Part shown: positions 1 to 64,000 of the stretch, in pieces
Layout of the letters: every line of letters starts with the position of its first letter
How positions within the stretch are numbered: the first letter of the stretch is position 1
Assembly (NCBI GenBank): GCA_027488935.1
Contig: JAIYAP010000022.1
Location: 124,001 to 188,000, forward strand
Direction of reading: 5' to 3'
DNA: 64,000 bases
Source: Saprospiraceae bacterium
Lineage (GTDB): Bacteria; Bacteroidota; Bacteroidia; Chitinophagales; Saprospiraceae
Notes under the pieces: generated by a model
What the model was told of the DNA's origin: nothing
Databases searched by the model: none
The model's input: the letters and a program-made list of their open reading frames with translations, nothing else
Made by a program: the position numbers and the translations under genes

Positions 1-1
1 G

Positions 2-529
2 ATGTTTGCGGTATATATGCCGGGTTCTGTGCATTTTCAGCCCTTTCAGCTCGTTACTTACATGTTTATGCATGCGGACGTAATGCATATTGCTTTTAAC
101 ATGTTGTCGTTATATATATTTGGGTCCATGGTAGAAATGGTTTGGGGTCCCAAACGGTTTCTGTTTTACTATTTAGTTTGTGGCTTGGGTGCTTTGGCAC
201 TACACATGGCGGTGCAATGGTGGGAGTTATCGGCACAAGGCATCGATCCGCGCAGTTTTAATGGTGCTATGCTGGGTGCATCGGGCTCTGTATTTGGCAT
301 TTATGCCGCGTTTGCGTATTTGTTTCCCAACCAAATTATTAGTTTGTTGTTTCCTCCTATATCCTTGAAGGCAAAATATTTCGTTCTGATCATGGGCGGC
401 CTGGAGTTGTTTTATGGCGTACGCGGTACAGATTCGGGGGTAGCACATTTTGCCCATGTCGGCGGTGCTTTATTTGGGTTTATTCTGATCATGATTTGGT
501 ACAAAGGGCGCTTTCGCAACATGTTTTAG
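2..529 (+). CDS. Rhomboid family intramembrane serine protease, 5' partial
   Basis: This is probably a rhomboid protease that cleaves transmembrane segments of membrane proteins inside the lipid bilayer. The visible 175 residues carry the HxxxN motif of the second helix (H29, N33), the catalytic GASG motif (S94) and the catalytic histidine (H152, in AHFAHVGG), so the enzyme looks active. The reading frame is open to the window edge and a first transmembrane helix is missing, so the visible ATG at base 2 is probably internal and the gene is cut at its 5' end. A second rhomboid gene begins 47 bases after its stop. Confidence 0.9.
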   Translation: MFAVYMPGSVHFQPFQLVTYMFMHADVMHIAFNMLSLYIFGSMVEMVWGPKRFLFYYLVCGLGALALHMAVQWWELSAQGIDPRSFNGAMLGASGSVFGIYAAFAYLFPNQIISLLFPPISLKAKYFVLIMGGLELFYGVRGTDSGVAHFAHVGGALFGFILIMIWYKGRFRNMF

Positions 530-576
530 GGCAGTTGGCGTACTTTTATCACAATAACATTGCGAACAATTGTAAC

Positions 577-1512
577 ATGGCATTATTCAGGTCAATTTGG
601 GATGATTTAAAATATTCCCTGCGTACAGGCAGCATGGTAACCAAGCTGGTAGTCGTCAATTTTGCCATTTTTGTAGCGGTCAACTTGGGGTTTGTAGTAC
701 TCTGGCTCATCAAACTTTGGACGCCCATCGACCTTGAATACTGGGGTGCCATCCAGTATTTGTGTATTTCGTCCGACTGGCAAAAATTATTGATGCGGCC
801 CTGGACCATTTTTACGCACTTTTTTTTGCACGTAAATGTCTGGCATTTAGTAAATAATGTATTTGGGCTGTATTTGTTTGGTACAATCGTGGGCGACTTG
901 GTGGGCGAGCGCAGGGTATTGCCCTTGTATTTGATGGGCGGATTGGCGGGCGCTTTGGTATTCTTTATTTCTGCCAATTTATCGGCCTCTTTTGGTGATT
1001 ATGCGCTGGGGGCTTCGGCTGCGGTGATGGCCATGGCAGGCGCGGCCCTTACACTCGCACCCGATTATCGCGTGGCTTTGTTGTTGGTAGGCGAGGTAAA
1101 AGTCAAATATATTGTACTGGTGTTTGTGTTGCTCGATCTGGTAGGAATTGCCGGTAGCAACATGGCAGCAGGTGGTAATATCGCACATTTGGGCGGTCTG
1201 GCGATGGGTATTTTATTTGTTTTGCGTTTGCGGGATGGAAAAGACATGGCCGAAACCGTCAATACCCTGCTGAGCCGACTTCAAAACGTGTTCAAATCAA
1301 GGCCCAAAACAGCCAAACAGCAACCCAAACGCAAGGTTAAAACAGCGATTCGGGCTACCATGGGCAATACCGGCGGCAGTGCCAGTTCCGACCATAACGA
1401 TATGTCACACCAGCAGCAACTGGATGCCATTTTGGAAAAAATAAAAGATTCGGGCTACGAAAATTTGACGCAGGCCGAAAAAGACTTCCTTTACGACGCC
1501 AGCAAAAAATAG
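577..1512 (+). CDS. Rhomboid family protease with Bacteroidota C-terminal tail domain
   Basis: This is a second rhomboid-type membrane protein of 311 residues. It has HxxxN (H90, N94), a serine motif GASA (S147) where the family usually has GxSG, and the helix-6 histidine (H204 in NIAHLGG). After the membrane domain come a basic linker and a conserved tail, roughly residues 275-311, containing LDAILEKIKDSGYENLT, which resembles the small domain (DUF6576-like) at the end of many Bacteroidota rhomboids. I chose the ATG at 577 because the longer frame from 496 overlaps the upstream gene and adds a non-membrane stretch unlike rhomboids. It is tandem with the first rhomboid and probably co-transcribed. 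The Gly-to-Ala change next to the serine may alter activity. Confidence 0.88.
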   Translation: MALFRSIWDDLKYSLRTGSMVTKLVVVNFAIFVAVNLGFVVLWLIKLWTPIDLEYWGAIQYLCISSDWQKLLMRPWTIFTHFFLHVNVWHLVNNVFGLYLFGTIVGDLVGERRVLPLYLMGGLAGALVFFISANLSASFGDYALGASAAVMAMAGAALTLAPDYRVALLLVGEVKVKYIVLVFVLLDLVGIAGSNMAAGGNIAHLGGLAMGILFVLRLRDGKDMAETVNTLLSRLQNVFKSRPKTAKQQPKRKVKTAIRATMGNTGGSASSDHNDMSHQQQLDAILEKIKDSGYENLTQAEKDFLYDASKK

Positions 1513-1559
1513 TTCAGCAGCACCCTACACCTTTTGCACCAACCGCTACCTACCCGTAC

Positions 1560-2609
1560 ATGCGCCAAATTCTGAAGCATACCATCCGTATTTTCAGTGT
1601 GGCGGTCGTGCTGCTTACCCTGCTTGCCTACCTGTGTCCACTGATAAACCCCACTATATTTCGCTGGCTCGCGTTTTTTGGCACCGCTTTCCCCTGGCTG
1701 CTCTTGTTTAATGTAATATTACTGGCAATATGGACCTGGCGACTCAACCGTTTTGCCTTTTATCACCTGGGCGTTATTGCCTTTGGCTGGCAGTATGTCA
1801 CTGGGTTTGTTGGGTTTTCGGTGGGTAAAAACGAGGCTCCCAGTACGGCATATACAGTTGCCACCCACAACTTGGGCGGACTATATCGGGGGAAACGGTT
1901 CAATACCAAAGAAAGAGAAAGTGTGGCCGATGCATACGCCGCTTTTTTGCAAGAAAATGGCGTGCCTGATATTTTGTGTACCCAGGAAACAAGTGGCAAA
2001 TTTTACCGACTCGTTGCCCAAAAACTGGGGTACGAACACACGTTTAACCTCAAAAAAGGCACCGTGATTTTGAGCAAATTCCCAATGGAAGCAGGGGGCG
2101 ATATTCCTTTTGGCAAAACTGCCAATTCATCTATTTGGGTAGATGTGCGGATTGGGAAGCATTTGCTGCGCGTGTACAACCTGCACCTGCAATCGAACAG
2201 CGTGACTCAAACCACCGAAAAAGTAATCGACGAGCACGAGCTGGACGAAGGCGAAACCTGGAATACCATTGGGAAGGTGCTGGGCAAAGTAGGCAACGCG
2301 ACCAGTTTGCGCGCCGAACAAGCCGGTTTACTGCGCGAACACATCGAAAAATGCCCACATGCTGTGCTTATTTGCGGCGATTTTAACGACACTCCAAATT
2401 CTTACGTGTACGCAACCCTTTCGAATGGGATGAAAGATACTTTTAAGGAGGCCGGACTAGGCTTGGGTACTACTTTTGGTGGCGCCCTGCCGTTGTTGCG
2501 CATTGATTATGTGCTTACCGACCCAAAACTAGATTGTTATGCGTGTCGAACGATCCACGATTCCGCATTTTCTGATCATTTCCCGGTTTTTGTGCAAATC
2601 GGTTTTTAG
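1560..2609 (+). CDS. Endonuclease/exonuclease/phosphatase family membrane protein
   Basis: This is a 349-residue protein with two to three N-terminal transmembrane helices (residues about 8-90) followed by an endonuclease/exonuclease/phosphatase fold domain. Family motifs are visible: THNLGG (N104), CTQETSG (Q142, E143, metal ligand), GDFNDTPN near residue 273 and SDHFPVF near residue 337 (catalytic Asp-His). Such membrane-tethered proteins are common in Bacteroidota. The substrate (DNA, a phospholipid or another phosphodiester) cannot be told from the sequence. It follows the rhomboid pair by 47 bases. Confidence 0.85.
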   Translation: MRQILKHTIRIFSVAVVLLTLLAYLCPLINPTIFRWLAFFGTAFPWLLLFNVILLAIWTWRLNRFAFYHLGVIAFGWQYVTGFVGFSVGKNEAPSTAYTVATHNLGGLYRGKRFNTKERESVADAYAAFLQENGVPDILCTQETSGKFYRLVAQKLGYEHTFNLKKGTVILSKFPMEAGGDIPFGKTANSSIWVDVRIGKHLLRVYNLHLQSNSVTQTTEKVIDEHELDEGETWNTIGKVLGKVGNATSLRAEQAGLLREHIEKCPHAVLICGDFNDTPNSYVYATLSNGMKDTFKEAGLGLGTTFGGALPLLRIDYVLTDPKLDCYACRTIHDSAFSDHFPVFVQIGF

Positions 2610-2682
2610 CAGGAACATCATCCATTTGAACGCCTGCCGTTATTTTGCCTTTTATTCATCCAACTTTACTGCCCTCTATTTC

Positions 2683-3957
2683 ATGGCTATTCTGACATTA
2701 ATTTTGCTTACGCTGCTCAACGGCTTATTTTCGATGTCGGAAATCGCCGTCGTTTCCAGTAGAAAATTTAAACTAGAAAATGCCCTAAAGCGTGGGAAAT
2801 CGGGCGCGCGCATTGCCCTCGATTTGGCAGAATCGCCCACGCGTTTTTTATCTACAGTTCAAATTGGCATTACACTCATTAGTATCATTGTGGGTTTGTA
2901 CAGCGGCGAGGCCTTGGCTGGTCCGCTACAAAAAACAATAGAAAGCGCCGTTCCTGTGCTGGCGCCGTATGCCAAAAACTTGTCAATGGCCTTGGTGGTC
3001 ATATTTACCACGTATTTATCGATTGTACTGGGCGAATTATTCCCCAAACGCATTGGCATGAGTTACCCGGAAACCGTTGCCATGCTGGTAGCCGCCCCGA
3101 TGAGGTTGCTTTCGCGCATTGCCGCCCCCTTTGTTTGGTTGCTCACCAGCAGCAATGATGTGTTGTTGCGTTTGTTGGGCATCAATGCCAGCACCGATGC
3201 GATCGTAACAGAGGAAGAAATTAAAAGTATGATTTCGGAAAGCACCGAAAGCGGCGAAATACGGGAAATTGAGCAGGATATTGTGGAACGGGTTTTTGCG
3301 CTGGGCGACCGCAAAGTGAGCGCCTTGATGACCCACCGAAGCGATATCCTTTGGCTGGATGTAAAAGACAGCGCCGATCAAATTCGTGCTAAAATTGGTG
3401 CGGAAATCCACGGGGTTTATCCAGTGGCCGATGATGATTTGGATAATATTTTGGGTGTGGTGACCGTAAAGGATTTGTTTTTAAAAATGCACGATCCTAA
3501 CTTCAGTTTGCTGAACTGTATGCAAACGCCGGTTTATACCCCCGATTCCTCTTCAGCGTATAAATTGCTGGACGATTTTAGGAAACACCGTTTTCACTAT
3601 GGCGTGGTGGTCGACGAATTCGGTACCATTCAAGGCATTATTACCATGGATGACATCCTTGATGCGTTGGTGGGCGACGTAAGCACCCGTAACCAGGATG
3701 AATATACGATTGTAGAACAGGCAGACCACAGCTGGATTGCCGATGGCCAATACCCGTTTTTTGAGTTATTGCGCTATTTTGAAATCGAAGACAAGGCCTT
3801 TTCGGATGCCGATTTCAATACCATTGCGGGCTTTATGATTACCAAACTGGATGCTATGCCCAAAATTGGCGATCAGTTCGAATGGCAGCAATACCATTTT
3901 GAAGTGATCGCCATGGATGGGCGTCGCCTGGAAAGTATCCGCATCAAACGGGTTTAA
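2683..3957 (+). CDS. CorC/HlyC-type CNNM domain and CBS-pair membrane protein
   Basis: This is a 424-residue membrane protein of the family annotated as hemolysin, CorC or gliding-associated GldE, often linked to divalent metal transport. It opens with a DUF21 (CNNM) transmembrane domain (MSEIAVVSSRKFKLENAL near the N-terminus, GELFPKRIG about residue 110), followed by a CBS pair (about 200-320, with VTVKDLF and VVVDEFGTIQGIITMDDILDALVGD) and a C-terminal CorC_HlyC domain. The ATG at 2683 begins at the first hydrophobic helix. An in-frame upstream start at 2539 would overlap the preceding gene and is unlikely. Confidence 0.88.
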   Translation: MAILTLILLTLLNGLFSMSEIAVVSSRKFKLENALKRGKSGARIALDLAESPTRFLSTVQIGITLISIIVGLYSGEALAGPLQKTIESAVPVLAPYAKNLSMALVVIFTTYLSIVLGELFPKRIGMSYPETVAMLVAAPMRLLSRIAAPFVWLLTSSNDVLLRLLGINASTDAIVTEEEIKSMISESTESGEIREIEQDIVERVFALGDRKVSALMTHRSDILWLDVKDSADQIRAKIGAEIHGVYPVADDDLDNILGVVTVKDLFLKMHDPNFSLLNCMQTPVYTPDSSSAYKLLDDFRKHRFHYGVVVDEFGTIQGIITMDDILDALVGDVSTRNQDEYTIVEQADHSWIADGQYPFFELLRYFEIEDKAFSDADFNTIAGFMITKLDAMPKIGDQFEWQQYHFEVIAMDGRRLESIRIKRV

Positions 3958-3965
3958 AAAACACT

Positions 3966-5858
3966 TTAGTAAGCCCGTACATCCAGATTTTCCACAAAAT
4001 TCATAAACGCGCGGTTGGCAACTCGGTTACCGCCCGGTGTCGGATATTTGCCCGAGAAATACCAGTCGCCCGAGGTAAGCGGACAAGCAGTATGGAGGCC
4101 TTCGATGGTTTGAAAGATCAATTGCAAATCCGGTATAATGTGAGCTGGGCGCACGATTTCAGCTATTTTTTCCGACACTTCTTCATAATCAAACAGGTCG
4201 TATAGTTCAATCACTTCATTGCGCACCATTTCCACGGGGTGGTGTTCAGAGATTTTACACCGATCGTAGGCAGCATCGAGTAAGTGCTCCTGTTCGCTTT
4301 CTTCCAACAAACTGACCAGCGCCTGGAACGCGACAAAATCTTTCATTTTGCTCATGTCGATGCCGTAGCAGTCGGGGAACCGGATTTGGGGCGCACTGGA
4401 CAAAATAATGATCTTTTTCGGTTTCAGACGCGCCGTGATGCTCACGATACTATCGCGCAGGGTCGTACCGCGCACAATGGAGTCGTCGAGCAAAACCAGG
4501 GTTTCCACGCCATCCTGTACCAATCCGTAAGTGACGTCGTACACATAACTCACCATGCTGTTGCGCGATTTCTTATCTGCAATGAAGGTGCGTTGTTTTT
4601 CGTCTTTGTGCACCAATTTTTCAAAACGGGGGCGCACACTCATAATTTCTTCCAGTTTTTCCGGGGTAAGGTTATCGCCTAATTCCAGAATTTGCGCCTG
4701 TTTGCGTTTATTCAGGGCAGCATCCACGCCCTCCATCAAGCCATAAAAAGCGGCTTCTGCGGTATTGGGAATATATGAAAATACGGTATTTTTTAAGTCA
4801 AAATCGACTGCATCCAGCACTTTTTCTGCCAATTGTGCGCCTAAAGCCTTGCGTTCCTGGTAAATTTCGCGGTCGTTGCCCCGGCTGAAATAAATCCGTT
4901 CAAACGAACAGGCTTTCTTTTCGCGCGGCTCCACAAAAGGCAATTCTTCTACTTTGCCATTGTACTTAATGATGAGTGCGTGCCCGGGTTGCAGTTCGTG
5001 CACATTTGCATAGCGTACGTTGAACACCGATTGAATAGCGGGCCGCTCCGAAGCGCCTACCACAATTTCATCGTCCTGATACCAGTATGCCGGGCGAATA
5101 CCATTGGGGTCGCGCATTAAAAAAGCATCGCCATGGCCAATCATGCCGCCCAAAACATAGCCGCCATCAAATTTTTTGGTCGCACGGCGCAACAGGCGCT
5201 GAATGTCCAGGTTTTCAAAAATGCGCTGGTTGATGTCTTTATTGTTAATGCCATCGGCTTTAAACCAGGTAAAAAGGCGCTGCACCTCATCGTCGAGAAA
5301 ATGCCCCAACTTTTCGAGCACCGTCACGGTATCACTTTTCTCCTTTGGATATTGCCCCAGGTCTACCAGTTCCTGAAACAACTCATCCACATTGGTCATG
5401 TTGAAATTACCGGCCAGCAGGAGATTTCGGCTTACCCAATTGTTTTGGCGGTGAAACGGATGCACAAACTCGATGCTGTTGTCGCCGTGTGTACCGTAGC
5501 GCAAGTGGCCCATCAGAACCTCCCCCATATAAGGCATATTTTCGCGCAACCAGGCCGGATCTTGGCGCTGGGCTTCGGTCGTTGCATTGAGGCGCGTCCA
5601 AACCATATCGAACAAATCGGTGAGGTAATTGGGCGCATTGCTGCGTTTTCGGCTGATGTAGCGCTTGCCAGGCATGGCGTCCAACTTAATCGTAGCAATA
5701 CCAGCACCGTCCTGGCCACGATTGCGCATTTTTTGCATCAGCAACTGGAGTTTTTGAACTCCGTAAAAGGCGGTACCGTATTTTTTATGGTAAAATTCAA
5801 GCGGTTTCAGCAAACGCACTACTGCGATGCCGCACTCATGATGGATTGAATCACTCAT
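3966..5858 (-). CDS. Amidophosphoribosyltransferase-like protein (PurF-related, long form)
   Basis: This 630-residue protein belongs to the glutamine PRPP amidotransferase family, which transfers glutamine-derived ammonia to PRPP in the first step of purine synthesis. The N-terminal nucleophile cysteine is C9 in HHECGIAVV, exposed only after removal of eight residues. The Ntn glutaminase domain includes NRGQDGAG and GHLRYGTHG, and the PRPP loop LVLLDDSIVRGTT lies around residues 454-466. It is about 130-160 residues longer than ordinary PurF. The extra length includes an acidic and helical insert in the glutaminase half (about residues 165-230) and a loop before the PRTase domain. Bacteroidota often carry such a long PurF-like protein in addition to normal PurF, so its exact job is uncertain. 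A TACCTTTG box sits just upstream. Confidence 0.85.
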   Translation of the reverse strand: MSDSIHHECGIAVVRLLKPLEFYHKKYGTAFYGVQKLQLLMQKMRNRGQDGAGIATIKLDAMPGKRYISRKRSNAPNYLTDLFDMVWTRLNATTEAQRQDPAWLRENMPYMGEVLMGHLRYGTHGDNSIEFVHPFHRQNNWVSRNLLLAGNFNMTNVDELFQELVDLGQYPKEKSDTVTVLEKLGHFLDDEVQRLFTWFKADGINNKDINQRIFENLDIQRLLRRATKKFDGGYVLGGMIGHGDAFLMRDPNGIRPAYWYQDDEIVVGASERPAIQSVFNVRYANVHELQPGHALIIKYNGKVEELPFVEPREKKACSFERIYFSRGNDREIYQERKALGAQLAEKVLDAVDFDLKNTVFSYIPNTAEAAFYGLMEGVDAALNKRKQAQILELGDNLTPEKLEEIMSVRPRFEKLVHKDEKQRTFIADKKSRNSMVSYVYDVTYGLVQDGVETLVLLDDSIVRGTTLRDSIVSITARLKPKKIIILSSAPQIRFPDCYGIDMSKMKDFVAFQALVSLLEESEQEHLLDAAYDRCKISEHHPVEMVRNEVIELYDLFDYEEVSEKIAEIVRPAHIIPDLQLIFQTIEGLHTACPLTSGDWYFSGKYPTPGGNRVANRAFMNFVENLDVRAY

Positions 5859-5895
5859 ATAAATTGGTCAGGAAAAAATGCTTAGAATGAAGCCG

Positions 5896-5903
5896 CAAAG
5901 GTA
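5896..5903 (-). promoter_or_regulatory. Bacteroidota -7 box for the PurF-like gene
   Basis: The minus strand reads TACCTTTG here, an exact match to the TAnnTTTG element. It would place transcription start near 5892, about 34 bases before the ATG at 5858. No clear TTTG -33 element is seen. Confidence 0.5.
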
Positions 5904-6020
5904 CGGACTTCTTCTATAACAGCGGGGAAGAGGTTAAGTTAATGTAAACTAAACGTATTTTAAAAGACATTCAATTTCATTATTGAATAAATTTTAGCGC
6001 TAATCATTTGGCCGAAAGTT

Positions 6021-6028
6021 TACATTTG
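6021..6028 (+). promoter_or_regulatory. Bacteroidota -7 box for the amidohydrolase gene
   Basis: TACATTTG matches TAnnTTTG and lies 17 bases before the ATG at 6045, giving a very short 5' leader. The -33 element is degenerate. Confidence 0.45.
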
Positions 6029-6044
6029 CCACAAATCATTTTCT

Positions 6045-9035
6045 ATGCAGGCCAATTTGCGTTTTTTCATACTTATTGGAGGGTTATTCCTAAGTACTTT
6101 TTCTCAAAGTCAAACTACATTTCCTTTGCCCGCGCCATCTGATCCGCGCGAAGGATTGTATGCATTTACCAATGCGACTTTGTTTGTTGACTACAAAACA
6201 AAGCTCGAAAACGCCACTTTGCTGATCCGAAAAGGCAAAGTAGTGGCAAGTGGCGTCCAGGTAACGGTACCGAAAGATGCCGTTGTGGTAGATTGCAGTG
6301 GAAAGTATATTTACCCGGCTTTTATTGATTTGTATGCGCCGGGTTTTGGCCTTGTGACGCAAAATCCACTGCCCGGTCAAATCAATCCAAGCGCAAAAAA
6401 AGGCGCTTATGCCTGGAACGATGCCTTGCGTCCGGAATACCATGCCGCCCATGAATTCAGTTCGGATGGCAAAATGAATGCAGAATGGCGCCGAATGGGC
6501 TTTGGGGCCTTGCTTACGTTTAAGTCCGAAGGCATTGCGCGTGGCACGGGTGCCCTGGTCGCATTGAACGACGCAAAGGAACAAGAGAGCATTTTGCAGG
6601 GCAAAGCCGCCCATTTTTTGTCTTTTAGAAAAGGCCCAAGCAGCCAGGAATACCCCTCCTCCTTGATGGGTTGTATTGCCTTGTTGCGCCAAACCTACCT
6701 CGACGGACAATGGTACAAAGCGGAAGGATATAAAACCGAATATAACCTGGGCCTGGATGCCTGGAACACCGCGCAAACTTTACCCCAAATATTTGAAGCG
6801 AGCGACCGGCTGGATGTGTTGCGCATTGCCCGACTTGGGCAGGAATTTGGGGTTTCGTTTATCGTAAAATCGGCAGGCGATGATTATCAGCGCCTTGCAG
6901 AAATCAAAGCCAGCGGGCAGTCCCTGATTTTGCCCCTCAATTTTCCAGAGGGATTTGAGGTGAAAGACCCATTTGATGCCGAATTGGTATCCCTTAGAGA
7001 ACTCAAACACTGGGAAATGGCGCCTTCCAATCCGGCACAAGTTGCAGCGGCAGGCATTCCGTTTGTGCTTACCACCGCCGATTTGAAGGATAAATCAAAG
7101 TTCTGGGAAAATTTGCGCAAAGCCATCGAATATGGTTTGACCGAGGAGGCTGCGTTGAAAGCCCTGAGTTGGCAGCCCGCACAATGGTTGCATGCCGACG
7201 ACCGGCTGGGCAGCCTGGAGCAAGGAAAACTGGCCAACTTCCTGATTACCAATGGCAATATTTTCAAATCAGAAACAAAAATCCTGCAAAACTGGACCAA
7301 AGGAAACGCTTTTATCTTGAAAGACCCTGCCGATCAACTGCCTACAGGAATTTTGGGCGAATATCAAATGCAGCTGCAGGAAGCAACAGCCATCACTTTG
7401 GTAATTAAAGGCAGCCTTGATGCGCCAGAGGCTCACTTGCTGATGGGAACGGATACGACCAAACGCACCAAGGTGAATTTCACCTTCGACAATGGCCTGT
7501 ATTTCCTCTCCTTCGCAGCCGATTCTACCGAAAAAAGCCTCATCCGCCTATCCGGTGTGCTGGATGGAACCCAATTCAACGGTCGGGGCCAAAACGGCGA
7601 CGGACAATGGATCAACTGGCGGGCAGATCGGACAAAAGCAGGAACAGAAAGTGCATCCAATACCAAACCCGGTACGCCCAAAACGCCGCCCCAAATGGGT
7701 ACCTTAATGTATCCTTTTATCGCTTTTGGCCGACCAACCCTGCCCGTACAAAGTAACTTTTTGGTGCGCAATGCGACGGTTTGGACCAATGAGCAAGCAG
7801 GCAATTTAGAAAAAACCGATGTGCTGGTGCAAAATGGCAAAATCAAAAAGATCGGAACCGGCTTACCGGCCATGGCGGGCGTCACCGAAGTAGATGGCAA
7901 CGGCAAATACCTCACCGCGGGCATTATTGACGAACATTCGCATATCGCCGTGGCGCGCTCGGTGAATGAGGGCGGACAGGAATCGAGCGCAGAAGTGCGC
8001 ATTAGCGATGTACTGGACTCAGAAGACATTGATATTTATCGGCAACTGGCGGGCGGCGTTACGACGAGTCATATTTTGCATGGCTCTGCAAATCCAATTG
8101 GCGGTCAAACCCAGTTGATCAAATTGCGCTGGGGGTACGCACCAGAAGCACTCAAATTTCAGAATTGGCCTGGATTTATCAAATTTGCCCTCGGCGAAAA
8201 TGTAAAACAATCAAATTACGGCGATGGTCGGCGCTACCCGCGTACGCGCATGGGCGTGGAACAAACCTTTATCGATTACTTCACGCGGGCAAAAGAATAT
8301 GGTCGGGTTAAAAAATCGGGCAATCCGTATCGTAAAGACCTAGACATGGAGGCCTTGCTGGAAATTATTGAAAAACAACGCTTTATCACTTGTCACTCTT
8401 ATGTACAATCCGAAATTACGATGATGATGCGGGTGGCTGAGCGTTTTGGATTTAAGGTCAATACATTTACCCATATTTTGGAAGGATACAAGGTGGCCGA
8501 TAAAATGGCGGCACACGGGGTAGGCGGAAGTACGTTTAGCGATTGGTGGTCTTATAAATACGAGGTAATTGATGCGATTCCGCAAAATGCCAAATTGATG
8601 GCCGATCGCGGTGTGGTGGTGGCCATCAATTCGGATGATGCCGAAATGGCACGCCGCCTGAATCAGGAAGCGGCAAAATCGGTTCAATATGGCGGCATGA
8701 AAGAAGCAGATGCCTGGAAGATGGTCACGCTCAATCCAGCCAAACTGCTCAAAATAGACGATCGGGTAGGGAGTATTAAGGAAGGCAAAGACGCCGATTT
8801 GGTGCTTTGGACCGGCAATCCGCTATCGGTATATGCGCGGGCCGAAAAAACCTGGGTGGATGGCACCTTATTTTTCGACCTGCAGGAAAACCAACAAATG
8901 CAAGAAGCCCTGCGGCTGGAGCGCAACCGCCTGATTCAAAAAATGCTGAATGTCAAAAACGGCAAGGAAGGCGGTGACCGCCCGGCCCCATCCAAAAAAT
9001 ATTATCACTGCGACAGCGACGACGACGAAGGTTAA
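6045..9035 (+). CDS. Exported tandem amidohydrolase-superfamily protein
   Basis: This 996-residue protein starts with a signal peptide (residues 1-23, cut near SQSQ) and holds two amidohydrolase-like halves. The C-terminal half is the convincing enzyme: it has the metal-binding HxH in IIDEHSHIA (H631, H633), FITCHSYVQSE and FTHILEGYK, and a late Asp region INSDDAEMA, ending with NPAKLLKIDDRVGSIKEGKDADLVLW. The N-terminal half keeps the fold signature (KYIYPAFIDLYAPG, residues about 88-100; ADDRLGSLEQGKLANFLI) but has no HxH. It is therefore probably a non-catalytic or structural domain. Such proteins of about 1000 residues are common in Bacteroidota periplasm; the substrate (perhaps a dipeptide or cyclic amide) is unknown. 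Confidence 0.87.
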   Translation: MQANLRFFILIGGLFLSTFSQSQTTFPLPAPSDPREGLYAFTNATLFVDYKTKLENATLLIRKGKVVASGVQVTVPKDAVVVDCSGKYIYPAFIDLYAPGFGLVTQNPLPGQINPSAKKGAYAWNDALRPEYHAAHEFSSDGKMNAEWRRMGFGALLTFKSEGIARGTGALVALNDAKEQESILQGKAAHFLSFRKGPSSQEYPSSLMGCIALLRQTYLDGQWYKAEGYKTEYNLGLDAWNTAQTLPQIFEASDRLDVLRIARLGQEFGVSFIVKSAGDDYQRLAEIKASGQSLILPLNFPEGFEVKDPFDAELVSLRELKHWEMAPSNPAQVAAAGIPFVLTTADLKDKSKFWENLRKAIEYGLTEEAALKALSWQPAQWLHADDRLGSLEQGKLANFLITNGNIFKSETKILQNWTKGNAFILKDPADQLPTGILGEYQMQLQEATAITLVIKGSLDAPEAHLLMGTDTTKRTKVNFTFDNGLYFLSFAADSTEKSLIRLSGVLDGTQFNGRGQNGDGQWINWRADRTKAGTESASNTKPGTPKTPPQMGTLMYPFIAFGRPTLPVQSNFLVRNATVWTNEQAGNLEKTDVLVQNGKIKKIGTGLPAMAGVTEVDGNGKYLTAGIIDEHSHIAVARSVNEGGQESSAEVRISDVLDSEDIDIYRQLAGGVTTSHILHGSANPIGGQTQLIKLRWGYAPEALKFQNWPGFIKFALGENVKQSNYGDGRRYPRTRMGVEQTFIDYFTRAKEYGRVKKSGNPYRKDLDMEALLEIIEKQRFITCHSYVQSEITMMMRVAERFGFKVNTFTHILEGYKVADKMAAHGVGGSTFSDWWSYKYEVIDAIPQNAKLMADRGVVVAINSDDAEMARRLNQEAAKSVQYGGMKEADAWKMVTLNPAKLLKIDDRVGSIKEGKDADLVLWTGNPLSVYARAEKTWVDGTLFFDLQENQQMQEALRLERNRLIQKMLNVKNGKEGGDRPAPSKKYYHCDSDDDEG

Positions 9036-9051
9036 ACCATAACACCCTATT

Positions 9052-10467
9052 ATGAAAGAAGCAGCACCAACTACCCAATTTAAAGCATCGCTGAGTTTAT
9101 TAGATGCCACGATGATCGTTTCAGGATCCATGATTGGGTCAGGAATTTTTATCGTGAGTGCCGATATTGCCCGTAGTTTGGGCTCCTCGGGTTATTTAAT
9201 GCTCACCTGGGTGCTATCGGCCATCCTCACCACCTTGGCTGCGTTGAGTTACGGCGAGTTGGCGGGTATGATGCCCCGCGCGGGCGGGCAATACGTGTAC
9301 TTGCGGGAGGCGTACAACCCGCTGGTCGGTTTTTTGTTTGGCTGGACCCAATTTACCGTAATTCAAACGGGTACGATTGCTGCGGTGGCCGTGGCGTTTG
9401 CCAAATTTACGGCGGTCTTTTTTCCGTTTTTTAGTCCCGAAAACATCTTGTTAGACCTCGGTTTGGTGAAAATTTCGGCGGCGCAGAGTTTGGCCATTGC
9501 CAGTTTGGTCCTACTTACCCTTTGGCATACCCGTGGTATTCAGGGCGGAAAAGCCTTGCAAACGATTTTCACTGCGGCCAAACTGATTGCCTTATTAGGC
9601 CTGATTCTGTTGGGTGTTTTCATCGGTTTTAACAGCGAAATATGGGCACAAAACTGGCAAAATCCGTGGAGTGCGGGCACTTTGGCTGCCGATGGACAAT
9701 TTACGCCGTTGTACGGGGTGGCCATTGCCACGGCTTTGGGGGCTGCCATGGTGGGCTCGCTTTTTTCGAGTGATGCCTGGAATAATGTGACGTTTATTGC
9801 CGGAGAGATCAAAAATCCAAAACGGAACATCCCTTTGAGTTTGTTTTTTGGCACCCTGGTGGTGGGCTTGCTGTATATCCTCACCAATATTGTGTTTTTA
9901 GGCTTATTGCCTTTGCAAGATATTGCCTATGCGGCCAATGATCGGGTCGGAACCGCTGCTGCCGGCGCAATTTTTGGCAACAGCGCAGTGTTTATAATGG
10001 CCGGACTGATTATGGTTTCAACCTTTGGATGCAACAACGGCCTCACGTTGTCGGGCGCGCGCTTGTGTTATGCGATGGCAAAAGACAAGTTGTTTTTGGC
10101 AAAAGCAGGCACTTTGAATCAAAATGGCGTACCGGCCTGGGCATTGTATGTTCAATTGATTTGGTCGAGTGTGCTCTGTTTGTCGGGTACGTATGGTGCT
10201 TTGCTCGATTACACCATTTTTGCAGCCTTGCTGTTTTACGTGCTCACCGTGGCGGGCATCTATCGCCTGCGCAAGTCGCAACCCAATGCCGAACGTCCGT
10301 ACAAGGCTTTTGGCTACCCGATTTTGCCTGCAATTTATATGATCTGTGCGTCGGCCATTGCGCTTGTATTGCTGATTTACAAATCTGAAAATACGTTACC
10401 GGGTTTACTTGTGGTGCTCTTGGGTATTCCCGTGTATTATTTTACACAAAAAAGCGCTAAAAAATGA
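9052..10467 (+). CDS. APC family amino acid permease
   Basis: This is a 471-residue, roughly 12-helix transporter of the amino acid-polyamine-organocation superfamily. The first helix carries the unwound substrate motif MIVSGSMIGSGIFIV, and AGEIKNPKRNIPLSL in the middle is typical for the family. It starts 16 bases after the amidohydrolase stop, so the two are probably co-transcribed; the pair could import and release amino acids from peptides, which is inference. The specific substrate cannot be assigned. Confidence 0.9.
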   Translation: MKEAAPTTQFKASLSLLDATMIVSGSMIGSGIFIVSADIARSLGSSGYLMLTWVLSAILTTLAALSYGELAGMMPRAGGQYVYLREAYNPLVGFLFGWTQFTVIQTGTIAAVAVAFAKFTAVFFPFFSPENILLDLGLVKISAAQSLAIASLVLLTLWHTRGIQGGKALQTIFTAAKLIALLGLILLGVFIGFNSEIWAQNWQNPWSAGTLAADGQFTPLYGVAIATALGAAMVGSLFSSDAWNNVTFIAGEIKNPKRNIPLSLFFGTLVVGLLYILTNIVFLGLLPLQDIAYAANDRVGTAAAGAIFGNSAVFIMAGLIMVSTFGCNNGLTLSGARLCYAMAKDKLFLAKAGTLNQNGVPAWALYVQLIWSSVLCLSGTYGALLDYTIFAALLFYVLTVAGIYRLRKSQPNAERPYKAFGYPILPAIYMICASAIALVLLIYKSENTLPGLLVVLLGIPVYYFTQKSAKK

Positions 10468-10546
10468 CAGCAGTGCAGGTTGATTTTTCCTAATAAAATA
10501 TTGGAGGTACTTTCACCATCCAATTAAAGGATCAATTTCAACACTT

Positions 10547-12871
10547 ATGCACAAGCACCACCTGTTTTTTGCCTTTATCGCGTTGCCTTTCTTGTTGGCA
10601 GCCCAACCTAAAATTCAACTTAAGGAATTTGCCAGCGGTTTTACCAAGCCGGTAGATATCACGCATTGTGGCGATAGCCGACTTTTTATCGTAGAGCAAA
10701 ACGGCTATATCTGGATTGTAGACACTTTAGGAAACAAATCGGCGCAGCCTTTTTTGGACATCGATGCACGGGTGCAATCATCGGGCAATGAACAAGGGCT
10801 ACTTGGGCTTGCTTTTCATCCCAATTATGCACAAAATGGCTATTTTTACGTGTATTACACCAAAAATAACGGTGGAGATACCCGGGTAGCGCGTTTTTCC
10901 CGCGATTCGGTGAATATCAACAAAGCCGACCCGAACAGCGAACAAGTTATCCTGGAAGAGGACCAGCCTTTTGCCAACCACAATGGTGGCAGTTTGAAAT
11001 TTAGTCCCAAGGATGGCTATTTGTACATCGGACTGGGCGACGGCGGTTCGGCGGGCGACCCGAACAATACGGGCCAAAAGAAATCAACCTTTTTAGGTAA
11101 AATTTTGCGCATTGATGTGACCCCGGGCGCGACGCCTTACACGGTTCCGGCCAACAACCCGTTTGTGGGCAATACGGAGTTTAAACCCGAAATTTGGTCT
11201 TGGGGATGGCGTAACCCATGGCGGTTTTCGTTTGATCTTGTCACCGGCGATTTTTGGATCGGCGACGTGGGCCAGAATGTACGGGAAGAAATTGATTTTG
11301 AACCCGCAGGTGTAGGGGGCCGCAATTACGGCTGGCGTTGTTACGAAGGTAATGCTGCCTACAATACGGCTGGCTGTCAAGGACAAAACAACTACACCGC
11401 GCCTATTTTCGATTACACGCACACCAATGCCAATGGCTGTTCGGTAACGGGCGGTTTTATTTACCGCGGTGCAAAGTACCCGGACTTGTATGGCTGCTAT
11501 TTGTTTGCCGATTATTGCAGCGGGCGTTGGTGGTATACCCGTTTGAATGCCGACGGAATTACGGGCACGACCAACGTGCTGGCCAACCTCACCCCTTACG
11601 AATACAGCGGTTTTGGGGAAGATTTGAAAGGCGAACTGTATGTGGCGGCGCTTTCATCGGGTAAAATTTATAAAATTACCGAATTATGCTCCGATTTTAA
11701 ACTCAATGGTACGGTCAGTGGCCCCGTTTGTGAAGGTACCCAGGCTGGTTTCATCAACCTGAGTTACAGCGGCGCAACGGGCACCGTGGGTTTTACCTGG
11801 TCGAACAATGCCAACACCCAAAACATAACAGGCCTGAATCCGGGCAGCTATATTGTTGCGGCCGTAAATAGTATTGGCTGCACCCGCCGCGACACCTTTA
11901 CGGTAGAAAGTGCCAGCCCGACGGCACCCTTGGTCAGTGTTGTTTCAGGCGCTCCGGTATATTGCCTGGGCGATACCGTTTTACTGGAAGCCAGCCTTGC
12001 TCCGGCAGGGTATGGTTATCAATGGTATTTTAACGGAAATTTGCTGGATAGCGAAACCACCCAACAGTACACCACCACGGTGGCGGGCAATTATACTGCA
12101 GCCTACACAGCGTTGGGCTGCAATTCGCAGGAATCCGGTATCACGACGGTCAATTTCAGCAGTTTGCCCGTAGTTCAGGTAACGGGCGATTCGGTACTTT
12201 GTTCCGCCGATTCTAATATTTTGGAGGCCTTAAATGTGCCACAAGACTATGCAATTCAATGGTTTACCGTGTCTGGCGGTGCAATTTTGAATGCGACGGA
12301 TCATAAATTGACGGTAACCGAGGGCGGTTTTTATTATTTCGAAGCCACGGGTCTATGCGGTACGGCAGCAGCGGATTTGTTGCAGATAAAGCAGGAGGTG
12401 ATCAATTTGCCTTTTGTATTTCAACTCAACGATACCCTTTTGGCGCAGGCAGGCTATGAGTCTTACCAATGGCTATTGAACGGTATCCCGATCCAGGGTG
12501 CCAATACAGCGCAGTATGTTCCAGAAGTTTCCGGTTTATACGAATGTTTGGTATATACGACCGCTGGGTGCAGTTATACGGATGGTTTGCAGGTAGATGT
12601 GGTTGCGGTGAAACTCCCGGCCTCTGTGGAGCATTTTGTATTGGCTCCTAATCCGAGCAGCGGCCTGGTAAACCTGAAACTGGATTTAAAAAAATCGGAG
12701 CACATACAGTTTTGGCTAACCGATTCAAACAACCGCCAAATTTTTATGCAAACGATGCAGGGACAAAATTTCAGTAAAATGCTGGAGTTGAACGCCTTGC
12801 CGGCGGGGAACTATTTCCTCCATATCCAATTGGAGCAGGGCCTTATTTTGAGAAAAATTGTAAAAAACTAG
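10547..12871 (+). CDS. Secreted PQQ-type sugar dehydrogenase domain protein with T9SS type A sorting domain
   Basis: This 774-residue protein has a signal peptide (residues 1-19) and then a six-bladed beta-propeller of the glucose/sorbosone dehydrogenase family (about 25-380; motifs GNEQGLLGLAFHPNY, NHNGGSLKFSPKDGYLYIGLGDGG, IWSWGWRNPWRFSFD). Next come one SprB-like repeat (about 385-455), two Ig-like modules (about 460-690) and a C-terminal type A T9SS sorting domain beginning LAPNPSSGLVNL. It is therefore probably exported by the type IX system to the cell surface and may oxidise sugars with PQQ. Whether it is catalytically active cannot be judged from motifs alone. Confidence 0.87.
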   Translation: MHKHHLFFAFIALPFLLAAQPKIQLKEFASGFTKPVDITHCGDSRLFIVEQNGYIWIVDTLGNKSAQPFLDIDARVQSSGNEQGLLGLAFHPNYAQNGYFYVYYTKNNGGDTRVARFSRDSVNINKADPNSEQVILEEDQPFANHNGGSLKFSPKDGYLYIGLGDGGSAGDPNNTGQKKSTFLGKILRIDVTPGATPYTVPANNPFVGNTEFKPEIWSWGWRNPWRFSFDLVTGDFWIGDVGQNVREEIDFEPAGVGGRNYGWRCYEGNAAYNTAGCQGQNNYTAPIFDYTHTNANGCSVTGGFIYRGAKYPDLYGCYLFADYCSGRWWYTRLNADGITGTTNVLANLTPYEYSGFGEDLKGELYVAALSSGKIYKITELCSDFKLNGTVSGPVCEGTQAGFINLSYSGATGTVGFTWSNNANTQNITGLNPGSYIVAAVNSIGCTRRDTFTVESASPTAPLVSVVSGAPVYCLGDTVLLEASLAPAGYGYQWYFNGNLLDSETTQQYTTTVAGNYTAAYTALGCNSQESGITTVNFSSLPVVQVTGDSVLCSADSNILEALNVPQDYAIQWFTVSGGAILNATDHKLTVTEGGFYYFEATGLCGTAAADLLQIKQEVINLPFVFQLNDTLLAQAGYESYQWLLNGIPIQGANTAQYVPEVSGLYECLVYTTAGCSYTDGLQVDVVAVKLPASVEHFVLAPNPSSGLVNLKLDLKKSEHIQFWLTDSNNRQIFMQTMQGQNFSKMLELNALPAGNYFLHIQLEQGLILRKIVKN

Positions 12872-12875
12872 GCGT

Positions 12876-13952
12876 TTAGAACAAGCGCAATTGCGGGGAC
12901 TTGTACTGTTCGTGCAAATCATAATTTATTTTAGGCAGGCTGCGGTCTTTAAAAAACCGCAGCTTGGCTATTTTAAATTGATCGCGTATGATTTCGGCAA
13001 TTTTACCCTCGCCCCGCATACGCACACCCGGGCGTGAATCCGATAATTGTCCACCGTGGGTTTCCCGGATTTTATTCAGCACCTTTTCTGCCCGGTCGGG
13101 CATGTTTTTTCGAATCCAGTCTTCAAAAATCAGGGCTACATCGCCGTTTAATCGCACCATGGTGTACCCGATGCCGCATGCGCCCTTTTCGGCAACCGCT
13201 TCGGCCAGGGCGAAAATTTCGTGTTCATTCAAGCCTGGAATAATCGGTGCCATCATGACAAACACTGGAATGCCGTTATTACTCAAGGTTTCGATGGTGT
13301 TGAGGCGCTGTTTAACCGTGGCAGTGCGCGGTTCTAAAAACTGGCGGAGTGTTTCATCCAGCGTGGTTACGCTGATGGCCACTTGCAACAGATTTTCGCT
13401 TGCCAACTGCTTTAACAAATCCAAATCCCGCAAAATCAGGCTGTTTTTCGTGATCAACCCTACCGGATGTCGGTATTTCCAGCATACTTCCAGGCAGGCA
13501 CGGGTGATGCCAAATTTGCGTTCGGCAGGTTGGTACACATCGGTATTGCCTGCCATCATAATGGTTGCCGCCTTCCAGGTTTTCTTCTTCAGCGCTGCTT
13601 CGAGCAGTTGAGGGGCATTGCGTTTAATTAATATTTTTTGCTCAAAATCCACCCCCGCACTGTATCCCCAATATGGGTGCGTGTTGCGGGCATAACAATA
13701 CACGCAGCCGTGTTCGCAACCCTGATACGGATTGAGGCTCCATTCCATTGGCAAATCAGGGCTTTCAACCTTATTCAGTATCGTTTTGGGGTGTGTTTCA
13801 AGGTACGCGGTCTTCAAATCGGAGGTTTCCCATTCATCCAGGGTCAGCGCCCAATCAATCGGGGCCTGGTCGCGCACTATTTTTTCGTAGGGCGAATTGG
13901 GGTTTATTTGTGCCCCACGTCCGCGAATATAAGGTTCGTTTTTCTTTTCCAT
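12876..13952 (-). CDS. Radical SAM protein, PA0069/SplB-like family
   Basis: This is a 358-residue radical SAM enzyme. The [4Fe-4S] cluster motif CxxxCxxC appears in NPYQGCEHGCVYCYAR around residue 80, preceded by the conserved MEWSLNPYQG. The N-terminal GRGAQINPNSPY stretch is typical of the PA0069 family, relatives of spore photoproduct lyase whose reaction is not known. It lies tail to tail with the dehydrogenase gene (4 bases apart) and directly downstream of dprA on the same strand, so co-transcription with dprA is plausible. Confidence 0.88.
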   Translation of the reverse strand: MEKKNEPYIRGRGAQINPNSPYEKIVRDQAPIDWALTLDEWETSDLKTAYLETHPKTILNKVESPDLPMEWSLNPYQGCEHGCVYCYARNTHPYWGYSAGVDFEQKILIKRNAPQLLEAALKKKTWKAATIMMAGNTDVYQPAERKFGITRACLEVCWKYRHPVGLITKNSLILRDLDLLKQLASENLLQVAISVTTLDETLRQFLEPRTATVKQRLNTIETLSNNGIPVFVMMAPIIPGLNEHEIFALAEAVAEKGACGIGYTMVRLNGDVALIFEDWIRKNMPDRAEKVLNKIRETHGGQLSDSRPGVRMRGEGKIAEIIRDQFKIAKLRFFKDRSLPKINYDLHEQYKSPQLRLF

Positions 13953-13970
13953 GTAGCCGCTAGCAATGAT

Positions 13971-15080
13971 TTAACCACTAATGATATACCGTTTGCCCGG
14001 CAAGGTTCTAATAATACCCTTAAATTCAAGGTTTAAAATGGCATTTGCCACTGCTCCTGATGGCAGCTCAGTGGCCCGCACCAGCGCATCGATGGCAATT
14101 TCAGGTTGCGCTTGTACGATACCTAAAACGAGTTGTTCGGCGGGGGGTAAATCCAGCAACAACGCAGTTTGAACACCCCGTGCCACCGTATGAGCATCAT
14201 CCCAGCGCATGGAAAGGGCAATTTCTTCGGCCGATTCCACCAGGCGTGCAACATCATTTTTGATCAAATAATTACAGCCCGCGCTTTTAGCATCGCGCAC
14301 CCTGCCTGGTATGGCAAAAATATCGCGTGCATATTGCCTGGCCAAATCAGCTGTAATCATGGAGCCGCCCGAGGCAGCCGTTTCTACCACCAACAAAGCA
14401 TCCACCATGCCGGCAATGATGCGGTTGCGCATGGGAAAATGTTCCCGATCGGGCTTCACCTCCGATATATACTCACTCAGCAAACCGCCCTGCTCAAGCA
14501 TTTTTGCTGCCACTTGTCGGTGTTCGGAAGGGTAAATACTGCCCAATCCATGTCCAAGCACCCCAATATTAGGCACACCCAGGCTACTCGCTTTTCGATG
14601 CGCCGTTACATCCACGCCATAAGCAAGGCCGCTCACCACCACGACTTTATACGCCATTAATCCTTCTACAAATTCATCACACAAGGCCTTGCCCAATTCG
14701 GTCGGTTGTCGCGTGCCTACAATGCCCACCATCCGATCGGCATTGAGCAAATCGAGGGTTGAACCTTTAAAAAAAAGGATGGCTGGACAATCATAGCATT
14801 GTTTTAAACGAAAAGGATAGGTAGGATCGGTAAAAAATACAGCCTTTACCCCATTGGCCTCTAAAAAGGTGATCTCTCGTTCGGCACGTCGCAGGGGCAG
14901 TTCATTTTTAATTTGATCGGCCACCACGGCACCAATGCCCGGAATCTTTAACAAAGCAGTGCGACTAGATTGAAATACCGCCTCGGCACTGCCACAATAT
15001 TGCACCAGGGTTTTGGCGGTAACGGCCCCCACTTGTGGAACCAGACTCAAGGCGATCTGATGGAGTAGACTATCGGCCAT
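13971..15080 (-). CDS. dprA: DNA-processing protein DprA
   Basis: DprA binds incoming single-stranded DNA during natural transformation and loads RecA onto it. The 369-residue protein shows an N-terminal helix-hairpin-helix region (LLKIPGIGAVVADQI), the Rossmann-type core with IVGTRQPTELG, SGLAYGVDVTAHRKA, GVLGHGLGSIYPSEH and the signature REHFPMRNRIIAGM, then SGGSMITADLARQY, and a C-terminal winged-helix domain (ELPSGAVANAILNLEFKGII). Length and order match the family. Confidence 0.95.
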   Translation of the reverse strand: MADSLLHQIALSLVPQVGAVTAKTLVQYCGSAEAVFQSSRTALLKIPGIGAVVADQIKNELPLRRAEREITFLEANGVKAVFFTDPTYPFRLKQCYDCPAILFFKGSTLDLLNADRMVGIVGTRQPTELGKALCDEFVEGLMAYKVVVVSGLAYGVDVTAHRKASSLGVPNIGVLGHGLGSIYPSEHRQVAAKMLEQGGLLSEYISEVKPDREHFPMRNRIIAGMVDALLVVETAASGGSMITADLARQYARDIFAIPGRVRDAKSAGCNYLIKNDVARLVESAEEIALSMRWDDAHTVARGVQTALLLDLPPAEQLVLGIVQAQPEIAIDALVRATELPSGAVANAILNLEFKGIIRTLPGKRYIISG

Positions 15081-15144
15081 TTGTTGCGATTATCTTTTGT
15101 ATTTCAATTGGTACGAAGACCCGGTTTTAATGATCGAATTCTAT

Positions 15145-15152
15145 TAATTTTG
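15145..15152 (+). promoter_or_regulatory. Bacteroidota -7 box for the SH3 protein gene
   Basis: TAATTTTG matches TAnnTTTG, 19 bases before the ATG at 15172, in the divergent gap between dprA and this gene. Confidence 0.45.
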
Positions 15153-15171
15153 CTTCGAAACTTAAGCACAA

Positions 15172-15792
15172 ATGAAAATACCAAAAATTGAATCCTTGAT
15201 GGTGCTGGCTTTTTTTGGCGTCGTTGCTGTTTGGGCAATTTCCAAATGCAGTGCCCAAAAAACAAATATTGAACGGCGCAGCCGATTTGCCGATGACGAC
15301 CAGGAAGAACGCCCAAGCAAAAAGGACTCTGTAAAAGTAGCCCCAATTAGCAGCCCCACCCAAACAGCGCCCAGCCCAAGCGCTGCCACCAAATCGGCCA
15401 CCCTGCCACCACCGCCGCCGCCATCTGGTGCGGTAGGTGCTGCCCCAAAATCGCCCGGCGATATGCCTAATTTGGCCACAAAAACACCCCAGCCAACCGC
15501 AACAGCGCCCCAAAGCACAAGCTCCAATTACACAACGCTGTACGTGTCTATTGAAGGACTAAAAATGCGCAAAACACCCGGACTAAAAGGCGAATTGGTC
15601 ACCAAACTCGCCTTGTATGAGCCTGTTTCATTCCTGAATAAAAAAAGTGAAAAACAGGAAGAAATTAGCCTGGGCCAGGAAAAAGTAACCGATTACTGGG
15701 TCAAAGTGCGCACTAAATCGGGCAAAGAAGGCTGGGTATTCGGTGCCGGTGTGCATTTTTTTAAAACCAAACGCAAAGGGGTACTGGAATAA
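15172..15792 (+). CDS. Membrane-anchored SH3-domain protein
   Basis: This 206-residue protein has one N-terminal transmembrane segment (about residues 8-24). A long low-complexity linker rich in Pro, Ala, Thr and Ser follows (about 40-125, including a run of seven prolines), and then a bacterial SH3-like domain (about 125-200; LYVSIEGLKMRKTPG and VRTKSGKEGWVFGAGV). Its architecture suggests a periplasmic wall- or peptide-binding module on a flexible tether. The cysteine at 26 is preceded by Lys, so it is not a standard lipobox. Confidence 0.75.
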   Translation: MKIPKIESLMVLAFFGVVAVWAISKCSAQKTNIERRSRFADDDQEERPSKKDSVKVAPISSPTQTAPSPSAATKSATLPPPPPPSGAVGAAPKSPGDMPNLATKTPQPTATAPQSTSSNYTTLYVSIEGLKMRKTPGLKGELVTKLALYEPVSFLNKKSEKQEEISLGQEKVTDYWVKVRTKSGKEGWVFGAGVHFFKTKRKGVLE

Positions 15793-15798
15793 CCGCTT

Positions 15799-16839
15799 TT
15801 ACTTTTTAGGAGTCGGTGCTGCTTGTTTTGGCTTTACAAAATAATGCACCTTGGTCAGCCATTTACTGGTATCCGGTTCAGCGGCCGGATCTGTAATATA
15901 TTGCTCCACACAGGGCGTCAGCATTTCGAGGGTTTTCAATTTCATGTAATCTTCCATGGCCAGGTGCGCCACACCAATACTGTCATAATGGCCATAATAA
16001 TCAATCAACAACTGGTTGCCAGCTGGAAGGGTAAATACCGTGAACGTGTCAATTTTTTGTGCCTTGGCAATGGGAAAAACTGCCGCAATATCAGCCGTTT
16101 TGGTAGAATCATCCCACAGATAAGTCAGGCTGCTGGGTGCACCGGTAAGTTGAACACCGCTTTTTTGCACGGCATCGAGTACTTTCGGAAAAATTTCGGC
16201 ATAAAAAGCCGATACATCCTCCTGCTTGATGGTGCGTCGAACCCCCACGAAATATTGCGCATCCGCGGGTAATTCTTCAATGGCGTAACCACGGTATTTG
16301 GGGTGGGCAATATCTTCACATACTTTTTTCAGGTTGTTCAAACCCCGCTCGTAATCTTTCCCAACGCCCGCATTTACATCGGTAAACATCGCCATGCCGT
16401 TCCACGGAAATCCAATATAAAAATCAATGGCCCAACTTACCTTGATGTTGTTGCCCGCTGGTTCCAATTTAAAAAAACTAGGCACCGTTGTTTCCCAGGG
16501 CTCCTTCAGTTTTACTTCAATATCCACCCGATCGGCACTTACCGTTTTGATGGTTTGCTGCCCGCTGCCAACATCGTCATTGCCTTCCCATTTGTACACC
16601 GCGCCTGGTTGCCCATCTGTACCTTCAAAGGTTTCCTTCATATTCGGGTCCAAACTGTTCCAGGGCGACCATTTGGCAAAATTTTTAAACAACTGCACTT
16701 GTTCCATCACGACCGCGTGGGGGGCATCAATTTCGATGCTGCGCTCAATGTGGTAATCATGCTTGGCAAAAAGACCAAGTACACAAACAAGCGCGGTGAG
16801 CGACAACGCGATATACAACAGGATTTTAAGCAATTTCAT
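15799..16839 (-). CDS. SRPBCC-domain protein with GyrI-like C-terminal domain
   Basis: This 346-residue protein has an N-terminal membrane anchor or signal (residues 1-22), a SRPBCC (START-like) ligand-binding domain (about 30-180, with SIEIDAPHAVV and FAKWSPWNSLDP), and a C-terminal domain that looks like the GyrI/AraC effector-binding fold (about 195-345, YFVGVRRTIKQEDVSAFYAEIFPKV). Both halves usually bind small hydrophobic ligands; the ligand is unknown. Confidence 0.75.
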   Translation of the reverse strand: MKLLKILLYIALSLTALVCVLGLFAKHDYHIERSIEIDAPHAVVMEQVQLFKNFAKWSPWNSLDPNMKETFEGTDGQPGAVYKWEGNDDVGSGQQTIKTVSADRVDIEVKLKEPWETTVPSFFKLEPAGNNIKVSWAIDFYIGFPWNGMAMFTDVNAGVGKDYERGLNNLKKVCEDIAHPKYRGYAIEELPADAQYFVGVRRTIKQEDVSAFYAEIFPKVLDAVQKSGVQLTGAPSSLTYLWDDSTKTADIAAVFPIAKAQKIDTFTVFTLPAGNQLLIDYYGHYDSIGVAHLAMEDYMKLKTLEMLTPCVEQYITDPAAEPDTSKWLTKVHYFVKPKQAAPTPKK

Positions 16840-16882
16840 ACAACAAAGTTGGCTTTAAAGCAAAACGGTGATTTTCTTGCGA

Positions 16883-16915
16883 CAAAAATAAAACATTTTT
16901 TATTTTTAAAACAAA
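16883..16915 (-). promoter_or_regulatory. Bacteroidota promoter for the SRPBCC gene
   Basis: On the minus strand TTTG (16912-16915) is followed after 21 bases by TATTTTTG (16883-16890), matching the -33/-7 pattern. It predicts a start about 40 bases before the ATG at 16839. A 9-bp AT inverted repeat (16893-16901 with 16913-16921) overlaps it. Confidence 0.5.
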
Positions 16916-16937
16916 AAATGTCAAAATAATTTTAAGA

Positions 16938-17531
16938 TCAGGACGACAAGGCTTTGAGGGCCAGTTTGATCAGGTCTTCCACTTTAGAGACATTCGGATG
17001 TTCTTGTACCAGGGCATTGAGTGCTTTTTGCACCGCGATCCGGTTAAAGCCCAGGGCCAACAAGGCCGACAAGGCCTCCTCACGATATGCATTCGAGGCA
17101 GTAGGCAATAATACGGGGCCGTCTGGGGCATCTTTGAGCAACTTGGATTTCAAATCCAGGATAATTTGTTTGGCTGTTTTGGCGCCAATGCCTTTCACCT
17201 GTTGCAACAAATGCACCTGTTCCCCAATGATGGCAGCGCGAATTTCGTCTACATTCATCGAGGACATGATCAATTGTGCCGTGGTCGCGCCCACGCCTGT
17301 AACGCCAATGAGTTGTACAAACAAACTGCGTTCAGCCTGGGTGCCAAATCCGTACAAGGTATGCGCATCCTCTCGAATGATCAGGTGGGTATAAATGGTA
17401 GCGCGTTCCAGGTTTTGAATAGCGCTGAAGGTACTCAAAGGAATATGTACCTGGTAGCCAACGCCTTGCACATCTACCACGATCAGCGCCGGGCTTTTGT
17501 ACGTCAATTCACCTTTTAAGTATGCAAACAT
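16938..17531 (-). CDS. ruvA: Holliday junction DNA helicase subunit RuvA
   Basis: RuvA binds Holliday junctions and positions the RuvB motor. The 197-residue protein starts with the OB-fold segment MFAYLKGELTYKSPALIVVD, has two helix-hairpin-helix motifs (LIGVTGVGATTAQLIM and LQQVKGIGAKTAKQIILDLKSKL) and the flexible C-terminal domain III (EALSALLALGFNRIAVQKAL). Its length is normal. Confidence 0.96.
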   Translation of the reverse strand: MFAYLKGELTYKSPALIVVDVQGVGYQVHIPLSTFSAIQNLERATIYTHLIIREDAHTLYGFGTQAERSLFVQLIGVTGVGATTAQLIMSSMNVDEIRAAIIGEQVHLLQQVKGIGAKTAKQIILDLKSKLLKDAPDGPVLLPTASNAYREEALSALLALGFNRIAVQKALNALVQEHPNVSKVEDLIKLALKALSS

Positions 17532-17539
17532 ATCGGTCT

Positions 17540-18121
17540 TTATGGCAGGATGTATGCCGTTTTTTCCAAGACTACCCGCTCGGCGGTTTCTGGCAAATAT
17601 AGGACAAGCCGGGTTGCACTCAATTCCAGCACTTGAAGGTCTGATTTCCCAAAATAGGAAGGCCCAATGGCTGGAACAATATCCAGGCTCATACTTGCAG
17701 GGGCAAAGGAATAATGATGCGCTTGCGGAAACAGCACCTGACCACTGGCAAGGTCTTTATTATAATGCGACAGGGTGCTATCCGGAAAAAACACTACAAA
17801 ATAGGGTGTTTCAATCGCTTTCGTCAGGCGGAGTACTTCCAGGGTGCTGTCCAATTGCTGCCAATTTTCAAACGCGCGGTTTTCACGGCGGTTGTATGCA
17901 TCATAATCGGAGTAGCCATACCACTGTTGTGCCCTTTGTTGCTTGATGGCATTATACACGGCAATGGCTTGTGGGCGTGCCGCTTGTTTTTTATCAACGG
18001 GCACACCTTCTTCGGCATAGGAAAGCACTTCCCAGCGGCCCCAGAGCTGTGTTTGATTGGCATTTTGAGCAAACAGTGCGCAGTGCAGGAGCGTAAAAAA
18101 ACAGACAAAAGCAATTCTCAT
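17540..18121 (-). CDS. Secreted lipocalin-like hypothetical protein
   Basis: This 193-residue protein has a clear signal peptide (residues 1-18, ending ALFAQ). The start of the mature part, LWGRWEVLSYAEEGVPVDKK, and the ending LQVLELSATRLVLYLPE resemble the small lipocalin-like proteins common in Bacteroidota, but no specific family is recognised. It sits 8 bases upstream of ruvA in the same direction. Confidence 0.6.
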   Translation of the reverse strand: MRIAFVCFFTLLHCALFAQNANQTQLWGRWEVLSYAEEGVPVDKKQAARPQAIAVYNAIKQQRAQQWYGYSDYDAYNRRENRAFENWQQLDSTLEVLRLTKAIETPYFVVFFPDSTLSHYNKDLASGQVLFPQAHHYSFAPASMSLDIVPAIGPSYFGKSDLQVLELSATRLVLYLPETAERVVLEKTAYILP

Positions 18122-18144
18122 TTTTAACCGTGTTTTTGCCGCTA

Positions 18145-20625
18145 CTACACTTTTATAGCCGCTTTTTTTGTTTTTTTAGGAACTGCTACCCCATTTACAG
18201 CGGCATTGGCAAAAGACATGCCGAGTGCTTGCTCCAGTACTTCCGTCATCGTATTCACATAATGAAAGGTCAGGCCTTGAATGTACTCAGGTTCTATTTC
18301 GCCCACATGTTTTTCATTGTCTTTGCACAAAATGACCGCTTTGATGCCCGCGCGTTTTGCGGCAAGGATTTTCTCCTTAATACCGCCCACGGGTAACACT
18401 TTGCCGCGCAAGGTAATTTCGCCGGTCATGGCCAAAAAAGGTTTCAAAGGCAATTTGGTGATGGCCGAGCTCATTGCAGTAAGCATCGTAATACCGGCAG
18501 AGGGGCCATCTTTAGGGATAGCGCCTTCGGGGATGTGCACGTGAATGTCGGTTTTATCAAATATTTCCGGGTCAATGCCCAATTGGTCGGCGTGGGCTTT
18601 GATGTAGCTCAGCGCGGTGCTGGCGCTTTCTTTCATCACATCCCCCAGGTTGCCGGTCAATTGCAGGCGTCCGCTGCCTTTGTTTAGGCTTACTTCAATA
18701 AACAAAATTTCGCCACCAACAGCCGTCCAGGCAAGGCCAATTGCCACCCCGGGCGCTTGTTGTTCCTGGTACACTTCGGCGTCATATTTGGTTGGACCCA
18801 ATATTTTTGCCAGATGCTCGGGTTTTACAGTTACTTCATACACGGCTTCCATGGCCACATTTTTGGCAGCATGGCGCATGACAGATCCAACTTCGCGGTT
18901 CAGGCTGCGCACGCCACTTTCGGCGGTATAGCTTTGCACCATGCGCAGCAGGGCCTTGTCTGTTATTTTAACCTGGTTCGGCTTCAGTCCGTGTTCTTTG
19001 CGTTGGTTTGGAATGAGGTGCCTTTTGGCTATTTCTACCTTTTCTTCCAGCGAATATCCCGAAATTTCAATAATTTCCATCCGGTCGAGCAGGGCGGGTT
19101 GAATGGTGCTCAAAGAATTGGCCGTTGCGATAAACAGCACTTTCGACAAATCGACCTCCAATTCGAGGTAATTATCATAAAAAGTGGTGTTTTGTTCAGG
19201 GTCTAGCACCTCCAGCAAAGCCGACGACGGATCGCCGCGGAAGTCTTTGCCCACCTTATCAATTTCATCCAGGATAAAAACCGGATTGCCTGATTTTGTC
19301 TTTTTGAGCGACTGTACAATACGGCCTGGCATGGCACCGATGTAGGTTTTGCGATGCCCGCGAATTTCGGCTTCATCGTGCAAGCCGCCCAGGCTGATGC
19401 GGATGTATTTGCGCTTGAGGGCTTTCGCAATGCTGTTACCCAAGGAGGTTTTGCCGACCCCTGGAGGCCCTACGAGGCACAGGATAGGCGCCTTCATGTC
19501 GCCTTTTAATTTGAGTACAGCGAGGTGCTCAAGGATGCGTTCTTTTACTTTACCTAGGCCGTAATGGTCTTTATCCAACACATCTTTCACCTTTTTGAGG
19601 TCAAAATTGTCTTTGGTAAACTCCATCCAGGGCAGGTCCAGCAGCGTTTCCAGGTAATTGAGGCCAATGGCGTATTCGGCTACCTGTGGATTAACGCGGC
19701 GCAGTTTGTTGATTTCGCGCGCAAACACATCCTGCACGTGCTTAGGCCATTTCTTTTTGGTGGCTTTACGAATCAGTTCATTGATTTCTTCTTCCTGTGG
19801 GTTTTGGCCCAGTTCTTCTTGAATCGTTTTTAATTGTTGGCTCAGGAAGTAATCACGTTGCTGTTTTTCAATATCGGTGCGTACTTTCGACTCAATTTGA
19901 TCTTTTAGTTCCAGCAATTGGAGTTCGGAGTCCATGTATTGCAGGATATTGCTGGCTTTATCTCTCAGGTTGTTCAGTTCCAGCAGTCCTTGTTTTTCCT
20001 CCACCTTAATACCCAGGTTGGAGGCAATAAAGTTGAGCAGGAAATTGTCGTTGTTGATGTTTTTCAACATAACGACAGCTTCTGATGGAATTTGGGGAGA
20101 AAGTTCGATGATTTGCTTAGCGGCATCGCGCACGCTGCTGATCATGGCCCGAAACTCAAGTTTGTTTTTGGGTTGCTCATAGTCCATGGTGCTGATTTTA
20201 CCCAGCATGTAGGGGTCTTCCGCGAGCATTTCATCCAGGTGAAAACGCTTGCGGCCTTGCAAAATAGCCGTGGTAGAGCCATCGGGCATTTTCAATAATT
20301 TCAAAATGCGGGCGATGGTACCAACTCGAAAAAGATCGCGCGATGCGGGCGCCTCTATTTTCATGTCTTTTTGCGACAAAACGCCGATGTAGCGATTGTC
20401 TTCATACGCTTTTTGAACAGCGCGAATACTTTTATCCCGTCCTACCGTGATAGGTGTTACGATACCGGGAAACAATACCGTATTTTTTAAAGGTAAAATA
20501 GGCAGGGTATCCGGAAACACCTCGTCAATTTTGGCCTCATCGTCTTCTTCCAGGGAAAAAAGCGGCACGAAATCAGGCTCTTCGTCTGATTGCTGACTCA
20601 ACATCCAATTTTCAAACATACGCAT
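18145..20625 (-). CDS. lon: ATP-dependent protease Lon
   Basis: Lon degrades damaged and selected regulatory proteins in the cytoplasm. The 826-residue protein has the N-terminal substrate domain ([15 protein letters not shown]), the AAA+ module with Walker [10 protein letters not shown] near residue 385 and VFILDEIDK, and the C-terminal serine protease domain with [11 protein letters not shown] near residue 706 (catalytic Ser) and its partner Lys in [14 protein letters not shown]. The start used has two close alternatives (Met1 and Met3). Confidence 0.97.
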
Positions 20626-20910
20626 ACAAAAGGTTCTGTTTTACGGGATAATGGCTTTTTTTAATATAAAAAACAACCAAGCCCATTCAAAACGAGCATA
20701 AACTGCAAACATTCAAAATTTGCTGAAATATATGCAATTAAAAATCTAATTATGTCAATCTGACAGCAAAAACTACACTGCATTTAACAAATCCATTCAG
20801 GCAAATAACCTGCCATGCCAATAAACATTGCAATTTGACAGGTACGGTATGCCGATACCCGACAAAAAGACAGCACCAGGATAAAAATGGCCGAATGTAA
20901 CTGTATTAAA
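20626..20910. other. Non-coding upstream region of lon
   Basis: This AT-rich gap of about 285 bases should hold the lon promoter, but I found no clean TAnnTTTG on the minus strand. At 20841-20859 there is a small hairpin, GGTACGG and CCGATACC around a TATG loop with one bulge, of unknown function. No tRNA or convincing gene is seen. Confidence 0.4.
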
Positions 20911-20943
20911 CGAAAAACGCCGGTCTGCGTTCAGACCGGCGTT
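20911..20943 (-). terminator. Intrinsic terminator of the SprB-repeat gene
   Basis: AACGCCGGTCTG and CAGACCGGCGTT (20916-20927, 20932-20943) form a perfect 12-bp stem with a 4-base loop. On the minus strand the stem is followed by TTTTT... at 20915 and below, 46 bases past the stop of the adhesin gene. Confidence 0.85.
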
Positions 20944-20988
20944 GGTTATTTCTATCCTTATGTAAAAAACTTACATAAAAAGGTGGTA

Positions 20989-23900
20989 TTAGAACTTCGT
21001 AATCTTCAACGTGCGGGTTGTACCATTGCCGAAATTGATCCGAACCAGGTAGATACCCTGCGCAAGGTTATTCATCGGAATTTCAAGTTGTTGAATCGCG
21101 CCTTGCGGAATGGTGCTTGTATGAACAACATCTCCTTTGGTAGAAGAAACGGTAATTGTTATATCAGCATCGTATTGAATGGCGTTGCGTACGAACAGAA
21201 GGTCGGAGGCCGGATTTGGATAAATTGCAACAGATTCAGTAGCGGAAATTTGCATATCGATGGAGCGGGTTGCTGAATAACCGCTTACACCATTGAGGCT
21301 GGAACGTTTGACGCGATAGAAATTGCGGCCATTTGCCGGAGTCTGGTCAATCGCTGAATACGTGTTTGGTGCAGCAGGATCTTGCTTACCCATCACAGTA
21401 GAAACGGTGTTCCAAACTGCTTCGTCGGTGGAGTGCTCCAAAGTGTACAGGTATTGCGTTGCTTCAGGCAGGGCCGTCCAACGTACTTCTACCTGATTGA
21501 GACCTGTTGGAAGCACAACCATATCGGTGATAAAGGATTCACAACCAGGCGAACCCGCTTGTTTTACCGTTATTTTTACTACATTCGATTCCAGGAACGT
21601 CAAACAACCTTCCCGACGTGCACAGCGCATGAAGTAAGCCGTTTCGAACAATGGACCAGGTTGGTAGGTAGCACTGTTTGCACCTGGAATACCAACCCAT
21701 TGTGGACCACCCGGACCCATTTCCACCAACTGTAACCATTGGTATTGAATAGCACCTGTGCCGCCTGATGGCGCTTGTACTGCATAGAAAGGCGCTGGTG
21801 TTTCGCCTTCGCATATTACCTGATCGCAACAAACAACCCCTGCGAACATCACATTCACGCAAAACTGGTGGATACCTGCATCATAGCAGAAGTTATCAGC
21901 CTGACCAACCAATACGGTGAATGGTTCGGTTTGTCCGTTGGCTTTTACGTCGCTGTCTTTACAGTCGTTGTTTACTTTGTCCTTGCCCGTCCACTGGAAA
22001 CCACTTGGAATACCGGTGAAGGTAAGGATATACGTGCCGGGTGTTACACAATTGAAATTGTAAAAGCCATTGGCATTGGTCGTCGTGGTAGATACGGTTA
22101 CGTCGTCGGGCGTATTAAACAATCCATCCACCCCGGCTTTAATCAATTTTACGGTAATGCTTGGAACACCGGAAGTTTCGAGTGGATCCTGGAAGCCATT
22201 TTGGTCATTGTCGTACCATACGTAATCGCCAATTTTGATGCCATTGTTGGTAGAACCAATGCTCACACTGGCAGAGGCTTTACAACCATTTGCGTCTGTA
22301 ACGGTAACGGTGTGGGTGCCCGCGAACAGGTTTACCGCAGTTGCCGTAATTTCACCGTTATCCCACAAGAAGGTGTAGGCACCAGCACCGCCTGAAGCTA
22401 CCGCGGTTGCGCTGCCAGGCTGATCACATTTTGCATTAGAAGAAGCCGTAATAACAACGGTAGGCAATATCGCCGAGGCGATACTTACGGAAGCCGTATT
22501 GGTACAACCGTTTGCATCAGTTACTGTCACAGTGTACGTACCTGGCTGCAGGTTGGTTACGGTAGCCGTGGTACTCATAGAAGGGTTGCTCCACTTATAG
22601 GTATAGGGACCCGTTCCACCGGATACGCCCGCGGTTGCGGAACCGCCTGTGGTACAACCTGCTGGTGCACTGCCGGATACGACTACGTTCGGGGTGCCGG
22701 TTTGCGTAATGGTCGCCGTTGCAGATGCTGAACAACCGCCTGCATCGGTTACGGTTACGGTGTACGTACCTGCGAGCAGGCCGGTTACCGTTGCGGTTGT
22801 TTTGTTATTTGCATTGGCACTCCACAAATAGGTATAGTTGCCTGCGCCGCCGGTAGCCACTGCTGTTGCAGTACCACCTGCTACACAAGTGGCGTTGTTC
22901 TGAATATTGATGGTAACACTGGGGCCTTGGTTTTGGCCAATGGTTACAGCACTTGTGGCAATACAACCTTTTGAATCCGTCACTTTGACCGTGTGCGGAC
23001 CTGCACCTAAACCTGTTACTGTTTGGGTATTGAGGGCTGGATTGTTATCCCATATATAGGTGTAAGGAGGCGTACCACCGGTTACAGTTACAGTTGCGCT
23101 GCCGCCCGACAAACAAGTTGCATTTGAAATCACGGTTGCAGTTGCAACCAGGGTAGGCGCCGATGGTACAACAGCGGTTGCAGTACCAGTACAGCCCGTG
23201 GCAATATCAACCACGGTTACGGTGTAACTACCGGCCGGCAAATTGGTGGCGGTTGAAGTCGTTTGGGTAGGCGCGGTACTCCAGGTATACGTATAAGGTC
23301 CGGTTCCACCGATGACGGTAGCAGATGCGCTGCCCCCTACGGTACAACCCGCACTGCTCAAGATGGCCGTGGTAATTGACAAGGGGTTGTTGCTAACGGT
23401 GATCGTCGCAGAAACCTGTTTGCTACAATTATTCGCGTCTTTTACAGTCACCGTGTAGGTACCGGCTGGCACCACAATGGTTGTGTTATTAGAACCATTG
23501 CTCCAGGTAAACGTGTAAGGCGGTGTACCTGCAGAAGCAGTCACCGTAGCCGAACCAGCCAATCCACAGGTACCACTGGTGGTGGTCGCTGAAACAACCA
23601 GCGCAGGTGGCTGAAAAATGGTTACGATGTGCGAATTAGAACAGCCATTGGCATCTGTAACGGTTACGGTGTAGGTGCCAGGTGCCAGGTTGTTCAACAC
23701 ATTAGAGGTTGAACCGCCCGCATTGGCGCTCCACTGATAAGAGTACGGCGGTGTGCCCGACATACCGCTTACTTTGGTAAAGCCATTGTTGTCGCCGAAG
23801 CATTTAATCTGAACGGTGGAGTCCATAATCCAAACGCCTTCATTCCAGAAATAAACGGTAGCTGAACCCGTGGTCGTACATCCCTTTGCATCGGTGACGG

Positions 23901-24378
23901 TAACGGTGTACGTACCACCGGCAAGTCCGGTTATTTGCGCACCCGTACCGCCATTGCTCCAATTGTAGGTGTAAGGTTGGGTGCCGCCGAAAGGCACAGC
24001 GGTTGCTTTACCATCGGGTACGATGTCGCAAATCTGGCTTTCGCCATAAACCGTAACGCCCAAGGCGGGTGGTTGTGTAATGGTGATTGAACCCACCGCA
24101 TAACCCAGATCAACATCGGTCACGGTTACCAGGTACGTTCCGGCAATAAGCCCCGAAACGGTTTGGGTGGTGGCGCCATTCGACCACAAATAGGTGTAAG
24201 GAGCCCAGCCGCCCGAACCAATGGCGGTTGCAGTTCCGTTGTTTCCGCCAAAGCAGGAAACGTTTGTGCCCGTTACGGTCACCGATACCTGCGCGTGTGC
24301 AGGCAAAAAGCAAAACACAGCAAGTGCAATACTTAAAAAGGTAAGACGGTTTTTGAATGAAGTAAGTGTTTGTCCCAT
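20989..24378 (-). CDS. Surface adhesin with SprB-like repeats and T9SS type A sorting domain
   Basis: This 1129-residue protein has a signal peptide (ending PAHAQ, near residue 30). Nine SprB-like repeats of about 75 residues follow, each built as Cys...G-SATA...GG-PYTYxWSNG...AGTYTVTVTDANGC (about residues 31-710). After these come an SdrD B-like domain (IKIGDYVWYDNDQNGFQD, about 715-835), an Ig-like and a fibronectin-like module, and a type A T9SS sorting domain (IYPNPASDLLFV to the end). SprB-type proteins are carried along the surface in gliding motility or serve adhesion; the role here is inferred. I use ATG at 24378; a TTG three codons upstream is less likely. Confidence 0.88.
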   Translation of the reverse strand: MGQTLTSFKNRLTFLSIALAVFCFLPAHAQVSVTVTGTNVSCFGGNNGTATAIGSGGWAPYTYLWSNGATTQTVSGLIAGTYLVTVTDVDLGYAVGSITITQPPALGVTVYGESQICDIVPDGKATAVPFGGTQPYTYNWSNGGTGAQITGLAGGTYTVTVTDAKGCTTTGSATVYFWNEGVWIMDSTVQIKCFGDNNGFTKVSGMSGTPPYSYQWSANAGGSTSNVLNNLAPGTYTVTVTDANGCSNSHIVTIFQPPALVVSATTTSGTCGLAGSATVTASAGTPPYTFTWSNGSNNTTIVVPAGTYTVTVKDANNCSKQVSATITVSNNPLSITTAILSSAGCTVGGSASATVIGGTGPYTYTWSTAPTQTTSTATNLPAGSYTVTVVDIATGCTGTATAVVPSAPTLVATATVISNATCLSGGSATVTVTGGTPPYTYIWDNNPALNTQTVTGLGAGPHTVKVTDSKGCIATSAVTIGQNQGPSVTINIQNNATCVAGGTATAVATGGAGNYTYLWSANANNKTTATVTGLLAGTYTVTVTDAGGCSASATATITQTGTPNVVVSGSAPAGCTTGGSATAGVSGGTGPYTYKWSNPSMSTTATVTNLQPGTYTVTVTDANGCTNTASVSIASAILPTVVITASSNAKCDQPGSATAVASGGAGAYTFLWDNGEITATAVNLFAGTHTVTVTDANGCKASASVSIGSTNNGIKIGDYVWYDNDQNGFQDPLETSGVPSITVKLIKAGVDGLFNTPDDVTVSTTTTNANGFYNFNCVTPGTYILTFTGIPSGFQWTGKDKVNNDCKDSDVKANGQTEPFTVLVGQADNFCYDAGIHQFCVNVMFAGVVCCDQVICEGETPAPFYAVQAPSGGTGAIQYQWLQLVEMGPGGPQWVGIPGANSATYQPGPLFETAYFMRCARREGCLTFLESNVVKITVKQAGSPGCESFITDMVVLPTGLNQVEVRWTALPEATQYLYTLEHSTDEAVWNTVSTVMGKQDPAAPNTYSAIDQTPANGRNFYRVKRSSLNGVSGYSATRSIDMQISATESVAIYPNPASDLLFVRNAIQYDADITITVSSTKGDVVHTSTIPQGAIQQLEIPMNNLAQGIYLVRINFGNGTTRTLKITKF

Positions 24379-24779
24379 AGGAAGCAAATCTTTTGTTAGG
24401 TAATCGGTTAAAGTGAAATTTTGACGATTAAAAAAATGGTCAAGTTTTTCAAAACCAAGCCTAAAAAAAGAAGGGATGTTCGGTTAGAAAAATTGCCAGG
24501 TAAAGACGATCTTATGCGTGACAAAATTACCCCTTTTTGCCCGCTAAATTGGGCGTTTTTTGTTAATTTTTGCAGAAAAACCCCTGTATGTCGGGTAATT
24601 TACTTTTTATTTTGACCCAATTTAGTCAGTTTGTACTATTGTAAAAACTACATTTTAGGGCTATGAATGCTACATTTTTTAACAACAACAGCCGTGCCGC
24701 CCAATCAGGCAACACGGCTGTTAAAAAGGGAACGACACCCTTTCTGAAGCTTGAACAGGCTTGTTATTTTGCCCGTTAC
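24379..24779. other. Intergenic region upstream of the adhesin gene
   Basis: About 400 bases without a convincing gene. A minus-strand TAATTTTG (24522-24529) could be a distant promoter for the adhesin gene, about 140 bases before its ATG. At 24687-24722 AACAGCCGTG and CACGGCTGTT form a 10-bp stem with a 16-base loop. It lies past the end of the haloperoxidase-like gene on the minus strand and may terminate it, although the tail is only partly U-rich. A lysine-rich 64-codon open frame on the plus strand is judged spurious. Confidence 0.4.
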
Positions 24780-26120
24780 TTATTGTTTTGTTTTAATGCG
24801 TTTGGACACAAAATTGCCAATTTCTTCCCCGCATTTTAAGCCTGCTTCGTTGCCGCGACGGTAGTGAATGCCACCCAGCAAACGGCTTTTGCCTACCTCA
24901 TTCGCTGCCGATCGGAACGACTCAAAGCTGCGCGCGGGCAAACCAAATTCGGTTTCGGTGCTGTCGGTAAATGCGAAGCTCGTACCATACAAACCTTCCA
25001 ACACCGACGCGGCTGCCGAAGAAATGGTGCTGTGTCCGCTGGTGTGCTCGGGAAATGGTGGCGTTTGAATCAAAGGCTGCCATTCCTGGTCAATATATTG
25101 GTTGATGTACGACTCCGGACGAATCAAATTGGTGCGGTACTTCTCGCCCCAGCATACAATAAACGCATCGGCCAACGCACAGGCAACCTTTACATACGTT
25201 TCCGCCGATTTCATCATATCGGCATTCGATTTGCGACAAGCTTCAGCGGCTATGTTCATCCAGTGGCCACCAGGACTGATTTTTTTACGGGCAAAAGACA
25301 GGTGACCTTGTACTTCCATTGCAAATGGATTGTCATCCCAGTACCAAGCGGTTGCCGTTTGTTCCTCGGTCAGGTTTTTGCCAATTTCAAACACCTCGTA
25401 GGCTTGTTTATAAAAATCAGAACCTTTTTTCGTGCTAAATTCGACGGGCGGATCGGCTTTAAACTGGGTGGCTGAATCAATTACCCAAGGGCGGATTTCG
25501 GCCCAGTGTGGCTCCAGTGCATCGGCATACATCGGTGGTGTTGGCCGCCAGCGTGCGGGATTTTTGGTTTCAATGGTAAATTTAGGGGCGCTGCGGGTTT
25601 GTGCGTAATTATCTGATTTTGACCATGTCAGGATGTGTTTGGCAATCTGGTCGCCGAAGGCCATGGAGCGGTCGTACACGTCCTGGGGCATGTTCATGGC
25701 TTTGAAATCGTCAAAAATTTGCTCTTTCAAATCCTGCATTTCCCCTTCAGAAAATACCAGTTGTTTGCCCACGGTAAGCAGGGCATTTGCGCTGGCCAAA
25801 GGGAAACAGTAGATTTTTCCGGCTTCCGGTTTTGGACAAGGTGTGAGTCCGTTGAGTTGGCCGGCCAAACTTTGATAGCCTGGAGAACCTGGCACCAGGG
25901 CTTCATATCCCGCCACGGATGCATAGGCATAAATGCGTGCCGAGATGGGCGGCGCAAAAATATCATGCCGAATAATATCGGTAATGCGTTTTACACCAGC
26001 ATGTAAAAATGCTGCATTTTCGGCTTTTTGCTGGTAATCTTTGCTAGGCTGTTGGCATGCAGCAACGCAAAGTAGGGTTACCACCAGACAAAGGATGGGC
26101 AATCGAGTTAAGTGCTTCAT
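24780..26120 (-). CDS. Vanadium-dependent haloperoxidase/PAP2-like lipoprotein
   Basis: This 446-residue protein has a lipoprotein signal (LLCVAAC, Cys22), so it is probably anchored in the envelope. The C-terminal half has motifs of the vanadium haloperoxidase/PAP2 phosphatase fold: FPEHTSGHSTISSAAA near residues 352-367 (the SGHS motif) and SRLLGGIHYRRGNEAG near 408-423 (the SRxxxGIH motif). The conserved WRPTPP stretch is typical of the bacterial vanadium-dependent haloperoxidase-like group. Whether it uses vanadate or acts as an acid phosphatase cannot be told from sequence. Confidence 0.8.
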   Translation of the reverse strand: MKHLTRLPILCLVVTLLCVAACQQPSKDYQQKAENAAFLHAGVKRITDIIRHDIFAPPISARIYAYASVAGYEALVPGSPGYQSLAGQLNGLTPCPKPEAGKIYCFPLASANALLTVGKQLVFSEGEMQDLKEQIFDDFKAMNMPQDVYDRSMAFGDQIAKHILTWSKSDNYAQTRSAPKFTIETKNPARWRPTPPMYADALEPHWAEIRPWVIDSATQFKADPPVEFSTKKGSDFYKQAYEVFEIGKNLTEEQTATAWYWDDNPFAMEVQGHLSFARKKISPGGHWMNIAAEACRKSNADMMKSAETYVKVACALADAFIVCWGEKYRTNLIRPESYINQYIDQEWQPLIQTPPFPEHTSGHSTISSAAASVLEGLYGTSFAFTDSTETEFGLPARSFESFRSAANEVGKSRLLGGIHYRRGNEAGLKCGEEIGNFVSKRIKTKQ

Positions 26121-26141
26121 ATAACAATTTGAAAATCAAGT

Positions 26142-26675
26142 TCAAAAATTCTTCCACATCATACTTTCTACGGGCTTGTCGGTCCGTTCGTTGTATTTCG
26201 CATTCTGTTTTTTGTTGTAGTAATTTTCCACCTCACCGTCAATCAAAAAATAAATCAACTGACCAATGGGCATGCCCGGATAAACACGCACGGGCTGGGT
26301 GCAGGATATTTCGAGGGTCCAGGTGTTGGAAAACCCAACATCGCCTTTTCCCGCAGTGGCGTGAATGTCAATGCCCAGACGCCCTATGCTGCTTTTACCT
26401 TCTAAAAAAGGCACGGAATTGTGGGTTTCGGTGTATTCTTCAGTGACGCCCAGGTATAAAGTACCCGGTTGCAATACAAAACCGGTTTCATCCATCTCAA
26501 AAGTGTCAATCTGGTTGTGCTTCCGGGCATCCAGCACCCGATCCTTGTACACTGCCAAATACTTACCCAAATGCACATCGTAAGAGTTGGTACCCAGGCA
26601 ACTCCGATCAAAAGGCTCAATCACAATCGCGCCGGAAGCAATCGCCTCCAGGATTTTCTTATCCGTTAATATCAT
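26142..26675 (-). CDS. dcd: dCTP deaminase
   Basis: This enzyme deaminates dCTP to dUTP, feeding dTTP synthesis. The 177-residue protein shows MILTDKKI at the start, NSYDVHLGKYLAVY, the core motif SSIGRLGIDIHATAGKGDVGFSNTWTLE with the catalytic Glu, and PGMPIGQLIYF. Length is close to that of the family. It starts divergently from the CoA-binding protein gene. Confidence 0.92.
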   Translation of the reverse strand: MILTDKKILEAIASGAIVIEPFDRSCLGTNSYDVHLGKYLAVYKDRVLDARKHNQIDTFEMDETGFVLQPGTLYLGVTEEYTETHNSVPFLEGKSSIGRLGIDIHATAGKGDVGFSNTWTLEISCTQPVRVYPGMPIGQLIYFLIDGEVENYYNKKQNAKYNERTDKPVESMMWKNF

Positions 26676-26712
26676 ATCAATTCAAGCAAATCAATGCGTT
26701 TAGAAAATAAAG

Positions 26713-26720
26713 CAAATGTA
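26713..26720 (-). promoter_or_regulatory. Bacteroidota -7 box for dcd
   Basis: The minus strand reads TACATTTG, matching TAnnTTTG, about 38 bases before the dcd ATG at 26675. Confidence 0.45.
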
Positions 26721-26820
26721 GCAGAAACGGTCAATTTAATTGGCATCGCCGTAACTTTTGCGCGAAATTACTGTTCCATAACACGTTCCTAATTTTAAAA
26801 ACACCTTATTATACACCGCC

Positions 26821-27180
26821 ATGAAAAAGACCCTTGTACTAGGCGCTACTACCAATCCCGAACGTTATGCCTACCACGCGGTGCAACGTTTGCTCCAGCA
26901 TGGGCATGAAGTGGTTCCGGTCGGGATTCGAGCTGGCGACATCGAAGGCATTCCGATTCAACAAGGTATGCCTGTAGTGGCCGACCTCGACACCATTAGT
27001 TTATATGTAGGTCCGGCCAACCAAAAAGTATACTACGACTACCTGCTTTCGTTGCAACCCAAACGGATCATCTTCAATCCGGGCACCGAAAACCCCGAAC
27101 TGGAAGCCCTCGCCCAACAGCAAAACATTGAGGTCGTAGTAGGTTGCACGCTCGTCATGTTGTCGATTGGGGTGTACTAA
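26821..27180 (+). CDS. CoA-binding domain protein (YccU-like)
   Basis: This is a small 119-residue Rossmann-fold protein of the YccU/CoA_binding_2 family. MKKTLVLGATTNPERYAYHAVQRLLQHGHEVVPVG forms the nucleotide-binding first half, split here by the usual glycine loop, and RIIFNPGTENPELE lies in the second half. The family has no settled role; CoA binding is expected from homology. The purD gene follows 55 bases later on the same strand. Confidence 0.85.
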   Translation: MKKTLVLGATTNPERYAYHAVQRLLQHGHEVVPVGIRAGDIEGIPIQQGMPVVADLDTISLYVGPANQKVYYDYLLSLQPKRIIFNPGTENPELEALAQQQNIEVVVGCTLVMLSIGVY

Positions 27181-27196
27181 TGTTGGGTTTACGCCC

Positions 27197-27204
27197 TATC
27201 TTTG
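27197..27204 (+). promoter_or_regulatory. Bacteroidota -7 box for purD
   Basis: TATCTTTG lies 31 bases before the purD ATG at 27236 and matches TAnnTTTG. No clear -33 element is seen. Confidence 0.4.
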
Positions 27205-27235
27205 CCCTCCATTTCTTCTTTTACGATATTCTGAT

Positions 27236-28531
27236 ATGCATATTCTGCTCCTTGGCGCTGGCGGCCGCGAACACGCATTTGCCTGGAAATTGACGCAAAG
27301 CAAACGTTGCACCAAATTATTTATCGCACCCGGCAATTCGGGCACTGCTGCACTTGGTGAAAATGTGGCCCTCAATCCCCTCGATTTTGAAGCCGTTGGC
27401 CAGTTTGTACTTGCCCATCAAATCGGCATGGTCGTGGTTGGTCCCGAAGAGCCCCTCGTTCGGGGTATTTGGGACTATTTTCAGGCCGATGCGCAACTCC
27501 GGGCGGTTCCGCTGATTGGCCCATCCAAAGCCGGCGCGGTGCTGGAAGGCAGCAAAGCCTGGGCAAAACAATTCATGCACCGACATAAGGTACCCACTGC
27601 TGCTTACCGCGAATTTACCGCCGACCAATTGGCCGAAGGATTGGCTTATTTGGCCCAACATCCATTGCCGGTGGTGCTTAAAGCCGATGGTTTGGCCGCC
27701 GGAAAAGGCGTTGTTATTTGTCAATCCCACGCAGAAGCAGAAGCCGAATTGCGCGACATGCTCGGTGGAAAATTTGGCACAGCGGGTGATCGTGTGGTGG
27801 TGGAAGCATTTCTGGATGGCATCGAATTCAGCGTATTTGCCCTGACCGACGGCAAAAATTACGTGATTTTGCCGGAAGCCAAGGATTACAAACGCATTTT
27901 TGACCACGATAAAGGCCCAAATACGGGCGGCATGGGTGCCGTGAGCCCCGTAGCTTTTGTCGACGATGCCATGTGGCAAAAAGTGGAGCAGCAGATTATC
28001 AAACCCACCATTAAAGGGCTGCACAAGGAAAAAATACCCTACACCGGCTTTGTCTTTTTTGGCCTGATCAGCGTCAACAACGAGCCATACGTGATCGAAT
28101 ACAACTGCCGTATGGGCGATCCGGAAACGGAAGTGGTGTTGCCCCGCTTGAAAACCGACCTCGTGATGGCTTTGCAAAATTGCGCGCAAGGCACCCTGGG
28201 TCGGGTGAAAGTTCGGGCAGACAAACGGGCGGCAACTACGGTTTTTTTAGTAAGCGGCGGCTATCCAGGCGATTACACGAAAGGAAAACCAATAACAGGT
28301 TTGGATAAAATAAAAGGCAGCCTAGCCTTTCACGCGGGTATGCGCAACGCAGGTGGCGCGGTGGTGACCGACGGTGGACGTGTACTGGCGATCACCAGTT
28401 TTGGTAAAGACCTGGCAGCTGCCTTGAAAAAATCGAATCGCAACGCCAAACTGGTGCAATTTGAAGGCAAATTTTTCCGCAAAGACATCGGGAAAGACGT
28501 GCAAAAATTGGCCGACTCAACCAAGTCCTAG
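27236..28531 (+). CDS. purD: Phosphoribosylamine-glycine ligase
   Basis: PurD joins glycine to phosphoribosylamine, the second step of purine synthesis. The 431-residue protein begins MHILLLGAGGREHAFAWKL, has ATP-grasp motifs (PVVLKADGLAAGKGVVIC, EFSVFALTDGKNYVILPEAKDYKRIFDHDKGPN split across strands, and GGMGAVSP) and CRMGDPETEVVLPRL. I use the ATG at 27236, which is where the family N-terminus begins; a longer frame from 27167 would overlap the upstream gene. Confidence 0.96.
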   Translation: MHILLLGAGGREHAFAWKLTQSKRCTKLFIAPGNSGTAALGENVALNPLDFEAVGQFVLAHQIGMVVVGPEEPLVRGIWDYFQADAQLRAVPLIGPSKAGAVLEGSKAWAKQFMHRHKVPTAAYREFTADQLAEGLAYLAQHPLPVVLKADGLAAGKGVVICQSHAEAEAELRDMLGGKFGTAGDRVVVEAFLDGIEFSVFALTDGKNYVILPEAKDYKRIFDHDKGPNTGGMGAVSPVAFVDDAMWQKVEQQIIKPTIKGLHKEKIPYTGFVFFGLISVNNEPYVIEYNCRMGDPETEVVLPRLKTDLVMALQNCAQGTLGRVKVRADKRAATTVFLVSGGYPGDYTKGKPITGLDKIKGSLAFHAGMRNAGGAVVTDGGRVLAITSFGKDLAAALKKSNRNAKLVQFEGKFFRKDIGKDVQKLADSTKS

Positions 28532-28552
28532 TACCTTTTCGAACGATAACAA

Positions 28553-29089
28553 ATGAAACGACCTAAAAAAGGCGAATACGCCCCTTTTCATGAAAACTAC
28601 CTGAGCAAATTGCCCGCCCGGGGCAGTTTAACTGGTTTGTTGAAAAAAACATTCAAGGAATTACAGGCTCAACTGCTGAAAATGCCCGAAGAAATGGGCG
28701 ATTATCGCTATGCGGAAGGTAAATGGAGCATCAAGGAAATGTTGATCCACATGATCGATACCGAACGGGTGTTCGCGTTTCGGGCCTTGTGGTTTATGCG
28801 GGGCGACAAAGCGCCCCAGCCCGGTTTTAACCAGGATTTCTGGATGGAACACGCCGATGTTTCCCAACGCAGCATCAAGGATTTGCTCAAAGAATGGAAG
28901 GCCGTGCGCGATAACACCCTGTTTTTGGCGAGCCAATGCACCGAGGAACAATCGAAAATGATGGGCACCGCCAGCAATTGGCAGGTTTCTGTTCGGACGA
29001 TGTTTTGGGTGATTGTGGGGCATCAGTTGCACCATGAGGACGTGTTGGAGCGTCTTTACAAAACAAACAAATCCGATATTTCATCCTGA
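28553..29089 (+). CDS. DinB family protein
   Basis: This 178-residue four-helix-bundle protein belongs to the DinB/YfiT superfamily. It shows the three-histidine metal triad: H in MLIHMIDTERVFAFR, and the HQLHHEDVL pair near the C-terminus. Members are metal-dependent, often thiol- or stress-linked enzymes; the substrate is unknown. It overlaps the 3' end of the convergent acyl-CoA ligase gene by 34 bases. Confidence 0.85.
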   Translation: MKRPKKGEYAPFHENYLSKLPARGSLTGLLKKTFKELQAQLLKMPEEMGDYRYAEGKWSIKEMLIHMIDTERVFAFRALWFMRGDKAPQPGFNQDFWMEHADVSQRSIKDLLKEWKAVRDNTLFLASQCTEEQSKMMGTASNWQVSVRTMFWVIVGHQLHHEDVLERLYKTNKSDISS

Positions 29090-30840
29090 TACTGCCTAAA
29101 CAACACCGCCCGCCGCAATTTTAAAGTGGGGGTTAGCAGCCCGTTTTCGGCCGACCAAGGTTCGTGTAGCAAGCGGAATTTGCGCACCATCTCTACGGTT
29201 CCAAGACTTTCCGCGTTAATTTGATCAATTACTTGTTGGTACAACTTTTCTACTTTGGGATTGAGTACCATGTATTGCGGGGAAGTCCAATGCACCTTGT
29301 TTTCCTGGCACCAAAGTTCCAACGCGGCAAAGTCGGGCACAATCAGGGCAGCAACAAAGGGCTGGTTGAGTCCTACGGCCATGCTCTGGCTAATCAGCGG
29401 CGCATGATTGAGTTGTTGCTCTACAAATGACGGGGCTACAAATTTGCCGCTGGTGGTTTTGAATACCTCACTGATGCGGCCGCTTATTTTCAGGAAACGT
29501 TTGTGCTCAAAATGGCCCGTATCTCCTGTCCGGAACCAGCCATCGGGTGTAAAACGCGCTGCCGTTTCTGCTGGTTGATTCCAATAACCCAGCATTACAT
29601 TGAGTCCTTTTACCTGTATTTCTCCGGCTCCTTGTTCGTCGGGTTCGGCGATGCGCACCTCCACGCCCGGCGCCGGAATACCCACGGTGCCAAACCGCAC
29701 GCCGCCCGGCTCAAATCGGTTGAACGCAATCACCGGACTGGTTTCGGTAAGTCCGTACCCTTCCCGCACATCAATGCCGGCTGCCGAAAAAAGTCGACCC
29801 AAATTGGGCCGCAACGCCGCTGCGCCCACCGCGATGGCTTCTACGCGGCCGCCTAAGCGCTTCCGCCAATGCCGATATACCAGCACATCCGCCACCAAAC
29901 GTTTCAAAAAATAGAGGGGCGGCATGGCTTGTCCGCCCGAATAAGGATAACGCTCGCCCAGGGAAATGGCCCAATTCAGTATTTTTCGTTTGATCGGCCC
30001 TGCCCTGCGTTGTTCTTCCAGCAGGCGCTCATAAGTACGCTCAAGCACGCGCGGGACGGCCGTAAAGAAGTGGGGCCGCACCGTTTGAAGTGTTCTTGGC
30101 AAGGTTTCCATCGATTCGGCAAACCAGATCGGCACTCCCGCCGATTGATACACATAAAGCACCATGCGCTCCAAAATATGGCTAAGCGGCAAAAAACTCA
30201 AGGCATGCGTGTGTGGACCGACTGGCACGATGGCCAACACGGATTTTATATTGCTGACAATATTGGCGTGGCTCAGCATCACACCTTTGGGCATTCCTGT
30301 TGCGCCAGAGGTGTACAGCAGGGTGGCCAAATCGTTTTCGCGTATCCCGGAACGATAATATTGTAACTTTTCCAAAGCGGGCGCATCGGGAGTTTTCAAG
30401 ATATCTTCCCAAGCTTGGGTGCCCGCAATCCGTTCAAAACCAATGATAAAATCGAGCGCGGTTCCCGCTTTAATGATTTTGTCCAGCATGTCGGCATTGC
30501 TTACAAAACAGCCGCTTAAATCGGCATCTTGTACAATAAAAGCAATTTCGTCGGGCCGGGCTGTGGCGTGAATGGGGACCGGCACTACCCCAATTTGCAA
30601 CATGGCCAGGTCGGCAACGATCCATTTGGGGCTGCCACAATGGGTAAGCATGCCGAACCGGTCACCTTTTCGGATGCCCAGGGCCAACAAACCCATGCTC
30701 AGCTGGTCACGGGCGGCCAATAGTTCGGCGGTGCTCCAGTGTACCCAGCTACCGTCGGTCGACTGCCCGGCTGCGGCCACCTTTTGCGGGTACCGATGCA
30801 GTTGATATTCCAGGATATCGAAAAGCCGGGTGAAGTCCAT
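29056..30840 (-). CDS. Long-chain fatty acid-CoA ligase (AMP-forming)
   Basis: This 594-residue enzyme of the ANL superfamily activates fatty acids to acyl-CoA through an acyl-AMP intermediate. It shows the P-loop TLLYTSGATGMPKGVMLSH, SFLPLSHILERM, REGYGLTETSPVIAFN, GWFRTGDTGHF and the hinge ISGRISEVFKTTSGKFVAP typical of FadD15-like long-chain synthetases. Length is normal for this branch. It is likely in a unit with the upstream MFS gene, 9 bases away. Confidence 0.92.
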   Translation of the reverse strand: MDFTRLFDILEYQLHRYPQKVAAAGQSTDGSWVHWSTAELLAARDQLSMGLLALGIRKGDRFGMLTHCGSPKWIVADLAMLQIGVVPVPIHATARPDEIAFIVQDADLSGCFVSNADMLDKIIKAGTALDFIIGFERIAGTQAWEDILKTPDAPALEKLQYYRSGIRENDLATLLYTSGATGMPKGVMLSHANIVSNIKSVLAIVPVGPHTHALSFLPLSHILERMVLYVYQSAGVPIWFAESMETLPRTLQTVRPHFFTAVPRVLERTYERLLEEQRRAGPIKRKILNWAISLGERYPYSGGQAMPPLYFLKRLVADVLVYRHWRKRLGGRVEAIAVGAAALRPNLGRLFSAAGIDVREGYGLTETSPVIAFNRFEPGGVRFGTVGIPAPGVEVRIAEPDEQGAGEIQVKGLNVMLGYWNQPAETAARFTPDGWFRTGDTGHFEHKRFLKISGRISEVFKTTSGKFVAPSFVEQQLNHAPLISQSMAVGLNQPFVAALIVPDFAALELWCQENKVHWTSPQYMVLNPKVEKLYQQVIDQINAESLGTVEMVRKFRLLHEPWSAENGLLTPTLKLRRAVLFRQYQDEISDLFVL

Positions 30841-30849
30841 CGTAATTTA

Positions 30850-32169
30850 TTAAAAGACCGGTGCTGTTTCCATTCGTTTTACCCGCACCATCAACATGAC
30901 AACGATACTGATTACAAAAAACACAGACAAAGATAAAACGCTGTACCGCATGTTGCCGGTGAGTTGTTCAACGACCCCAAACAGGAAAGTGCCTGCTACG
31001 GTAGAAAGTTTGTCCATCACATCGTAAAAACTGAAAAAAGAAGCCGTATCAGGCGTATTTTCTGGTAAAAACTTCGCGTACGTGGCGCGCGCCAGCGATT
31101 GTGCGCCGCCCATTACTACCCCAACCGCAGCTGCCAGGAAATAAAAATCGAGGCCCGTTTTCACAAAATAACCGACCACGCACACCACCGTCCACACCCA
31201 CAACATAGACATCAGGGAAAATTTATTGCCCTTGCGCTTTGACAACCAGGAAGCAGCATATGCCCCGCCAATGGCCACAATTTGTAAAATCAAAATCAAC
31301 CCAATCAGGCCCGTGGTTTCAAAACCCAGCACTTTTTCGGCAAAGGTAGAGGCCAGCAACAACACCGCCTGCACGCCCGCATTGAAACAGAAAAAAGAAA
31401 TCAGGTAGGCTTTTGCATTAAAATCGGTATTCAAAGTGCGCATGGCTTTGCGCAATTCCTGATACCCTTTTTTCATCAAATTTTCGTCCGTATGCAGATG
31501 CTGATCGGCAGGTAGGCGCTTTAGTGGAATCTGCGAAAAACCAATCCACCACAAACCCACCATCACAAAAGCCGTGGGCACCGCCCGCAAACCATCCGGA
31601 AAACCAAACCAGCCGAAATTCATAATCACCACCAAATTGGCCACCAACAAGATAACGCTCCCAATAAATCCATAACTGTAGCCCTTGGCACTCAGGGCAT
31701 CATAGCGGTCTTCCGTAGCAATAATGGGCAAAAAAGCATTGTAAAATACCATCCCACCCGCAAATCCAATCGTTGCCAGGATAAATCCGGTAACCCCCAC
31801 CCACAGCGTACTCATGCCGGTAAAAAAGATCAAAGACATACAAGCCAAGGCGCCCAACATGGTAAAAAACCGCAAAAAAGCCTTTTTATACCCGCCATAA
31901 TCGGCAATGCCCGACAAAATGGGCGAAACCGCTGCAATAATCAGGTAAGCTAAGGAAATACTCCAGGCGTACAAGGTGCTGTCCGACATGCGGTACCCTA
32001 AAATCGTGACCGTATCATTGGTCATGGACAAAAAATAGCCCGGAAAAATGGCGACCGTAATCACCAATGAATAAGCACTGTTGGCCCAATCGAAAAATGC
32101 CCAACCCGTTGTTACACGCGGATCATTTTTTTTAAATTCTGCGACGACAACCGGTATTTCTTGCTGCAT
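30850..32169 (-). CDS. MFS transporter, Atg22/UMF1-like
   Basis: This 439-residue membrane protein has about 12 predicted helices. Its opening GWAFFDWANSAYSLVITVAIFP matches the Atg22/UMF1 branch of the major facilitator superfamily (the conserved W-x-x-x-D-x-A-N-S-A-Y signature), and GGAQSLARATYAKFLP in the second half is also typical. The family exports amino acids from vacuoles in fungi; the bacterial substrate is unknown. Confidence 0.88.
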   Translation of the reverse strand: MQQEIPVVVAEFKKNDPRVTTGWAFFDWANSAYSLVITVAIFPGYFLSMTNDTVTILGYRMSDSTLYAWSISLAYLIIAAVSPILSGIADYGGYKKAFLRFFTMLGALACMSLIFFTGMSTLWVGVTGFILATIGFAGGMVFYNAFLPIIATEDRYDALSAKGYSYGFIGSVILLVANLVVIMNFGWFGFPDGLRAVPTAFVMVGLWWIGFSQIPLKRLPADQHLHTDENLMKKGYQELRKAMRTLNTDFNAKAYLISFFCFNAGVQAVLLLASTFAEKVLGFETTGLIGLILILQIVAIGGAYAASWLSKRKGNKFSLMSMLWVWTVVCVVGYFVKTGLDFYFLAAAVGVVMGGAQSLARATYAKFLPENTPDTASFFSFYDVMDKLSTVAGTFLFGVVEQLTGNMRYSVLSLSVFFVISIVVMLMVRVKRMETAPVF

Positions 32170-32354
32170 AGTGCGGTGTTAGTAAGTGATGCTGCGGTAA
32201 ATGTATTGCAGCGCTAGGGTGATTTTGGAAATTAAAGCGAATATTTTTTCATCAAAGAAAAACAAAATGCGCCGAAGTGCGGCTTCTACCATATTTTTTC
32301 TGTTAATTTTTTACATGACCCTACATTTAAACGCCCTGCACATGCTTAGCCCCC

Positions 32355-32362
32355 TACCTTTG
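32355..32362 (+). promoter_or_regulatory. Bacteroidota -7 box for a T9SS cargo gene
   Basis: TACCTTTG lies 26 bases before the ATG at 32389 and matches TAnnTTTG exactly. Confidence 0.5.
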
Positions 32363-32388
32363 TTTTAAAATCAAAGGTTTTGCATTGT

Positions 32389-34572
32389 ATGGTTCATTTT
32401 ACAAGTTTACAAGATAACTTTAGGATCCTCCCTGGCATTTTGTGCCTCGTTTTAGGGTTCTGGTCCACTGTTTTGCCTGGTCAAAGTTGCGACCCCAATG
32501 GCAATATCCTGATTTTTTCGAATTACGACGGCGGCTACTTGCGCATCCTGATCGACGAAGATATTCCGAACCTGAAAATTGGCGTTGCGAGCTACGAACC
32601 TACCCGCATCAGCATTTTTGGCCCTTATGCCGCCAATGTAACCGAAGTGCACTATGCAGGCTTGAATCCAACCGCAGGCACGGGCAATTTTCACTGCGAC
32701 CCAAGCCTGGCAGTCACATCCGTGGATCCCTTGCCCAATCCGAACGCAACGGTTGCATTCGCACAAGTACCGCCCGTAACGATTGTAGCAATGGATTTTG
32801 ATACGACCTTTCCGGGGCTTCCAGACCGGATCGGATACAATGGCGGTATTTTGGGCTGCACCAGTTGTAGCCTGACGAATGGAACGGGCGGTGTGAACAA
32901 CTACGTACAGGTGTTGGATTATTTTACCACCTACTTCAATGGTTCGGCCCGTTTTATCAAAACCCGTTACGGCTGCTGGTGTGATACCCTCAATTGTAGC
33001 CTGCCCATTAATTGTTGCCAGGAATTGAACAGCGGAAGCAGCCAGGCGCTTATCCTGACCGCAAGCAGCGACACGCTGTGCAACAATCAGATTGTAACAA
33101 TCAGTGCAACAACGGGTTTTGACACGTATAGCTGGTCGACCGGCGCAAATACAAGCAGTATTCAAGTAACTTCGGCGGGTACCTACACCGTAACCGCTCA
33201 AAACGAATGTGGTGCCTATACCGCCGAAATTACCATTGAACCTTGTCCAACTGAAGATTGTAAAAACGGCATAGACGATGATGGCGACGGGCTTATAGAT
33301 CTAAATGATCCCGATTGCGCGTGTAACGGATCGAATACGCTGGCAAAAATTGTTTTGCAATCAGGCGGACCTTGCGACGCTACCATTGCTTTTCGCGCCG
33401 TGTTTGTGCCTGGTGTGGTGAGTTATCAATGGTATCGCAACAACATTGCCCTGCCCAATGCAAACGGACCGGTGCTCGTGATCGATAACAAAACCGTTAA
33501 TGCCGGAGATTATTCGGTTTTGTTGACTTTTTTGGATGGTACCTGTAGCCTTAGTTCGGCCGAATCCGTGGTGTTTAATACCGCGCCCGAATACCAGGCT
33601 ACTGTAAGCCCGGCCAATTGTTTTGGGGAAGCAACCGGCATGGTCGATCTGAATTTTACCAACAACATTTCGTTGCTGTCCATTGAATGGTTTGATGCAG
33701 CAGGCCAATTGTTGGGCAACCAGGCACGTGTAACGCAATTGCCCGCAGGTACTTATGCCCTCAAAATCCGATACGGCGCCCAATGTGTGCTGAGCGACAC
33801 CTTTATAATTGTACAACCCCTCGAACTGCGCCTGAACACGGAAATAACCAACGCAACGTGCAATACCAACGGACTTGGGAAAATACTCCTGGGCATCGAA
33901 GGCGGCACCACGCCTTACCTGATTGCACTGGATAATGGAACACCCGGCACAGCGGCTACCTTCGAACTGCCTGCCGGAACCTACAACATAAAGGTAACCG
34001 ACGCGGAAGGCTGTGAAAAAGAATTGGATACCTTGCGTATTTTAGCCGCACCCACCTTTTCCTTAGGCATTGAAGGACCAACGGATATTCTAGAAATCGG
34101 AGACACCTTCCAACTAAAAGCCGTTTCCAGTTATCCACTCAATCAGTTGACCCTCAATTGGCTACCCGACGGATCGTTAAACTGCAACAATTGCCCCCTG
34201 GCGCAGGGAATTGCCCTCGGAAACACGCAGTTTGCCCTGAGCGCCATTGACCCATTGGGATGCACAGCAACCGCTTATTGGGAAATAAAAGTGGATCAAA
34301 GTATCGCGTTTTATGTACCCAATATCTTTATCGTAAATGATTCGGGGATCAACGACCAATTTCAAATTTTCCCGGGAAAAGGCGTAGAGCGCGTAATTTC
34401 CCTGCAAATTTTTGATCGATGGGGCAACATCGTACACGATAGCGTGGAAGCCTGGGATGGGCGGGTAAAAGGCAAAGAAGGGATAGCCGGGGTGTACACC
34501 TGGCTGGCTGAAATCAAATTTTTAAACGGAAAAATTGAGCGTAAAAGCGGCAATGTTACCCTGATTCGGTAA
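32389..34572 (+). CDS. Secreted protein with gliding-associated (T9SS type B) C-terminal domain
   Basis: This 727-residue protein has a signal peptide (about residues 1-30, ending VLPGQS). The first 200 residues match no family I recognise. Ig-like segments follow, then an Asp-rich, calcium-site-like stretch CKNGIDDDGDGLIDLNDPDC (about 286-305), an SprB-like repeat region (TEITNATCNTNGLGKI...), and a type B sorting domain (YVPNIFIVNDSGINDQFQIF ... YDRWGN-type ending). It is expected to be exported by the type IX system. I chose ATG 32389 rather than a TTG three codons earlier. Confidence 0.82.
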   Translation: MVHFTSLQDNFRILPGILCLVLGFWSTVLPGQSCDPNGNILIFSNYDGGYLRILIDEDIPNLKIGVASYEPTRISIFGPYAANVTEVHYAGLNPTAGTGNFHCDPSLAVTSVDPLPNPNATVAFAQVPPVTIVAMDFDTTFPGLPDRIGYNGGILGCTSCSLTNGTGGVNNYVQVLDYFTTYFNGSARFIKTRYGCWCDTLNCSLPINCCQELNSGSSQALILTASSDTLCNNQIVTISATTGFDTYSWSTGANTSSIQVTSAGTYTVTAQNECGAYTAEITIEPCPTEDCKNGIDDDGDGLIDLNDPDCACNGSNTLAKIVLQSGGPCDATIAFRAVFVPGVVSYQWYRNNIALPNANGPVLVIDNKTVNAGDYSVLLTFLDGTCSLSSAESVVFNTAPEYQATVSPANCFGEATGMVDLNFTNNISLLSIEWFDAAGQLLGNQARVTQLPAGTYALKIRYGAQCVLSDTFIIVQPLELRLNTEITNATCNTNGLGKILLGIEGGTTPYLIALDNGTPGTAATFELPAGTYNIKVTDAEGCEKELDTLRILAAPTFSLGIEGPTDILEIGDTFQLKAVSSYPLNQLTLNWLPDGSLNCNNCPLAQGIALGNTQFALSAIDPLGCTATAYWEIKVDQSIAFYVPNIFIVNDSGINDQFQIFPGKGVERVISLQIFDRWGNIVHDSVEAWDGRVKGKEGIAGVYTWLAEIKFLNGKIERKSGNVTLIR

Positions 34573-34589
34573 AACACACCACAAATTGA

Positions 34590-36809
34590 ATGAAATTCTC
34601 TATGTATAAAATTTACGTCCTGATGCTCGGGTGCTTATTGTTTGCACCAAATTTGTCTTTTGCTCAAAAAAACATCGTGACCTATGCAGGAAACGGCGGT
34701 AAAGAGACTTTTTACGATGTATTGCAAATCAGCGATGGCAGCTTTCTGGTAAGTGGGTACGCTTCCGACCTGGATTGGATCGCCCCAACGGTACCGCATA
34801 TTGAATTGGGAAATACAAGCAGTATCCACAATGCCCAGGGCACCAACCGCTTCGGCTTTTTGCTGCACCTTTCTGCCGATTTTCAAAAAATGCTGCATGT
34901 GGTGCATTTTCCGTTGGGCCAAGTGGAAGATGTGCGGTTTATCAAAACCAACACCCTCCCTTACCAGCCCACCGGCGATTTGTACATCAGCGGCACCACC
35001 AACGATACCCGCGCCCGGGAAGGCGGCTATTTTTTGGCCAAATTAGACCATAATTTCATCGACGGCATACCCGGCAGCTTAATTTGGGTCAACAACAACT
35101 GGGCAGAATCCGGTCCAAAAGATTATCAGCCCTGGGATGTGGCCCCCAATGGCGATGTATTTGTGGTGCAAGGCCAAAACCACGCCTACGATTGGAGCGC
35201 GATGTATTGCCTGGATGGGGCCACTGGCAGCCGAAAAGTGGTGGAAAACTGGCGCACCCACTGGCTCAAAGCAGGAGGAGAATGGAAAGGCACCCCCGCC
35301 AGCACTTACCCCAATGGCGGAGCAAATGCATTGGATTATAGCGGAATTGTGTTTAAAGCCTGGGGACGCTGCGATTTGCGCTCCTGGACCAACGAAGACT
35401 TCAAATTGACCCACCCCGACGAAAATGGCGGTACCAAAGTAGGAAAATGGCCCCTCGATGTGTTTTTTAACGGCCCCTGCGATCCAACAGCGCCCACCAA
35501 CAATGGTCCGGGGTACAATGGTTATAGTTTGGCAGCCTGTTGCCCCGTGTACGGCGCAACCAATATTGTGGTGGATCGGCGCAATGGCGATGTGTACCTC
35601 GGCATGAACATCAAAAGTGTGGCTGCCAATGGTTCGCCCGATTTTGAGCCTGCGGTGATTGCCATGGATGCCAGCGGATCCCTTAAATGGTGGAGCCGCT
35701 TGTACCACGAAATCACCCCTGTGGGCGACACGGTATATTCCGTTCCCGATCAGTATGTGGATGCATTGGCCATTGATTATAAAAACGATGCGCTTACCGT
35801 GGGTGCCCGCTGTCATGGCAACAACGTGGAAAACTTCTGGGAAGGCAACCAGATTTTAGCGAACGCATCGGCAAGCGGTTTTCAAAATCGATTTACCGGA
35901 ACCAATGGCAACATCCACATTTCGTGGTTGGGTAAATTGCAACTCGGCAATGGCATACTCACCCACAGCACCTACCTGGCCGAATACGCGGAAGGCACCG
36001 GCTCGCTCGGAACACCCCATCCCGACCCCAACCTCGATGGCTGGCCTAATCCCAACGGTGGCTGGCCGAACGTAAATACCACCCGCATAGCCCGTAACAA
36101 CCTGAAAGTGAGCGCGGGCGGCGAGGTGATCGTAATTGCTGTAGGTCGACGAACCATTACCACCAGCAATGCCTACCAAAAAATGGTCAAACCGGCCAAT
36201 GGCGGCGTATCGAGCTGGAATGCCTTTGTGCGCGTGTACGAACCCGATTTTAGCAAACCGCTGTATAGTTCACTCGTTGTGGGAACGTGGGATACGCTCA
36301 CCCAAAATGGCGGCGGAAACACGGAACTATTTGGCGTGTACAAAACGACCAAAGGGGTGGTGTGTGTCGGCCGACAAACCGCAGATGCCAACGGACTGGC
36401 CAATGGGAATAATTTGCCCGTAACCCAGGTGACCGCCTGGGGCGCCGCAAACCCGGACAATGAAACCGCCATCCTTACCTATTATGAAGCCGACAACTTG
36501 TACAATCCGGATGATTCGGTGGGTACCGTGGCAAGCAACACCCCGATTTCAACAAATTCGAATTTAAGGGTTTCGCCAAATCCCGCGCATTCGAGTATCC
36601 AAATTTGGCTGGAACAGGACTTTGCGCAAAACAACAACGCTGATTGGCTATTGCAAATGTTGGACTTCACGGGGCGCGTCGTTGTACAGCAACCATATAC
36701 CCAAAACATGATTTTATCGGTTGAAAACTTACCAACTGGCATGTATCAGTTGCGGCTTTGCAATCCACAAAGCCAGTTGCGACAAAAAATATTGATTTTA
36801 AATCATTAA
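34590..36809 (+). CDS. Secreted hypothetical protein with T9SS type A sorting domain
   Basis: This 739-residue protein has a signal peptide (ending NLSFAQ, about residue 25) and a large beta-rich body that looks propeller-like, with repeated phrases such as GDLYISGTTNDTRAREGGYFLAKLD and NGDVYLGMNIKSVAANG. It ends with a type A sorting domain (LRVSPNPAHSSIQIWL ... LPTGMYQLRL). No enzyme motif is recognised. It begins 17 bases after the preceding T9SS gene, so the two are probably one unit. Confidence 0.78.
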   Translation: MKFSMYKIYVLMLGCLLFAPNLSFAQKNIVTYAGNGGKETFYDVLQISDGSFLVSGYASDLDWIAPTVPHIELGNTSSIHNAQGTNRFGFLLHLSADFQKMLHVVHFPLGQVEDVRFIKTNTLPYQPTGDLYISGTTNDTRAREGGYFLAKLDHNFIDGIPGSLIWVNNNWAESGPKDYQPWDVAPNGDVFVVQGQNHAYDWSAMYCLDGATGSRKVVENWRTHWLKAGGEWKGTPASTYPNGGANALDYSGIVFKAWGRCDLRSWTNEDFKLTHPDENGGTKVGKWPLDVFFNGPCDPTAPTNNGPGYNGYSLAACCPVYGATNIVVDRRNGDVYLGMNIKSVAANGSPDFEPAVIAMDASGSLKWWSRLYHEITPVGDTVYSVPDQYVDALAIDYKNDALTVGARCHGNNVENFWEGNQILANASASGFQNRFTGTNGNIHISWLGKLQLGNGILTHSTYLAEYAEGTGSLGTPHPDPNLDGWPNPNGGWPNVNTTRIARNNLKVSAGGEVIVIAVGRRTITTSNAYQKMVKPANGGVSSWNAFVRVYEPDFSKPLYSSLVVGTWDTLTQNGGGNTELFGVYKTTKGVVCVGRQTADANGLANGNNLPVTQVTAWGAANPDNETAILTYYEADNLYNPDDSVGTVASNTPISTNSNLRVSPNPAHSSIQIWLEQDFAQNNNADWLLQMLDFTGRVVVQQPYTQNMILSVENLPTGMYQLRLCNPQSQLRQKILILNH

Positions 36810-36867
36810 TAATGAATGTGTTGTGTTGGGTGTCCAAATAAAATGTGGGATAATCTTCTGTGCGCAC

Positions 36868-36898
36868 TTGTGCGGCATGCTCTATTAGTCTACCTTTG
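36868..36898 (+). promoter_or_regulatory. Promoter of the first polycysteine leader
   Basis: TTG (36868-36870) precedes TACCTTTG (36891-36898) by 20 bases, fitting the Bacteroidota -33/-7 pattern. With the usual spacing transcription starts near 36902, at or one base before the leader ATG at 36903, so the leader peptide is probably translated from a leaderless or near-leaderless mRNA. Confidence 0.65.
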
Positions 36899-36902
36899 CA
36901 GT

Positions 36903-36986
36903 ATGATAATATTTTTTCAAATAAATATCTGTTGTTGTTGTTGCACTTTGCCCGCCGAAGCGCCTGCAACGCATTTATATGTTTGA
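36903..36986 (+). CDS. Polycysteine leader peptide 1 (27 codons) before the peroxiredoxin gene
   Basis: ATG at 36903 opens a 27-residue frame ending TGA at 36986. It begins MIIFFQINI and then has five consecutive cysteine codons (TGT x4, TGC; residues 10-14, bases 36930-36944), then TLPAEAPATHLYV. It lies right behind a promoter and is followed 39 bases later by an intrinsic terminator and then the peroxiredoxin gene. Cysteine is otherwise rare in these proteins, so the run is unlikely to be chance. The inferred role is regulatory: ribosomes would stall here when charged Cys-tRNA is scarce, allowing read-through into the downstream genes. Translation has not been shown. Confidence 0.7.
   Translation: MIIFFQINICCCCCTLPAEAPATHLYV
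36955..36967 (+). promoter_or_regulatory. Candidate antiterminator arm of attenuator 1
   Basis: CCGAAG (36955-36960) is fully complementary to CTTCGG (37036-37041) in the terminator's left arm, and CTGC (36964-36967) is complementary to GCAG (37026-37029). Pairing would break the terminator. The segment starts 25 bases after the first Cys codon, so it would be free when a ribosome stalls there and covered when the ribosome moves on to the stop codon. Confidence 0.5.
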
Positions 36987-37025
36987 TTGAGATAAAAAAC
37001 TGATTTCAAACATCTTAAGTACATA

Positions 37026-37069
37026 GCAGAAAGCCCTTCGGACATAACCGGAGGGCTTTCTGCATTTTT
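37026..37069 (+). terminator. Attenuator terminator 1, in the peroxiredoxin leader
   Basis: GCAGAAAGCCCTTCGG (37026-37041) pairs with CCGGAGGGCTTTCTGC (37048-37063) to give a 16-bp stem with one G-T wobble and a 6-base loop, followed by ATTTTTC. It stands between the leader peptide and the peroxiredoxin ATG at 37095, so it must be bypassed for the gene to be expressed from the leader promoter. Confidence 0.88.
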
Positions 37070-37094
37070 CTCCTCACTTTCAACTTACAAACAC

Positions 37095-37730
37095 ATGAGC
37101 TTACGACTTGGCGACATCGCCCCCAATTTCAAAGCACAAAGCACTGCTGGTGACATTGATTTGTACGAATACCTTGGCGACGGATGGGGTATCTTGTTTT
37201 CGCATCCTGCCGATTTTACGCCTGTTTGTACCACCGAATTGGGCCGCACCGCACAATTAGAGGAAACCTTCCGCCAAAAAAACACCAAAGTGTTGGCCGT
37301 AAGCGTCGATCCGCTCGATAAACATACCAGCTGGGTAAATGATATCAACGAAACCCAGCATGTTACCGTTGGTTTCCCCATTTTAGCCGATCCCGACCGC
37401 AACATTGCTACGTTGTATGATATGATCCACCCCAATGCTTCTGAAAACTTTACCGTCCGCTCTTTGTTCATTATCGGACCGGATAAAAAGATCAAATTGA
37501 CCATTACCTATCCGGCTTCTACGGGTCGCAATTTCCATGAAGTGCTGCGTGTATTGGAGTCCTTGCAACTCACAGCACAATACAGCGTTGCTACCCCGGC
37601 CAACTGGGAACACGGCGAAGATGTAATTGTAGTGCCTGCTGTAACGACCGAAGCGGCGATCGAAAAATTTCCAAAAGGCGTTACGGTGATTAAACCTTAC
37701 CTGCGTTACACCCCTCAGCCTGACCTGTAA
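37095..37730 (+). CDS. Peroxiredoxin, 1-Cys (PRDX6-like)
   Basis: This 211-residue thiol peroxidase reduces hydrogen peroxide and organic peroxides. The peroxidatic cysteine is C45 in HPADFTPVCTTELG and it is the only cysteine in the protein, so it is a 1-Cys enzyme that needs an outside thiol for recycling. The long C-terminal domain (WEHGEDVIVVPAVTTEAA...KPYLRYTPQP) is typical of the PRDX6 group. It is preceded by polycysteine leader 1 and followed by leader 2 and the cysteine operon, which suggests that expression follows cysteine supply. Confidence 0.95.
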   Translation: MSLRLGDIAPNFKAQSTAGDIDLYEYLGDGWGILFSHPADFTPVCTTELGRTAQLEETFRQKNTKVLAVSVDPLDKHTSWVNDINETQHVTVGFPILADPDRNIATLYDMIHPNASENFTVRSLFIIGPDKKIKLTITYPASTGRNFHEVLRVLESLQLTAQYSVATPANWEHGEDVIVVPAVTTEAAIEKFPKGVTVIKPYLRYTPQPDL

Positions 37731-37741
37731 ACCACTGCGTT

Positions 37742-37846
37742 ATGCCTTATCATTTCTGTTCATGTTGTTGTTGCTGTTGTTGTTCGTCCTGCCTTGCGGG
37801 TTCGAAGCGGCTGCTGTATGTGGTTTTACCAAAAAAGAATCCTTGA
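37742..37846 (+). CDS. Polycysteine leader peptide 2 (34 codons) before cysM
   Basis: ATG at 37742 opens a 34-residue frame ending TGA at 37846. After MPYHF it reads CSCCCCCCCSSC, that is nine cysteines in twelve codons with seven in a row (bases 37763-37783), then LAGSKRLLYVVLPKKNP. The stop is 36 bases before an intrinsic terminator, the same layout as leader 1. No promoter box is visible between the peroxiredoxin stop and this ATG, so it may depend on read-through from the peroxiredoxin transcript. An overlapping frame starting at 37762 would encode a leucine run instead. The cysteine frame is preferred because leader 1 has the same content and position, and because a cysteine synthase gene follows. 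Confidence 0.68.
   Translation: MPYHFCSCCCCCCCSSCLAGSKRLLYVVLPKKNP
37802..37807 (+). promoter_or_regulatory. Candidate antiterminator arm of attenuator 2
   Basis: TCGAAG lies just after the last Cys codon of leader 2 and is fully complementary to CTTCGA (37886-37891) in the left arm of the next terminator. It is the counterpart of CCGAAG in attenuator 1. In addition, CAACAACA near 37864-37871 is complementary to the TGTTGTTG of the Cys codons and could form a competing structure. Confidence 0.45.
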
Positions 37847-37882
37847 TTCGAATAAAGTAAAACCAACAACAAAACAGAAAGC

Positions 37883-37917
37883 GCCCTTCGATTCACCCGG
37901 ATCGAAGGGCTTTTTTT
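37883..37917 (+). terminator. Attenuator terminator 2, in the cysM leader
   Basis: GCCCTTCGAT (37883-37892) pairs with ATCGAAGGGC (37901-37910), a perfect 10-bp stem, and is followed by seven T. The bases before and in the left arm (CAGAAAGCGCCCTTCG) resemble terminator 1 (CAGAAAGCCCTTCG), which suggests common origin. It can end the peroxiredoxin transcript and controls entry into cysM. Confidence 0.88.
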
Positions 37918-37957
37918 ATGGCAAAACGCACCTTAAACTGATTCTAAAAACACAAAT

Positions 37958-38896
37958 ATGTCGAACGACGCGCATACCAAATCGGATTTAAAATTGCGAC
38001 AAGCCCTGCATGGCCTGCGCAAACACATCGGCAACACGCCTTTGCATGCCGTAAAAGGCCTGTTTTCGAAGCCGGGCGTTCAAATTTTTGCCAAAAAGGA
38101 GTGGGAACAATTTTCCGGCAGTGTAAAAGCGCGTGCTGCGTTTCACATTATCCGGGCTGCGATTGAAAGTGGCGATTTACATCCGGGCAAAACTTTATTG
38201 GATGCCACAAGCGGCAATACGGGCATCGCTTATGCGAGCATTGGGTTTGTATTGGGCATTCCTGTAACCCTCTGTTTGCCTGAAAATGCCAGCGCCGAAC
38301 GCAAAGAAATTTTGGAAAATTTCGGCGTAACGATCATTTACACCTCCCGGTTTGAAGGAACCGATGGCGCGCAGGAAGTGGCAAGAAATTTAGCCGCCGA
38401 CCGGCCCGATTTGTATTTTTATGCCGATCAGTACAAAAACGACCACAATTGGCAGGCGCATTATTTCGGTACCGCACTCGAAATTGTGGATCAGGTGCCC
38501 GACATCACGCATTTTGTGGCTGGACTGGGTACGACGGGTACGTTTGTGGGTACCGGCCGCCGACTTAAAGTGATTAACCCCGATATTCAATTGGTTGCCT
38601 TGCAGCCCGATTTGCCCATGCACGGACTGGAAGGTTGGAAACACCTGGAAACCGCCGTGGTACCCGGCATTTACGATGCCCATTTGGCCGATCGATTTGA
38701 AGAAATCAGCACCGAAGCCGCGTATCAACTCATTAAGGATGCCTGGAAATACGAACAATTGGAATTGAGTCCATCTTCAGCGGCCAATTTAGTTGGGGCT
38801 ATCCGGATAGCCAACACGCTTGAAAAAGGCGTGGTAGTTACGGTTTTGCCCGATAATGCCGATAAATATTCAGAAATCATTCAAAAACTCCTATAA
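37958..38896 (+). CDS. cysM: Cysteine synthase, CysM-type (probably CysO-thiocarboxylate dependent)
   Basis: This 312-residue PLP enzyme of the cysteine synthase family makes cysteine from an activated serine (O-acetylserine or O-phosphoserine) and a sulfur donor. The PLP lysine is K57 in QFSGSVKARAA, with the TSGNTGIAYA loop near residue 88 and GLGTTGTFVGTGRRLK near 187. The neighbours are a JAMM protease, a ThiS-like carrier and a MoeZ-like activator. This matches the CysM-Mec-CysO-MoeZ route known from Mycobacterium tuberculosis, where protein-bound thiocarboxylate is the sulfur donor, so that substrate is inferred here. The next gene starts 1 base after its stop. Confidence 0.9.
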   Translation: MSNDAHTKSDLKLRQALHGLRKHIGNTPLHAVKGLFSKPGVQIFAKKEWEQFSGSVKARAAFHIIRAAIESGDLHPGKTLLDATSGNTGIAYASIGFVLGIPVTLCLPENASAERKEILENFGVTIIYTSRFEGTDGAQEVARNLAADRPDLYFYADQYKNDHNWQAHYFGTALEIVDQVPDITHFVAGLGTTGTFVGTGRRLKVINPDIQLVALQPDLPMHGLEGWKHLETAVVPGIYDAHLADRFEEISTEAAYQLIKDAWKYEQLELSPSSAANLVGAIRIANTLEKGVVVTVLPDNADKYSEIIQKLL

Positions 38897-38897
38897 G

Positions 38898-39323
38898 ATG
38901 CTCATTATTGAACCTAAAATCAGACAATTAATCCTGGAAGATGCCCAGCAAGCATTCCCGGATGAATGCTGTGGTTTCGTGTTTGGCGACGAACAAGGCG
39001 AAACCCGCATTTTAAAAGATGTTCTGGTGGTGGAAAATGCAAAGGAGGGCGACAAACGCCGGCGCTTCGAAATTTCCCCCAAGGATTATCTCCGCGCCGA
39101 GCGGTATGCCCTGGAACATAATTTGAGTCTGCTCAGCGTGTACCACTCCCACCCAAGCGCCCCTGCCATTCCATCGGAGGCCGATCGCGTGGCTGCACAA
39201 CCTTATTTTTCGTACATCATTGTTTCCATTTACGATCGCGGACGCACCGAATTGCTGTCCTGGCGCCTCAACGACGATTTTCAATTTGAACCAGAACAAG
39301 TGCTGGAACACGCACACAACTAA
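38898..39323 (+). CDS. JAMM/MPN+ metalloprotease (Mec-like)
   Basis: This 141-residue zinc protease of the JAMM family shows E23 (PDECCGFVFG) and the motif H83-S-H85-PSAPAIPSEAD96 with the metal-binding HxH and Asp. In the mycobacterial pathway Mec releases cysteine from the CysO-cysteine adduct. Here it may also trim the two residues after the carrier's Gly-Gly. The start at 38898 lies 1 base after the cysM stop; a longer frame reaching back into cysM is not needed. Translational coupling is likely. Confidence 0.88.
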   Translation: MLIIEPKIRQLILEDAQQAFPDECCGFVFGDEQGETRILKDVLVVENAKEGDKRRRFEISPKDYLRAERYALEHNLSLLSVYHSHPSAPAIPSEADRVAAQPYFSYIIVSIYDRGRTELLSWRLNDDFQFEPEQVLEHAHN

Positions 39324-39335
39324 AAACAAATAAAC

Positions 39336-39614
39336 ATGGCAACTGTAATTATCCCAACCCCCCTGCGCAAATTCACCAACAACACCGCCAAATTAAATAT
39401 TGAAGCGGGTAATGTGGAGGAAGCACTGCTCGATCTTTCCACCAATTTTCCGGATTTGAAAAAACACCTGGTCGATGAACAAGGCGAAATCCGTTCGTTT
39501 CTCAATATTTTTGTGGGCGACGACGATATCCGCGACCTCGCATTGGGCAAAACACCCCTTTCTCAAGAAACCGTTGTGAGCATTGTGCCTGCTATTGCGG
39601 GCGGTTTGGCTTGA
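39336..39614 (+). CDS. cysO: Ubiquitin-like sulfur carrier protein CysO/ThiS/MoaD type
   Basis: This 92-residue beta-grasp protein carries sulfur as a C-terminal thiocarboxylate. It opens with ATVIIPTPLRKFTNN and has NIFVGDDDIRDL in the middle, as in CysO-type carriers. It ends VPAIAGGLA: the activating Gly-Gly is at 89-90 but is followed by Leu-Ala, so the chain must be cut after Gly90 before adenylation. It lies between the protease and the activating enzyme genes, which fits that need. Confidence 0.9.
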   Translation: MATVIIPTPLRKFTNNTAKLNIEAGNVEEALLDLSTNFPDLKKHLVDEQGEIRSFLNIFVGDDDIRDLALGKTPLSQETVVSIVPAIAGGLA

Positions 39615-39643
39615 ACCCGCATCACCTTTAAAACTGTAGAAAA

Positions 39644-40798
39644 ATGGCATCGTACCAGGATATTACCTTTTCAAAAGCAGAATTGGCGCGTTACGACCGG
39701 CATATCATCATCCCGGATTTTGGATTAGCGGCCCAACAAAAACTCAAAGCCGCCAAAGTGTTGGTTATTGGCTCCGGCGGCTTGGGCAGTCCGCTGTTGC
39801 TGTATCTCGCAGCAGCAGGCGTGGGCACCATCGGTATTGTCGAATTCGACGTGGTAGACGACAGCAACCTGCAACGCCAGGTGTTATTTGGCAAAAATGA
39901 TGTAGGTCGGGCAAAGGCAAGAGCGGCCAAAAGCAGGCTGCAGGCGCTCAACCCACATATCAAAATACAACTACACAACACCCGGCTTACGTCCGAAAAC
40001 GCCCTGCAAATCGTAAAAAAATACGATGTAGTGGCCGATGGAACCGATAATTTCCCGACCCGCTACCTCGTCAACGATGCTTGTGTGCTGTTGGGAAAAA
40101 CCAATGTGTACGCCAGCATTTTCCAGTTTGACGGACAGGTTTCGGTATTTAATTACCGCGACGCCGATGGTGTACTCGGCCCGAATTACCGCGATTTGTA
40201 CCCAACGCCGCCGCCGCCCGGTTTGGTGCCGAGTTGTGCAGAAGGGGGCGTTTTGGGTGTTTTGCCCGGCATTGTGGGCAGTATGCAAGCCAATGAGGTG
40301 ATTAAGGTCATCACCGGGGTGGGTACACCTTTGAGCGGACGTTTGTTTTTGTTTGATGCGCTCAATTTTGAAACGCGCACCTTCAACATCAAGCGCCGGG
40401 CCGACAACCCGCTGAATGGGGAAAACCCGAGCATCACCCAATTGATTGATTACGAGTTTTTCTGCGGTTTGAAAAATCCCGATGAAAAACCGGTCAAAGA
40501 AATCACCGTAGAAACCTTTTTGAAATGGCAGGCCTTGGGCGAACCCTATCAACTTATTGATGTGCGCGAACCCAATGAATACGAAACCGCCAACATCGGC
40601 GGCCTGTTGTTGCCTTTAGGTACCGTAACTGAACACGCCGACCAATTGCGCCGCGATGTAAAGGTGGTGGTGCATTGTCGTTCGGGCGTGCGCAGCGCCA
40701 AAGCCATCCGCGCCCTGGAAGCGCAGTACGGGTTGGATAATCTGTACAATTTGAAGGGTGGTATTTTGGCGTATCAGGAACAGGCGCAGGAAGTATAG
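39644..40798 (+). CDS. moeZ: Adenylyltransferase/sulfurtransferase, MoeZ/ThiF-rhodanese type
   Basis: This 384-residue two-domain enzyme activates the C-terminus of a sulfur carrier and loads sulfur onto it. The ThiF/E1-like domain has VIGSGGLGSPLLLYLAAAG near residue 42, the adenylation region and PSCAEGGVLGVLPG around residue 198. The rhodanese domain (about 283-384) carries the active cysteine C345 in VVHCRSGVRSAKAI. It closes the cysM-mec-cysO operon and lies 29 bases after cysO. It may also serve molybdopterin or thiamine carriers. Confidence 0.93.
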   Translation: MASYQDITFSKAELARYDRHIIIPDFGLAAQQKLKAAKVLVIGSGGLGSPLLLYLAAAGVGTIGIVEFDVVDDSNLQRQVLFGKNDVGRAKARAAKSRLQALNPHIKIQLHNTRLTSENALQIVKKYDVVADGTDNFPTRYLVNDACVLLGKTNVYASIFQFDGQVSVFNYRDADGVLGPNYRDLYPTPPPPGLVPSCAEGGVLGVLPGIVGSMQANEVIKVITGVGTPLSGRLFLFDALNFETRTFNIKRRADNPLNGENPSITQLIDYEFFCGLKNPDEKPVKEITVETFLKWQALGEPYQLIDVREPNEYETANIGGLLLPLGTVTEHADQLRRDVKVVVHCRSGVRSAKAIRALEAQYGLDNLYNLKGGILAYQEQAQEV

Positions 40799-43360
40799 TT
40801 ACCGAATTACCGTAACCGATCCTTTCAGCACGGCGCGGTTGCCCTGATCCTGTGCAAAAAACGACAAAAACCAGGTGTACACGCCTGGTGGCACCATTTT
40901 ATCCCGGAAAGTGCCATCCCAGCAATTGGCGGCATCCAATCCGGTAAAAAGCAGGTTGCCCCACCGGTCGTACACCTGCAATTGATAATTACTGCAAGCT
41001 TCGACGGGGAAAACGCAAAAACGGTCGTTTTCCCCGTCATCGTTGGGCGAAAAAATATTGGGTACGTAAATGCCTTTTTCGTTGCAGCAGGTTTGCACCG
41101 TTATTTGTACCGATTCAGGGCAAAAGTTGGCATTTCGGCCAGAAAACGCATAAACGCCCGGTTGCGCAAAGCTAAAGTTTGGCTGGTACGGCGTTCCGTT
41201 GTTGGGATCGACAAACGGATTGGACAAGGTAAGGACGGTCCCCGGACACAAAAAGGTATCTTGCGGGAAATCGGTGGGCGGCAAATCATCCAGTACAATG
41301 GTATTCAACCGGATGGTATCGCAGTTGTCCGGTGTGCGGATCGTATCGAGCACTACCGCATTGGAATCGTACACCATGCCGTTGATCCGCACCTGTTCGC
41401 CCCGACACAGGAGGATATTGCGTTGAATGCGGGGCGTTTCGGTAAACGTCAGGAAAGTTGTGCGCACCGTATCGCACTGCAACAAGGAGGACAAGGTATC
41501 GAGGATGGTGCCGGGCTGGGTATATATTTTGCCTTGAATGGTGATGGATGTTCCCGGACAGAAGGCAAGGGTGCGTTGTTGGGTCAGGTTGGGGAGGAAT
41601 TGTAGTTGGTAGGTTTTAATGGTGTCGCAATCTAATGTTTGACTTTCGAGGGTATCTCTAAACAAGGAAGTGGTTGTATAAATTATGTTGTTAATCATTA
41701 CCGTATCACCCAAACAACGTATTATTTCATTTTCAAATCGAAGGTATCTTTCATTCAAATCCGTCAAGGTTACAATCGTATCTTTTGTACAATTTTTTAT
41801 TGGATCAAATACACGTATAAAATAGGCTCCTTCCGTCAGGGTATCAAAAACCGGATTGGGTCCAAATGGTGCTAAATTAATACTAAACAGGTTCGCGGTT
41901 TCATTTAAAACGCTAATTTGACCATTGAATTCGTTTGAGCACTCCGGTTGCACCACGTTGAGTTCAATAATTTTAAAAGGGAAAGCTAATACGTTATCGT
42001 TTAAAATAGAAGGATCGGGAAGTACTAAACCCGTTGCGCCGCTCGCTGCGCCATTCAACAGGTTTTGGTTTGCCGTGCCGGGCATTCCTCCCAAAACGGA
42101 GGGTACAATCTTATTTAATACGTTATTTTGAACTAAAATTTTTCCGCCGCCCCCGCCGCCACCCGGCCCGATAATTTGCTCGGCTACATAAAACAAACAA
42201 TCGCCGCCTCGTCCACCATTGGCGCTGCAAGAGAGGGTCCCATCTACCTTAAGTGCATCAATTACAATGGTTCCGCCACCGCCGCCGCCACCTTGCCCAT
42301 CGTTGGCGATATTGCCAGAAGGTCCATAAATATCTTCCCCATTGGCCCGTATGGTGTGTGTGCTATTTTTAATCGTGCCTGCTTGTAAAATTATAATTCC
42401 GCCCCCTGCGCCACCGTTTGAACTGACAAAGTCATTGGAATGTCCGGCACCTCCGCCACCGCCCAAGGTAATTTTATCTTTGCTATTGGGCAAAAAAGGC
42501 TTGCCGCCCATTCCATTTGTTCCAATCGTGGGCGCTGCCGGTATCGTGTAATATTCCAACCCGCCTGCACCGCCACTACCTGCACCCGCGCCGCCGCCGC
42601 CACCTGCATTGTGTGCATTGCCACCGCCGCCGCCATTGGCACAAGCGCCGCGCCCAAAAGAAAATTCGGGCGCAAGTATGGCAACACCCGTGCCTTTTTG
42701 TGCTGCTAACAAAGGATTTATTGGGTAGGTATATCCGGTTTCATGGTATATAGATTGGTCAACATCGATAAAGGTGCCGCCTAAAAAGCCTTTTCCACTT
42801 ACATCCATGTCCCTATGCAGCGTTATTTCATTTTTAACGGTTAATGCTAAAATACCACCCGTTTTCCCATTCCAGGGTTGGCAAGTCAGGTTTCCCGTAA
42901 AGACATCTGTATATTCGGGCACTTTTACCAACTGTACACTTCCACTTAAGTCGTAGGGCTTAATTAGTTCATACCACAATTGGATTTCATTGCCATTGAT
43001 GGATTCAATTTTGCTAAACTCAAAATTTCCAACCTGATTCATGTCTACAACGTCTCCGAACGAAGCAGTGTTGGTCAAGTTTACTTTTGCACCCTGCATT
43101 TGGATAATGAGCACCCGGTCGCCCTGTGTAAAACCGGTAGGATCGTCTACCAGCAACAGGCTTCTTGCACAATCAAATGCATTTACGACAGCATAAGCAT
43201 TGATTATTCCAAAAATGGAATCTGCGGGAGGAGCATCTGTTGGTTTACTTTGGACTTTAAGAGAAGCAACCGAACAAACCTGATTTGGGCGTACTTGTGT
43301 AATAAAAAACGTTATAAAACAACAAGTTAGAAAGGCTGTAAACTTTTTAAACGTATGCAT
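40799..43360 (-). CDS. Glycine-rich secreted protein with T9SS type B C-terminal domain
   Basis: This 853-residue protein has a signal peptide (about 1-23). The N-terminal part begins CARSLLLVDDPTGFTQGDRVLIIQMQG, a segment seen in large gliding-associated surface proteins. A glycine-rich domain follows (about residues 225-425, with several runs of 4-7 glycines such as GACANGGGGGNAHNAGGGGG). Next come repeated 40-residue modules with CPG-TI-I-G (about 540-720), and a type B sorting domain (YVPNIFSPNDDGENDRFCVF ... YDRWGNLLFTG ... GVYTWFL). It is probably exported and surface-exposed; its function is unknown. Confidence 0.82.
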   Translation of the reverse strand: MHTFKKFTAFLTCCFITFFITQVRPNQVCSVASLKVQSKPTDAPPADSIFGIINAYAVVNAFDCARSLLLVDDPTGFTQGDRVLIIQMQGAKVNLTNTASFGDVVDMNQVGNFEFSKIESINGNEIQLWYELIKPYDLSGSVQLVKVPEYTDVFTGNLTCQPWNGKTGGILALTVKNEITLHRDMDVSGKGFLGGTFIDVDQSIYHETGYTYPINPLLAAQKGTGVAILAPEFSFGRGACANGGGGGNAHNAGGGGGAGAGSGGAGGLEYYTIPAAPTIGTNGMGGKPFLPNSKDKITLGGGGGAGHSNDFVSSNGGAGGGIIILQAGTIKNSTHTIRANGEDIYGPSGNIANDGQGGGGGGGTIVIDALKVDGTLSCSANGGRGGDCLFYVAEQIIGPGGGGGGGKILVQNNVLNKIVPSVLGGMPGTANQNLLNGAASGATGLVLPDPSILNDNVLAFPFKIIELNVVQPECSNEFNGQISVLNETANLFSINLAPFGPNPVFDTLTEGAYFIRVFDPIKNCTKDTIVTLTDLNERYLRFENEIIRCLGDTVMINNIIYTTTSLFRDTLESQTLDCDTIKTYQLQFLPNLTQQRTLAFCPGTSITIQGKIYTQPGTILDTLSSLLQCDTVRTTFLTFTETPRIQRNILLCRGEQVRINGMVYDSNAVVLDTIRTPDNCDTIRLNTIVLDDLPPTDFPQDTFLCPGTVLTLSNPFVDPNNGTPYQPNFSFAQPGVYAFSGRNANFCPESVQITVQTCCNEKGIYVPNIFSPNDDGENDRFCVFPVEACSNYQLQVYDRWGNLLFTGLDAANCWDGTFRDKMVPPGVYTWFLSFFAQDQGNRAVLKGSVTVIR

Positions 43361-43395
43361 AATAACTAGTTTATTTATTGAACGGAATTAGGACT

Positions 43396-43424
43396 CAAAA
43401 ATAGGGCACTAATGTAAATTCAAA
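43396..43424 (-). promoter_or_regulatory. Bacteroidota promoter for the glycine-rich protein gene
   Basis: On the minus strand TTTG (43421-43424) precedes TATTTTTG (43396-43403) by 17 bases, predicting a start about 32 bases before the ATG at 43360. Confidence 0.5.
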
Positions 43425-43557
43425 GACAGCATATTATTATTGAATTGATTAAACGTCGCAAAAAAGCTAAAATAAACCAGGTATCCCTTGGGTCCAAATT
43501 CAAAAAACGCAATAATTATCCGGTATTCCCTTTTCTTTGCCCCAAAACTTAAATACC

Positions 43558-44277
43558 ATGGCCTGGAAGCAATCAGCGTTTTATTTTGCCTATCAATCCA
43601 TTAAATATGCCAAGACCATCGATCAGTTTCGAGGTTTTTGGAAATTTTATGCTGCCTGGAAACAATCCTTTCGTGCGGGCCGTAATTCGGTTGTGGATGA
43701 ATTACCCTGGCTCAATTTGCCCGCCCTCCAATATTTGGAAAAAAACATTACCCAGGATTTTAAAGTATACGAATATGGCGGGGGCGGTTCTACCCTCTTT
43801 TTTTGTGCACGCGCAGCCGAGGTCGTCACCGTAGAAGATCATCAGGAATGGTTCAGCACCCTCACGCAAACGGTCCAAAATAAGTCCTACACCAACTGGC
43901 AGGGTCGATTTTTCAGTCCCGAACCCGTTGGAAATAGCCAAACTCGCTCCCATGAAAACCCGGCTGATTTTAAGAGTGGCGCTAAAGGCCTGGAACACTT
44001 GAGTTTTGAAAAATACGCCAAAAGCATCCACGATTTTCCAGAAAATTACTTCAACTTGGTATTGGTAGACGGCAGGGCAAGGCCTTCCTGCATTCAGGAA
44101 GCAATGCCACACCTGAAATCGGGAGGGCTTTTAGTGGTAGATAACACTGAGCGCCCTTATTACTTAGCACCTTTCCGCAACGTTTTAGCAAGTGATTTTG
44201 AAAAAGTATTAGAAGTTCAGGCACCTGTTTATTATACACCTGATTTTACCATCACCAGTATTTATCGGAAGCGGTAA
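43558..44277 (+). CDS. Putative SAM-dependent methyltransferase-like protein
   Basis: This 239-residue protein looks like a class I methyltransferase. VYEYGGGGSTLFFCARAAEVVTVEDH has the glycine-rich motif I followed by an acidic residue (VEDH), and FNLVLVDGRARPSCIQEAMPHLKSGGLLVVDN resembles the later core strands. The substrate is unknown. The ATG at 43558 is preferred over a TTG seven codons upstream. Confidence 0.65.
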   Translation: MAWKQSAFYFAYQSIKYAKTIDQFRGFWKFYAAWKQSFRAGRNSVVDELPWLNLPALQYLEKNITQDFKVYEYGGGGSTLFFCARAAEVVTVEDHQEWFSTLTQTVQNKSYTNWQGRFFSPEPVGNSQTRSHENPADFKSGAKGLEHLSFEKYAKSIHDFPENYFNLVLVDGRARPSCIQEAMPHLKSGGLLVVDNTERPYYLAPFRNVLASDFEKVLEVQAPVYYTPDFTITSIYRKR

Positions 44278-44421
44278 TTTTGCATCGGGTTAGCACATCG
44301 CGCCCAATATGATCTTTGCAAACCCCAAAAATACCCTTACTTTTGGCAAACCAACCCAATCCCCAAGGTTTGCTCCCATCAACACATTTGCCTTTTCCGA
44401 TTTTTCAACGCTCCTATCACA

Positions 44422-45537
44422 ATGAAATACTTTTTTGCGCCGCTCTTACTCCTCGCAAACATTGCTCTTGGCCAGGTTACGTACGTGGATAAAAACAAAG
44501 CAATAGAATTTAAAAACAGCTCCGAAACCGTCGTAGTGCTCGCTACGGAAGATACCAAAACCCTGAACGCACTTGCCCAAAAGTCGAACAAGGACTTTGC
44601 TGCCCAATACAAAAAATTAGTAGCCGACTATAACGAGCAACTAAAAAATGCGTTTGCAAAACATTGGTCCTTTAACAATCCAGTGTTTATGACCCGCTCA
44701 GAACTAGCGACGTACAAAACACGCGCGACCGACCTCTCTAAAATCTTTTTTGTCGCTTGTGGTGCAGCCGATGAAATGCTGGCAGAAGCAGGCCGCTTAT
44801 TGTCAAAAAAGAACGCCGAACCACGCATTTTGGACAAATTATTGGTGGTAGAAGACAATGCAAGCAGCATTGATATTTTGCCCATGACCGAATTTGATGC
44901 TTACTTTAGTTCAAAATCGGATTGGGAAATGAAGCAGGAGCAACAAATGGACATCGACAAAAAGCTTGGAAAAAGTGTGCAGGCAGGTGATTATCTCAAA
45001 CACCGCCAACTGAATTACGTCGGGTTTTACCTCAGCCAGCACGCGTTGCCCATGGCTTCCGACCTCTATTTTGGCCTGTATTACCTGCAAGCGGATTTGA
45101 AACAAGCAGCCTTAGCAGGCAAGAAAGCAGAGATCAACCAAACCGTAAAATTATCCAATGCCCATTTGATTGATAAAACTTTGTTGATTGGCAACGATTT
45201 AATCAAGTTTCCTTCCGGGAAATCCAGCCTTTCCGTAGACGAAATCGCGAAAAACTATACCTACCCGTTTAAAGTGGTGCCGCAGTCCGAAATTGAAAAG
45301 GCGCTGGTCGAAAAAGACAGCCGTTATGCCGTCATCATTCCGGGGGTACGCTGGTCGCCCGTTGGTTACCCTGAATTGTTGCTCTTTTATGTGGTAGATG
45401 CCGCCGATGGACATAGCGTTATTTCTTACGCCGATACGGGTAGCGGCTCCAATGCGACCACCGCCAACCAGTTTGAAAAAAGCCAGGAACTGAAAGCCAA
45501 GCATTTTCTTGAAATCATTCAACACGCCGAAGAGTAA
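44422..45537 (+). CDS. Secreted hypothetical protein
   Basis: This 371-residue protein has a signal peptide (residues 1-18, ending IALGQ). The rest is mixed alpha/beta with a helical middle (KKLVADYNEQLKNAFAKHW). No known motif is recognised. It lies convergent to the next gene with a 1-base gap. Confidence 0.55.
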   Translation: MKYFFAPLLLLANIALGQVTYVDKNKAIEFKNSSETVVVLATEDTKTLNALAQKSNKDFAAQYKKLVADYNEQLKNAFAKHWSFNNPVFMTRSELATYKTRATDLSKIFFVACGAADEMLAEAGRLLSKKNAEPRILDKLLVVEDNASSIDILPMTEFDAYFSSKSDWEMKQEQQMDIDKKLGKSVQAGDYLKHRQLNYVGFYLSQHALPMASDLYFGLYYLQADLKQAALAGKKAEINQTVKLSNAHLIDKTLLIGNDLIKFPSGKSSLSVDEIAKNYTYPFKVVPQSEIEKALVEKDSRYAVIIPGVRWSPVGYPELLLFYVVDAADGHSVISYADTGSGSNATTANQFEKSQELKAKHFLEIIQHAEE

Positions 45538-45538
45538 G

Positions 45539-46144
45539 TTATATCTGCGGCAAATAAATCCGCTTCCATTTGGATATGACCCGAATACCAACCACCAGCA
45601 CGATACAAATGCACAGGTTGAGGTGTTCGGGTACACCTGCGCGCATAAGCAGCACCTGCACCAGTCCGCCCACGAGGCAGGCCGTAGCATACAATTCGCT
45701 GCGTTTCAACAAATCAGGCACGGTATTGCTCAAAATATCGGCTAAAAATCCGCCAAAGGTGGCCGTTATAGCCCCCATAATGATCGCATAGCCGTAATTG
45801 ACGCCCATTTCGAGGCTTTTGTGAATGCCCAACACGGTAAACAGCCCCAAGCCAATAGCATCGCTCAAAAAAATCGTGATTTTAAATCGGGCCACATTGC
45901 GATGCAACAAAAACACCACAACAACCGCCAATAACACCAAAACAAGCGCAATATAATCGTTCATCCAACTCACCGGGCGCACTCCAATGAGCACATCGCG
46001 TACTGTACCGCCGCCATAAGCGGTCACAAAAGCCAGCACGGCCGCCCCAAAAATGTCCATCTGGTGGTTGCGGGCCTTCAGCGCCCCGGTAAGGGCAAAA
46101 ACAAAAATACCGGTGTACGCAATGATTTGAAGAATCAACGACAT
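45539..46144 (-). CDS. Trimeric intracellular cation (TRIC)-type channel, YicG/UPF0126 family
   Basis: This 201-residue membrane protein has two homologous three-helix halves plus a last helix. The N-terminal half shows FALTGALKARNHQMDIFGA and TAYGGGTVRDVLIG, and the second half IGLGLFTVLGIHKSLE and GAITATFGGFLADIL, the classic repeat of this family. Relatives form trimeric potassium or cation channels; bacterial members may also affect glycine transport. The assignment rests on these repeats. Confidence 0.9.
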   Translation of the reverse strand: MSLILQIIAYTGIFVFALTGALKARNHQMDIFGAAVLAFVTAYGGGTVRDVLIGVRPVSWMNDYIALVLVLLAVVVVFLLHRNVARFKITIFLSDAIGLGLFTVLGIHKSLEMGVNYGYAIIMGAITATFGGFLADILSNTVPDLLKRSELYATACLVGGLVQVLLMRAGVPEHLNLCICIVLVVGIRVISKWKRIYLPQI

Positions 46145-46225
46145 ATAAATTAAATCTTGAAAACATGCAAAATATGCCGCGCATTATAGAAATTTGCCCA
46201 TTTATGCGCATGCAAAGATACGAGT

Positions 46226-46798
46226 ATGAACGACGCTAATTTAACAGGAGCCTATTTTTTCAAGCGGCACGAAATGACCGCAGGCTTCCAATTTGAAGGC
46301 GATGGCACCTTTCAGTTTTTTTATACCTATGGCGCGGTAGACCGCAAGGCCACGGGCAGTTTCTGGATAGAAGGCAACACTTTAAAACTGAAGAGCGATA
46401 AACAGCCAGGCAAAGATTTTACGGTAACCCACCAGGCACAGCAAGGTACCGGATACACCGTACAGGTAATCAACAAAAACCCGGCGCTGGCTTGTAATGT
46501 GCTGTGCGTGTGTATCCACGGCGAGGGCCGCATGCAGGAATATACCGATAATTCGGGGAAAGCACACCTCGCAGTACCGCATTGCGACAAATTATACGTA
46601 CAACACGCGTTGTTCCCCGATGTACTTACGCTCATCAAGGACAGCGATAACGCCAATAATTACTTCGAATTGACGCTCAATTCCACCTTGTCGCAAGTGA
46701 GTTTTAAAGGCATTGATTTTACGATTGAAGAGGATCGGATCACCTGCTTGAGCAATTATTTTATGTTGCTGGAGGATATTGTGTTTTTGAAAGCTTAG
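46226..46798 (+). CDS. Hypothetical protein
   Basis: This 190-residue protein has no signal peptide or membrane segment. It opens with beta-rich sequence (MTAGFQFEGDGTFQFFYTYGAVDRKATGSFWIEG), and its cysteines at NVLCVCIHGEG and RITCLSNY stand out. I do not recognise a family. It starts with an ATG at 46226 after the divergent TRIC gene. Confidence 0.6.
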   Translation: MNDANLTGAYFFKRHEMTAGFQFEGDGTFQFFYTYGAVDRKATGSFWIEGNTLKLKSDKQPGKDFTVTHQAQQGTGYTVQVINKNPALACNVLCVCIHGEGRMQEYTDNSGKAHLAVPHCDKLYVQHALFPDVLTLIKDSDNANNYFELTLNSTLSQVSFKGIDFTIEEDRITCLSNYFMLLEDIVFLKA

Positions 46799-46919
46799 CA
46801 CTTTTTTGAGTTTCGGGAAAATTGTCCATCCCCATGCGCCGATCCTCCATTTTCCAGGGCTAAGCATCGCCGCACCTTTGCATTGTCAAAAAGATTATCT
46901 AACATCTAAAAAAAAGACA

Positions 46920-47453
46920 ATGACAAAGTTCAATGTTCCCACCCGTTCAGAGGTTTCTGAAAACAACCAGGCCATTTTCGATAATTTGAACAAAGCGATT
47001 GGTTTCGTTCCCAATTTGTATGCGGCTTTTGCTTATTCAGATACGGCTTTAGGCACCTATTTACAGTTCCAAAATGCCAAAACTACGCTTTCTAAAAAAG
47101 AAAAAGAGGCGGTAAACCTAGTGGTAAGCCAGGTAAATCAATGTCGTTATTGCCAATCTGCGCATACTGTGCTGGGCAAAATGAATGGCTTGACCGACGA
47201 ACAAGTTTTGGAAATCCGCCAGGGATCTGCCACTTTTGATCCTAAATTGGACGCCTTGGTAAAATTAGCCAAAGCAATCACAGAAGGCCGCGGCAATATT
47301 GCCGATGGAACCCTTCAAAACTTTTTTGACCAAGGTTACACCCAAGGCAGCCTGGTAGATGTTTTAATCGCGGTAGCCGACAAAATTATCATGAACTACT
47401 TGCACAACATCACATCCGTTCCGATTGACTTTCCGGTTGCTGCTGAATTGTAA
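46920..47453 (+). CDS. Carboxymuconolactone decarboxylase/AhpD-like protein
   Basis: This 177-residue protein of the AhpD-like alkylhydroperoxidase family has the redox motif C75-RY-C78-QSA-H82 (QCRYCQSAHTVLG). It probably acts in peroxide or thiol redox chemistry. The ATG at 46920 follows an A-rich stretch; the frame upstream has no support. A stable hairpin follows its stop. Confidence 0.88.
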   Translation: MTKFNVPTRSEVSENNQAIFDNLNKAIGFVPNLYAAFAYSDTALGTYLQFQNAKTTLSKKEKEAVNLVVSQVNQCRYCQSAHTVLGKMNGLTDEQVLEIRQGSATFDPKLDALVKLAKAITEGRGNIADGTLQNFFDQGYTQGSLVDVLIAVADKIIMNYLHNITSVPIDFPVAAEL

Positions 47454-47478
47454 ATCCGAACGCAACTATACTAATCGT

Positions 47479-47518
47479 CCCCGATTGTTCATGATTTCAA
47501 AATTTAGGACAATCGGGG
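47479..47518 (+). terminator. Hairpin after the AhpD-like gene
   Basis: CCCCGATTGT (47479-47488) pairs with ACAATCGGGG (47509-47518), a 10-bp stem, 25 bases past the stop at 47453. The tail CAATTTGTG is only weakly U-rich, so it may be a factor-assisted terminator or an RNA-stability element. Confidence 0.5.
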
Positions 47519-47551
47519 CAATTTGTGCTTAACAAACTGCAAACCTAAAAC

Positions 47552-47965
47552 ATGGAAAAGAAACGATTTCCGATTCCGCCCTTTACCCAGGAAACGGCGC
47601 TTCAAAAAGTGCAAGCCGCAGAAGATGCCTGGAATACCAAAGACCCCTTAAAAGTGAGTTTGGCATATACAGAAGACACGGAATGGCGCAACCGCAGCGA
47701 ATTTATCAACGGACGCGCGGAAGTAGTGGCCTTTTTGACCCGGAAGTGGGAGAAAGAACGTTCCTACAAACTCAAAAAAACATTGTGGGCTTTCCATGAA
47801 AACAGAATTGCGGTCCGGTTTGAATACGAATGGCAGGATGAGGGGGGTAACTGGTTCCGGAGCTACGGCAATGAAAACTGGGAGTTTGATGAAAACGGGT
47901 ACATGGAAAAACGTTTTGCGAGTATTAATGATGTGTCTATTCAAGCCACCGATCGGTATTTATAA
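47552..47965 (+). CDS. DUF1348 (nuclear transport factor 2-like) protein
   Basis: This 137-residue protein matches the DUF1348 family of the NTF2-like fold, recognisable by [38 protein letters not shown] and [18 protein letters not shown]. The family has no assigned reaction. An AraC-type regulator gene begins 7 bases after its stop on the same strand. Confidence 0.85.
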
Positions 47966-47972
47966 AGAAATT

Positions 47973-48857
47973 ATGCAAAACACTGCCGTTTATACCCTGG
48001 TTAATCCGCAAAACGGAAACCTGTCCTTAAAGTTGTTATCCTTTGAAGACAACCGGTACTTCGACCACCTGCAACGAAACAACTACTATTCCCTGATTTG
48101 GGTTACGGAAGGGGACGGACAGGCAAAAGCCGATTTTGCAACATATGATATCGTGCCCAACACCTTGTTTGCCTTTTCGCCTTATCAACCGTTTATGTTG
48201 TATTCAGACAATTTAAAGGGAATTGCCCTGCATTTTCATCCCGATTTTTTCTGTATCCACAAACATCACAACGAAGTGGCGTGTAATGGAGTTTTGTTCA
48301 ACAACATTTATCAACCGCCTTTTGTGCATATTGATGCGGATTCCGAGGCCACCTTTAATATGGTGTTGACGCAAATGAAAGCAGAAATGCACCAAAACGC
48401 TTTGGCGCAATATGAGTTGCTGATCTCTTATTTAAAAATTTTCCTGATTACGGCATCCCGGTTAAAAACCCGACAGCAACAGGATGTCGTAGTCGAGGCA
48501 TCTTCCGATCAGAAAGAACCTTTCATTTTGCAAAACCTGAAGGACGCCATCGAACAGCATTTCAAAACCAAGCATTCCGCCAGCGATTATGCCAATGCAT
48601 TAAATATTTCGACAAAAGCGCTCGCTAAAATTACGAAAGCGCATTTCAATAAAACCCTCACCGACCTGATTGCCGAGCGCATTATCATAGAGGCCAAACG
48701 CGAACTGTACTTGACCAACAAAACGGTAAAGGAAATTGCATATGAACTGGGTTATGAGGACGAATATTACTTCAGCCGCTTCTTTAAAACCAATGCAGAT
48801 GTTTCGCCACAAATTTATCGCGCCTCCGTTGGGTTCGGGCGTGGGGCGATGGCTTAA
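47973..48857 (+). CDS. AraC family transcriptional regulator
   Basis: This 294-residue regulator has an N-terminal cupin-like sensing domain (about 1-150) and a C-terminal AraC helix-turn-helix pair (about 185-290: SASDYANALNISTKALAKITKAHF, then KEIAYELGYEDEYYFSRFFKT). I start it at 47973; a frame open from 47796 runs out of register through the DUF1348 gene and is not real. It may control the DUF1348 gene. Confidence 0.9.
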   Translation: MQNTAVYTLVNPQNGNLSLKLLSFEDNRYFDHLQRNNYYSLIWVTEGDGQAKADFATYDIVPNTLFAFSPYQPFMLYSDNLKGIALHFHPDFFCIHKHHNEVACNGVLFNNIYQPPFVHIDADSEATFNMVLTQMKAEMHQNALAQYELLISYLKIFLITASRLKTRQQQDVVVEASSDQKEPFILQNLKDAIEQHFKTKHSASDYANALNISTKALAKITKAHFNKTLTDLIAERIIIEAKRELYLTNKTVKEIAYELGYEDEYYFSRFFKTNADVSPQIYRASVGFGRGAMA

Positions 48858-48879
48858 GGTTTACTTTTATAAATAAAAA

Positions 48880-48901
48880 AAGGAACAAGCGGATGCTTGT
48901 C
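48880..48901 (-). terminator. Hairpin between the AraC and lipoprotein genes
   Basis: ACAAGC and GCTTGT (48885-48900) form a short stem. On the minus strand it is followed by a long T run (48872-48882), so it could terminate the minus-strand lipoprotein gene, although the distance from its stop is about 160 bases. Confidence 0.4.
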
Positions 48902-49061
48902 CCTCCCATATACCCTAAGACTTATCTTCCTATCAAGCAGTAGGGCTGGAAAAAAATGTCAGATGTAAATGCCCAATAATAATAGGCAGAATATGCTATG
49001 CGTGAACAAAAGTAATACTAAAAAATTTAAATTCCAACTTTTTAACCTTTGATCTTGTGCA

Positions 49062-49490
49062 TTAAATTTTCGTAAATTTTAGCACATCTGTACCACCATT
49101 GCCGCCGCTTACATGTTCGAAGTGCATGGCGGTATCGGTCATGGATATAATCAGCCAATCTTCTGCAATCTCTGACAATGCGCTGGGTACGTTGCCCGAA
49201 AAGGCAATCACAAATTTGTTTTTGCTGTCGTCAGAACCGGTTGTCCAGGTACCCAGCCAGGTTTGGTTGCCGTTTTTAACAATCAAAACGCCATTGGTGG
49301 TAAAGTCAAACGTGTAGTTGGAGTAATCAGTTGTAGCTTCCTGTTTATCGAAAAAATAGGAAACTTTCCATAAGCCACTGGCTGGCGTTTGGGGGTTGTT
49401 GGGTTGCGGATCGTCGTTGCTTTTGGTGCAGGAAACGAAACTTAAAGCGGTGGCAAAAATGCCGAATAGGAAAAGCGCACGGATGTTCAT
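49062..49490 (-). CDS. Small lipoprotein, lipocalin-like
   Basis: This 142-residue protein has a lipoprotein signal (ALSFVSC, Cys about residue 20), a short linker rich in Asn, Pro and Asp, and a beta-rich body (GLWKVSYFFDKQEATTDYSNYTFDF ...) of lipocalin-like appearance. The ATG at 49490 starts the signal; a longer upstream frame is unlikely. Confidence 0.65.
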   Translation of the reverse strand: MNIRALFLFGIFATALSFVSCTKSNDDPQPNNPQTPASGLWKVSYFFDKQEATTDYSNYTFDFTTNGVLIVKNGNQTWLGTWTTGSDDSKNKFVIAFSGNVPSALSEIAEDWLIISMTDTAMHFEHVSGGNGGTDVLKFTKI

Positions 49491-49627
49491 AATGTGTTTG
49501 TTTTTGTGTGAATTGATTATTGTTGATGCAAAACACGGTGGAAATGTCTTGTAATACAATTGTTTTGAACCGAAACGGCCGATTATGGGGCTAAAACCGG
49601 CAATCACAGCAACTGATACAAAATCCT

Positions 49628-49635
49628 TACTTTTG
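49628..49635 (+). promoter_or_regulatory. Bacteroidota -7 box for the first TetR gene
   Basis: TACTTTTG matches TAnnTTTG, 36 bases before the ATG at 49672. Confidence 0.4.
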
Positions 49636-49671
49636 CACCGGGTGCTTTTCATCCCTCAAATCCGGGAATTG

Positions 49672-50304
49672 ATGTCGACGACCAAAGAAAAAATACGGGC
49701 TGCGGCGGTGCGCTGTTTCAACCGCGATGGACTGGCCAACGTGCGCCTGCAACATATTGCCGACGAAGCCGCTTACATGAGCGTGGGGAACATGGCCTAC
49801 CATTATCGCACCAAGGAACACATCGTGCGGGCCATTTGGGAGGAACTCGTTGCCAAACAAAAAACACTGCTTGCCGAATACCGCGTGGTGCCTTTGTTTG
49901 AAGATATCGAGCGCCAGATTCGCAGCACCTTTCAACTACAACAGGAGTACCTCTTTTTTTACCTCGATACCCTCGAAATCCTGCGCGCCTACCCGGATAT
50001 TGCCGAGGCACACCGACAACATATACAATGGCAGGTAATGCAAGTGGAGGGCATGTTGCGCTTTAATATTTCGAGAGGCGTGTTTGTGGCCGAAAAAATG
50101 GAAGGACAACTTACACACCTCGCCCAGCATTATTGGATGAGCGGCGATACCTGGTTGTACCGGCAAAAACTACTGGATGCCCCGCTACAGGATGCCGAAA
50201 ATTTCAGGGACACCCTGTGGCATATTTTGCTGCCCTATTGCACAGAAATGGGTTTGCTCGAATTTTCTCAATTAAATGCTTTGATTTTAGGAAATTATTT
50301 CTAA
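49672..50304 (+). CDS. TetR family regulator A
   Basis: This 210-residue TetR-type regulator has the N-terminal DNA-binding helices KEKIRAAAVRCFNRDGLANVRLQHIADEA...GNMAYHYRTKEHIVRAI, followed by an all-helical ligand domain. It closely resembles the second TetR gene 0.4 kb downstream over the DNA-binding part and in its overall order. I use the ATG at 49672. A 119-residue unknown lies between the two. Confidence 0.85.
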   Translation: MSTTKEKIRAAAVRCFNRDGLANVRLQHIADEAAYMSVGNMAYHYRTKEHIVRAIWEELVAKQKTLLAEYRVVPLFEDIERQIRSTFQLQQEYLFFYLDTLEILRAYPDIAEAHRQHIQWQVMQVEGMLRFNISRGVFVAEKMEGQLTHLAQHYWMSGDTWLYRQKLLDAPLQDAENFRDTLWHILLPYCTEMGLLEFSQLNALILGNYF

Positions 50305-50326
50305 ATTTGAGGCTAAATTTGTAAGC

Positions 50327-50686
50327 ATGCTTCCAAACTTCAATCTCGACGCCCAGCTGTATCAGCGGGTATTGCAAGGCCTCAATAGCCTGCATTTCAC
50401 CGATCATGTCGGTGCAGGTTGTGATTTGGATTTTATTAAAGCCGACTATTGGTTGGCCGATTCGGCGGTAATTGATCGCCTGGTATTGCGAAAAGGCGCT
50501 TGGGACATCAATTTACTGTTTGCACACCACACTACACCACTCCGTTTTTTGAGCCGCCGCATTGCCACCCATTCCTGCCCCAAACGGGCCGCTATGATGG
50601 CTGGATTTATGCGGCGCCTGGCAGCCAAAGACCAGCGTGGCACCTTGCGTCTTTCGTTGGAACACCTTGATTTTAACTGCAATTAA
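50327..50686 (+). CDS. Hypothetical protein between two TetR genes
   Basis: This 119-residue protein has no recognised domain, signal or membrane segment. It contains a basic tract (LSRRIATHSCPKRAAMMAGFMRRLAAKDQR) and a short acidic N-terminal half. It begins 22 bases after TetR A and ends 30 bases before TetR B, so all three probably form one unit. It may act with either regulator. Confidence 0.5.
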   Translation: MLPNFNLDAQLYQRVLQGLNSLHFTDHVGAGCDLDFIKADYWLADSAVIDRLVLRKGAWDINLLFAHHTTPLRFLSRRIATHSCPKRAAMMAGFMRRLAAKDQRGTLRLSLEHLDFNCN

Positions 50687-50716
50687 GCAGCACACTTCGC
50701 CTCTGTCGCTTTTATA

Positions 50717-51352
50717 ATGGCTATCGCAACTAAATTAAAAATATTAGAGTCCTCCATTCGGCTGTTCAACGAGAACGGTTTGGCCAATGTGCGGCTGCAA
50801 CAAATTGCCGACGAAACGGGCATTAGTGTGGGAAACCTCGCTTACCACTTTAAAAACAAAGACGCCATCGTGTCTTTTGTGTATGAATCCCTCTTTGACG
50901 AACTCGGCGCTATTTTGTCGGGCTACATGGGCAATCCGGATTTTACCGACTTCGACCAGCAGATTGGACAGTATTTTTCCTTTTTCCATAAGTATCATTT
51001 TTACCTGATTGACCTGTTTGAGATCGACCGTTCTTTCCCGGAAATCCGCACACAATGGCGCAATCATGTGACCAAAATGCACCTTCAGATCCGCAGCCGC
51101 ATCGATTTTTACCAACAAAAAGGGCTTGTGGTAACCGAGCCACATGAAGGCATCTTTGATTTGCTGACCAACAATTTGTGGATGAGCATTGTGTTCTGGA
51201 TCCCACAACAAGTTTTGAAGGGCCAAATGGTCGCACCACACTACTTTAAGGAAGCCGTGTGGAGTCAGTTACTTCCTTACCTTACGCCGAAAGGCCTGGA
51301 CGCCTATTTTACCTTGATCCATCCGATTTTAAGGGATTTGGATAACAACTAA
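50717..51352 (+). CDS. TetR family regulator B
   Basis: This 211-residue TetR regulator shows the helix-turn-helix region LKILESSIRLFNENGLANVRLQQIADETGISVGNLAYHFKNKDAIV and an all-helical ligand domain. The phrase GLANVRLQ-IADE is shared word for word with TetR A, so the two are paralogues. It lies 245 bases upstream of the hydrogenase genes in the same direction. Control of hydrogenase expression is possible but not supported by a recognised operator. Confidence 0.88.
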   Translation: MAIATKLKILESSIRLFNENGLANVRLQQIADETGISVGNLAYHFKNKDAIVSFVYESLFDELGAILSGYMGNPDFTDFDQQIGQYFSFFHKYHFYLIDLFEIDRSFPEIRTQWRNHVTKMHLQIRSRIDFYQQKGLVVTEPHEGIFDLLTNNLWMSIVFWIPQQVLKGQMVAPHYFKEAVWSQLLPYLTPKGLDAYFTLIHPILRDLDNN

Positions 51353-51400
51353 TTTACATTTTTAACAAGATGTATACCTAATTATTGGGTGCTTTCCGAG

Positions 51401-51410
51401 CGCCCGGGCG
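51401..51410. promoter_or_regulatory. Palindrome CGCCCGGGCG upstream of hupS
   Basis: A perfect 10-bp palindrome stands in an otherwise AT-rich region between the TetR gene and hupS. It could be a protein-binding operator or an unusual terminator stem without a T run. The role is unknown. Confidence 0.25.
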
Positions 51411-51504
51411 ATGCCATATCCTCCAATTTTAATAAGACTTTGTCCAAATAGAAAAAAAATTCTAATTTTTTTTAGAAAATATTTTCCAGACTCAAAACTA
51501 TCTT

Positions 51505-51512
51505 TATGTTTG
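51505..51512 (+). promoter_or_regulatory. Candidate -7 box for hupSL
   Basis: TATGTTTG matches TAnnTTTG and would give a leader of about 80 bases before the hupS ATG at 51598. A near-match TATCTTTA overlaps just upstream. No -33 TTTG is clear. Confidence 0.35.
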
Positions 51513-51597
51513 TGCATCCAACGGTTTTGGCAATTCTTTTTTACAGGCATTGAGCAACACCAATTTTTATTTGGTTTTTAAAACACACCTTTTCACT

Positions 51598-52578
51598 ATG
51601 GCTAATGTACTCTGGTTACAGGGCGGCGCCTGCAGCGGAAATACCATGTCGTTCCTCAATGCGGAGGAACCTACTGTGGTTGAGCTGATCACCGATTTTG
51701 GCGTTAACATTCTGTGGCACCCCTCAATTGGACTGGAAATTGGCGAGCAGGTTACCGATCTGCTCAACGACATCGTAAAAGGGAAGGTCCAAATGGACAT
51801 TCTCGTGTACGAAGGTTCCATCATCCAAGGCCCCAACAACACCGGCACGATGAACTATTTTTGTGAACGTCCGATGATGGACTGGATCAAAGAACTTTCG
51901 GCCGTAGCAGGCTTTGTAGTGGCCATTGGCGACTGCGCTACCTGGGGCGGTATTCCTGCGGTACCACCCAATCCGAGTGAAAGTACCGGTGTACAATTCC
52001 ATAAAGATAAAAAAGGCGGTTTCCTCAGTGCCAACTACACCTCAAAAGGTGGCTTGCCCGTAATTAACATTCCGGGTTGCCCTGCGCATCCAGACTGGAT
52101 TTCCCAGATCCTGGTGGCGATTGCTACCGGCCGGGTAGGCGATGTTTTGTTAGACGAATTCCACCGCCCAAAAACATTCTTCACCGATTTCGTTCAAACC
52201 GGCTGCCCAAATGCCATCAGTTTTGCCGAAAAAGTAGACGGCGGCTTCGGCAAACGCGGCGGTTGCCTGTTTTATGAAGTAGGTTGCCGCGGACCAATGA
52301 CCCGCGCTAGTTGTAACCGCATTTTGTGGAACCGCCAGTCTTCAAAAACCCGCGCCAACCACCCTTGCCTGGGTTGCACCGAACCGGGCTTCCCACACCA
52401 TGATCTCGTGAAAGGAAGTGTGTTCAAAACCCTCACTTACTTAGGTTTCCTGCCACAAGACGTGCCTACCGGCAACACCCGCCTCGGCTACTACATGCGC
52501 GCAGGCTTCGAAAAAGTACTCGGCAAAACCGAAAGCATCCTCGGCGCCAACAAAGAGCACTTCGAGACATCCAAATAA
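51598..52578 (+). CDS. hupS: [NiFe]-hydrogenase small subunit, group 2a type
   Basis: This 326-residue subunit carries the iron-sulfur clusters that take electrons from the H2-splitting subunit. It has no Tat signal, so it is cytoplasmic. The opening ANVLWLQGGACSGNTMSFLN closely matches cyanobacterial HupS and the Huc type. C12 is present but the second Cys of the usual CxxC is replaced (CSGN). Other ligands are C113 (GDCATWGG), C161 (PGCPAHPDW), H189 and C203, C223, C230, C239, C257 and C260. The ATG at 51598 gives the family N-terminus. It is followed 33 bases later by hupL. Group assignment is by sequence memory and should be checked by phylogeny. Confidence 0.92.
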   Translation: MANVLWLQGGACSGNTMSFLNAEEPTVVELITDFGVNILWHPSIGLEIGEQVTDLLNDIVKGKVQMDILVYEGSIIQGPNNTGTMNYFCERPMMDWIKELSAVAGFVVAIGDCATWGGIPAVPPNPSESTGVQFHKDKKGGFLSANYTSKGGLPVINIPGCPAHPDWISQILVAIATGRVGDVLLDEFHRPKTFFTDFVQTGCPNAISFAEKVDGGFGKRGGCLFYEVGCRGPMTRASCNRILWNRQSSKTRANHPCLGCTEPGFPHHDLVKGSVFKTLTYLGFLPQDVPTGNTRLGYYMRAGFEKVLGKTESILGANKEHFETSK

Positions 52579-52611
52579 TTATTGAAACGCTAAAAATAAA
52601 GCTGCACACCA

Positions 52612-54207
52612 ATGGCTGCAACATTTAAAGAACTCAATATATCGCCTGTCGGAAGGGTAGAAGGCGACCTGGACGTAAAAGTCTATATGGAAAATGGCGT
52701 CGTTACCCGCGCCCACACGCAAGCCGCGATGTTCCGCGGTTTCGAACAAATCATGGCGGGCAAAGATCCGCAATCGGGCCTGATCGTAACACCGCGTATT
52801 TGTGGTATTTGCGGCGGTTCCCACTTGTACTGCGCATCTTCGGCGCTGGACACTGCCTGGAAAACCAATTTGTCGCCCAACGCCTTGTTGTTGCGCGCCA
52901 TCGGCCAGGCTACCGAAACCATTCAAAGTATCCCGCGTTGGTTTTATGCCATTTTCGCTACGGATATGGCCAATAAAAAGTTTGCCAACAAACCTTTGTA
53001 TGAAGAAGTGGTAAAACGCTTTGCGGCCTATGTCGGCACCTCCTTCCAACGCGGTGTATCGGCTTCCGGTCGTCCCGTGGAAGTGTATGCCATCTTTGGT
53101 GGTCAATGGCCGCACTCGTCTTACATGGTTCCGGGCGGCGTGATGTGTGCGCCTACCTTGAAAGACGTTACCCGCGCACATGCGATCATGAACCATTTTA
53201 AAAACGACTGGCTCGAATCGATTTGGTTGGGTTGTTCCATTGAGCGCTACCTGCGCATCAAATCCTGGGACGATATGCTGGCCTGGGTGGAGGAAAACGA
53301 ATCACAGCGCAACAGCGACCTGGGTTTGTTTATCCGTGCCGGTTTGGAATTTGGGTTGGACAAATTTGGTCAGGGCGTAGGTAAGTTCCTCGCGTATGGC
53401 ACTTACCTGCATAAAGACCGCTACAACACGCCTACGATTGAAGGCCGTAATCAGGCGCTCATTTCAGCCAGTGGTTTCTTTGATGGTACCAACTACCACG
53501 CTTTCAACCACTTAGAGGTAATGGAGCACGTGAAGCACTCCTGGTATCAGGACGTAAACGCCGCGCACCCCTGGAAAGAGCCGCTGCCCACGCCGTTGCC
53601 ATCGCAAAACCTGAATAATTCCAATTTCAACGAAAAATACAGCTGGTCCAAAGCGCCACGCTACATGGGTTACGCAGCAGAGGCGGGTCCGTTGTCGCGC
53701 GTGATCATGAATGCCAACCCAGCCAACCTGGATCACCAAATTCAGGATCCGTTGTTTGGCGATATTATGGCCAAAATGGGCCCAAGCGTGTTCACGCGTA
53801 CCCTCGCGCGGGTGCATGAGGCGCCGCGTTTGTACGAATTCATCAATACCTGGTTGAGCCAAATCAACCTGGATGGCGAATTCTATATCAAACCAAAAGA
53901 ACAGGACGGCGAAGGCTTTGGCGCAACCGAAGCAGCCCGTGGCGCTTTGGCACACTGGATTCAAATTGAAAATGGTGTGATCAAAAACTACCAGGTGGTT
54001 GCACCAACTACCTGGAACGTTGGTCCAAACGATGATAGCGGCAATTCTGGCCCGATCGAAGCGGCTTTGGAAGGCACTGAAATCGAAGATCCACACGATC
54101 CAGTAGAAGTGGGCATGGTGGCGCGTTCGTTCGACTCTTGCCTCGTGTGTACGGTACACGCGCACGACGGCAAAACCGGCGAACAATTGGCTAAATTTAA
54201 ATTGTAA
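52612..54207 (+). CDS. hupL: [NiFe]-hydrogenase large subunit, group 2a type
   Basis: This 531-residue subunit holds the Ni-Fe centre that oxidises H2. The N-terminal nickel motif is R62-ICGIC (C64, C67), and the C-terminal one is D508-S-C510-LVC513-TVH516. Cleavage after H516 would remove a 15-residue tail (AHDGKT...). It shows DSC where many relatives have DPC. The protein lies in operon with hupS and is followed by a specific maturation protease gene. Confidence 0.94.
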   Translation: MAATFKELNISPVGRVEGDLDVKVYMENGVVTRAHTQAAMFRGFEQIMAGKDPQSGLIVTPRICGICGGSHLYCASSALDTAWKTNLSPNALLLRAIGQATETIQSIPRWFYAIFATDMANKKFANKPLYEEVVKRFAAYVGTSFQRGVSASGRPVEVYAIFGGQWPHSSYMVPGGVMCAPTLKDVTRAHAIMNHFKNDWLESIWLGCSIERYLRIKSWDDMLAWVEENESQRNSDLGLFIRAGLEFGLDKFGQGVGKFLAYGTYLHKDRYNTPTIEGRNQALISASGFFDGTNYHAFNHLEVMEHVKHSWYQDVNAAHPWKEPLPTPLPSQNLNNSNFNEKYSWSKAPRYMGYAAEAGPLSRVIMNANPANLDHQIQDPLFGDIMAKMGPSVFTRTLARVHEAPRLYEFINTWLSQINLDGEFYIKPKEQDGEGFGATEAARGALAHWIQIENGVIKNYQVVAPTTWNVGPNDDSGNSGPIEAALEGTEIEDPHDPVEVGMVARSFDSCLVCTVHAHDGKTGEQLAKFKL

Positions 54208-54270
54208 ACCATTGTATTTACGGTTGCTGCTGCTTTTTCAAGTTTCAACCTGAAATCATTCATTTTATGG

Positions 54271-54298
54271 CATCCGCAGGACCGTTGTCTTGCGGATG
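54271..54298 (+). terminator. Hairpin between hupL and the maturation protease gene
   Basis: CATCCGCAGGAC pairs with GTCTTGCGGATG around a CGTT loop (12-bp stem, one wobble). The tail TCTTGTTCTATA is only partly U-rich, so it may be a leaky terminator or RNA-stability element that keeps structural-subunit mRNA more abundant than the downstream genes. Confidence 0.55.
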
Positions 54299-54317
54299 TC
54301 TTGTTCTATAACAGCGC

Positions 54318-54794
54318 ATGATCAGAACAGCAATAATGGGGTTTGGGAATCCGGTGCGCAGCGACGACGCGGTGGGCATTTATGTGATCGAACTGTTAAA
54401 AGCCCGCTTGGGCGCGCGTGAAGACCTTACCATCCTCGATATGGGTACCTCAGCCTTTGAAGTGCTTTTTCAACTCAAAGGCCATCAACGCATTATCGTC
54501 GTCGATGCCGTGATTAATACTGGCGAACCCGTGGGCTCCATTTACAAAGTACCCGCCGAGGAGATCATGCGCGCCCCGCAAGAAGATCCTTTGGTATTTT
54601 TGCACGGATTGAAATGGGACCAGGCGCTTTCTTACGCCAAAAAAATCATGCAAGCCGATTACCCCAGCGACATCCAGGCCTATTTGATTGCTGTGGATAA
54701 CACCCGCATTGAAATACAAATGAGCCCGGAGGCGGTGGCGGCGGCGGAGCGGGTGGCAGGGTATATTAGTGAACTAGTGATGAGTGAGGAGTGA
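54318..54794 (+). CDS. Hydrogenase maturation protease (HupD/HycI family)
   Basis: This 158-residue endopeptidase removes the C-terminal tail of HupL after nickel insertion. It opens with IMGFGNPVRSDDAVGIYVIELL, including the conserved metal-linked acid (D16 or D17), followed by IIVVDAV (Asp near 61) and LHGLKWDQ with the third ligand (H near 95). The last codons, VMSEE and stop, are encoded inside a GAGTGATG-type repeat, so the repeat defines the end of this protein. Confidence 0.9.
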   Translation: MIRTAIMGFGNPVRSDDAVGIYVIELLKARLGAREDLTILDMGTSAFEVLFQLKGHQRIIVVDAVINTGEPVGSIYKVPAEEIMRAPQEDPLVFLHGLKWDQALSYAKKIMQADYPSDIQAYLIAVDNTRIEIQMSPEAVAAAERVAGYISELVMSEE

Positions 54795-54870
54795 GGAGTG
54801 ATGAGTGAGGAGTGATGAGTGAGGAGTGATGAGTGAGGAGGAGTGATGAGTGAGGAGTGATGAGTGATGA
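54775..54870 (+). repeat. Tandem GAGTGATG-type repeat at the protease 3' end
   Basis: Imperfect tandem units of GTGATGAGTGAGGAGTGA-like sequence run from the last codons of the protease gene into the gap. The first 33 bases (54775-54807) are repeated exactly as an inverted copy at 55149-55181. The shortest unit is a mix of GAGTGAG and GAGTGATG. Confidence 0.9.
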
Positions 54871-55148
54871 GTTGGGTTTTTCAGGTTGGGTTTTTCGAAA
54901 AAAAACTGTATATATTGTTAAGGTCGCCCTAATAAGGCATTTCAACTTAAGTGAATAAACCGTTCATAATTTGTCCAACGCATTTTTCAACAAATGTTCC
55001 ACCGCTCCGAGGTCGGGGTTGATTGGCACTATGTTATTGCTACAAATATTCGATCTCTTAGAGGTCGAAATGCATCCCGAACTATTACACATTTCGTACC
55101 CGCTTGATTGATAATCAATTAATGTAAATTTTACCACACATCAATACA
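54871..55148. other. Gap between inverted repeats, with REP-like hairpins
   Basis: No gene is seen here. Two short hairpin-forming segments share GAGGTCG: CCGCTCCGAGGTCGGGG (55002-55018) and CGATCTCTTAGAGGTCG (55051-55067, 7-bp stem with TTA loop). The pattern looks like a dispersed REP-like palindromic element, which is inference. The segment is bounded by the perfect 33-bp inverted repeat pair. Confidence 0.45.
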
Positions 55149-55181
55149 CACTCATCACTCCTCACTCCTCACTCATCACTA
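55149..55181 (-). repeat. Inverted copy of the GAGTGATG-type repeat
   Basis: Read on the minus strand, 33 bases are identical to 54775-54807. The two copies could pair in the transcript to fold the 341 bases between them into a large loop. The next gene starts with GTG only 5 bases beyond this copy. Confidence 0.9.
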
Positions 55182-55186
55182 AAAAA

Positions 55187-55552
55187 GTGTACTGGATCAA
55201 ACCCACACCCGAAAATTCAAACCTGCCGCCCAGTTCCAGCGGCACGGTTCGGCTAAGCCGGCAGCATTTGTGGCTCGACGCGGATTTGGCGGCGATGGTA
55301 TTTGGGGAACTGACACAGGTGTACCTCGTTTATTATGCGCAGCAAAAAGCGTTGATGCTCGCGCCTTCGGATGATACCATTTTCCCTACCTTGCACAAGG
55401 CCGTGAAAGTGATGCTGAAAAGCCGAAATTTGCAGGGTGATAAAACCATCACGCTGCAGGAATTACTCATTGATCAGGAAATAGACGATACAGACCGGGA
55501 TTTGCCTTTTACGGTGTCACCGGATATGCGTTTGTTGCACATTACCCTTTAA
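55187..55552 (+). CDS. Hypothetical protein of the hydrogenase locus
   Basis: This 121-residue protein uses a GTG start; no in-frame ATG lies upstream. It has a Pro/Ser-rich start and a mixed alpha/beta body (VRLSRQHLWLDADLAAMVFGELTQVYLVYYAQQKALML, then LPFTVSPDMRLLHI). It has no cysteine motif. It is not a family I recognise. Its place between the protease and the TPR protein suggests a maturation or assembly role for the hydrogenase, which is inference. Confidence 0.6.
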   Translation: MYWIKPTPENSNLPPSSSGTVRLSRQHLWLDADLAAMVFGELTQVYLVYYAQQKALMLAPSDDTIFPTLHKAVKVMLKSRNLQGDKTITLQELLIDQEIDDTDRDLPFTVSPDMRLLHITL

Positions 55553-55564
55553 CTGGAAGCATTT

Positions 55565-57073
55565 ATGTGTACGTTGTACGTTACCCCCGAATTACTTGAA
55601 CAGACAAAATCCATTATCGAGCGGGAATACCGGCTGGGTGAAGTGGTGGAAATTGTGGACATGTTGCAAGCAGCCCCACGCTCCAGCGGGAGTTGTATGA
55701 TTATTTCGGCAAAAGGAATTGGTTTGGCGGTCGATTGGGACAATTACCAGCCACCTTTTTTGCTGCGCGAGCGTTTGCCCTTGGTAGCAGATACCCTGTT
55801 GGGGCTGGTGTACGTGAAATTGGGGAATTTTGAAAAAGCGTACGAATTACTGGCCAGCGATCAAAACCTGTTGTCGGACATTGATTTATTGAACCGCCTG
55901 CAAAACGGAGCGCCTGTTTCAACCGAGCAATTGGCTGCCGATTATTCGGAGTTTGATGAATACCGTTTGCTGCATAATTCGGCCATTTTGATGCACTATG
56001 GGGATACGGGTCAGGCGCCCGATTTTGATAAATTGCGCTATTTTTATCGGGAAGCCTTGCTGGCCGCACCCAACGACGAGCACAAAGCCTTTACTGCGAA
56101 ACATTACGCCACCTTGCTCATCGATTATGATGATTTGGAGGGTGCAGAAAATATTTTAATTCCTGCTATTCAATACGCGCTTTCGGAAGACGCAAAAATG
56201 GAATTGAAAGCCACCCTTTGTGCAGTTTGGCTGAAAAAACTGGCCGTTCCGTACGACCAGGCTTTATTGGCCAACCTGAAAGATCAATTGTGGGCGGTGT
56301 TGCAGTATTATGAAAAGTCGGGCCGAACCCTGGAAGTTGGCTTGATCCTGCTCGATGCCGCACAAGTGGCCCAAATTTGCGAAAGCTGGTCGGAATCACT
56401 GGGGTACGTAAACCGCGCTTTGGCGATATTTGAGCAGGAGGAGCAACCGGGTTTGTTGGCCAATGCGTTTATGCGGCGCGGCACCACTTTATATGCCTGG
56501 GGCAAAAACGGCAATCCACAGTTTTACAAAGGCGCGATCGAAAGTTTTCAGGAGGCCTTGAAAGTATTTACCCGCGAAGATGCACCGGCGGTTTTTGCCG
56601 AAATACACCATCAATTGGGCGTTATTTACTCTGAAATACCTTCCGAGGTAAAGAAAAAGAGTATCTGGGCGGCAGTTTCGTCGACTTCGTTTAAAGAAGC
56701 GCTCGATTTTTACACCAAGGAGCAGTATCCCTATGAGTACGCATCCATTTGCAATAACTTCGGCAATGCGATGACCAAGTACCCGGATGCGATTCACAGC
56801 GACAACCACGAAAAAGCGCTGTTTTATTATGCAGAAGCGCTCGACATCCGCAGCGCAGCGCAATATCCCACCGAGCGGGCAGTGACCTTGCTCAATTACA
56901 TAGAGGCTTGCTGGTACATTGGCGATGAGCACACGGATTTTAACCAGGCCCGTTTTGATGATATGGTGCAAAAAGCGGAGGAAGTAAAAACCCTCGTCAG
57001 CGACCCAACGATGTTGGCAGATGCTAAAAACCATTTGGAAAAACTGGCACAATTGCAAAAAACGAACGCCTAA
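55565..57073 (+). CDS. TPR-repeat protein of the hydrogenase locus
   Basis: This 502-residue protein has helix pairs typical of tetratricopeptide repeats, mainly after residue 90 (for example LVYVKLGNFEKAYELLA, LLNRLQNGAPVST, SLGYVNRALAIFEQEEQPGLLANAFMRRG, SICNNFGNAMTKYP). An N-terminal segment (about 1-90) is not TPR-like. TPR proteins accompany group 2a hydrogenase genes in other phyla, so it may act in assembly or as an interaction scaffold. The gene starts 12 bases after the 121-residue protein. Confidence 0.8.
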   Translation: MCTLYVTPELLEQTKSIIEREYRLGEVVEIVDMLQAAPRSSGSCMIISAKGIGLAVDWDNYQPPFLLRERLPLVADTLLGLVYVKLGNFEKAYELLASDQNLLSDIDLLNRLQNGAPVSTEQLAADYSEFDEYRLLHNSAILMHYGDTGQAPDFDKLRYFYREALLAAPNDEHKAFTAKHYATLLIDYDDLEGAENILIPAIQYALSEDAKMELKATLCAVWLKKLAVPYDQALLANLKDQLWAVLQYYEKSGRTLEVGLILLDAAQVAQICESWSESLGYVNRALAIFEQEEQPGLLANAFMRRGTTLYAWGKNGNPQFYKGAIESFQEALKVFTREDAPAVFAEIHHQLGVIYSEIPSEVKKKSIWAAVSSTSFKEALDFYTKEQYPYEYASICNNFGNAMTKYPDAIHSDNHEKALFYYAEALDIRSAAQYPTERAVTLLNYIEACWYIGDEHTDFNQARFDDMVQKAEEVKTLVSDPTMLADAKNHLEKLAQLQKTNA

Positions 57074-57083
57074 GACTGGCATT

Positions 57084-57431
57084 ATGCACGAAATTTCCTT
57101 GGTACGCAACATTTTTCGCACTTTGGAGCAGGAGTTTTCGGAGGCCGAACGCGCCGAAATTACGGCCATTCACCTGCGCGTGGGTGTGCTCTCGAACGTA
57201 GAGCCCCTGCTGATGCAAAATGCCTTTGAAGCCGTGACCGCCACTGATGCGCCCCATTTCAGTGCCGTGCGCCTGGAAATTGAAACCGTTCCGATTGAAA
57301 TTTACTGTGAAAGCTGCGCGCAAAGTTCTGGCGTAGAAAACTACCGCTTTGCATGTGCCCATTGCGGCCAGCCCAACAACAACATTGTAAAAGGCACGGA
57401 ATTGTTGATTAGTCGGGTGGAATTTGGGTAG
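57084..57431 (+). CDS. hypA: Hydrogenase nickel incorporation protein HypA
   Basis: HypA delivers nickel to the large subunit with HypB. The 115-residue protein starts MHEISLV (H2 is the nickel ligand) and has the zinc site C75-ESC78 and C91-AHC94. The start at 57084 is fixed by the MHE motif. It converges with the DUF151 gene with a 9-base gap. No hypB is seen in the window. Confidence 0.95.
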   Translation: MHEISLVRNIFRTLEQEFSEAERAEITAIHLRVGVLSNVEPLLMQNAFEAVTATDAPHFSAVRLEIETVPIEIYCESCAQSSGVENYRFACAHCGQPNNNIVKGTELLISRVEFG

Positions 57432-57440
57432 TAGGCAAGG

Positions 57441-58004
57441 CTACACACCTCTACGCCGCTCTATCAAATCCCGAATACGCGCTGCACTTTCGTAATCTTC
57501 TTTGGCCAGCACCCGCTCCAGCAATTCTTCCAGTTCCGGCAAAGAATACTCGGCCAGCGAGCCTTTTTTATTGTTGGCAAAAAACACATCCGCCAAAATA
57601 CCGGCCTCTTCCACCACAAATTGAAAAGTGTAAATCGGCGCGTTAAAGCGTACAGCCATTGCAATCGCATCCGAGGCACGGGAATCGACGGTGAGTTGGG
57701 TGCCGTCGTTTTTTTTCAGGAGCAAACTGGCATGGAAAATCTGGTCGACCAGGCTGTGAATCAACACTTCCACCAATTCCACCTCAAGTGCGGCTAAGGT
57801 ATTTTTAAAAAGATCGTGCGTGAGCGGGCGCGCGGGCTTCATTTGTTCCATCGTAATGGCAATCGCCTGCGCTTCAGCAGCTCCGATAATCATGGGAATG
57901 CGGCGGCGGGTTTCGGTTTCTTCCAAAATCAGCGCATAGTTGCCGGGATTCGATTCGCTGGTCGACAAAGCCACCACGGCGAGTTCTTTTTTGGTATCGT
58001 ACAT
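57441..58004 (-). CDS. Bifunctional nuclease domain (DUF151) protein with UVR motif
   Basis: This 187-residue protein has a DUF151 (bifunctional nuclease) domain (about 1-140: MIIGAAEAQAIAITMEQMKPARPLTHDL, VDSRASDAIAMAVRF) and a C-terminal UvrB/UvrC-type motif (EDYESAARIRDLIERR). Such fusions are common in Bacteroidota. It starts 2 bases after the stop of the 74-residue gene and is probably the last gene of the hyp run on this strand. Any link to hydrogenase is unproven. Confidence 0.85.
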   Translation of the reverse strand: MYDTKKELAVVALSTSESNPGNYALILEETETRRRIPMIIGAAEAQAIAITMEQMKPARPLTHDLFKNTLAALEVELVEVLIHSLVDQIFHASLLLKKNDGTQLTVDSRASDAIAMAVRFNAPIYTFQFVVEEAGILADVFFANNKKGSLAEYSLPELEELLERVLAKEDYESAARIRDLIERRRGV

Positions 58005-58006
58005 CG

Positions 58007-58231
58007 CTATCCCAATTTTACAAAATGACACAAGGTCTCCACATCCGCAAAGGGCGCAATCACTTTTCCCAAATGGGTTAAACGATACACCCCATTGGTT
58101 TCTACCTCGATTGTGTAATCATTGGGTACATCCACATATTTGCCCCGGTCGGCCAAAATGGCAATATCGAAATGTTGCAAGGCAAACAAGAGCAGTGCTT
58201 TCGGATCAATTTCAGGTTCGGGGTGGTTCAT
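58007..58231 (-). CDS. Small hypothetical protein of the hyp locus (74 residues)
   Basis: This 74-residue protein overlaps the upstream permease gene by four bases (ATGA) and is followed 2 bases later by the DUF151 gene, so it is coupled to them. It has a beta-rich middle (YVDVPNDYTIEVETNGVYRLTHLGKVIAPF) and a hydrophobic helix (ALLLFALQHFDIAIL). It matches no family I recognise. Confidence 0.65.
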   Translation of the reverse strand: MNHPEPEIDPKALLLFALQHFDIAILADRGKYVDVPNDYTIEVETNGVYRLTHLGKVIAPFADVETLCHFVKLG

Positions 58232-58854
58232 GCTGTCAAATTTTCAAATACAATTTTACATCCAAAGCCAATACACAAGGTCGAAGATAAGCAAGTTAGT
58301 CCAAGACGTAAGGCGTAATTGTGCACCAATGCCCGGGAAAATGGCAAACTAAATACCCCCGAAGCCAGCAACATGCCCAGCACCGAACCCAATCCAAACA
58401 CCAGCAAATACGCCACTGCTGCCCATTGGTTGGGTATTTGGCTCATCACCAGCAGCACCAGCGAGCCACTACCCGCCAATCCGTGCACCAAACCCACACC
58501 ATACGCCAGCCGATGTCCTGCGTGCGGATGCGCATGGAAGTGTGGCTGCGTTCTCAAATGCTGCTCCATTTTGATAATTTTATACAGGCGGTACATGCCC
58601 AGGCCAATCAGCATCAAGCCCACCGTCGCTTCAAAGTAGTGAAAGGTGTGTTCCGCAATGGCCACCCGCCCAACAATGATCAAACAACCCACCATCAAAA
58701 TCGTGGAAGTATGCCCCAATCCCCAGGCAACACCGTCTTTTACCGCCAATACAAGGCTATCGCGCTTGGTCACAATGCTGCTCACCGCGAGCAAGTGATC
58801 TGCTTCGAATGCGTGGGTAAAACCGGCCAGAATGGCGAAGAGGACTGGAAACAT
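58228..58854 (-). CDS. Nickel permease, NiCoT/UreH-like
   Basis: This 208-residue membrane protein has about six helices and the HxxxxDH metal motif (H14-AFEADH20) of the NiCoT/UreH family, plus GVAWGLGHTSTI and a histidine-rich loop (HFHAHPHAGH) in the middle. It is expected to import nickel for the hydrogenase. Its four-base overlap with the 74-residue gene supports co-translation. Confidence 0.87.
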   Translation of the reverse strand: MFPVLFAILAGFTHAFEADHLLAVSSIVTKRDSLVLAVKDGVAWGLGHTSTILMVGCLIIVGRVAIAEHTFHYFEATVGLMLIGLGMYRLYKIIKMEQHLRTQPHFHAHPHAGHRLAYGVGLVHGLAGSGSLVLLVMSQIPNQWAAVAYLLVFGLGSVLGMLLASGVFSLPFSRALVHNYALRLGLTCLSSTLCIGFGCKIVFENLTA

Positions 58855-58858
58855 CTTT

Positions 58859-58895
58859 GTTTAGTTGTTAGTTTTTAGTTGTAAGTTGTTAGTTT
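58859..58895. repeat. Short TTAGTTG-type tandem repeat
   Basis: Units of TTAGTTGT and close variants repeat in the gap between the permease start and the NHL gene end, a simple heptamer-like repeat of unknown function. Confidence 0.6.
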
Positions 58896-58909
58896 GGGGT
58901 GACCAAACC

Positions 58910-58954
58910 CACTCCTCACTCATCACTCCTCACTAAAACACTCCTCACTACTAC
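58910..58954 (-). repeat. GAGTGATG-type repeat at the NHL gene 3' end
   Basis: Read in the direction of the NHL gene this stretch has units GTGAGGAGTG and GTGATGAGTGAGGAGTG like those at the protease gene. It encodes the last residues of the NHL protein (SVLVRSDE and stop). Confidence 0.8.
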
Positions 58955-60088
58955 GATGCGATGATTCCCCGTATCCGCCAACACAATCAAATTGCCTTCC
59001 GTGGAAATGGAAAATGGCCAGTACAGCATTTGATCGGTGCCAAAAACCGTAGCGGCATTTTCGCTGCCCATGGTAAAATCGGGTTTGCCAATCAGGTTTT
59101 GAGCGGGTGCATTGTTGGTATCGGGAACCGTATCAAACCAAAGAATGCGGCTGTTTCCGGTATCGGCGACCAAGAGGCCATTTTTGAAAAAACAGGCGTC
59201 ATAGCACCAGTTGAGGGTGTTTTTTTGCGGATAAAGGCCGTATTGGTTGGCGCCATTGCTTTCAAAATCGGGCTGACCAATCAATACCCGGGCTTTTTCA
59301 GTAAAGGCGTTTTCCCAGTGTTTCCAAACCAGTACTCGGAAATATTGGGTGTCGGCAATGGCCAATTGACCTTCGGGACCAATTTTTACAGAATACGGCC
59401 AAATCGCATCGGCTGGATCGTAATCGCGTTCCTCAAAACTGTCTTTCCCGATCACTCCATCGGCGGGGGTGTACGACTCGGTCGGAATGGTTTTAAAAAA
59501 CAACACGCGGCGGTTGCCCGTATCGGCAATCCAAAGCCGGACCCCATCGCTGAACACCCCATACGGCCAGTTGAGCGATTGCGCAGTCGGGTTGGCGCCA
59601 ATACCTTTTACATTGGATTGATTGTGTTCAAAATCGGGCTGACCTAACACCACATCGGCGGCCTGGCCATTTTCGGTGGGCATCGTGCGCCAAATAAGCA
59701 CGCGGTGGTTCCAGGCATCGGCCACGATCAGGCATTGCCCGTCGGACCAAATACCGGAGGGATATTGCAGGGAGTGCGCCGAAACAGGTTTGCCGGCATT
59801 GCGGCCCGTATCTGCATTTTCCTCCTGGCCCAGCACCAGATCGGGCGCGCAAAAGGTGGTCCCGATGGGTACTTTTTTCCAGATAAACACCCGATTTTGA
59901 CCGGTATCGGCCACAAAAAGGCTGCCGTTGGCAAGAAAAACCCCGCGTGGGGCCAAAAACGGATTGCCTTCATCGCCTTTAAAATCGCCCAAATGCTCCG
60001 TGAATGGGGGCAATACCGGCACTTCCCCCAGCACGGGCGGACCGGCCTTTTTCAGGGTAATATTGAGAATCGTGTCGTTGTTTTCCAT
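58916..60088 (-). CDS. NHL-repeat protein of the hydrogenase locus
   Basis: This 390-residue protein has five to six NHL-type beta-propeller repeats recognisable by phrases such as LFVADTGQNRVFIW, LIVADAWNHRVLIW, LWIADTGNRRVLFF and VLADTGNHRIVVV. It has no signal peptide, so it is cytoplasmic. NHL proteins sit in group 2a hydrogenase operons elsewhere, where they may aid maturation or electron transfer. It lies 6 bases downstream of hypE. The C-terminal residues come from a repeat. Confidence 0.87.
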   Translation of the reverse strand: MENNDTILNITLKKAGPPVLGEVPVLPPFTEHLGDFKGDEGNPFLAPRGVFLANGSLFVADTGQNRVFIWKKVPIGTTFCAPDLVLGQEENADTGRNAGKPVSAHSLQYPSGIWSDGQCLIVADAWNHRVLIWRTMPTENGQAADVVLGQPDFEHNQSNVKGIGANPTAQSLNWPYGVFSDGVRLWIADTGNRRVLFFKTIPTESYTPADGVIGKDSFEERDYDPADAIWPYSVKIGPEGQLAIADTQYFRVLVWKHWENAFTEKARVLIGQPDFESNGANQYGLYPQKNTLNWCYDACFFKNGLLVADTGNSRILWFDTVPDTNNAPAQNLIGKPDFTMGSENAATVFGTDQMLYWPFSISTEGNLIVLADTGNHRIVVVRSVLVRSDE

Positions 60089-60094
60089 AAAATG

Positions 60095-61156
60095 CTAGCA
60101 AATGCGCGGCAATTGTTCGCCGATCAACATATTCACGACGCGTTTTCCGCCGATTTTACTGGTGAGCACTACCTGGCGCGGATGGGCTTCCACGACTTCC
60201 CCAATGATGGCCGCTTGTGCCCCATATTCGAGGCTGCGCAACTGTTCCAAGCAGGCATCGGCCACATCCGCTGCGACAAAAGCCATAAAAATGCCCTCAT
60301 TCGCCACATACAACGGATCGAGTCCGAGCAATTCGCAAGCGCCTGCCACGGCTTCGGAAACGGGTATATTTTTTTGCCATAAATCGATGCCCAAACGGGT
60401 ATCCCGCGCAATTTCGTTGAGCGTGGTAGCCACGCCGCCCCGGGTTGGGTCGCGCAACAAGTGTATTTTTTCACCAAATGCGTCCAAAAGCTGCATTACG
60501 GTATGGTTCAGGTTGCAAGTATCGCTTTCGAGGGTGGTTTCAAATTCCAGGCCCTCGCGCACGCTCATGATCGCGACCCCATGGGTGGCCACCATGCCGC
60601 TGATCAAAATTTTGTCGCCCGCTTCTACCTGCCGAAAACCAATCTGTGCCTTCGGATGCACTGTACCGACGCCGGAAGTATTGATAAAAATTTGATCGCC
60701 TTTGCCGCGCTCCACCACTTTGGTATCGCCCGTAACGATTTGTACACCCGCTTTTTGGGCGGCAAACTTGATGGCAACCAAAATGTCCCAAAATGCCTGC
60801 ATCGGAAGTCCTTCTTCCAAAATCAGGCCCAGGGAAAGATATTGGGCATTGGCGCCGCACATCGCGAGGTCGTTTACCGTGCCGTTGATGGCCAATTCGC
60901 CAATATTACCGCCGGGGAAAAACACCGGACTCACCACATAAGAATCGGTGGAAAATGCGGTGCGGGTGCCGGCGGGCAAAGAAAAGATGGCGCCGTCGTG
61001 CCGTTCGTCGAGCAAATCATTTTTAAACAGCTCAAAAATGCCGCTTTCTAATAGTTTATGGGTCAAAACCCCGCCGCTTCCGTGTCCCAACATGATCTTG
61101 TCAAAATCCAGTTGGGGCATCGGGCATTGCAGCTGCATGCTTATTTTGTTGTTCAT
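60095..61156 (-). CDS. hypE: Hydrogenase maturation protein HypE
   Basis: HypE dehydrates a carbamoyl group on its last residue to make the cyanide ligand of the Fe centre. The 353-residue protein opens LGHGSGGVLTHKLL, has VTGDTKVVERGKGD and LRDPTRGGVATTLNEIA, and ends PRIC, so the C-terminal acceptor cysteine (C353) is intact. It is in an operon with hypD (21 bases). Confidence 0.96.
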   Translation of the reverse strand: MNNKISMQLQCPMPQLDFDKIMLGHGSGGVLTHKLLESGIFELFKNDLLDERHDGAIFSLPAGTRTAFSTDSYVVSPVFFPGGNIGELAINGTVNDLAMCGANAQYLSLGLILEEGLPMQAFWDILVAIKFAAQKAGVQIVTGDTKVVERGKGDQIFINTSGVGTVHPKAQIGFRQVEAGDKILISGMVATHGVAIMSVREGLEFETTLESDTCNLNHTVMQLLDAFGEKIHLLRDPTRGGVATTLNEIARDTRLGIDLWQKNIPVSEAVAGACELLGLDPLYVANEGIFMAFVAADVADACLEQLRSLEYGAQAAIIGEVVEAHPRQVVLTSKIGGKRVVNMLIGEQLPRIC

Positions 61157-61177
61157 CGTGTACCGTTTCCCGCCTGC

Positions 61178-62275
61178 TTATACCATTTCCATGGCTTGTG
61201 AAAAATGATAATAGGCCGCGCAAGCACCTTCGCTCGATACCATCGGAGCGCCCAAAGGAAACTGTGGGGTGCATTTTTTGCCAAATTGTGGGCACTCATG
61301 CGGCTTTTTTTGGCCTTTGAGTACCAGTCCGGCAATACATTCGGTGCTTTCTTCCGCCTTGGTTTCCGGCATTTCAAATTTCAGGGTAGCATCGTAGGCC
61401 GCAAATTCCGGACGCACCGCATACCCGCTCATCGGGATAACACCAATGCCCCGCCATTCGCGGTCGGTGGTTTCAAATACCTGGTGAATCACTTTTTGCG
61501 CCTCTGGATTGCCTTCAGGCGGTACCACGCGGGTATACTGGTTTTCGAGCCGATGTTCTCCTTTTTCAAGTTGTTGCACGGTCATTAGGATACCCTGCAA
61601 CAAATCAACTGGTTCGAAGCCGGTGACCACCACGGGTACTTTGTAGCGCTCCACCAAGGGATAATATTCTGAAATGCCCATGATGGTACACACATGTCCT
61701 GCTGCCAAAAAGCCCTCAATGACGCTATTTTCGTCATTCATAACTGCTTCAATAGCAGGCGGAACAAGCACATGCGATGCCAAAATAGAATAGTTTTTCA
61801 CGCCCGCCCGATGTGCATGCAGCACCGATAAAGCGTTGGCCGGTGCGGTTGTTTCAAAGCCCACCGCAAAAAATACAACTTCACGATCGGGATTATCCTG
61901 GGCAATTTTTACGGCTTCTAAGGGCGAATACAGGATGCGTACATCCGCCCCGGACGCTTTCGACTCGAGCAAACTGCGCTCCGAACCCGGCACCCGCAAC
62001 ATATCCCCAAAAGAACACAGGATAACGCCTTTTTCTTCGGCCAGCCACACCGCTTTATCAATCAGGTGCAAGGGCGTCACGCACACCGGACAACCTGGCC
62101 CGTGTACCATGTTGATCTCCGGTGGCATCAGGTTGAGCAGGCCGTTTTTGACCAAACTATGGGTTTGTCCACCGCACACTTCCATGATGGTCCAGCGACG
62201 GGTAACCGTTTTTTGCAAGGCTTCCAGGCACTTTTCCACCAGTTCCGGGTCGCGGTATTCGCTCATGTATTTCAT
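61178..62275 (-). CDS. hypD: Hydrogenase maturation protein HypD
   Basis: HypD is the iron-sulfur scaffold on which Fe(CN)2CO is built with HypC. The 365-residue protein shows MEVCGGQTHS (C34), VHGPGCPVCVTP (C62, C65), AVGFETTAPAN and the C-terminal cluster cysteines (CIAGLVLKG, HECPQFGKKCTP, SEGACAAYY). Length is normal. The hypC stop overlaps its start by four bases. Confidence 0.96.
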   Translation of the reverse strand: MKYMSEYRDPELVEKCLEALQKTVTRRWTIMEVCGGQTHSLVKNGLLNLMPPEINMVHGPGCPVCVTPLHLIDKAVWLAEEKGVILCSFGDMLRVPGSERSLLESKASGADVRILYSPLEAVKIAQDNPDREVVFFAVGFETTAPANALSVLHAHRAGVKNYSILASHVLVPPAIEAVMNDENSVIEGFLAAGHVCTIMGISEYYPLVERYKVPVVVTGFEPVDLLQGILMTVQQLEKGEHRLENQYTRVVPPEGNPEAQKVIHQVFETTDREWRGIGVIPMSGYAVRPEFAAYDATLKFEMPETKAEESTECIAGLVLKGQKKPHECPQFGKKCTPQFPLGAPMVSSEGACAAYYHFSQAMEMV

Positions 62276-62532
62276 ATTTGGGTATGTTCTATGAGTTCAT
62301 CAATTTCGCCAATCATGGATAAATACTCGAAAGTCTTTTGCGCCTCCTCCTCGTCGACCACACTGATGGCCACGCCCACGTGCACCAGCACATAATCGCC
62401 TTCCTTGGCGGCAGGCACCATTTCGAGGCTGGCCTCTTTGGTAATTCCGCCAAATTGTACTTTGGCCATGCGTACAAGTCCGTCGTAGCGGCTTTCGATG
62501 GATTGAATTTTACCGGGTATTGCTAAGCACAT
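62272..62532 (-). CDS. hypC: Hydrogenase maturation chaperone HypC
   Basis: HypC works with HypD and then hands the Fe unit to the large subunit. The 86-residue protein begins MCLAIPGKI with the essential C2 and has VLVHVGVAISVVDEEEA. It overlaps hypD by four bases and hypF by 23 bases. Confidence 0.96.
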   Translation of the reverse strand: MCLAIPGKIQSIESRYDGLVRMAKVQFGGITKEASLEMVPAAKEGDYVLVHVGVAISVVDEEEAQKTFEYLSMIGEIDELIEHTQI

Positions 62533-64000
62533 GCTGCGTTTTATTTACAGAAGATGAAAATAAACAGGTATGATATGCCAACTGTCCAAATGCGATGCAT
62601 TCGTCGTTGGGCGATAGTTCCTGGTGAAAATAAAGGTCAAAATCGGGTAAATGCGTCTTGCACAGGTCGACCAACACGGCATTTTGAAAAACACCACCAC
62701 TGAAGGCGATTTTCGTAATTTGCTGGTCTTCTGCCACTTGTCGGATCCAATGGATCAGGGTGATATGAAAACGCGCGGCAATTTCAGGCTTGGGTTTACC
62801 GGCCTTTACATCGGCACAAAGGCATTGCATGAGTTCCGCGGGCGTGTGTGCTGCGTACACGATCGCGCGCGTGTACCCCTGCGCGGAAAAATATTGCTGA
62901 GCCGCTTCTTCCAACAACAGCGCTGCTTCTGATTCAAAACTTTGAACAGCAGGAAATCCCAGCAAAGCGGCAACGGCATCAAAAAGCCTTCCCATGCTGG
63001 AGGTTTGTACCATTCCCCCTTTTTGCAGCATTTTTTGGTAAAAACTCCACTCCTGCGCCGTAAATAGGCCTTGTATTTGCGCCAGGGCTTCTGGAATATT
63101 AGCACACAAGGCCAGGGCTGCCAAACGCGGCTCTTTCGACATTTTATCCCCCAACAAATACGGGAAATAGTCCAAATGGGCCGCCCGAGTAATGGTTTTA
63201 TCTTTGAACAAAAAATACTCGCCGCCCCAAATTTGGCCGTCCAGGCCATAGCCAACCCCATCCCAAATTACACCCAATACCGGTTCTGGACTGTTCATTA
63301 AGTCGTTTTCAGCCAAAACAGCTGCAAAATGGGCCGTATGGTGCTGAATACCGACGATGGGAACGGCCCAGTTTTCCGCCAAAGCAGCACCGATCTCCCG
63401 AGAAAAATAGCCCGGGTGCAAATCGCATAATATGGTTTCAGGCAGCACGCCCAACAATTGCTGAAAATGCTGTAAAGTATGCTGGTATTGGCCCTGGGTA
63501 TCAAACTGTTCCAAATTGCCGAGGTACTGACTGATGTACACCTGCGCGCGGTGGGTCCAACCAAAAGTACTTTTCAAATCGGCGCCGCAAGCAAGTACGG
63601 TCCCCGAATGGGACCAGGCCGCGCCCCAATAGGCGGGGGCCAATCCACGCGCACGCCGAAGCACGATGCGCTGCTGCTGTTGGGGCGAAAACTGGAGCAC
63701 CGAATCATCTTGCGGGGTCACAATGGCGCGATTATGGGTCAAAAAACCATCCGCGATATCTGATAGTCCGGCAAATGCGGCCGCGTCTTCAAAAAATATC
63801 GGTGCGCCGCTGCGGTTACCACTGGTAGCCACCAGGCCTTTTCCGAAAGCATCGCAGAGTATTTGCAGCAGGGGCGTACTGGGCAACATCACGCCGAGTT
63901 TGGATAATCCGGGCGCTATTGCGTTGGTGGCCAGCCCATTGGTTTGGGGCCGCATGGATAGGAGTACAATTGGCCCAACCGGACTTTCGAGCGCTTTTTG
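62510..64000 (-). CDS. hypF: Carbamoyltransferase HypF, 5' partial
   Basis: HypF makes the carbamoyl group that HypE turns into cyanide. The visible part, about 496 codons including 15 before the first in-window ATG, includes the end of the YrdC-like domain (APGLSKLGVMLPSTPLLQIL, VATSGNRSGAPI) and the Kae1-like domain (GIQHHTAHFAAVLAEN, WDGVGYGLDGQIWGGEYF, SFESEAALLLEEAA and KIAFSGGVFQNAVL). The acylphosphatase and zinc-finger parts lie beyond the right edge. Confidence 0.94.
   Translation of the reverse strand, partial: QKALESPVGPIVLLSMRPQTNGLATNAIAPGLSKLGVMLPSTPLLQILCDAFGKGLVATSGNRSGAPIFFEDAAAFAGLSDIADGFLTHNRAIVTPQDDSVLQFSPQQQQRIVLRRARGLAPAYWGAAWSHSGTVLACGADLKSTFGWTHRAQVYISQYLGNLEQFDTQGQYQHTLQHFQQLLGVLPETILCDLHPGYFSREIGAALAENWAVPIVGIQHHTAHFAAVLAENDLMNSPEPVLGVIWDGVGYGLDGQIWGGEYFLFKDKTITRAAHLDYFPYLLGDKMSKEPRLAALALCANIPEALAQIQGLFTAQEWSFYQKMLQKGGMVQTSSMGRLFDAVAALLGFPAVQSFESEAALLLEEAAQQYFSAQGYTRAIVYAAHTPAELMQCLCADVKAGKPKPEIAARFHITLIHWIRQVAEDQQITKIAFSGGVFQNAVLVDLCKTHLPDFDLYFHQELSPNDECIAFGQLAYHTCLFSSSVNKTQHVLSNTR

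Follow-up and report, generated by a model that had tools for sequence, protein, structure and literature searches.

Two poly-Cys leader peptides, each followed by an intrinsic terminator whose left arm can pair instead with a strand just past the Cys codons, lie in series in one operon of the window, the whole 64-kb stretch of DNA analysed here. The order is promoter, gate 1, prx, gate 2, and cysM-mec-cysO-moeZ (Table 1). We conclude, with a probability of roughly 0.85, that both elements are ribosome-mediated transcription attenuators responding to cysteine and that one promoter, at 36891, drives all of these genes, so that prx passes one gate and cysM-mec-cysO-moeZ two gates for the same signal.

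Table 1. Positions of the promoter, leaders, RNA elements and genes of the window locus
Feature	Position	Strand	Remarks
Probable sigma-A promoter, Bacteroidota type	36868..36898	+	TTG 36868-36870, 20-nt spacer, -7 box TACCTTTG 36891-36898
Leader peptide 1, MIIFFQINICCCCCTLPAEAPATHLYV	36903..36986	+	ATG 36903, stop TGA 36984-36986
Gate 1 segment 2 (antiterminator strand), CCGAAG	36955..36960	+	pairs with 37036-37041
Terminator 1 (attenuator hairpin)	37026..37063	+	16 bp, 10 G-C, then ATTTTTC
Peroxiredoxin, 1-Cys-type (AhpC-TSA + 1-cysPrx_C)	37095..37730	+	behind gate 1 only
Leader peptide 2, MPYHFCSCCCCCCCSSCLAGSKRLLYVVLPKKNP	37742..37846	+	ATG 37742, stop 37844-37846
Gate 2 segment 2, TCGAAG	37802..37807	+	pairs with 37886-37891
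Terminator 2	37883..37910	+	12 bp, then TTTTTTT
cysM-like cysteine synthase	37958..38896	+	behind both gates
JAMM/JAB peptidase (Prok-JAB; Mec-like)	38898..39323	+	
CysO/ThiS-like sulfur carrier	39336..39614	+	C-terminus AGGLA
MoeZ/MoeB-like adenylyltransferase	39644..40798	+	ThiF + rhodanese domain

Genes and leader peptides of the locus

The genes proved to be those that the earlier note had named: a peroxiredoxin flanked by the two putative attenuators, followed by cysM, a JAMM protease, cysO and moeZ. The top PDB match of the carrier was 3dwg_C (E 3e-9), which bears the label "9.5 kDa culture filtrate antigen cfp10A" and which we take to be M. tuberculosis CysO. Counts of CysO C-terminal tails across genomes are left aside, since many of the rows extended into the following gene.

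Leader 1 contains five consecutive Cys codons (36930-36944). The TACCTTTG box ends 4 nt upstream of its ATG and, judging from the start site that this box predicts, the leader is probably leaderless or nearly so. Leader 2, which is internal to the operon, carries nine Cys codons, at 37757, in a run of seven at 37763-37783, and at 37790. Relative to shuffles, folding gave a z of -5.6 for leader 1 and -6.3 for leader 2. Poly-Cys leaders stand at the equivalent place upstream of prx in seven other genomes of the genus, and leader 2 is kept in one related locus (L033/G023). The search of both leader peptides against Pfam and NCBIfam returned no family, and Rfam at gathering scores gave no match in the 64-kb window, riboswitches and T-boxes included.

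The Cys-codon runs and the similar distances from stop codon to terminator (39 nt for leader 1, 36 nt for leader 2) are present as had been claimed. The two elements had also been taken for duplicated copies that share a terminator-arm string. The string does occur, as CAGAAAGCCCTTCG in leader 1 and as CAGAAAG-CG-CCCTTCG in leader 2, but in leader 2 the CAGAAAG part lies outside the perfect stem. It is weak evidence of local duplication, because AAAGCCCTTCGG-type arms are also found in poly-Cys attenuators before other genes of the genus, and duplication is no better supported than clade-wide similarity. A MAFFT alignment of the two window leaders alone left the functional segments unaligned.

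Occurrence at cysM loci and elsewhere

The earlier note had made its proposal depend on similar leaders existing elsewhere, and we found many, including cysM leaders in Niastella yeongjuensis DSM 17621, Puia dinghuensis and Flexithrix dorotheae DSM 6795. Of the related cysM loci, 78 had sufficient upstream sequence for counting leaders, and 61 of these carry a poly-Cys leader with a terminator in the 600 nt before cysM. The same scan for other amino acids gave Leu 7, Val 4, Ser 3, Met 2, Phe 1, Gly 1 and none for the rest, and the control scans for Cys gave none on the reverse strand and none in the downstream 630-nt region. These comparative controls argue against chance as the source of the window pattern; the p values are overstated, because the related loci do not count as independent observations.

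Besides the two in the window, poly-Cys attenuators stand at three more places in the host genome: upstream of metY, of cysH and of a gene with a PAPS-reductase domain. Across the host and its relatives, most of the targets are sulfur genes, namely metY, cysH, cysE-like, cysK-like, sulfite/nitrite reductase family and YeeE/YedE-type transporter genes. Model R1 matched at E ≤ 0.01 in 138 of 148 genomes of the phylum, a tally that we do not use as evidence because in many of the listed matches the aligned part was confined to its terminator half. Inspection of 29 R1 loci other than its own yielded seven credible poly-Cys attenuators, three from the scan (L258, L262 and L263) and four by reading (L261, L265, L267 and L273). 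Leaders in L167 (DUF4395), L176, L260, L268 and L271 were doubtful or spurious by eye and are not counted as regulon members.

Promoter boxes and serial arrangement

Serial attenuator pairs occur in 17 of 80 loci dispersed on the CysM tree, in addition to the window and G007. Second matches in L060 and L064 were doubtful or spurious by eye and are excluded from this count. Four related genomes (L034/G007, L035/G008, L036/G021 and L038/G035) share the order of promoter, gate 1, prx, gate 2 and cysM, and the 4-nt spacing between box and leader is repeated in L034, L035 and L036.

A generic sigma-70 scan was uninformative (17 sites versus 14.5 expected) and was replaced by Bacteroidota-type boxes. 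An exact TAnnTTTG within 70 nt upstream was found for 40 of 95 leaders, compared with a mean of 4.0 in 200 shuffles (maximum 13). Between 36401 and 38000 the exact box occurs only at 36891, the leader 1 promoter, and at 36978, inside leader 1 and with no TTG about 20 nt upstream. A separate cysM promoter that bypasses both elements, named beforehand as evidence that would count against the serial reading, was sought as this one promoter type: from the prx stop to the cysM start there is no TAnnTTTG box, even with one mismatch.

Terminator 2 lies shortly downstream of prx, and it might be the ordinary terminator of that gene, with cysM served by an unseen promoter of its own and controlled by gate 2 alone. 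We consider such a set of unrelated parts improbable. It would draw on the single promoter type scanned and on the one-mismatch boxes found ahead of the second leader in some of the other serial loci (e.g. L118, L119, L124 and L126), but the exact sigma-A-type box of serial loci stands before 10 of 18 first leaders and 0 of 19 second leaders. Two attenuators also stand back to back with no gene between them in 13 of 80 loci, and G004 has lost cysM and the second attenuator together while retaining leader-prx-mec-cysO-moeZ, both of which argue against independent parts. The arrangement put forward by the earlier note, two cysteine attenuators in series of which the first would gate the whole set and the second would add control on the biosynthetic genes, is thus supported at the level of sequence.

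Alternative pairing of the terminator left arm

In both window leaders segment 2 starts 9-10 nt past the last Cys codon and can pair with the terminator left arm (segment 3). Over a wider set, the pairing of segment 2 with the left arm had a mean z of -2.16, and at most 5 of 100 shuffles were as stable in 65 of 100 attenuators. Native pairing was stronger than swapped pairing (-14.2 versus -9.6 kcal/mol; 95 attenuators), with 25 of the 95 failing to out-pair 80% of swaps and six falling below the median swap; the host metY leader is a weak pairer (-9.1 versus -8.8 swapped). The best uninterrupted segment 2, present in 92 of 95 attenuators, begins 7-41 nt past the Cys run and never closer than 7 nt.

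Covariation was examined in alignment A4, which comprises 14 selected sequences. The 2:3 helix had 91.8% of cells paired and the 3:4 helix 94.3%, each with three pairs changed on both sides, and the covariation is three-way, since both helices covary at the identical left-arm columns 135, 138 and 139. For one of the five measures, further pair types, the 2:3 helix did not exceed shuffles (4 versus a mean of 4.8) and the 3:4 helix was hardly above them (7 versus 6.1). The elements thus show three of the features of a leader-peptide transcription attenuator: a run of codons for one amino acid, an intrinsic terminator between the leader ORF and the structural gene, and an antiterminator, backed by covariation, that competes with the terminator for its left arm so that the two exclude each other.

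When a ribosome was placed on any Cys codon, folding of either leader before transcription of the right arm gave six of six core antiterminator pairs. Once the full hairpin was present, the minimum-energy fold of both leaders always contained the terminator, whether or not a ribosome was stalled on the leader, and readthrough must therefore be kinetic. RNA behind the ribosome was excluded from the ribosome-at-stop folds, so that their lack of an antiterminator is by construction. Leader 1 is predicted to have no clear 1:2 protecting hairpin, and without a ribosome its antiterminator would also form first. The stop codon lies 23 nt (leader 1) or 36 nt (leader 2) downstream of segment 2; a ribosome halted there would therefore probably not mask segment 2 directly, as in the trp geometry, and we assume displacement by the moving ribosome instead.

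The steps that we infer, leader translation, stalling and readthrough, would run as follows. When Cys-tRNA is plentiful, the ribosome would pass the Cys codons and segment 2; with segment 2 traversed, the left arm would be free for the right arm, the terminator would form and RNA polymerase would stop. When Cys-tRNA is scarce, the ribosome would stall on the Cys codons with segment 2 at or beyond its edge, and the exposed segment 2 would pair with the left arm before the right arm is made, allowing the polymerase to continue.

Control might instead be translational, with the poly-Cys ORF a stall-sensing uORF that alters access to the downstream start codon and with incidental hairpins. PMC9031893 and PMC13236596, citing Canestrari 2020, describe such a role as proposed for the polycysteine leaderless short ORFs of mycobacteria, and window leader 1 is probably leaderless too. 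Nevertheless, 61 of the 62 leader-bearing loci among the 78 have a T-tailed terminator downstream of the leader, its left arm covaries with both partners, and the mycobacterial and other actinobacterial cys leaders are without conserved terminator hairpins in the part of PMC1262725 consulted, which makes translational control a distinctly unlikely account. Even less credible is action of the peptides themselves, for instance as small Cys-rich metal- or redox-binding peptides, as their extreme Cys runs (five and seven consecutive) might suggest: residues outside the run vary among relatives with the RNA pairing retained, as in window leader 1, which has CCGAAG/CTTCGG where the leaders of L034-L036 upstream of the same gene have CCGGAG/CTCCGG, and the recurrent "VED/VGD" ending in Chitinophagaceae encodes a GGTGGAG/GGTGGG strand.

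Discussion

Leader-peptide attenuators of the Yanofsky type are classically known from the trp and his operons. The window elements resemble these in a short ORF where codons for the pathway amino acid stand in a row, their choice between antiterminator and terminator, and their intrinsic terminator; they differ in responding, as we propose, to cysteine, in occurring in Bacteroidota, in the probably leaderless leader 1, in a stop codon well past segment 2, and in standing two in series on one operon. The accessible part of PMC3641672 summarises classical leader-peptide attenuation and describes tandem leader-ORF attenuators in the single leader mRNA of Salmonella mgtCBR, which respond to ATP and proline and are, in that part, without intrinsic terminators. 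The window likewise has two leader-ORF attenuators in one mRNA, but with two intrinsic terminators, a gene between them and the same signal twice, both leaders carrying Cys runs. With the mycobacterial and actinobacterial leaders, as far as the excerpts cited above describe them, the window shares Cys-run peptides before sulfur or cysteine operons and, in leader 1, may share the leaderless start; those leaders are described as translational or as lacking conserved terminators, whereas T-tailed terminators and a covarying antiterminator are found here. The uORFC-8-2 motif of Rhodobacterales cysS has Cys codons in a uORF, an intrinsic terminator and a proposed ribosome-mediated attenuation, but, in the portion of PMC8632094 seen, it has two Cys codons, concerns cysS only, belongs to alphaproteobacteria and is a single element; the genes downstream in the window are prx and cysM-mec-cysO-moeZ.

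The literature searched contained no case from Bacteroidota of cysteine attenuation by intrinsic terminators in which two gates for one signal follow each other. The suggestion that the system is undescribed thus holds, within that literature, for the combination and the phylum, but not for cysteine attenuation as such, which is known elsewhere.

We further propose, with confidence evenly balanced, that two homotypic gates in series multiply the response of cysM relative to prx: prx, behind one gate, would rise at mild cysteine shortage, and the CysO-pathway genes, behind two, would be tightly shut and then rise more steeply. The design would have been gained or lost many times in Bacteroidota, within a regulon of cysteine attenuators that is widespread and depends on the coupling of transcription to translation, in bacteria mostly without Shine-Dalgarno sites. 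Such coupling would become directly testable in the phylum, since in its absence the mechanism should not work. If our reading is true, Bacteroidota possess a cysteine-sensing RNA regulon (prx, cysM-mec-cysO-moeZ, cysH, cysE, cysK, metY, sulfite reductase and YeeE/YedE) that operates without a protein regulator or a metabolite-binding riboswitch. One transcript would then tie peroxide defence to cysteine supply, and the locus would offer a natural example of one signal read twice serially.

Poly-cysteine leaders are conserved upstream of cysM

The cysteine attenuators of the window are part of a real, conserved system. The distances from leader stop codon to terminator (39 and 36 nt) given in an earlier note, made from the sequence alone, hold on re-examination, and the full leader RNAs gave folding z scores against dinucleotide shuffles of -5.6 (leader 1) and -6.3 (leader 2). 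The CysO-like protein encoded downstream ends in GG-LA, so that the GG would need trimming prior to activation; the product of the neighboring JAMM peptidase gene (mec) is a candidate for this step.

Loci with the features under study
Feature	Position or locus	Content or downstream gene
Window locus	36868-40798	Bacteroidota-type promoter, poly-Cys leader ORF, terminator, peroxiredoxin, poly-Cys leader ORF, terminator, cysM, JAMM peptidase, CysO-like carrier, MoeZ-like activator
Leader 1	36903-36986; terminator 37026-37063	peroxiredoxin (prx)
Leader 2	37742-37846; terminator 37883-37910	cysM
CysO-like C-terminus	39600-39614	
Host attenuator L245	G000:C40:557-685	PAPS-reductase-domain gene, then tetrapyrrole methylase
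Host attenuator L246	G000:C76:4147-4290	cysH, then second PAPS-reductase-domain gene, cysD-like by eye
Host attenuator L247/L130	G000:C62:58386-58517	metY
Attenuated in relatives	L169, L178, L203	cysE-like, below TIGR01172 cut-off
Attenuated in relatives	L174	cysK-like
Attenuated in relatives	L170, L175 (twice), L177, L184	cysH
Attenuated in relatives	L207, L211 (twice)	sulfite/nitrite reductase family
Operon in G004	L242, 2719-5644, reverse complement	leader, terminator, prx, mec, cysO, moeZ
Locus in G018	L037, near 7000	
prx locus in G005	L200/L217, G005:C2 about 37596-39200	

Thirteen CysM proteins were aligned, and 80 named loci (the best 80 of 225) were then taken from genome contigs. A strict rule required an ATG ORF no longer than 60 codons, with four or more Cys in 6 codons, whose stop lies no more than 110 nt from a T-tailed hairpin. 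By this rule, 61 of the 78 loci in this set with at least 250 nt upstream had a leader and terminator within 600 nt of cysM. The same rule applied to the other 19 amino acids in these 78 loci returned Leu 7, Val 4, Ser 3, Met 2, Phe 1, Gly 1, and none for the rest, and the Cys rule returned none on the reverse strand of the upstream region and none in an equally long downstream region. With a looser rule (3 Cys in 5 codons, 2.5 kb), 51 of the best 80 loci had one attenuator, 19 had two, and 10 had none. Among these ten, the contig ends at cysM in L100 and L127, L076 meets the stricter rule, in four (L088, L116, L117, and L121) a Cys run and terminator are present and the rule used finds no ATG, L058 has a terminator alone, and L092 and L098 have neither Cys run nor terminator. 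The L098 record, titled Deltaproteobacteria, carries a cysM-mec-cysO-moeZ cluster resembling the Bacteroidota one with no poly-Cys leader in the 700 nt upstream of cysM, possibly reflecting horizontal transfer or misbinning.

At serial loci, exact promoter-type boxes precede first leaders only

After removal of doubtful second hits (L060 and L064), two attenuators in series were found in 17 of the best 80 loci, a count that includes a few leaders with three-Cys runs only (in L077, L090, L114, and L126). No gene lies between the paired attenuators in 13 of the 17; a peroxiredoxin does in three (L055, L059, and L072), and a YeeE/YedE-type pair in one (L069; the same place as in L039). Extra DNA separates the attenuator pair from cysM in L089, L125, and L126, being a peroxiredoxin in L125. 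Direct tandems also occur upstream of cysH (L175) and of a sulfite/nitrite reductase family gene (L211). On a quick CysM tree with SH-aLRT support only, in which gains are indistinguishable from losses, the serial state needs 13 or more changes across the 76 rows scored, and well-supported branches force at least 6.

Of 95 leaders, 40 have an exact copy of the flavobacterial sigma-A -7 consensus, TAnnTTTG (PMC9723704), in the 70 nt upstream of their ATG, where 200 shuffles averaged 4.0 such leaders. At serial loci it precedes 10 of the 18 first leaders scored (the three-Cys first leader of L114 was omitted) and none of the 19 second leaders, some of which have one-mismatch boxes. Given this difference, the second gate is probably internal to the transcript.

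Compensatory changes preserve two alternative helices

Of the 95 attenuators with four or more Cys, 92 carry, 3′ of the Cys run, an unbroken stretch complementary to the terminator left arm (segment 3) over 5 bp or more. This stretch (segment 2) begins at least 7 nt after the run, with offsets grouping at 8–14 and 17–26, and of the left-arm bases with which it pairs, 84% also take part in the terminator stem. As the best stretch was selected in each case, controls matter here. Against shuffled leader segments, the 2:3 pairing had a mean z of -2.16, with at most 5 of 100 shuffles equally stable in 65 of 100 attenuators. When leader segments or terminators were exchanged between attenuators with different arms, average pairing energies were -14.2 kcal/mol for native and -9.6 kcal/mol for swapped combinations (95 attenuators; Wilcoxon p = 3.5e-16, inflated by relatedness of the loci). 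The native pairing ranked in the best 5% of swaps in 40 of 95 and in the best 20% in 70 of 95, and was worse than the median swap in 6 of 95.

We also aligned 14 attenuators hand-picked from the window's relatives, including both window copies (alignment A4). The antiterminator (2:3) and terminator (3:4) helices each had five cells changed on both sides, a number reached in 0 of 500 shuffles in either case, and each had three pairs so changed (6/500 and 9/500 shuffles, respectively). The covarying left-arm columns (135, 138, and 139) are identical for both helices, indicating that compensatory changes preserve both alternatives. Further pair types in A4 were not above shuffles (500/500 for 2:3, 143/500 for 3:4). 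Shifting the partner by one base lowered pairing to at most 64.3% in both helices, a control that favors the proposal because the structure was taken from one A4 sequence. Window leader 1 has CCGAAG/CTTCGG where relatives L034–L036, with the same downstream gene, have CCGGAG/CTCCGG.

Ribosome stalling was simulated by omitting RNA up to 12 nt beyond each Cys codon start and folding the downstream RNA without the right arm. A stall at any of the five Cys codons of leader 1 or the nine of leader 2 is predicted to allow 6/6 core antiterminator pairs ahead of right-arm synthesis. For a ribosome placed at the stop codon, a setting that omits segment 2 by construction, the terminator is predicted to form. 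In both leaders the modeled terminator wins every time once the hairpin is complete, suggesting that the antiterminator must act by forming first. Folded without a ribosome, segment 2 of leader 2 is predicted to pair with the Cys-codon region (1:2 helix), which would hold termination as the default; this helix did not form in the modeled leader 1.

The attenuators extend to other sulfur genes

The 14 A4 attenuators were used to build a covariance model, which was searched against the 6.28-Mb host assembly. Scoring of 150 of 2165 candidates gave five matches at 58.9–81.8 bits, two of them the window copies, themselves part of the model, and three the host attenuators L245, L246, and L247/L130; the next scored 33.7. 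The host metY product belongs to the O-acetylhomoserine sulfhydrylase subfamily (670 bits). A pattern-guided survey of 18 relatives, from which 46 stretches were fetched, turned up 15 sites where a leader and terminator precede an ORF. The attenuated gene at L200 had no Pfam match, and the leader sites at L167 and L176 are doubtful. A third leader precedes cysH in L034 and L035 (the latter by similarity to L034), and another lies upstream of a metY-like gene in L044. In the sample of 148 genomes from the phylum, such leaders precede cysK-like (L258) and sulfite/nitrite reductase family (L262 and L263) genes. Four loci of a GC-rich group, distant within the phylum (L261, L265, L267, and L273; genus group g51, family group f30), have a six-Cys leader and a CCCCTCCGGAAGCTTCCG-type terminator, followed by what looks by eye like a cysM-JAMM operon.

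For Actinobacteria, cysteine leader peptides that lack conserved terminators have been predicted (PMC1262725), and polycysteine leaderless ORFs were reportedly tested in mycobacteria (Canestrari 2020, via PMC9031893, PMC9094748, and PMC13236596). In Rhodobacterales, cysS has been proposed to be controlled by an attenuator that combines two Cys codons with an intrinsic terminator (PMC8632094). The tandem attenuators of mgtCBR, which respond to different signals, were termed a singular example by their authors (PMC3641672). For Bacteroidota, the open-licence literature searched yielded only general statements: Flavobacterium psychrophilum shows clues to leader-peptide attenuation upstream of amino-acid operons (PMC9723704), B. 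thetaiotaomicron has sORFs resembling leaders (PMC7366714), and leader genes near start codons have been counted (PMC4833913). We found no description of serial cysteine attenuators there.

Peroxiredoxin gating accompanies operon membership

We compared about 700 nt upstream of 17 prx orthologs from the genus (at least 80% identity). All eight that have a poly-Cys attenuator are co-directional with genes of the cysM-mec-cysO-moeZ cluster. Of the nine others, those of G024 and G026 adjoin the cluster on the opposite strand, and seven have none of the other four genes in the flanking sequence retrieved (1.5 kb at most; the contigs of L224 and L236 end just 3′ of prx). Cysteine gating of this prx thus accompanies co-directional operon membership.

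Several single loci depart from the window arrangement. In G004 (L242), cysM and the second attenuator are both missing. Between prx and cysM in G010 (L041), a terminator-like hairpin is retained and the Cys run is absent; in G018 (L037), a Cys run and pairing segment are present in an ORF without a stop before the hairpin. Both are possibly decaying second gates. The G005 prx ortholog has no attenuator and is convergent to the poly-Cys-attenuated gene lacking a Pfam match, and the prx of G010 (L230) gave a Prx match with one in-frame TAG.

The earlier note had proposed that the first attenuator gates the whole set and the second adds control over the biosynthetic genes, so that a drop in cysteine would raise both thiol peroxidase and cysteine synthesis. 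Judged from sequence, the window system likely functions in this way.
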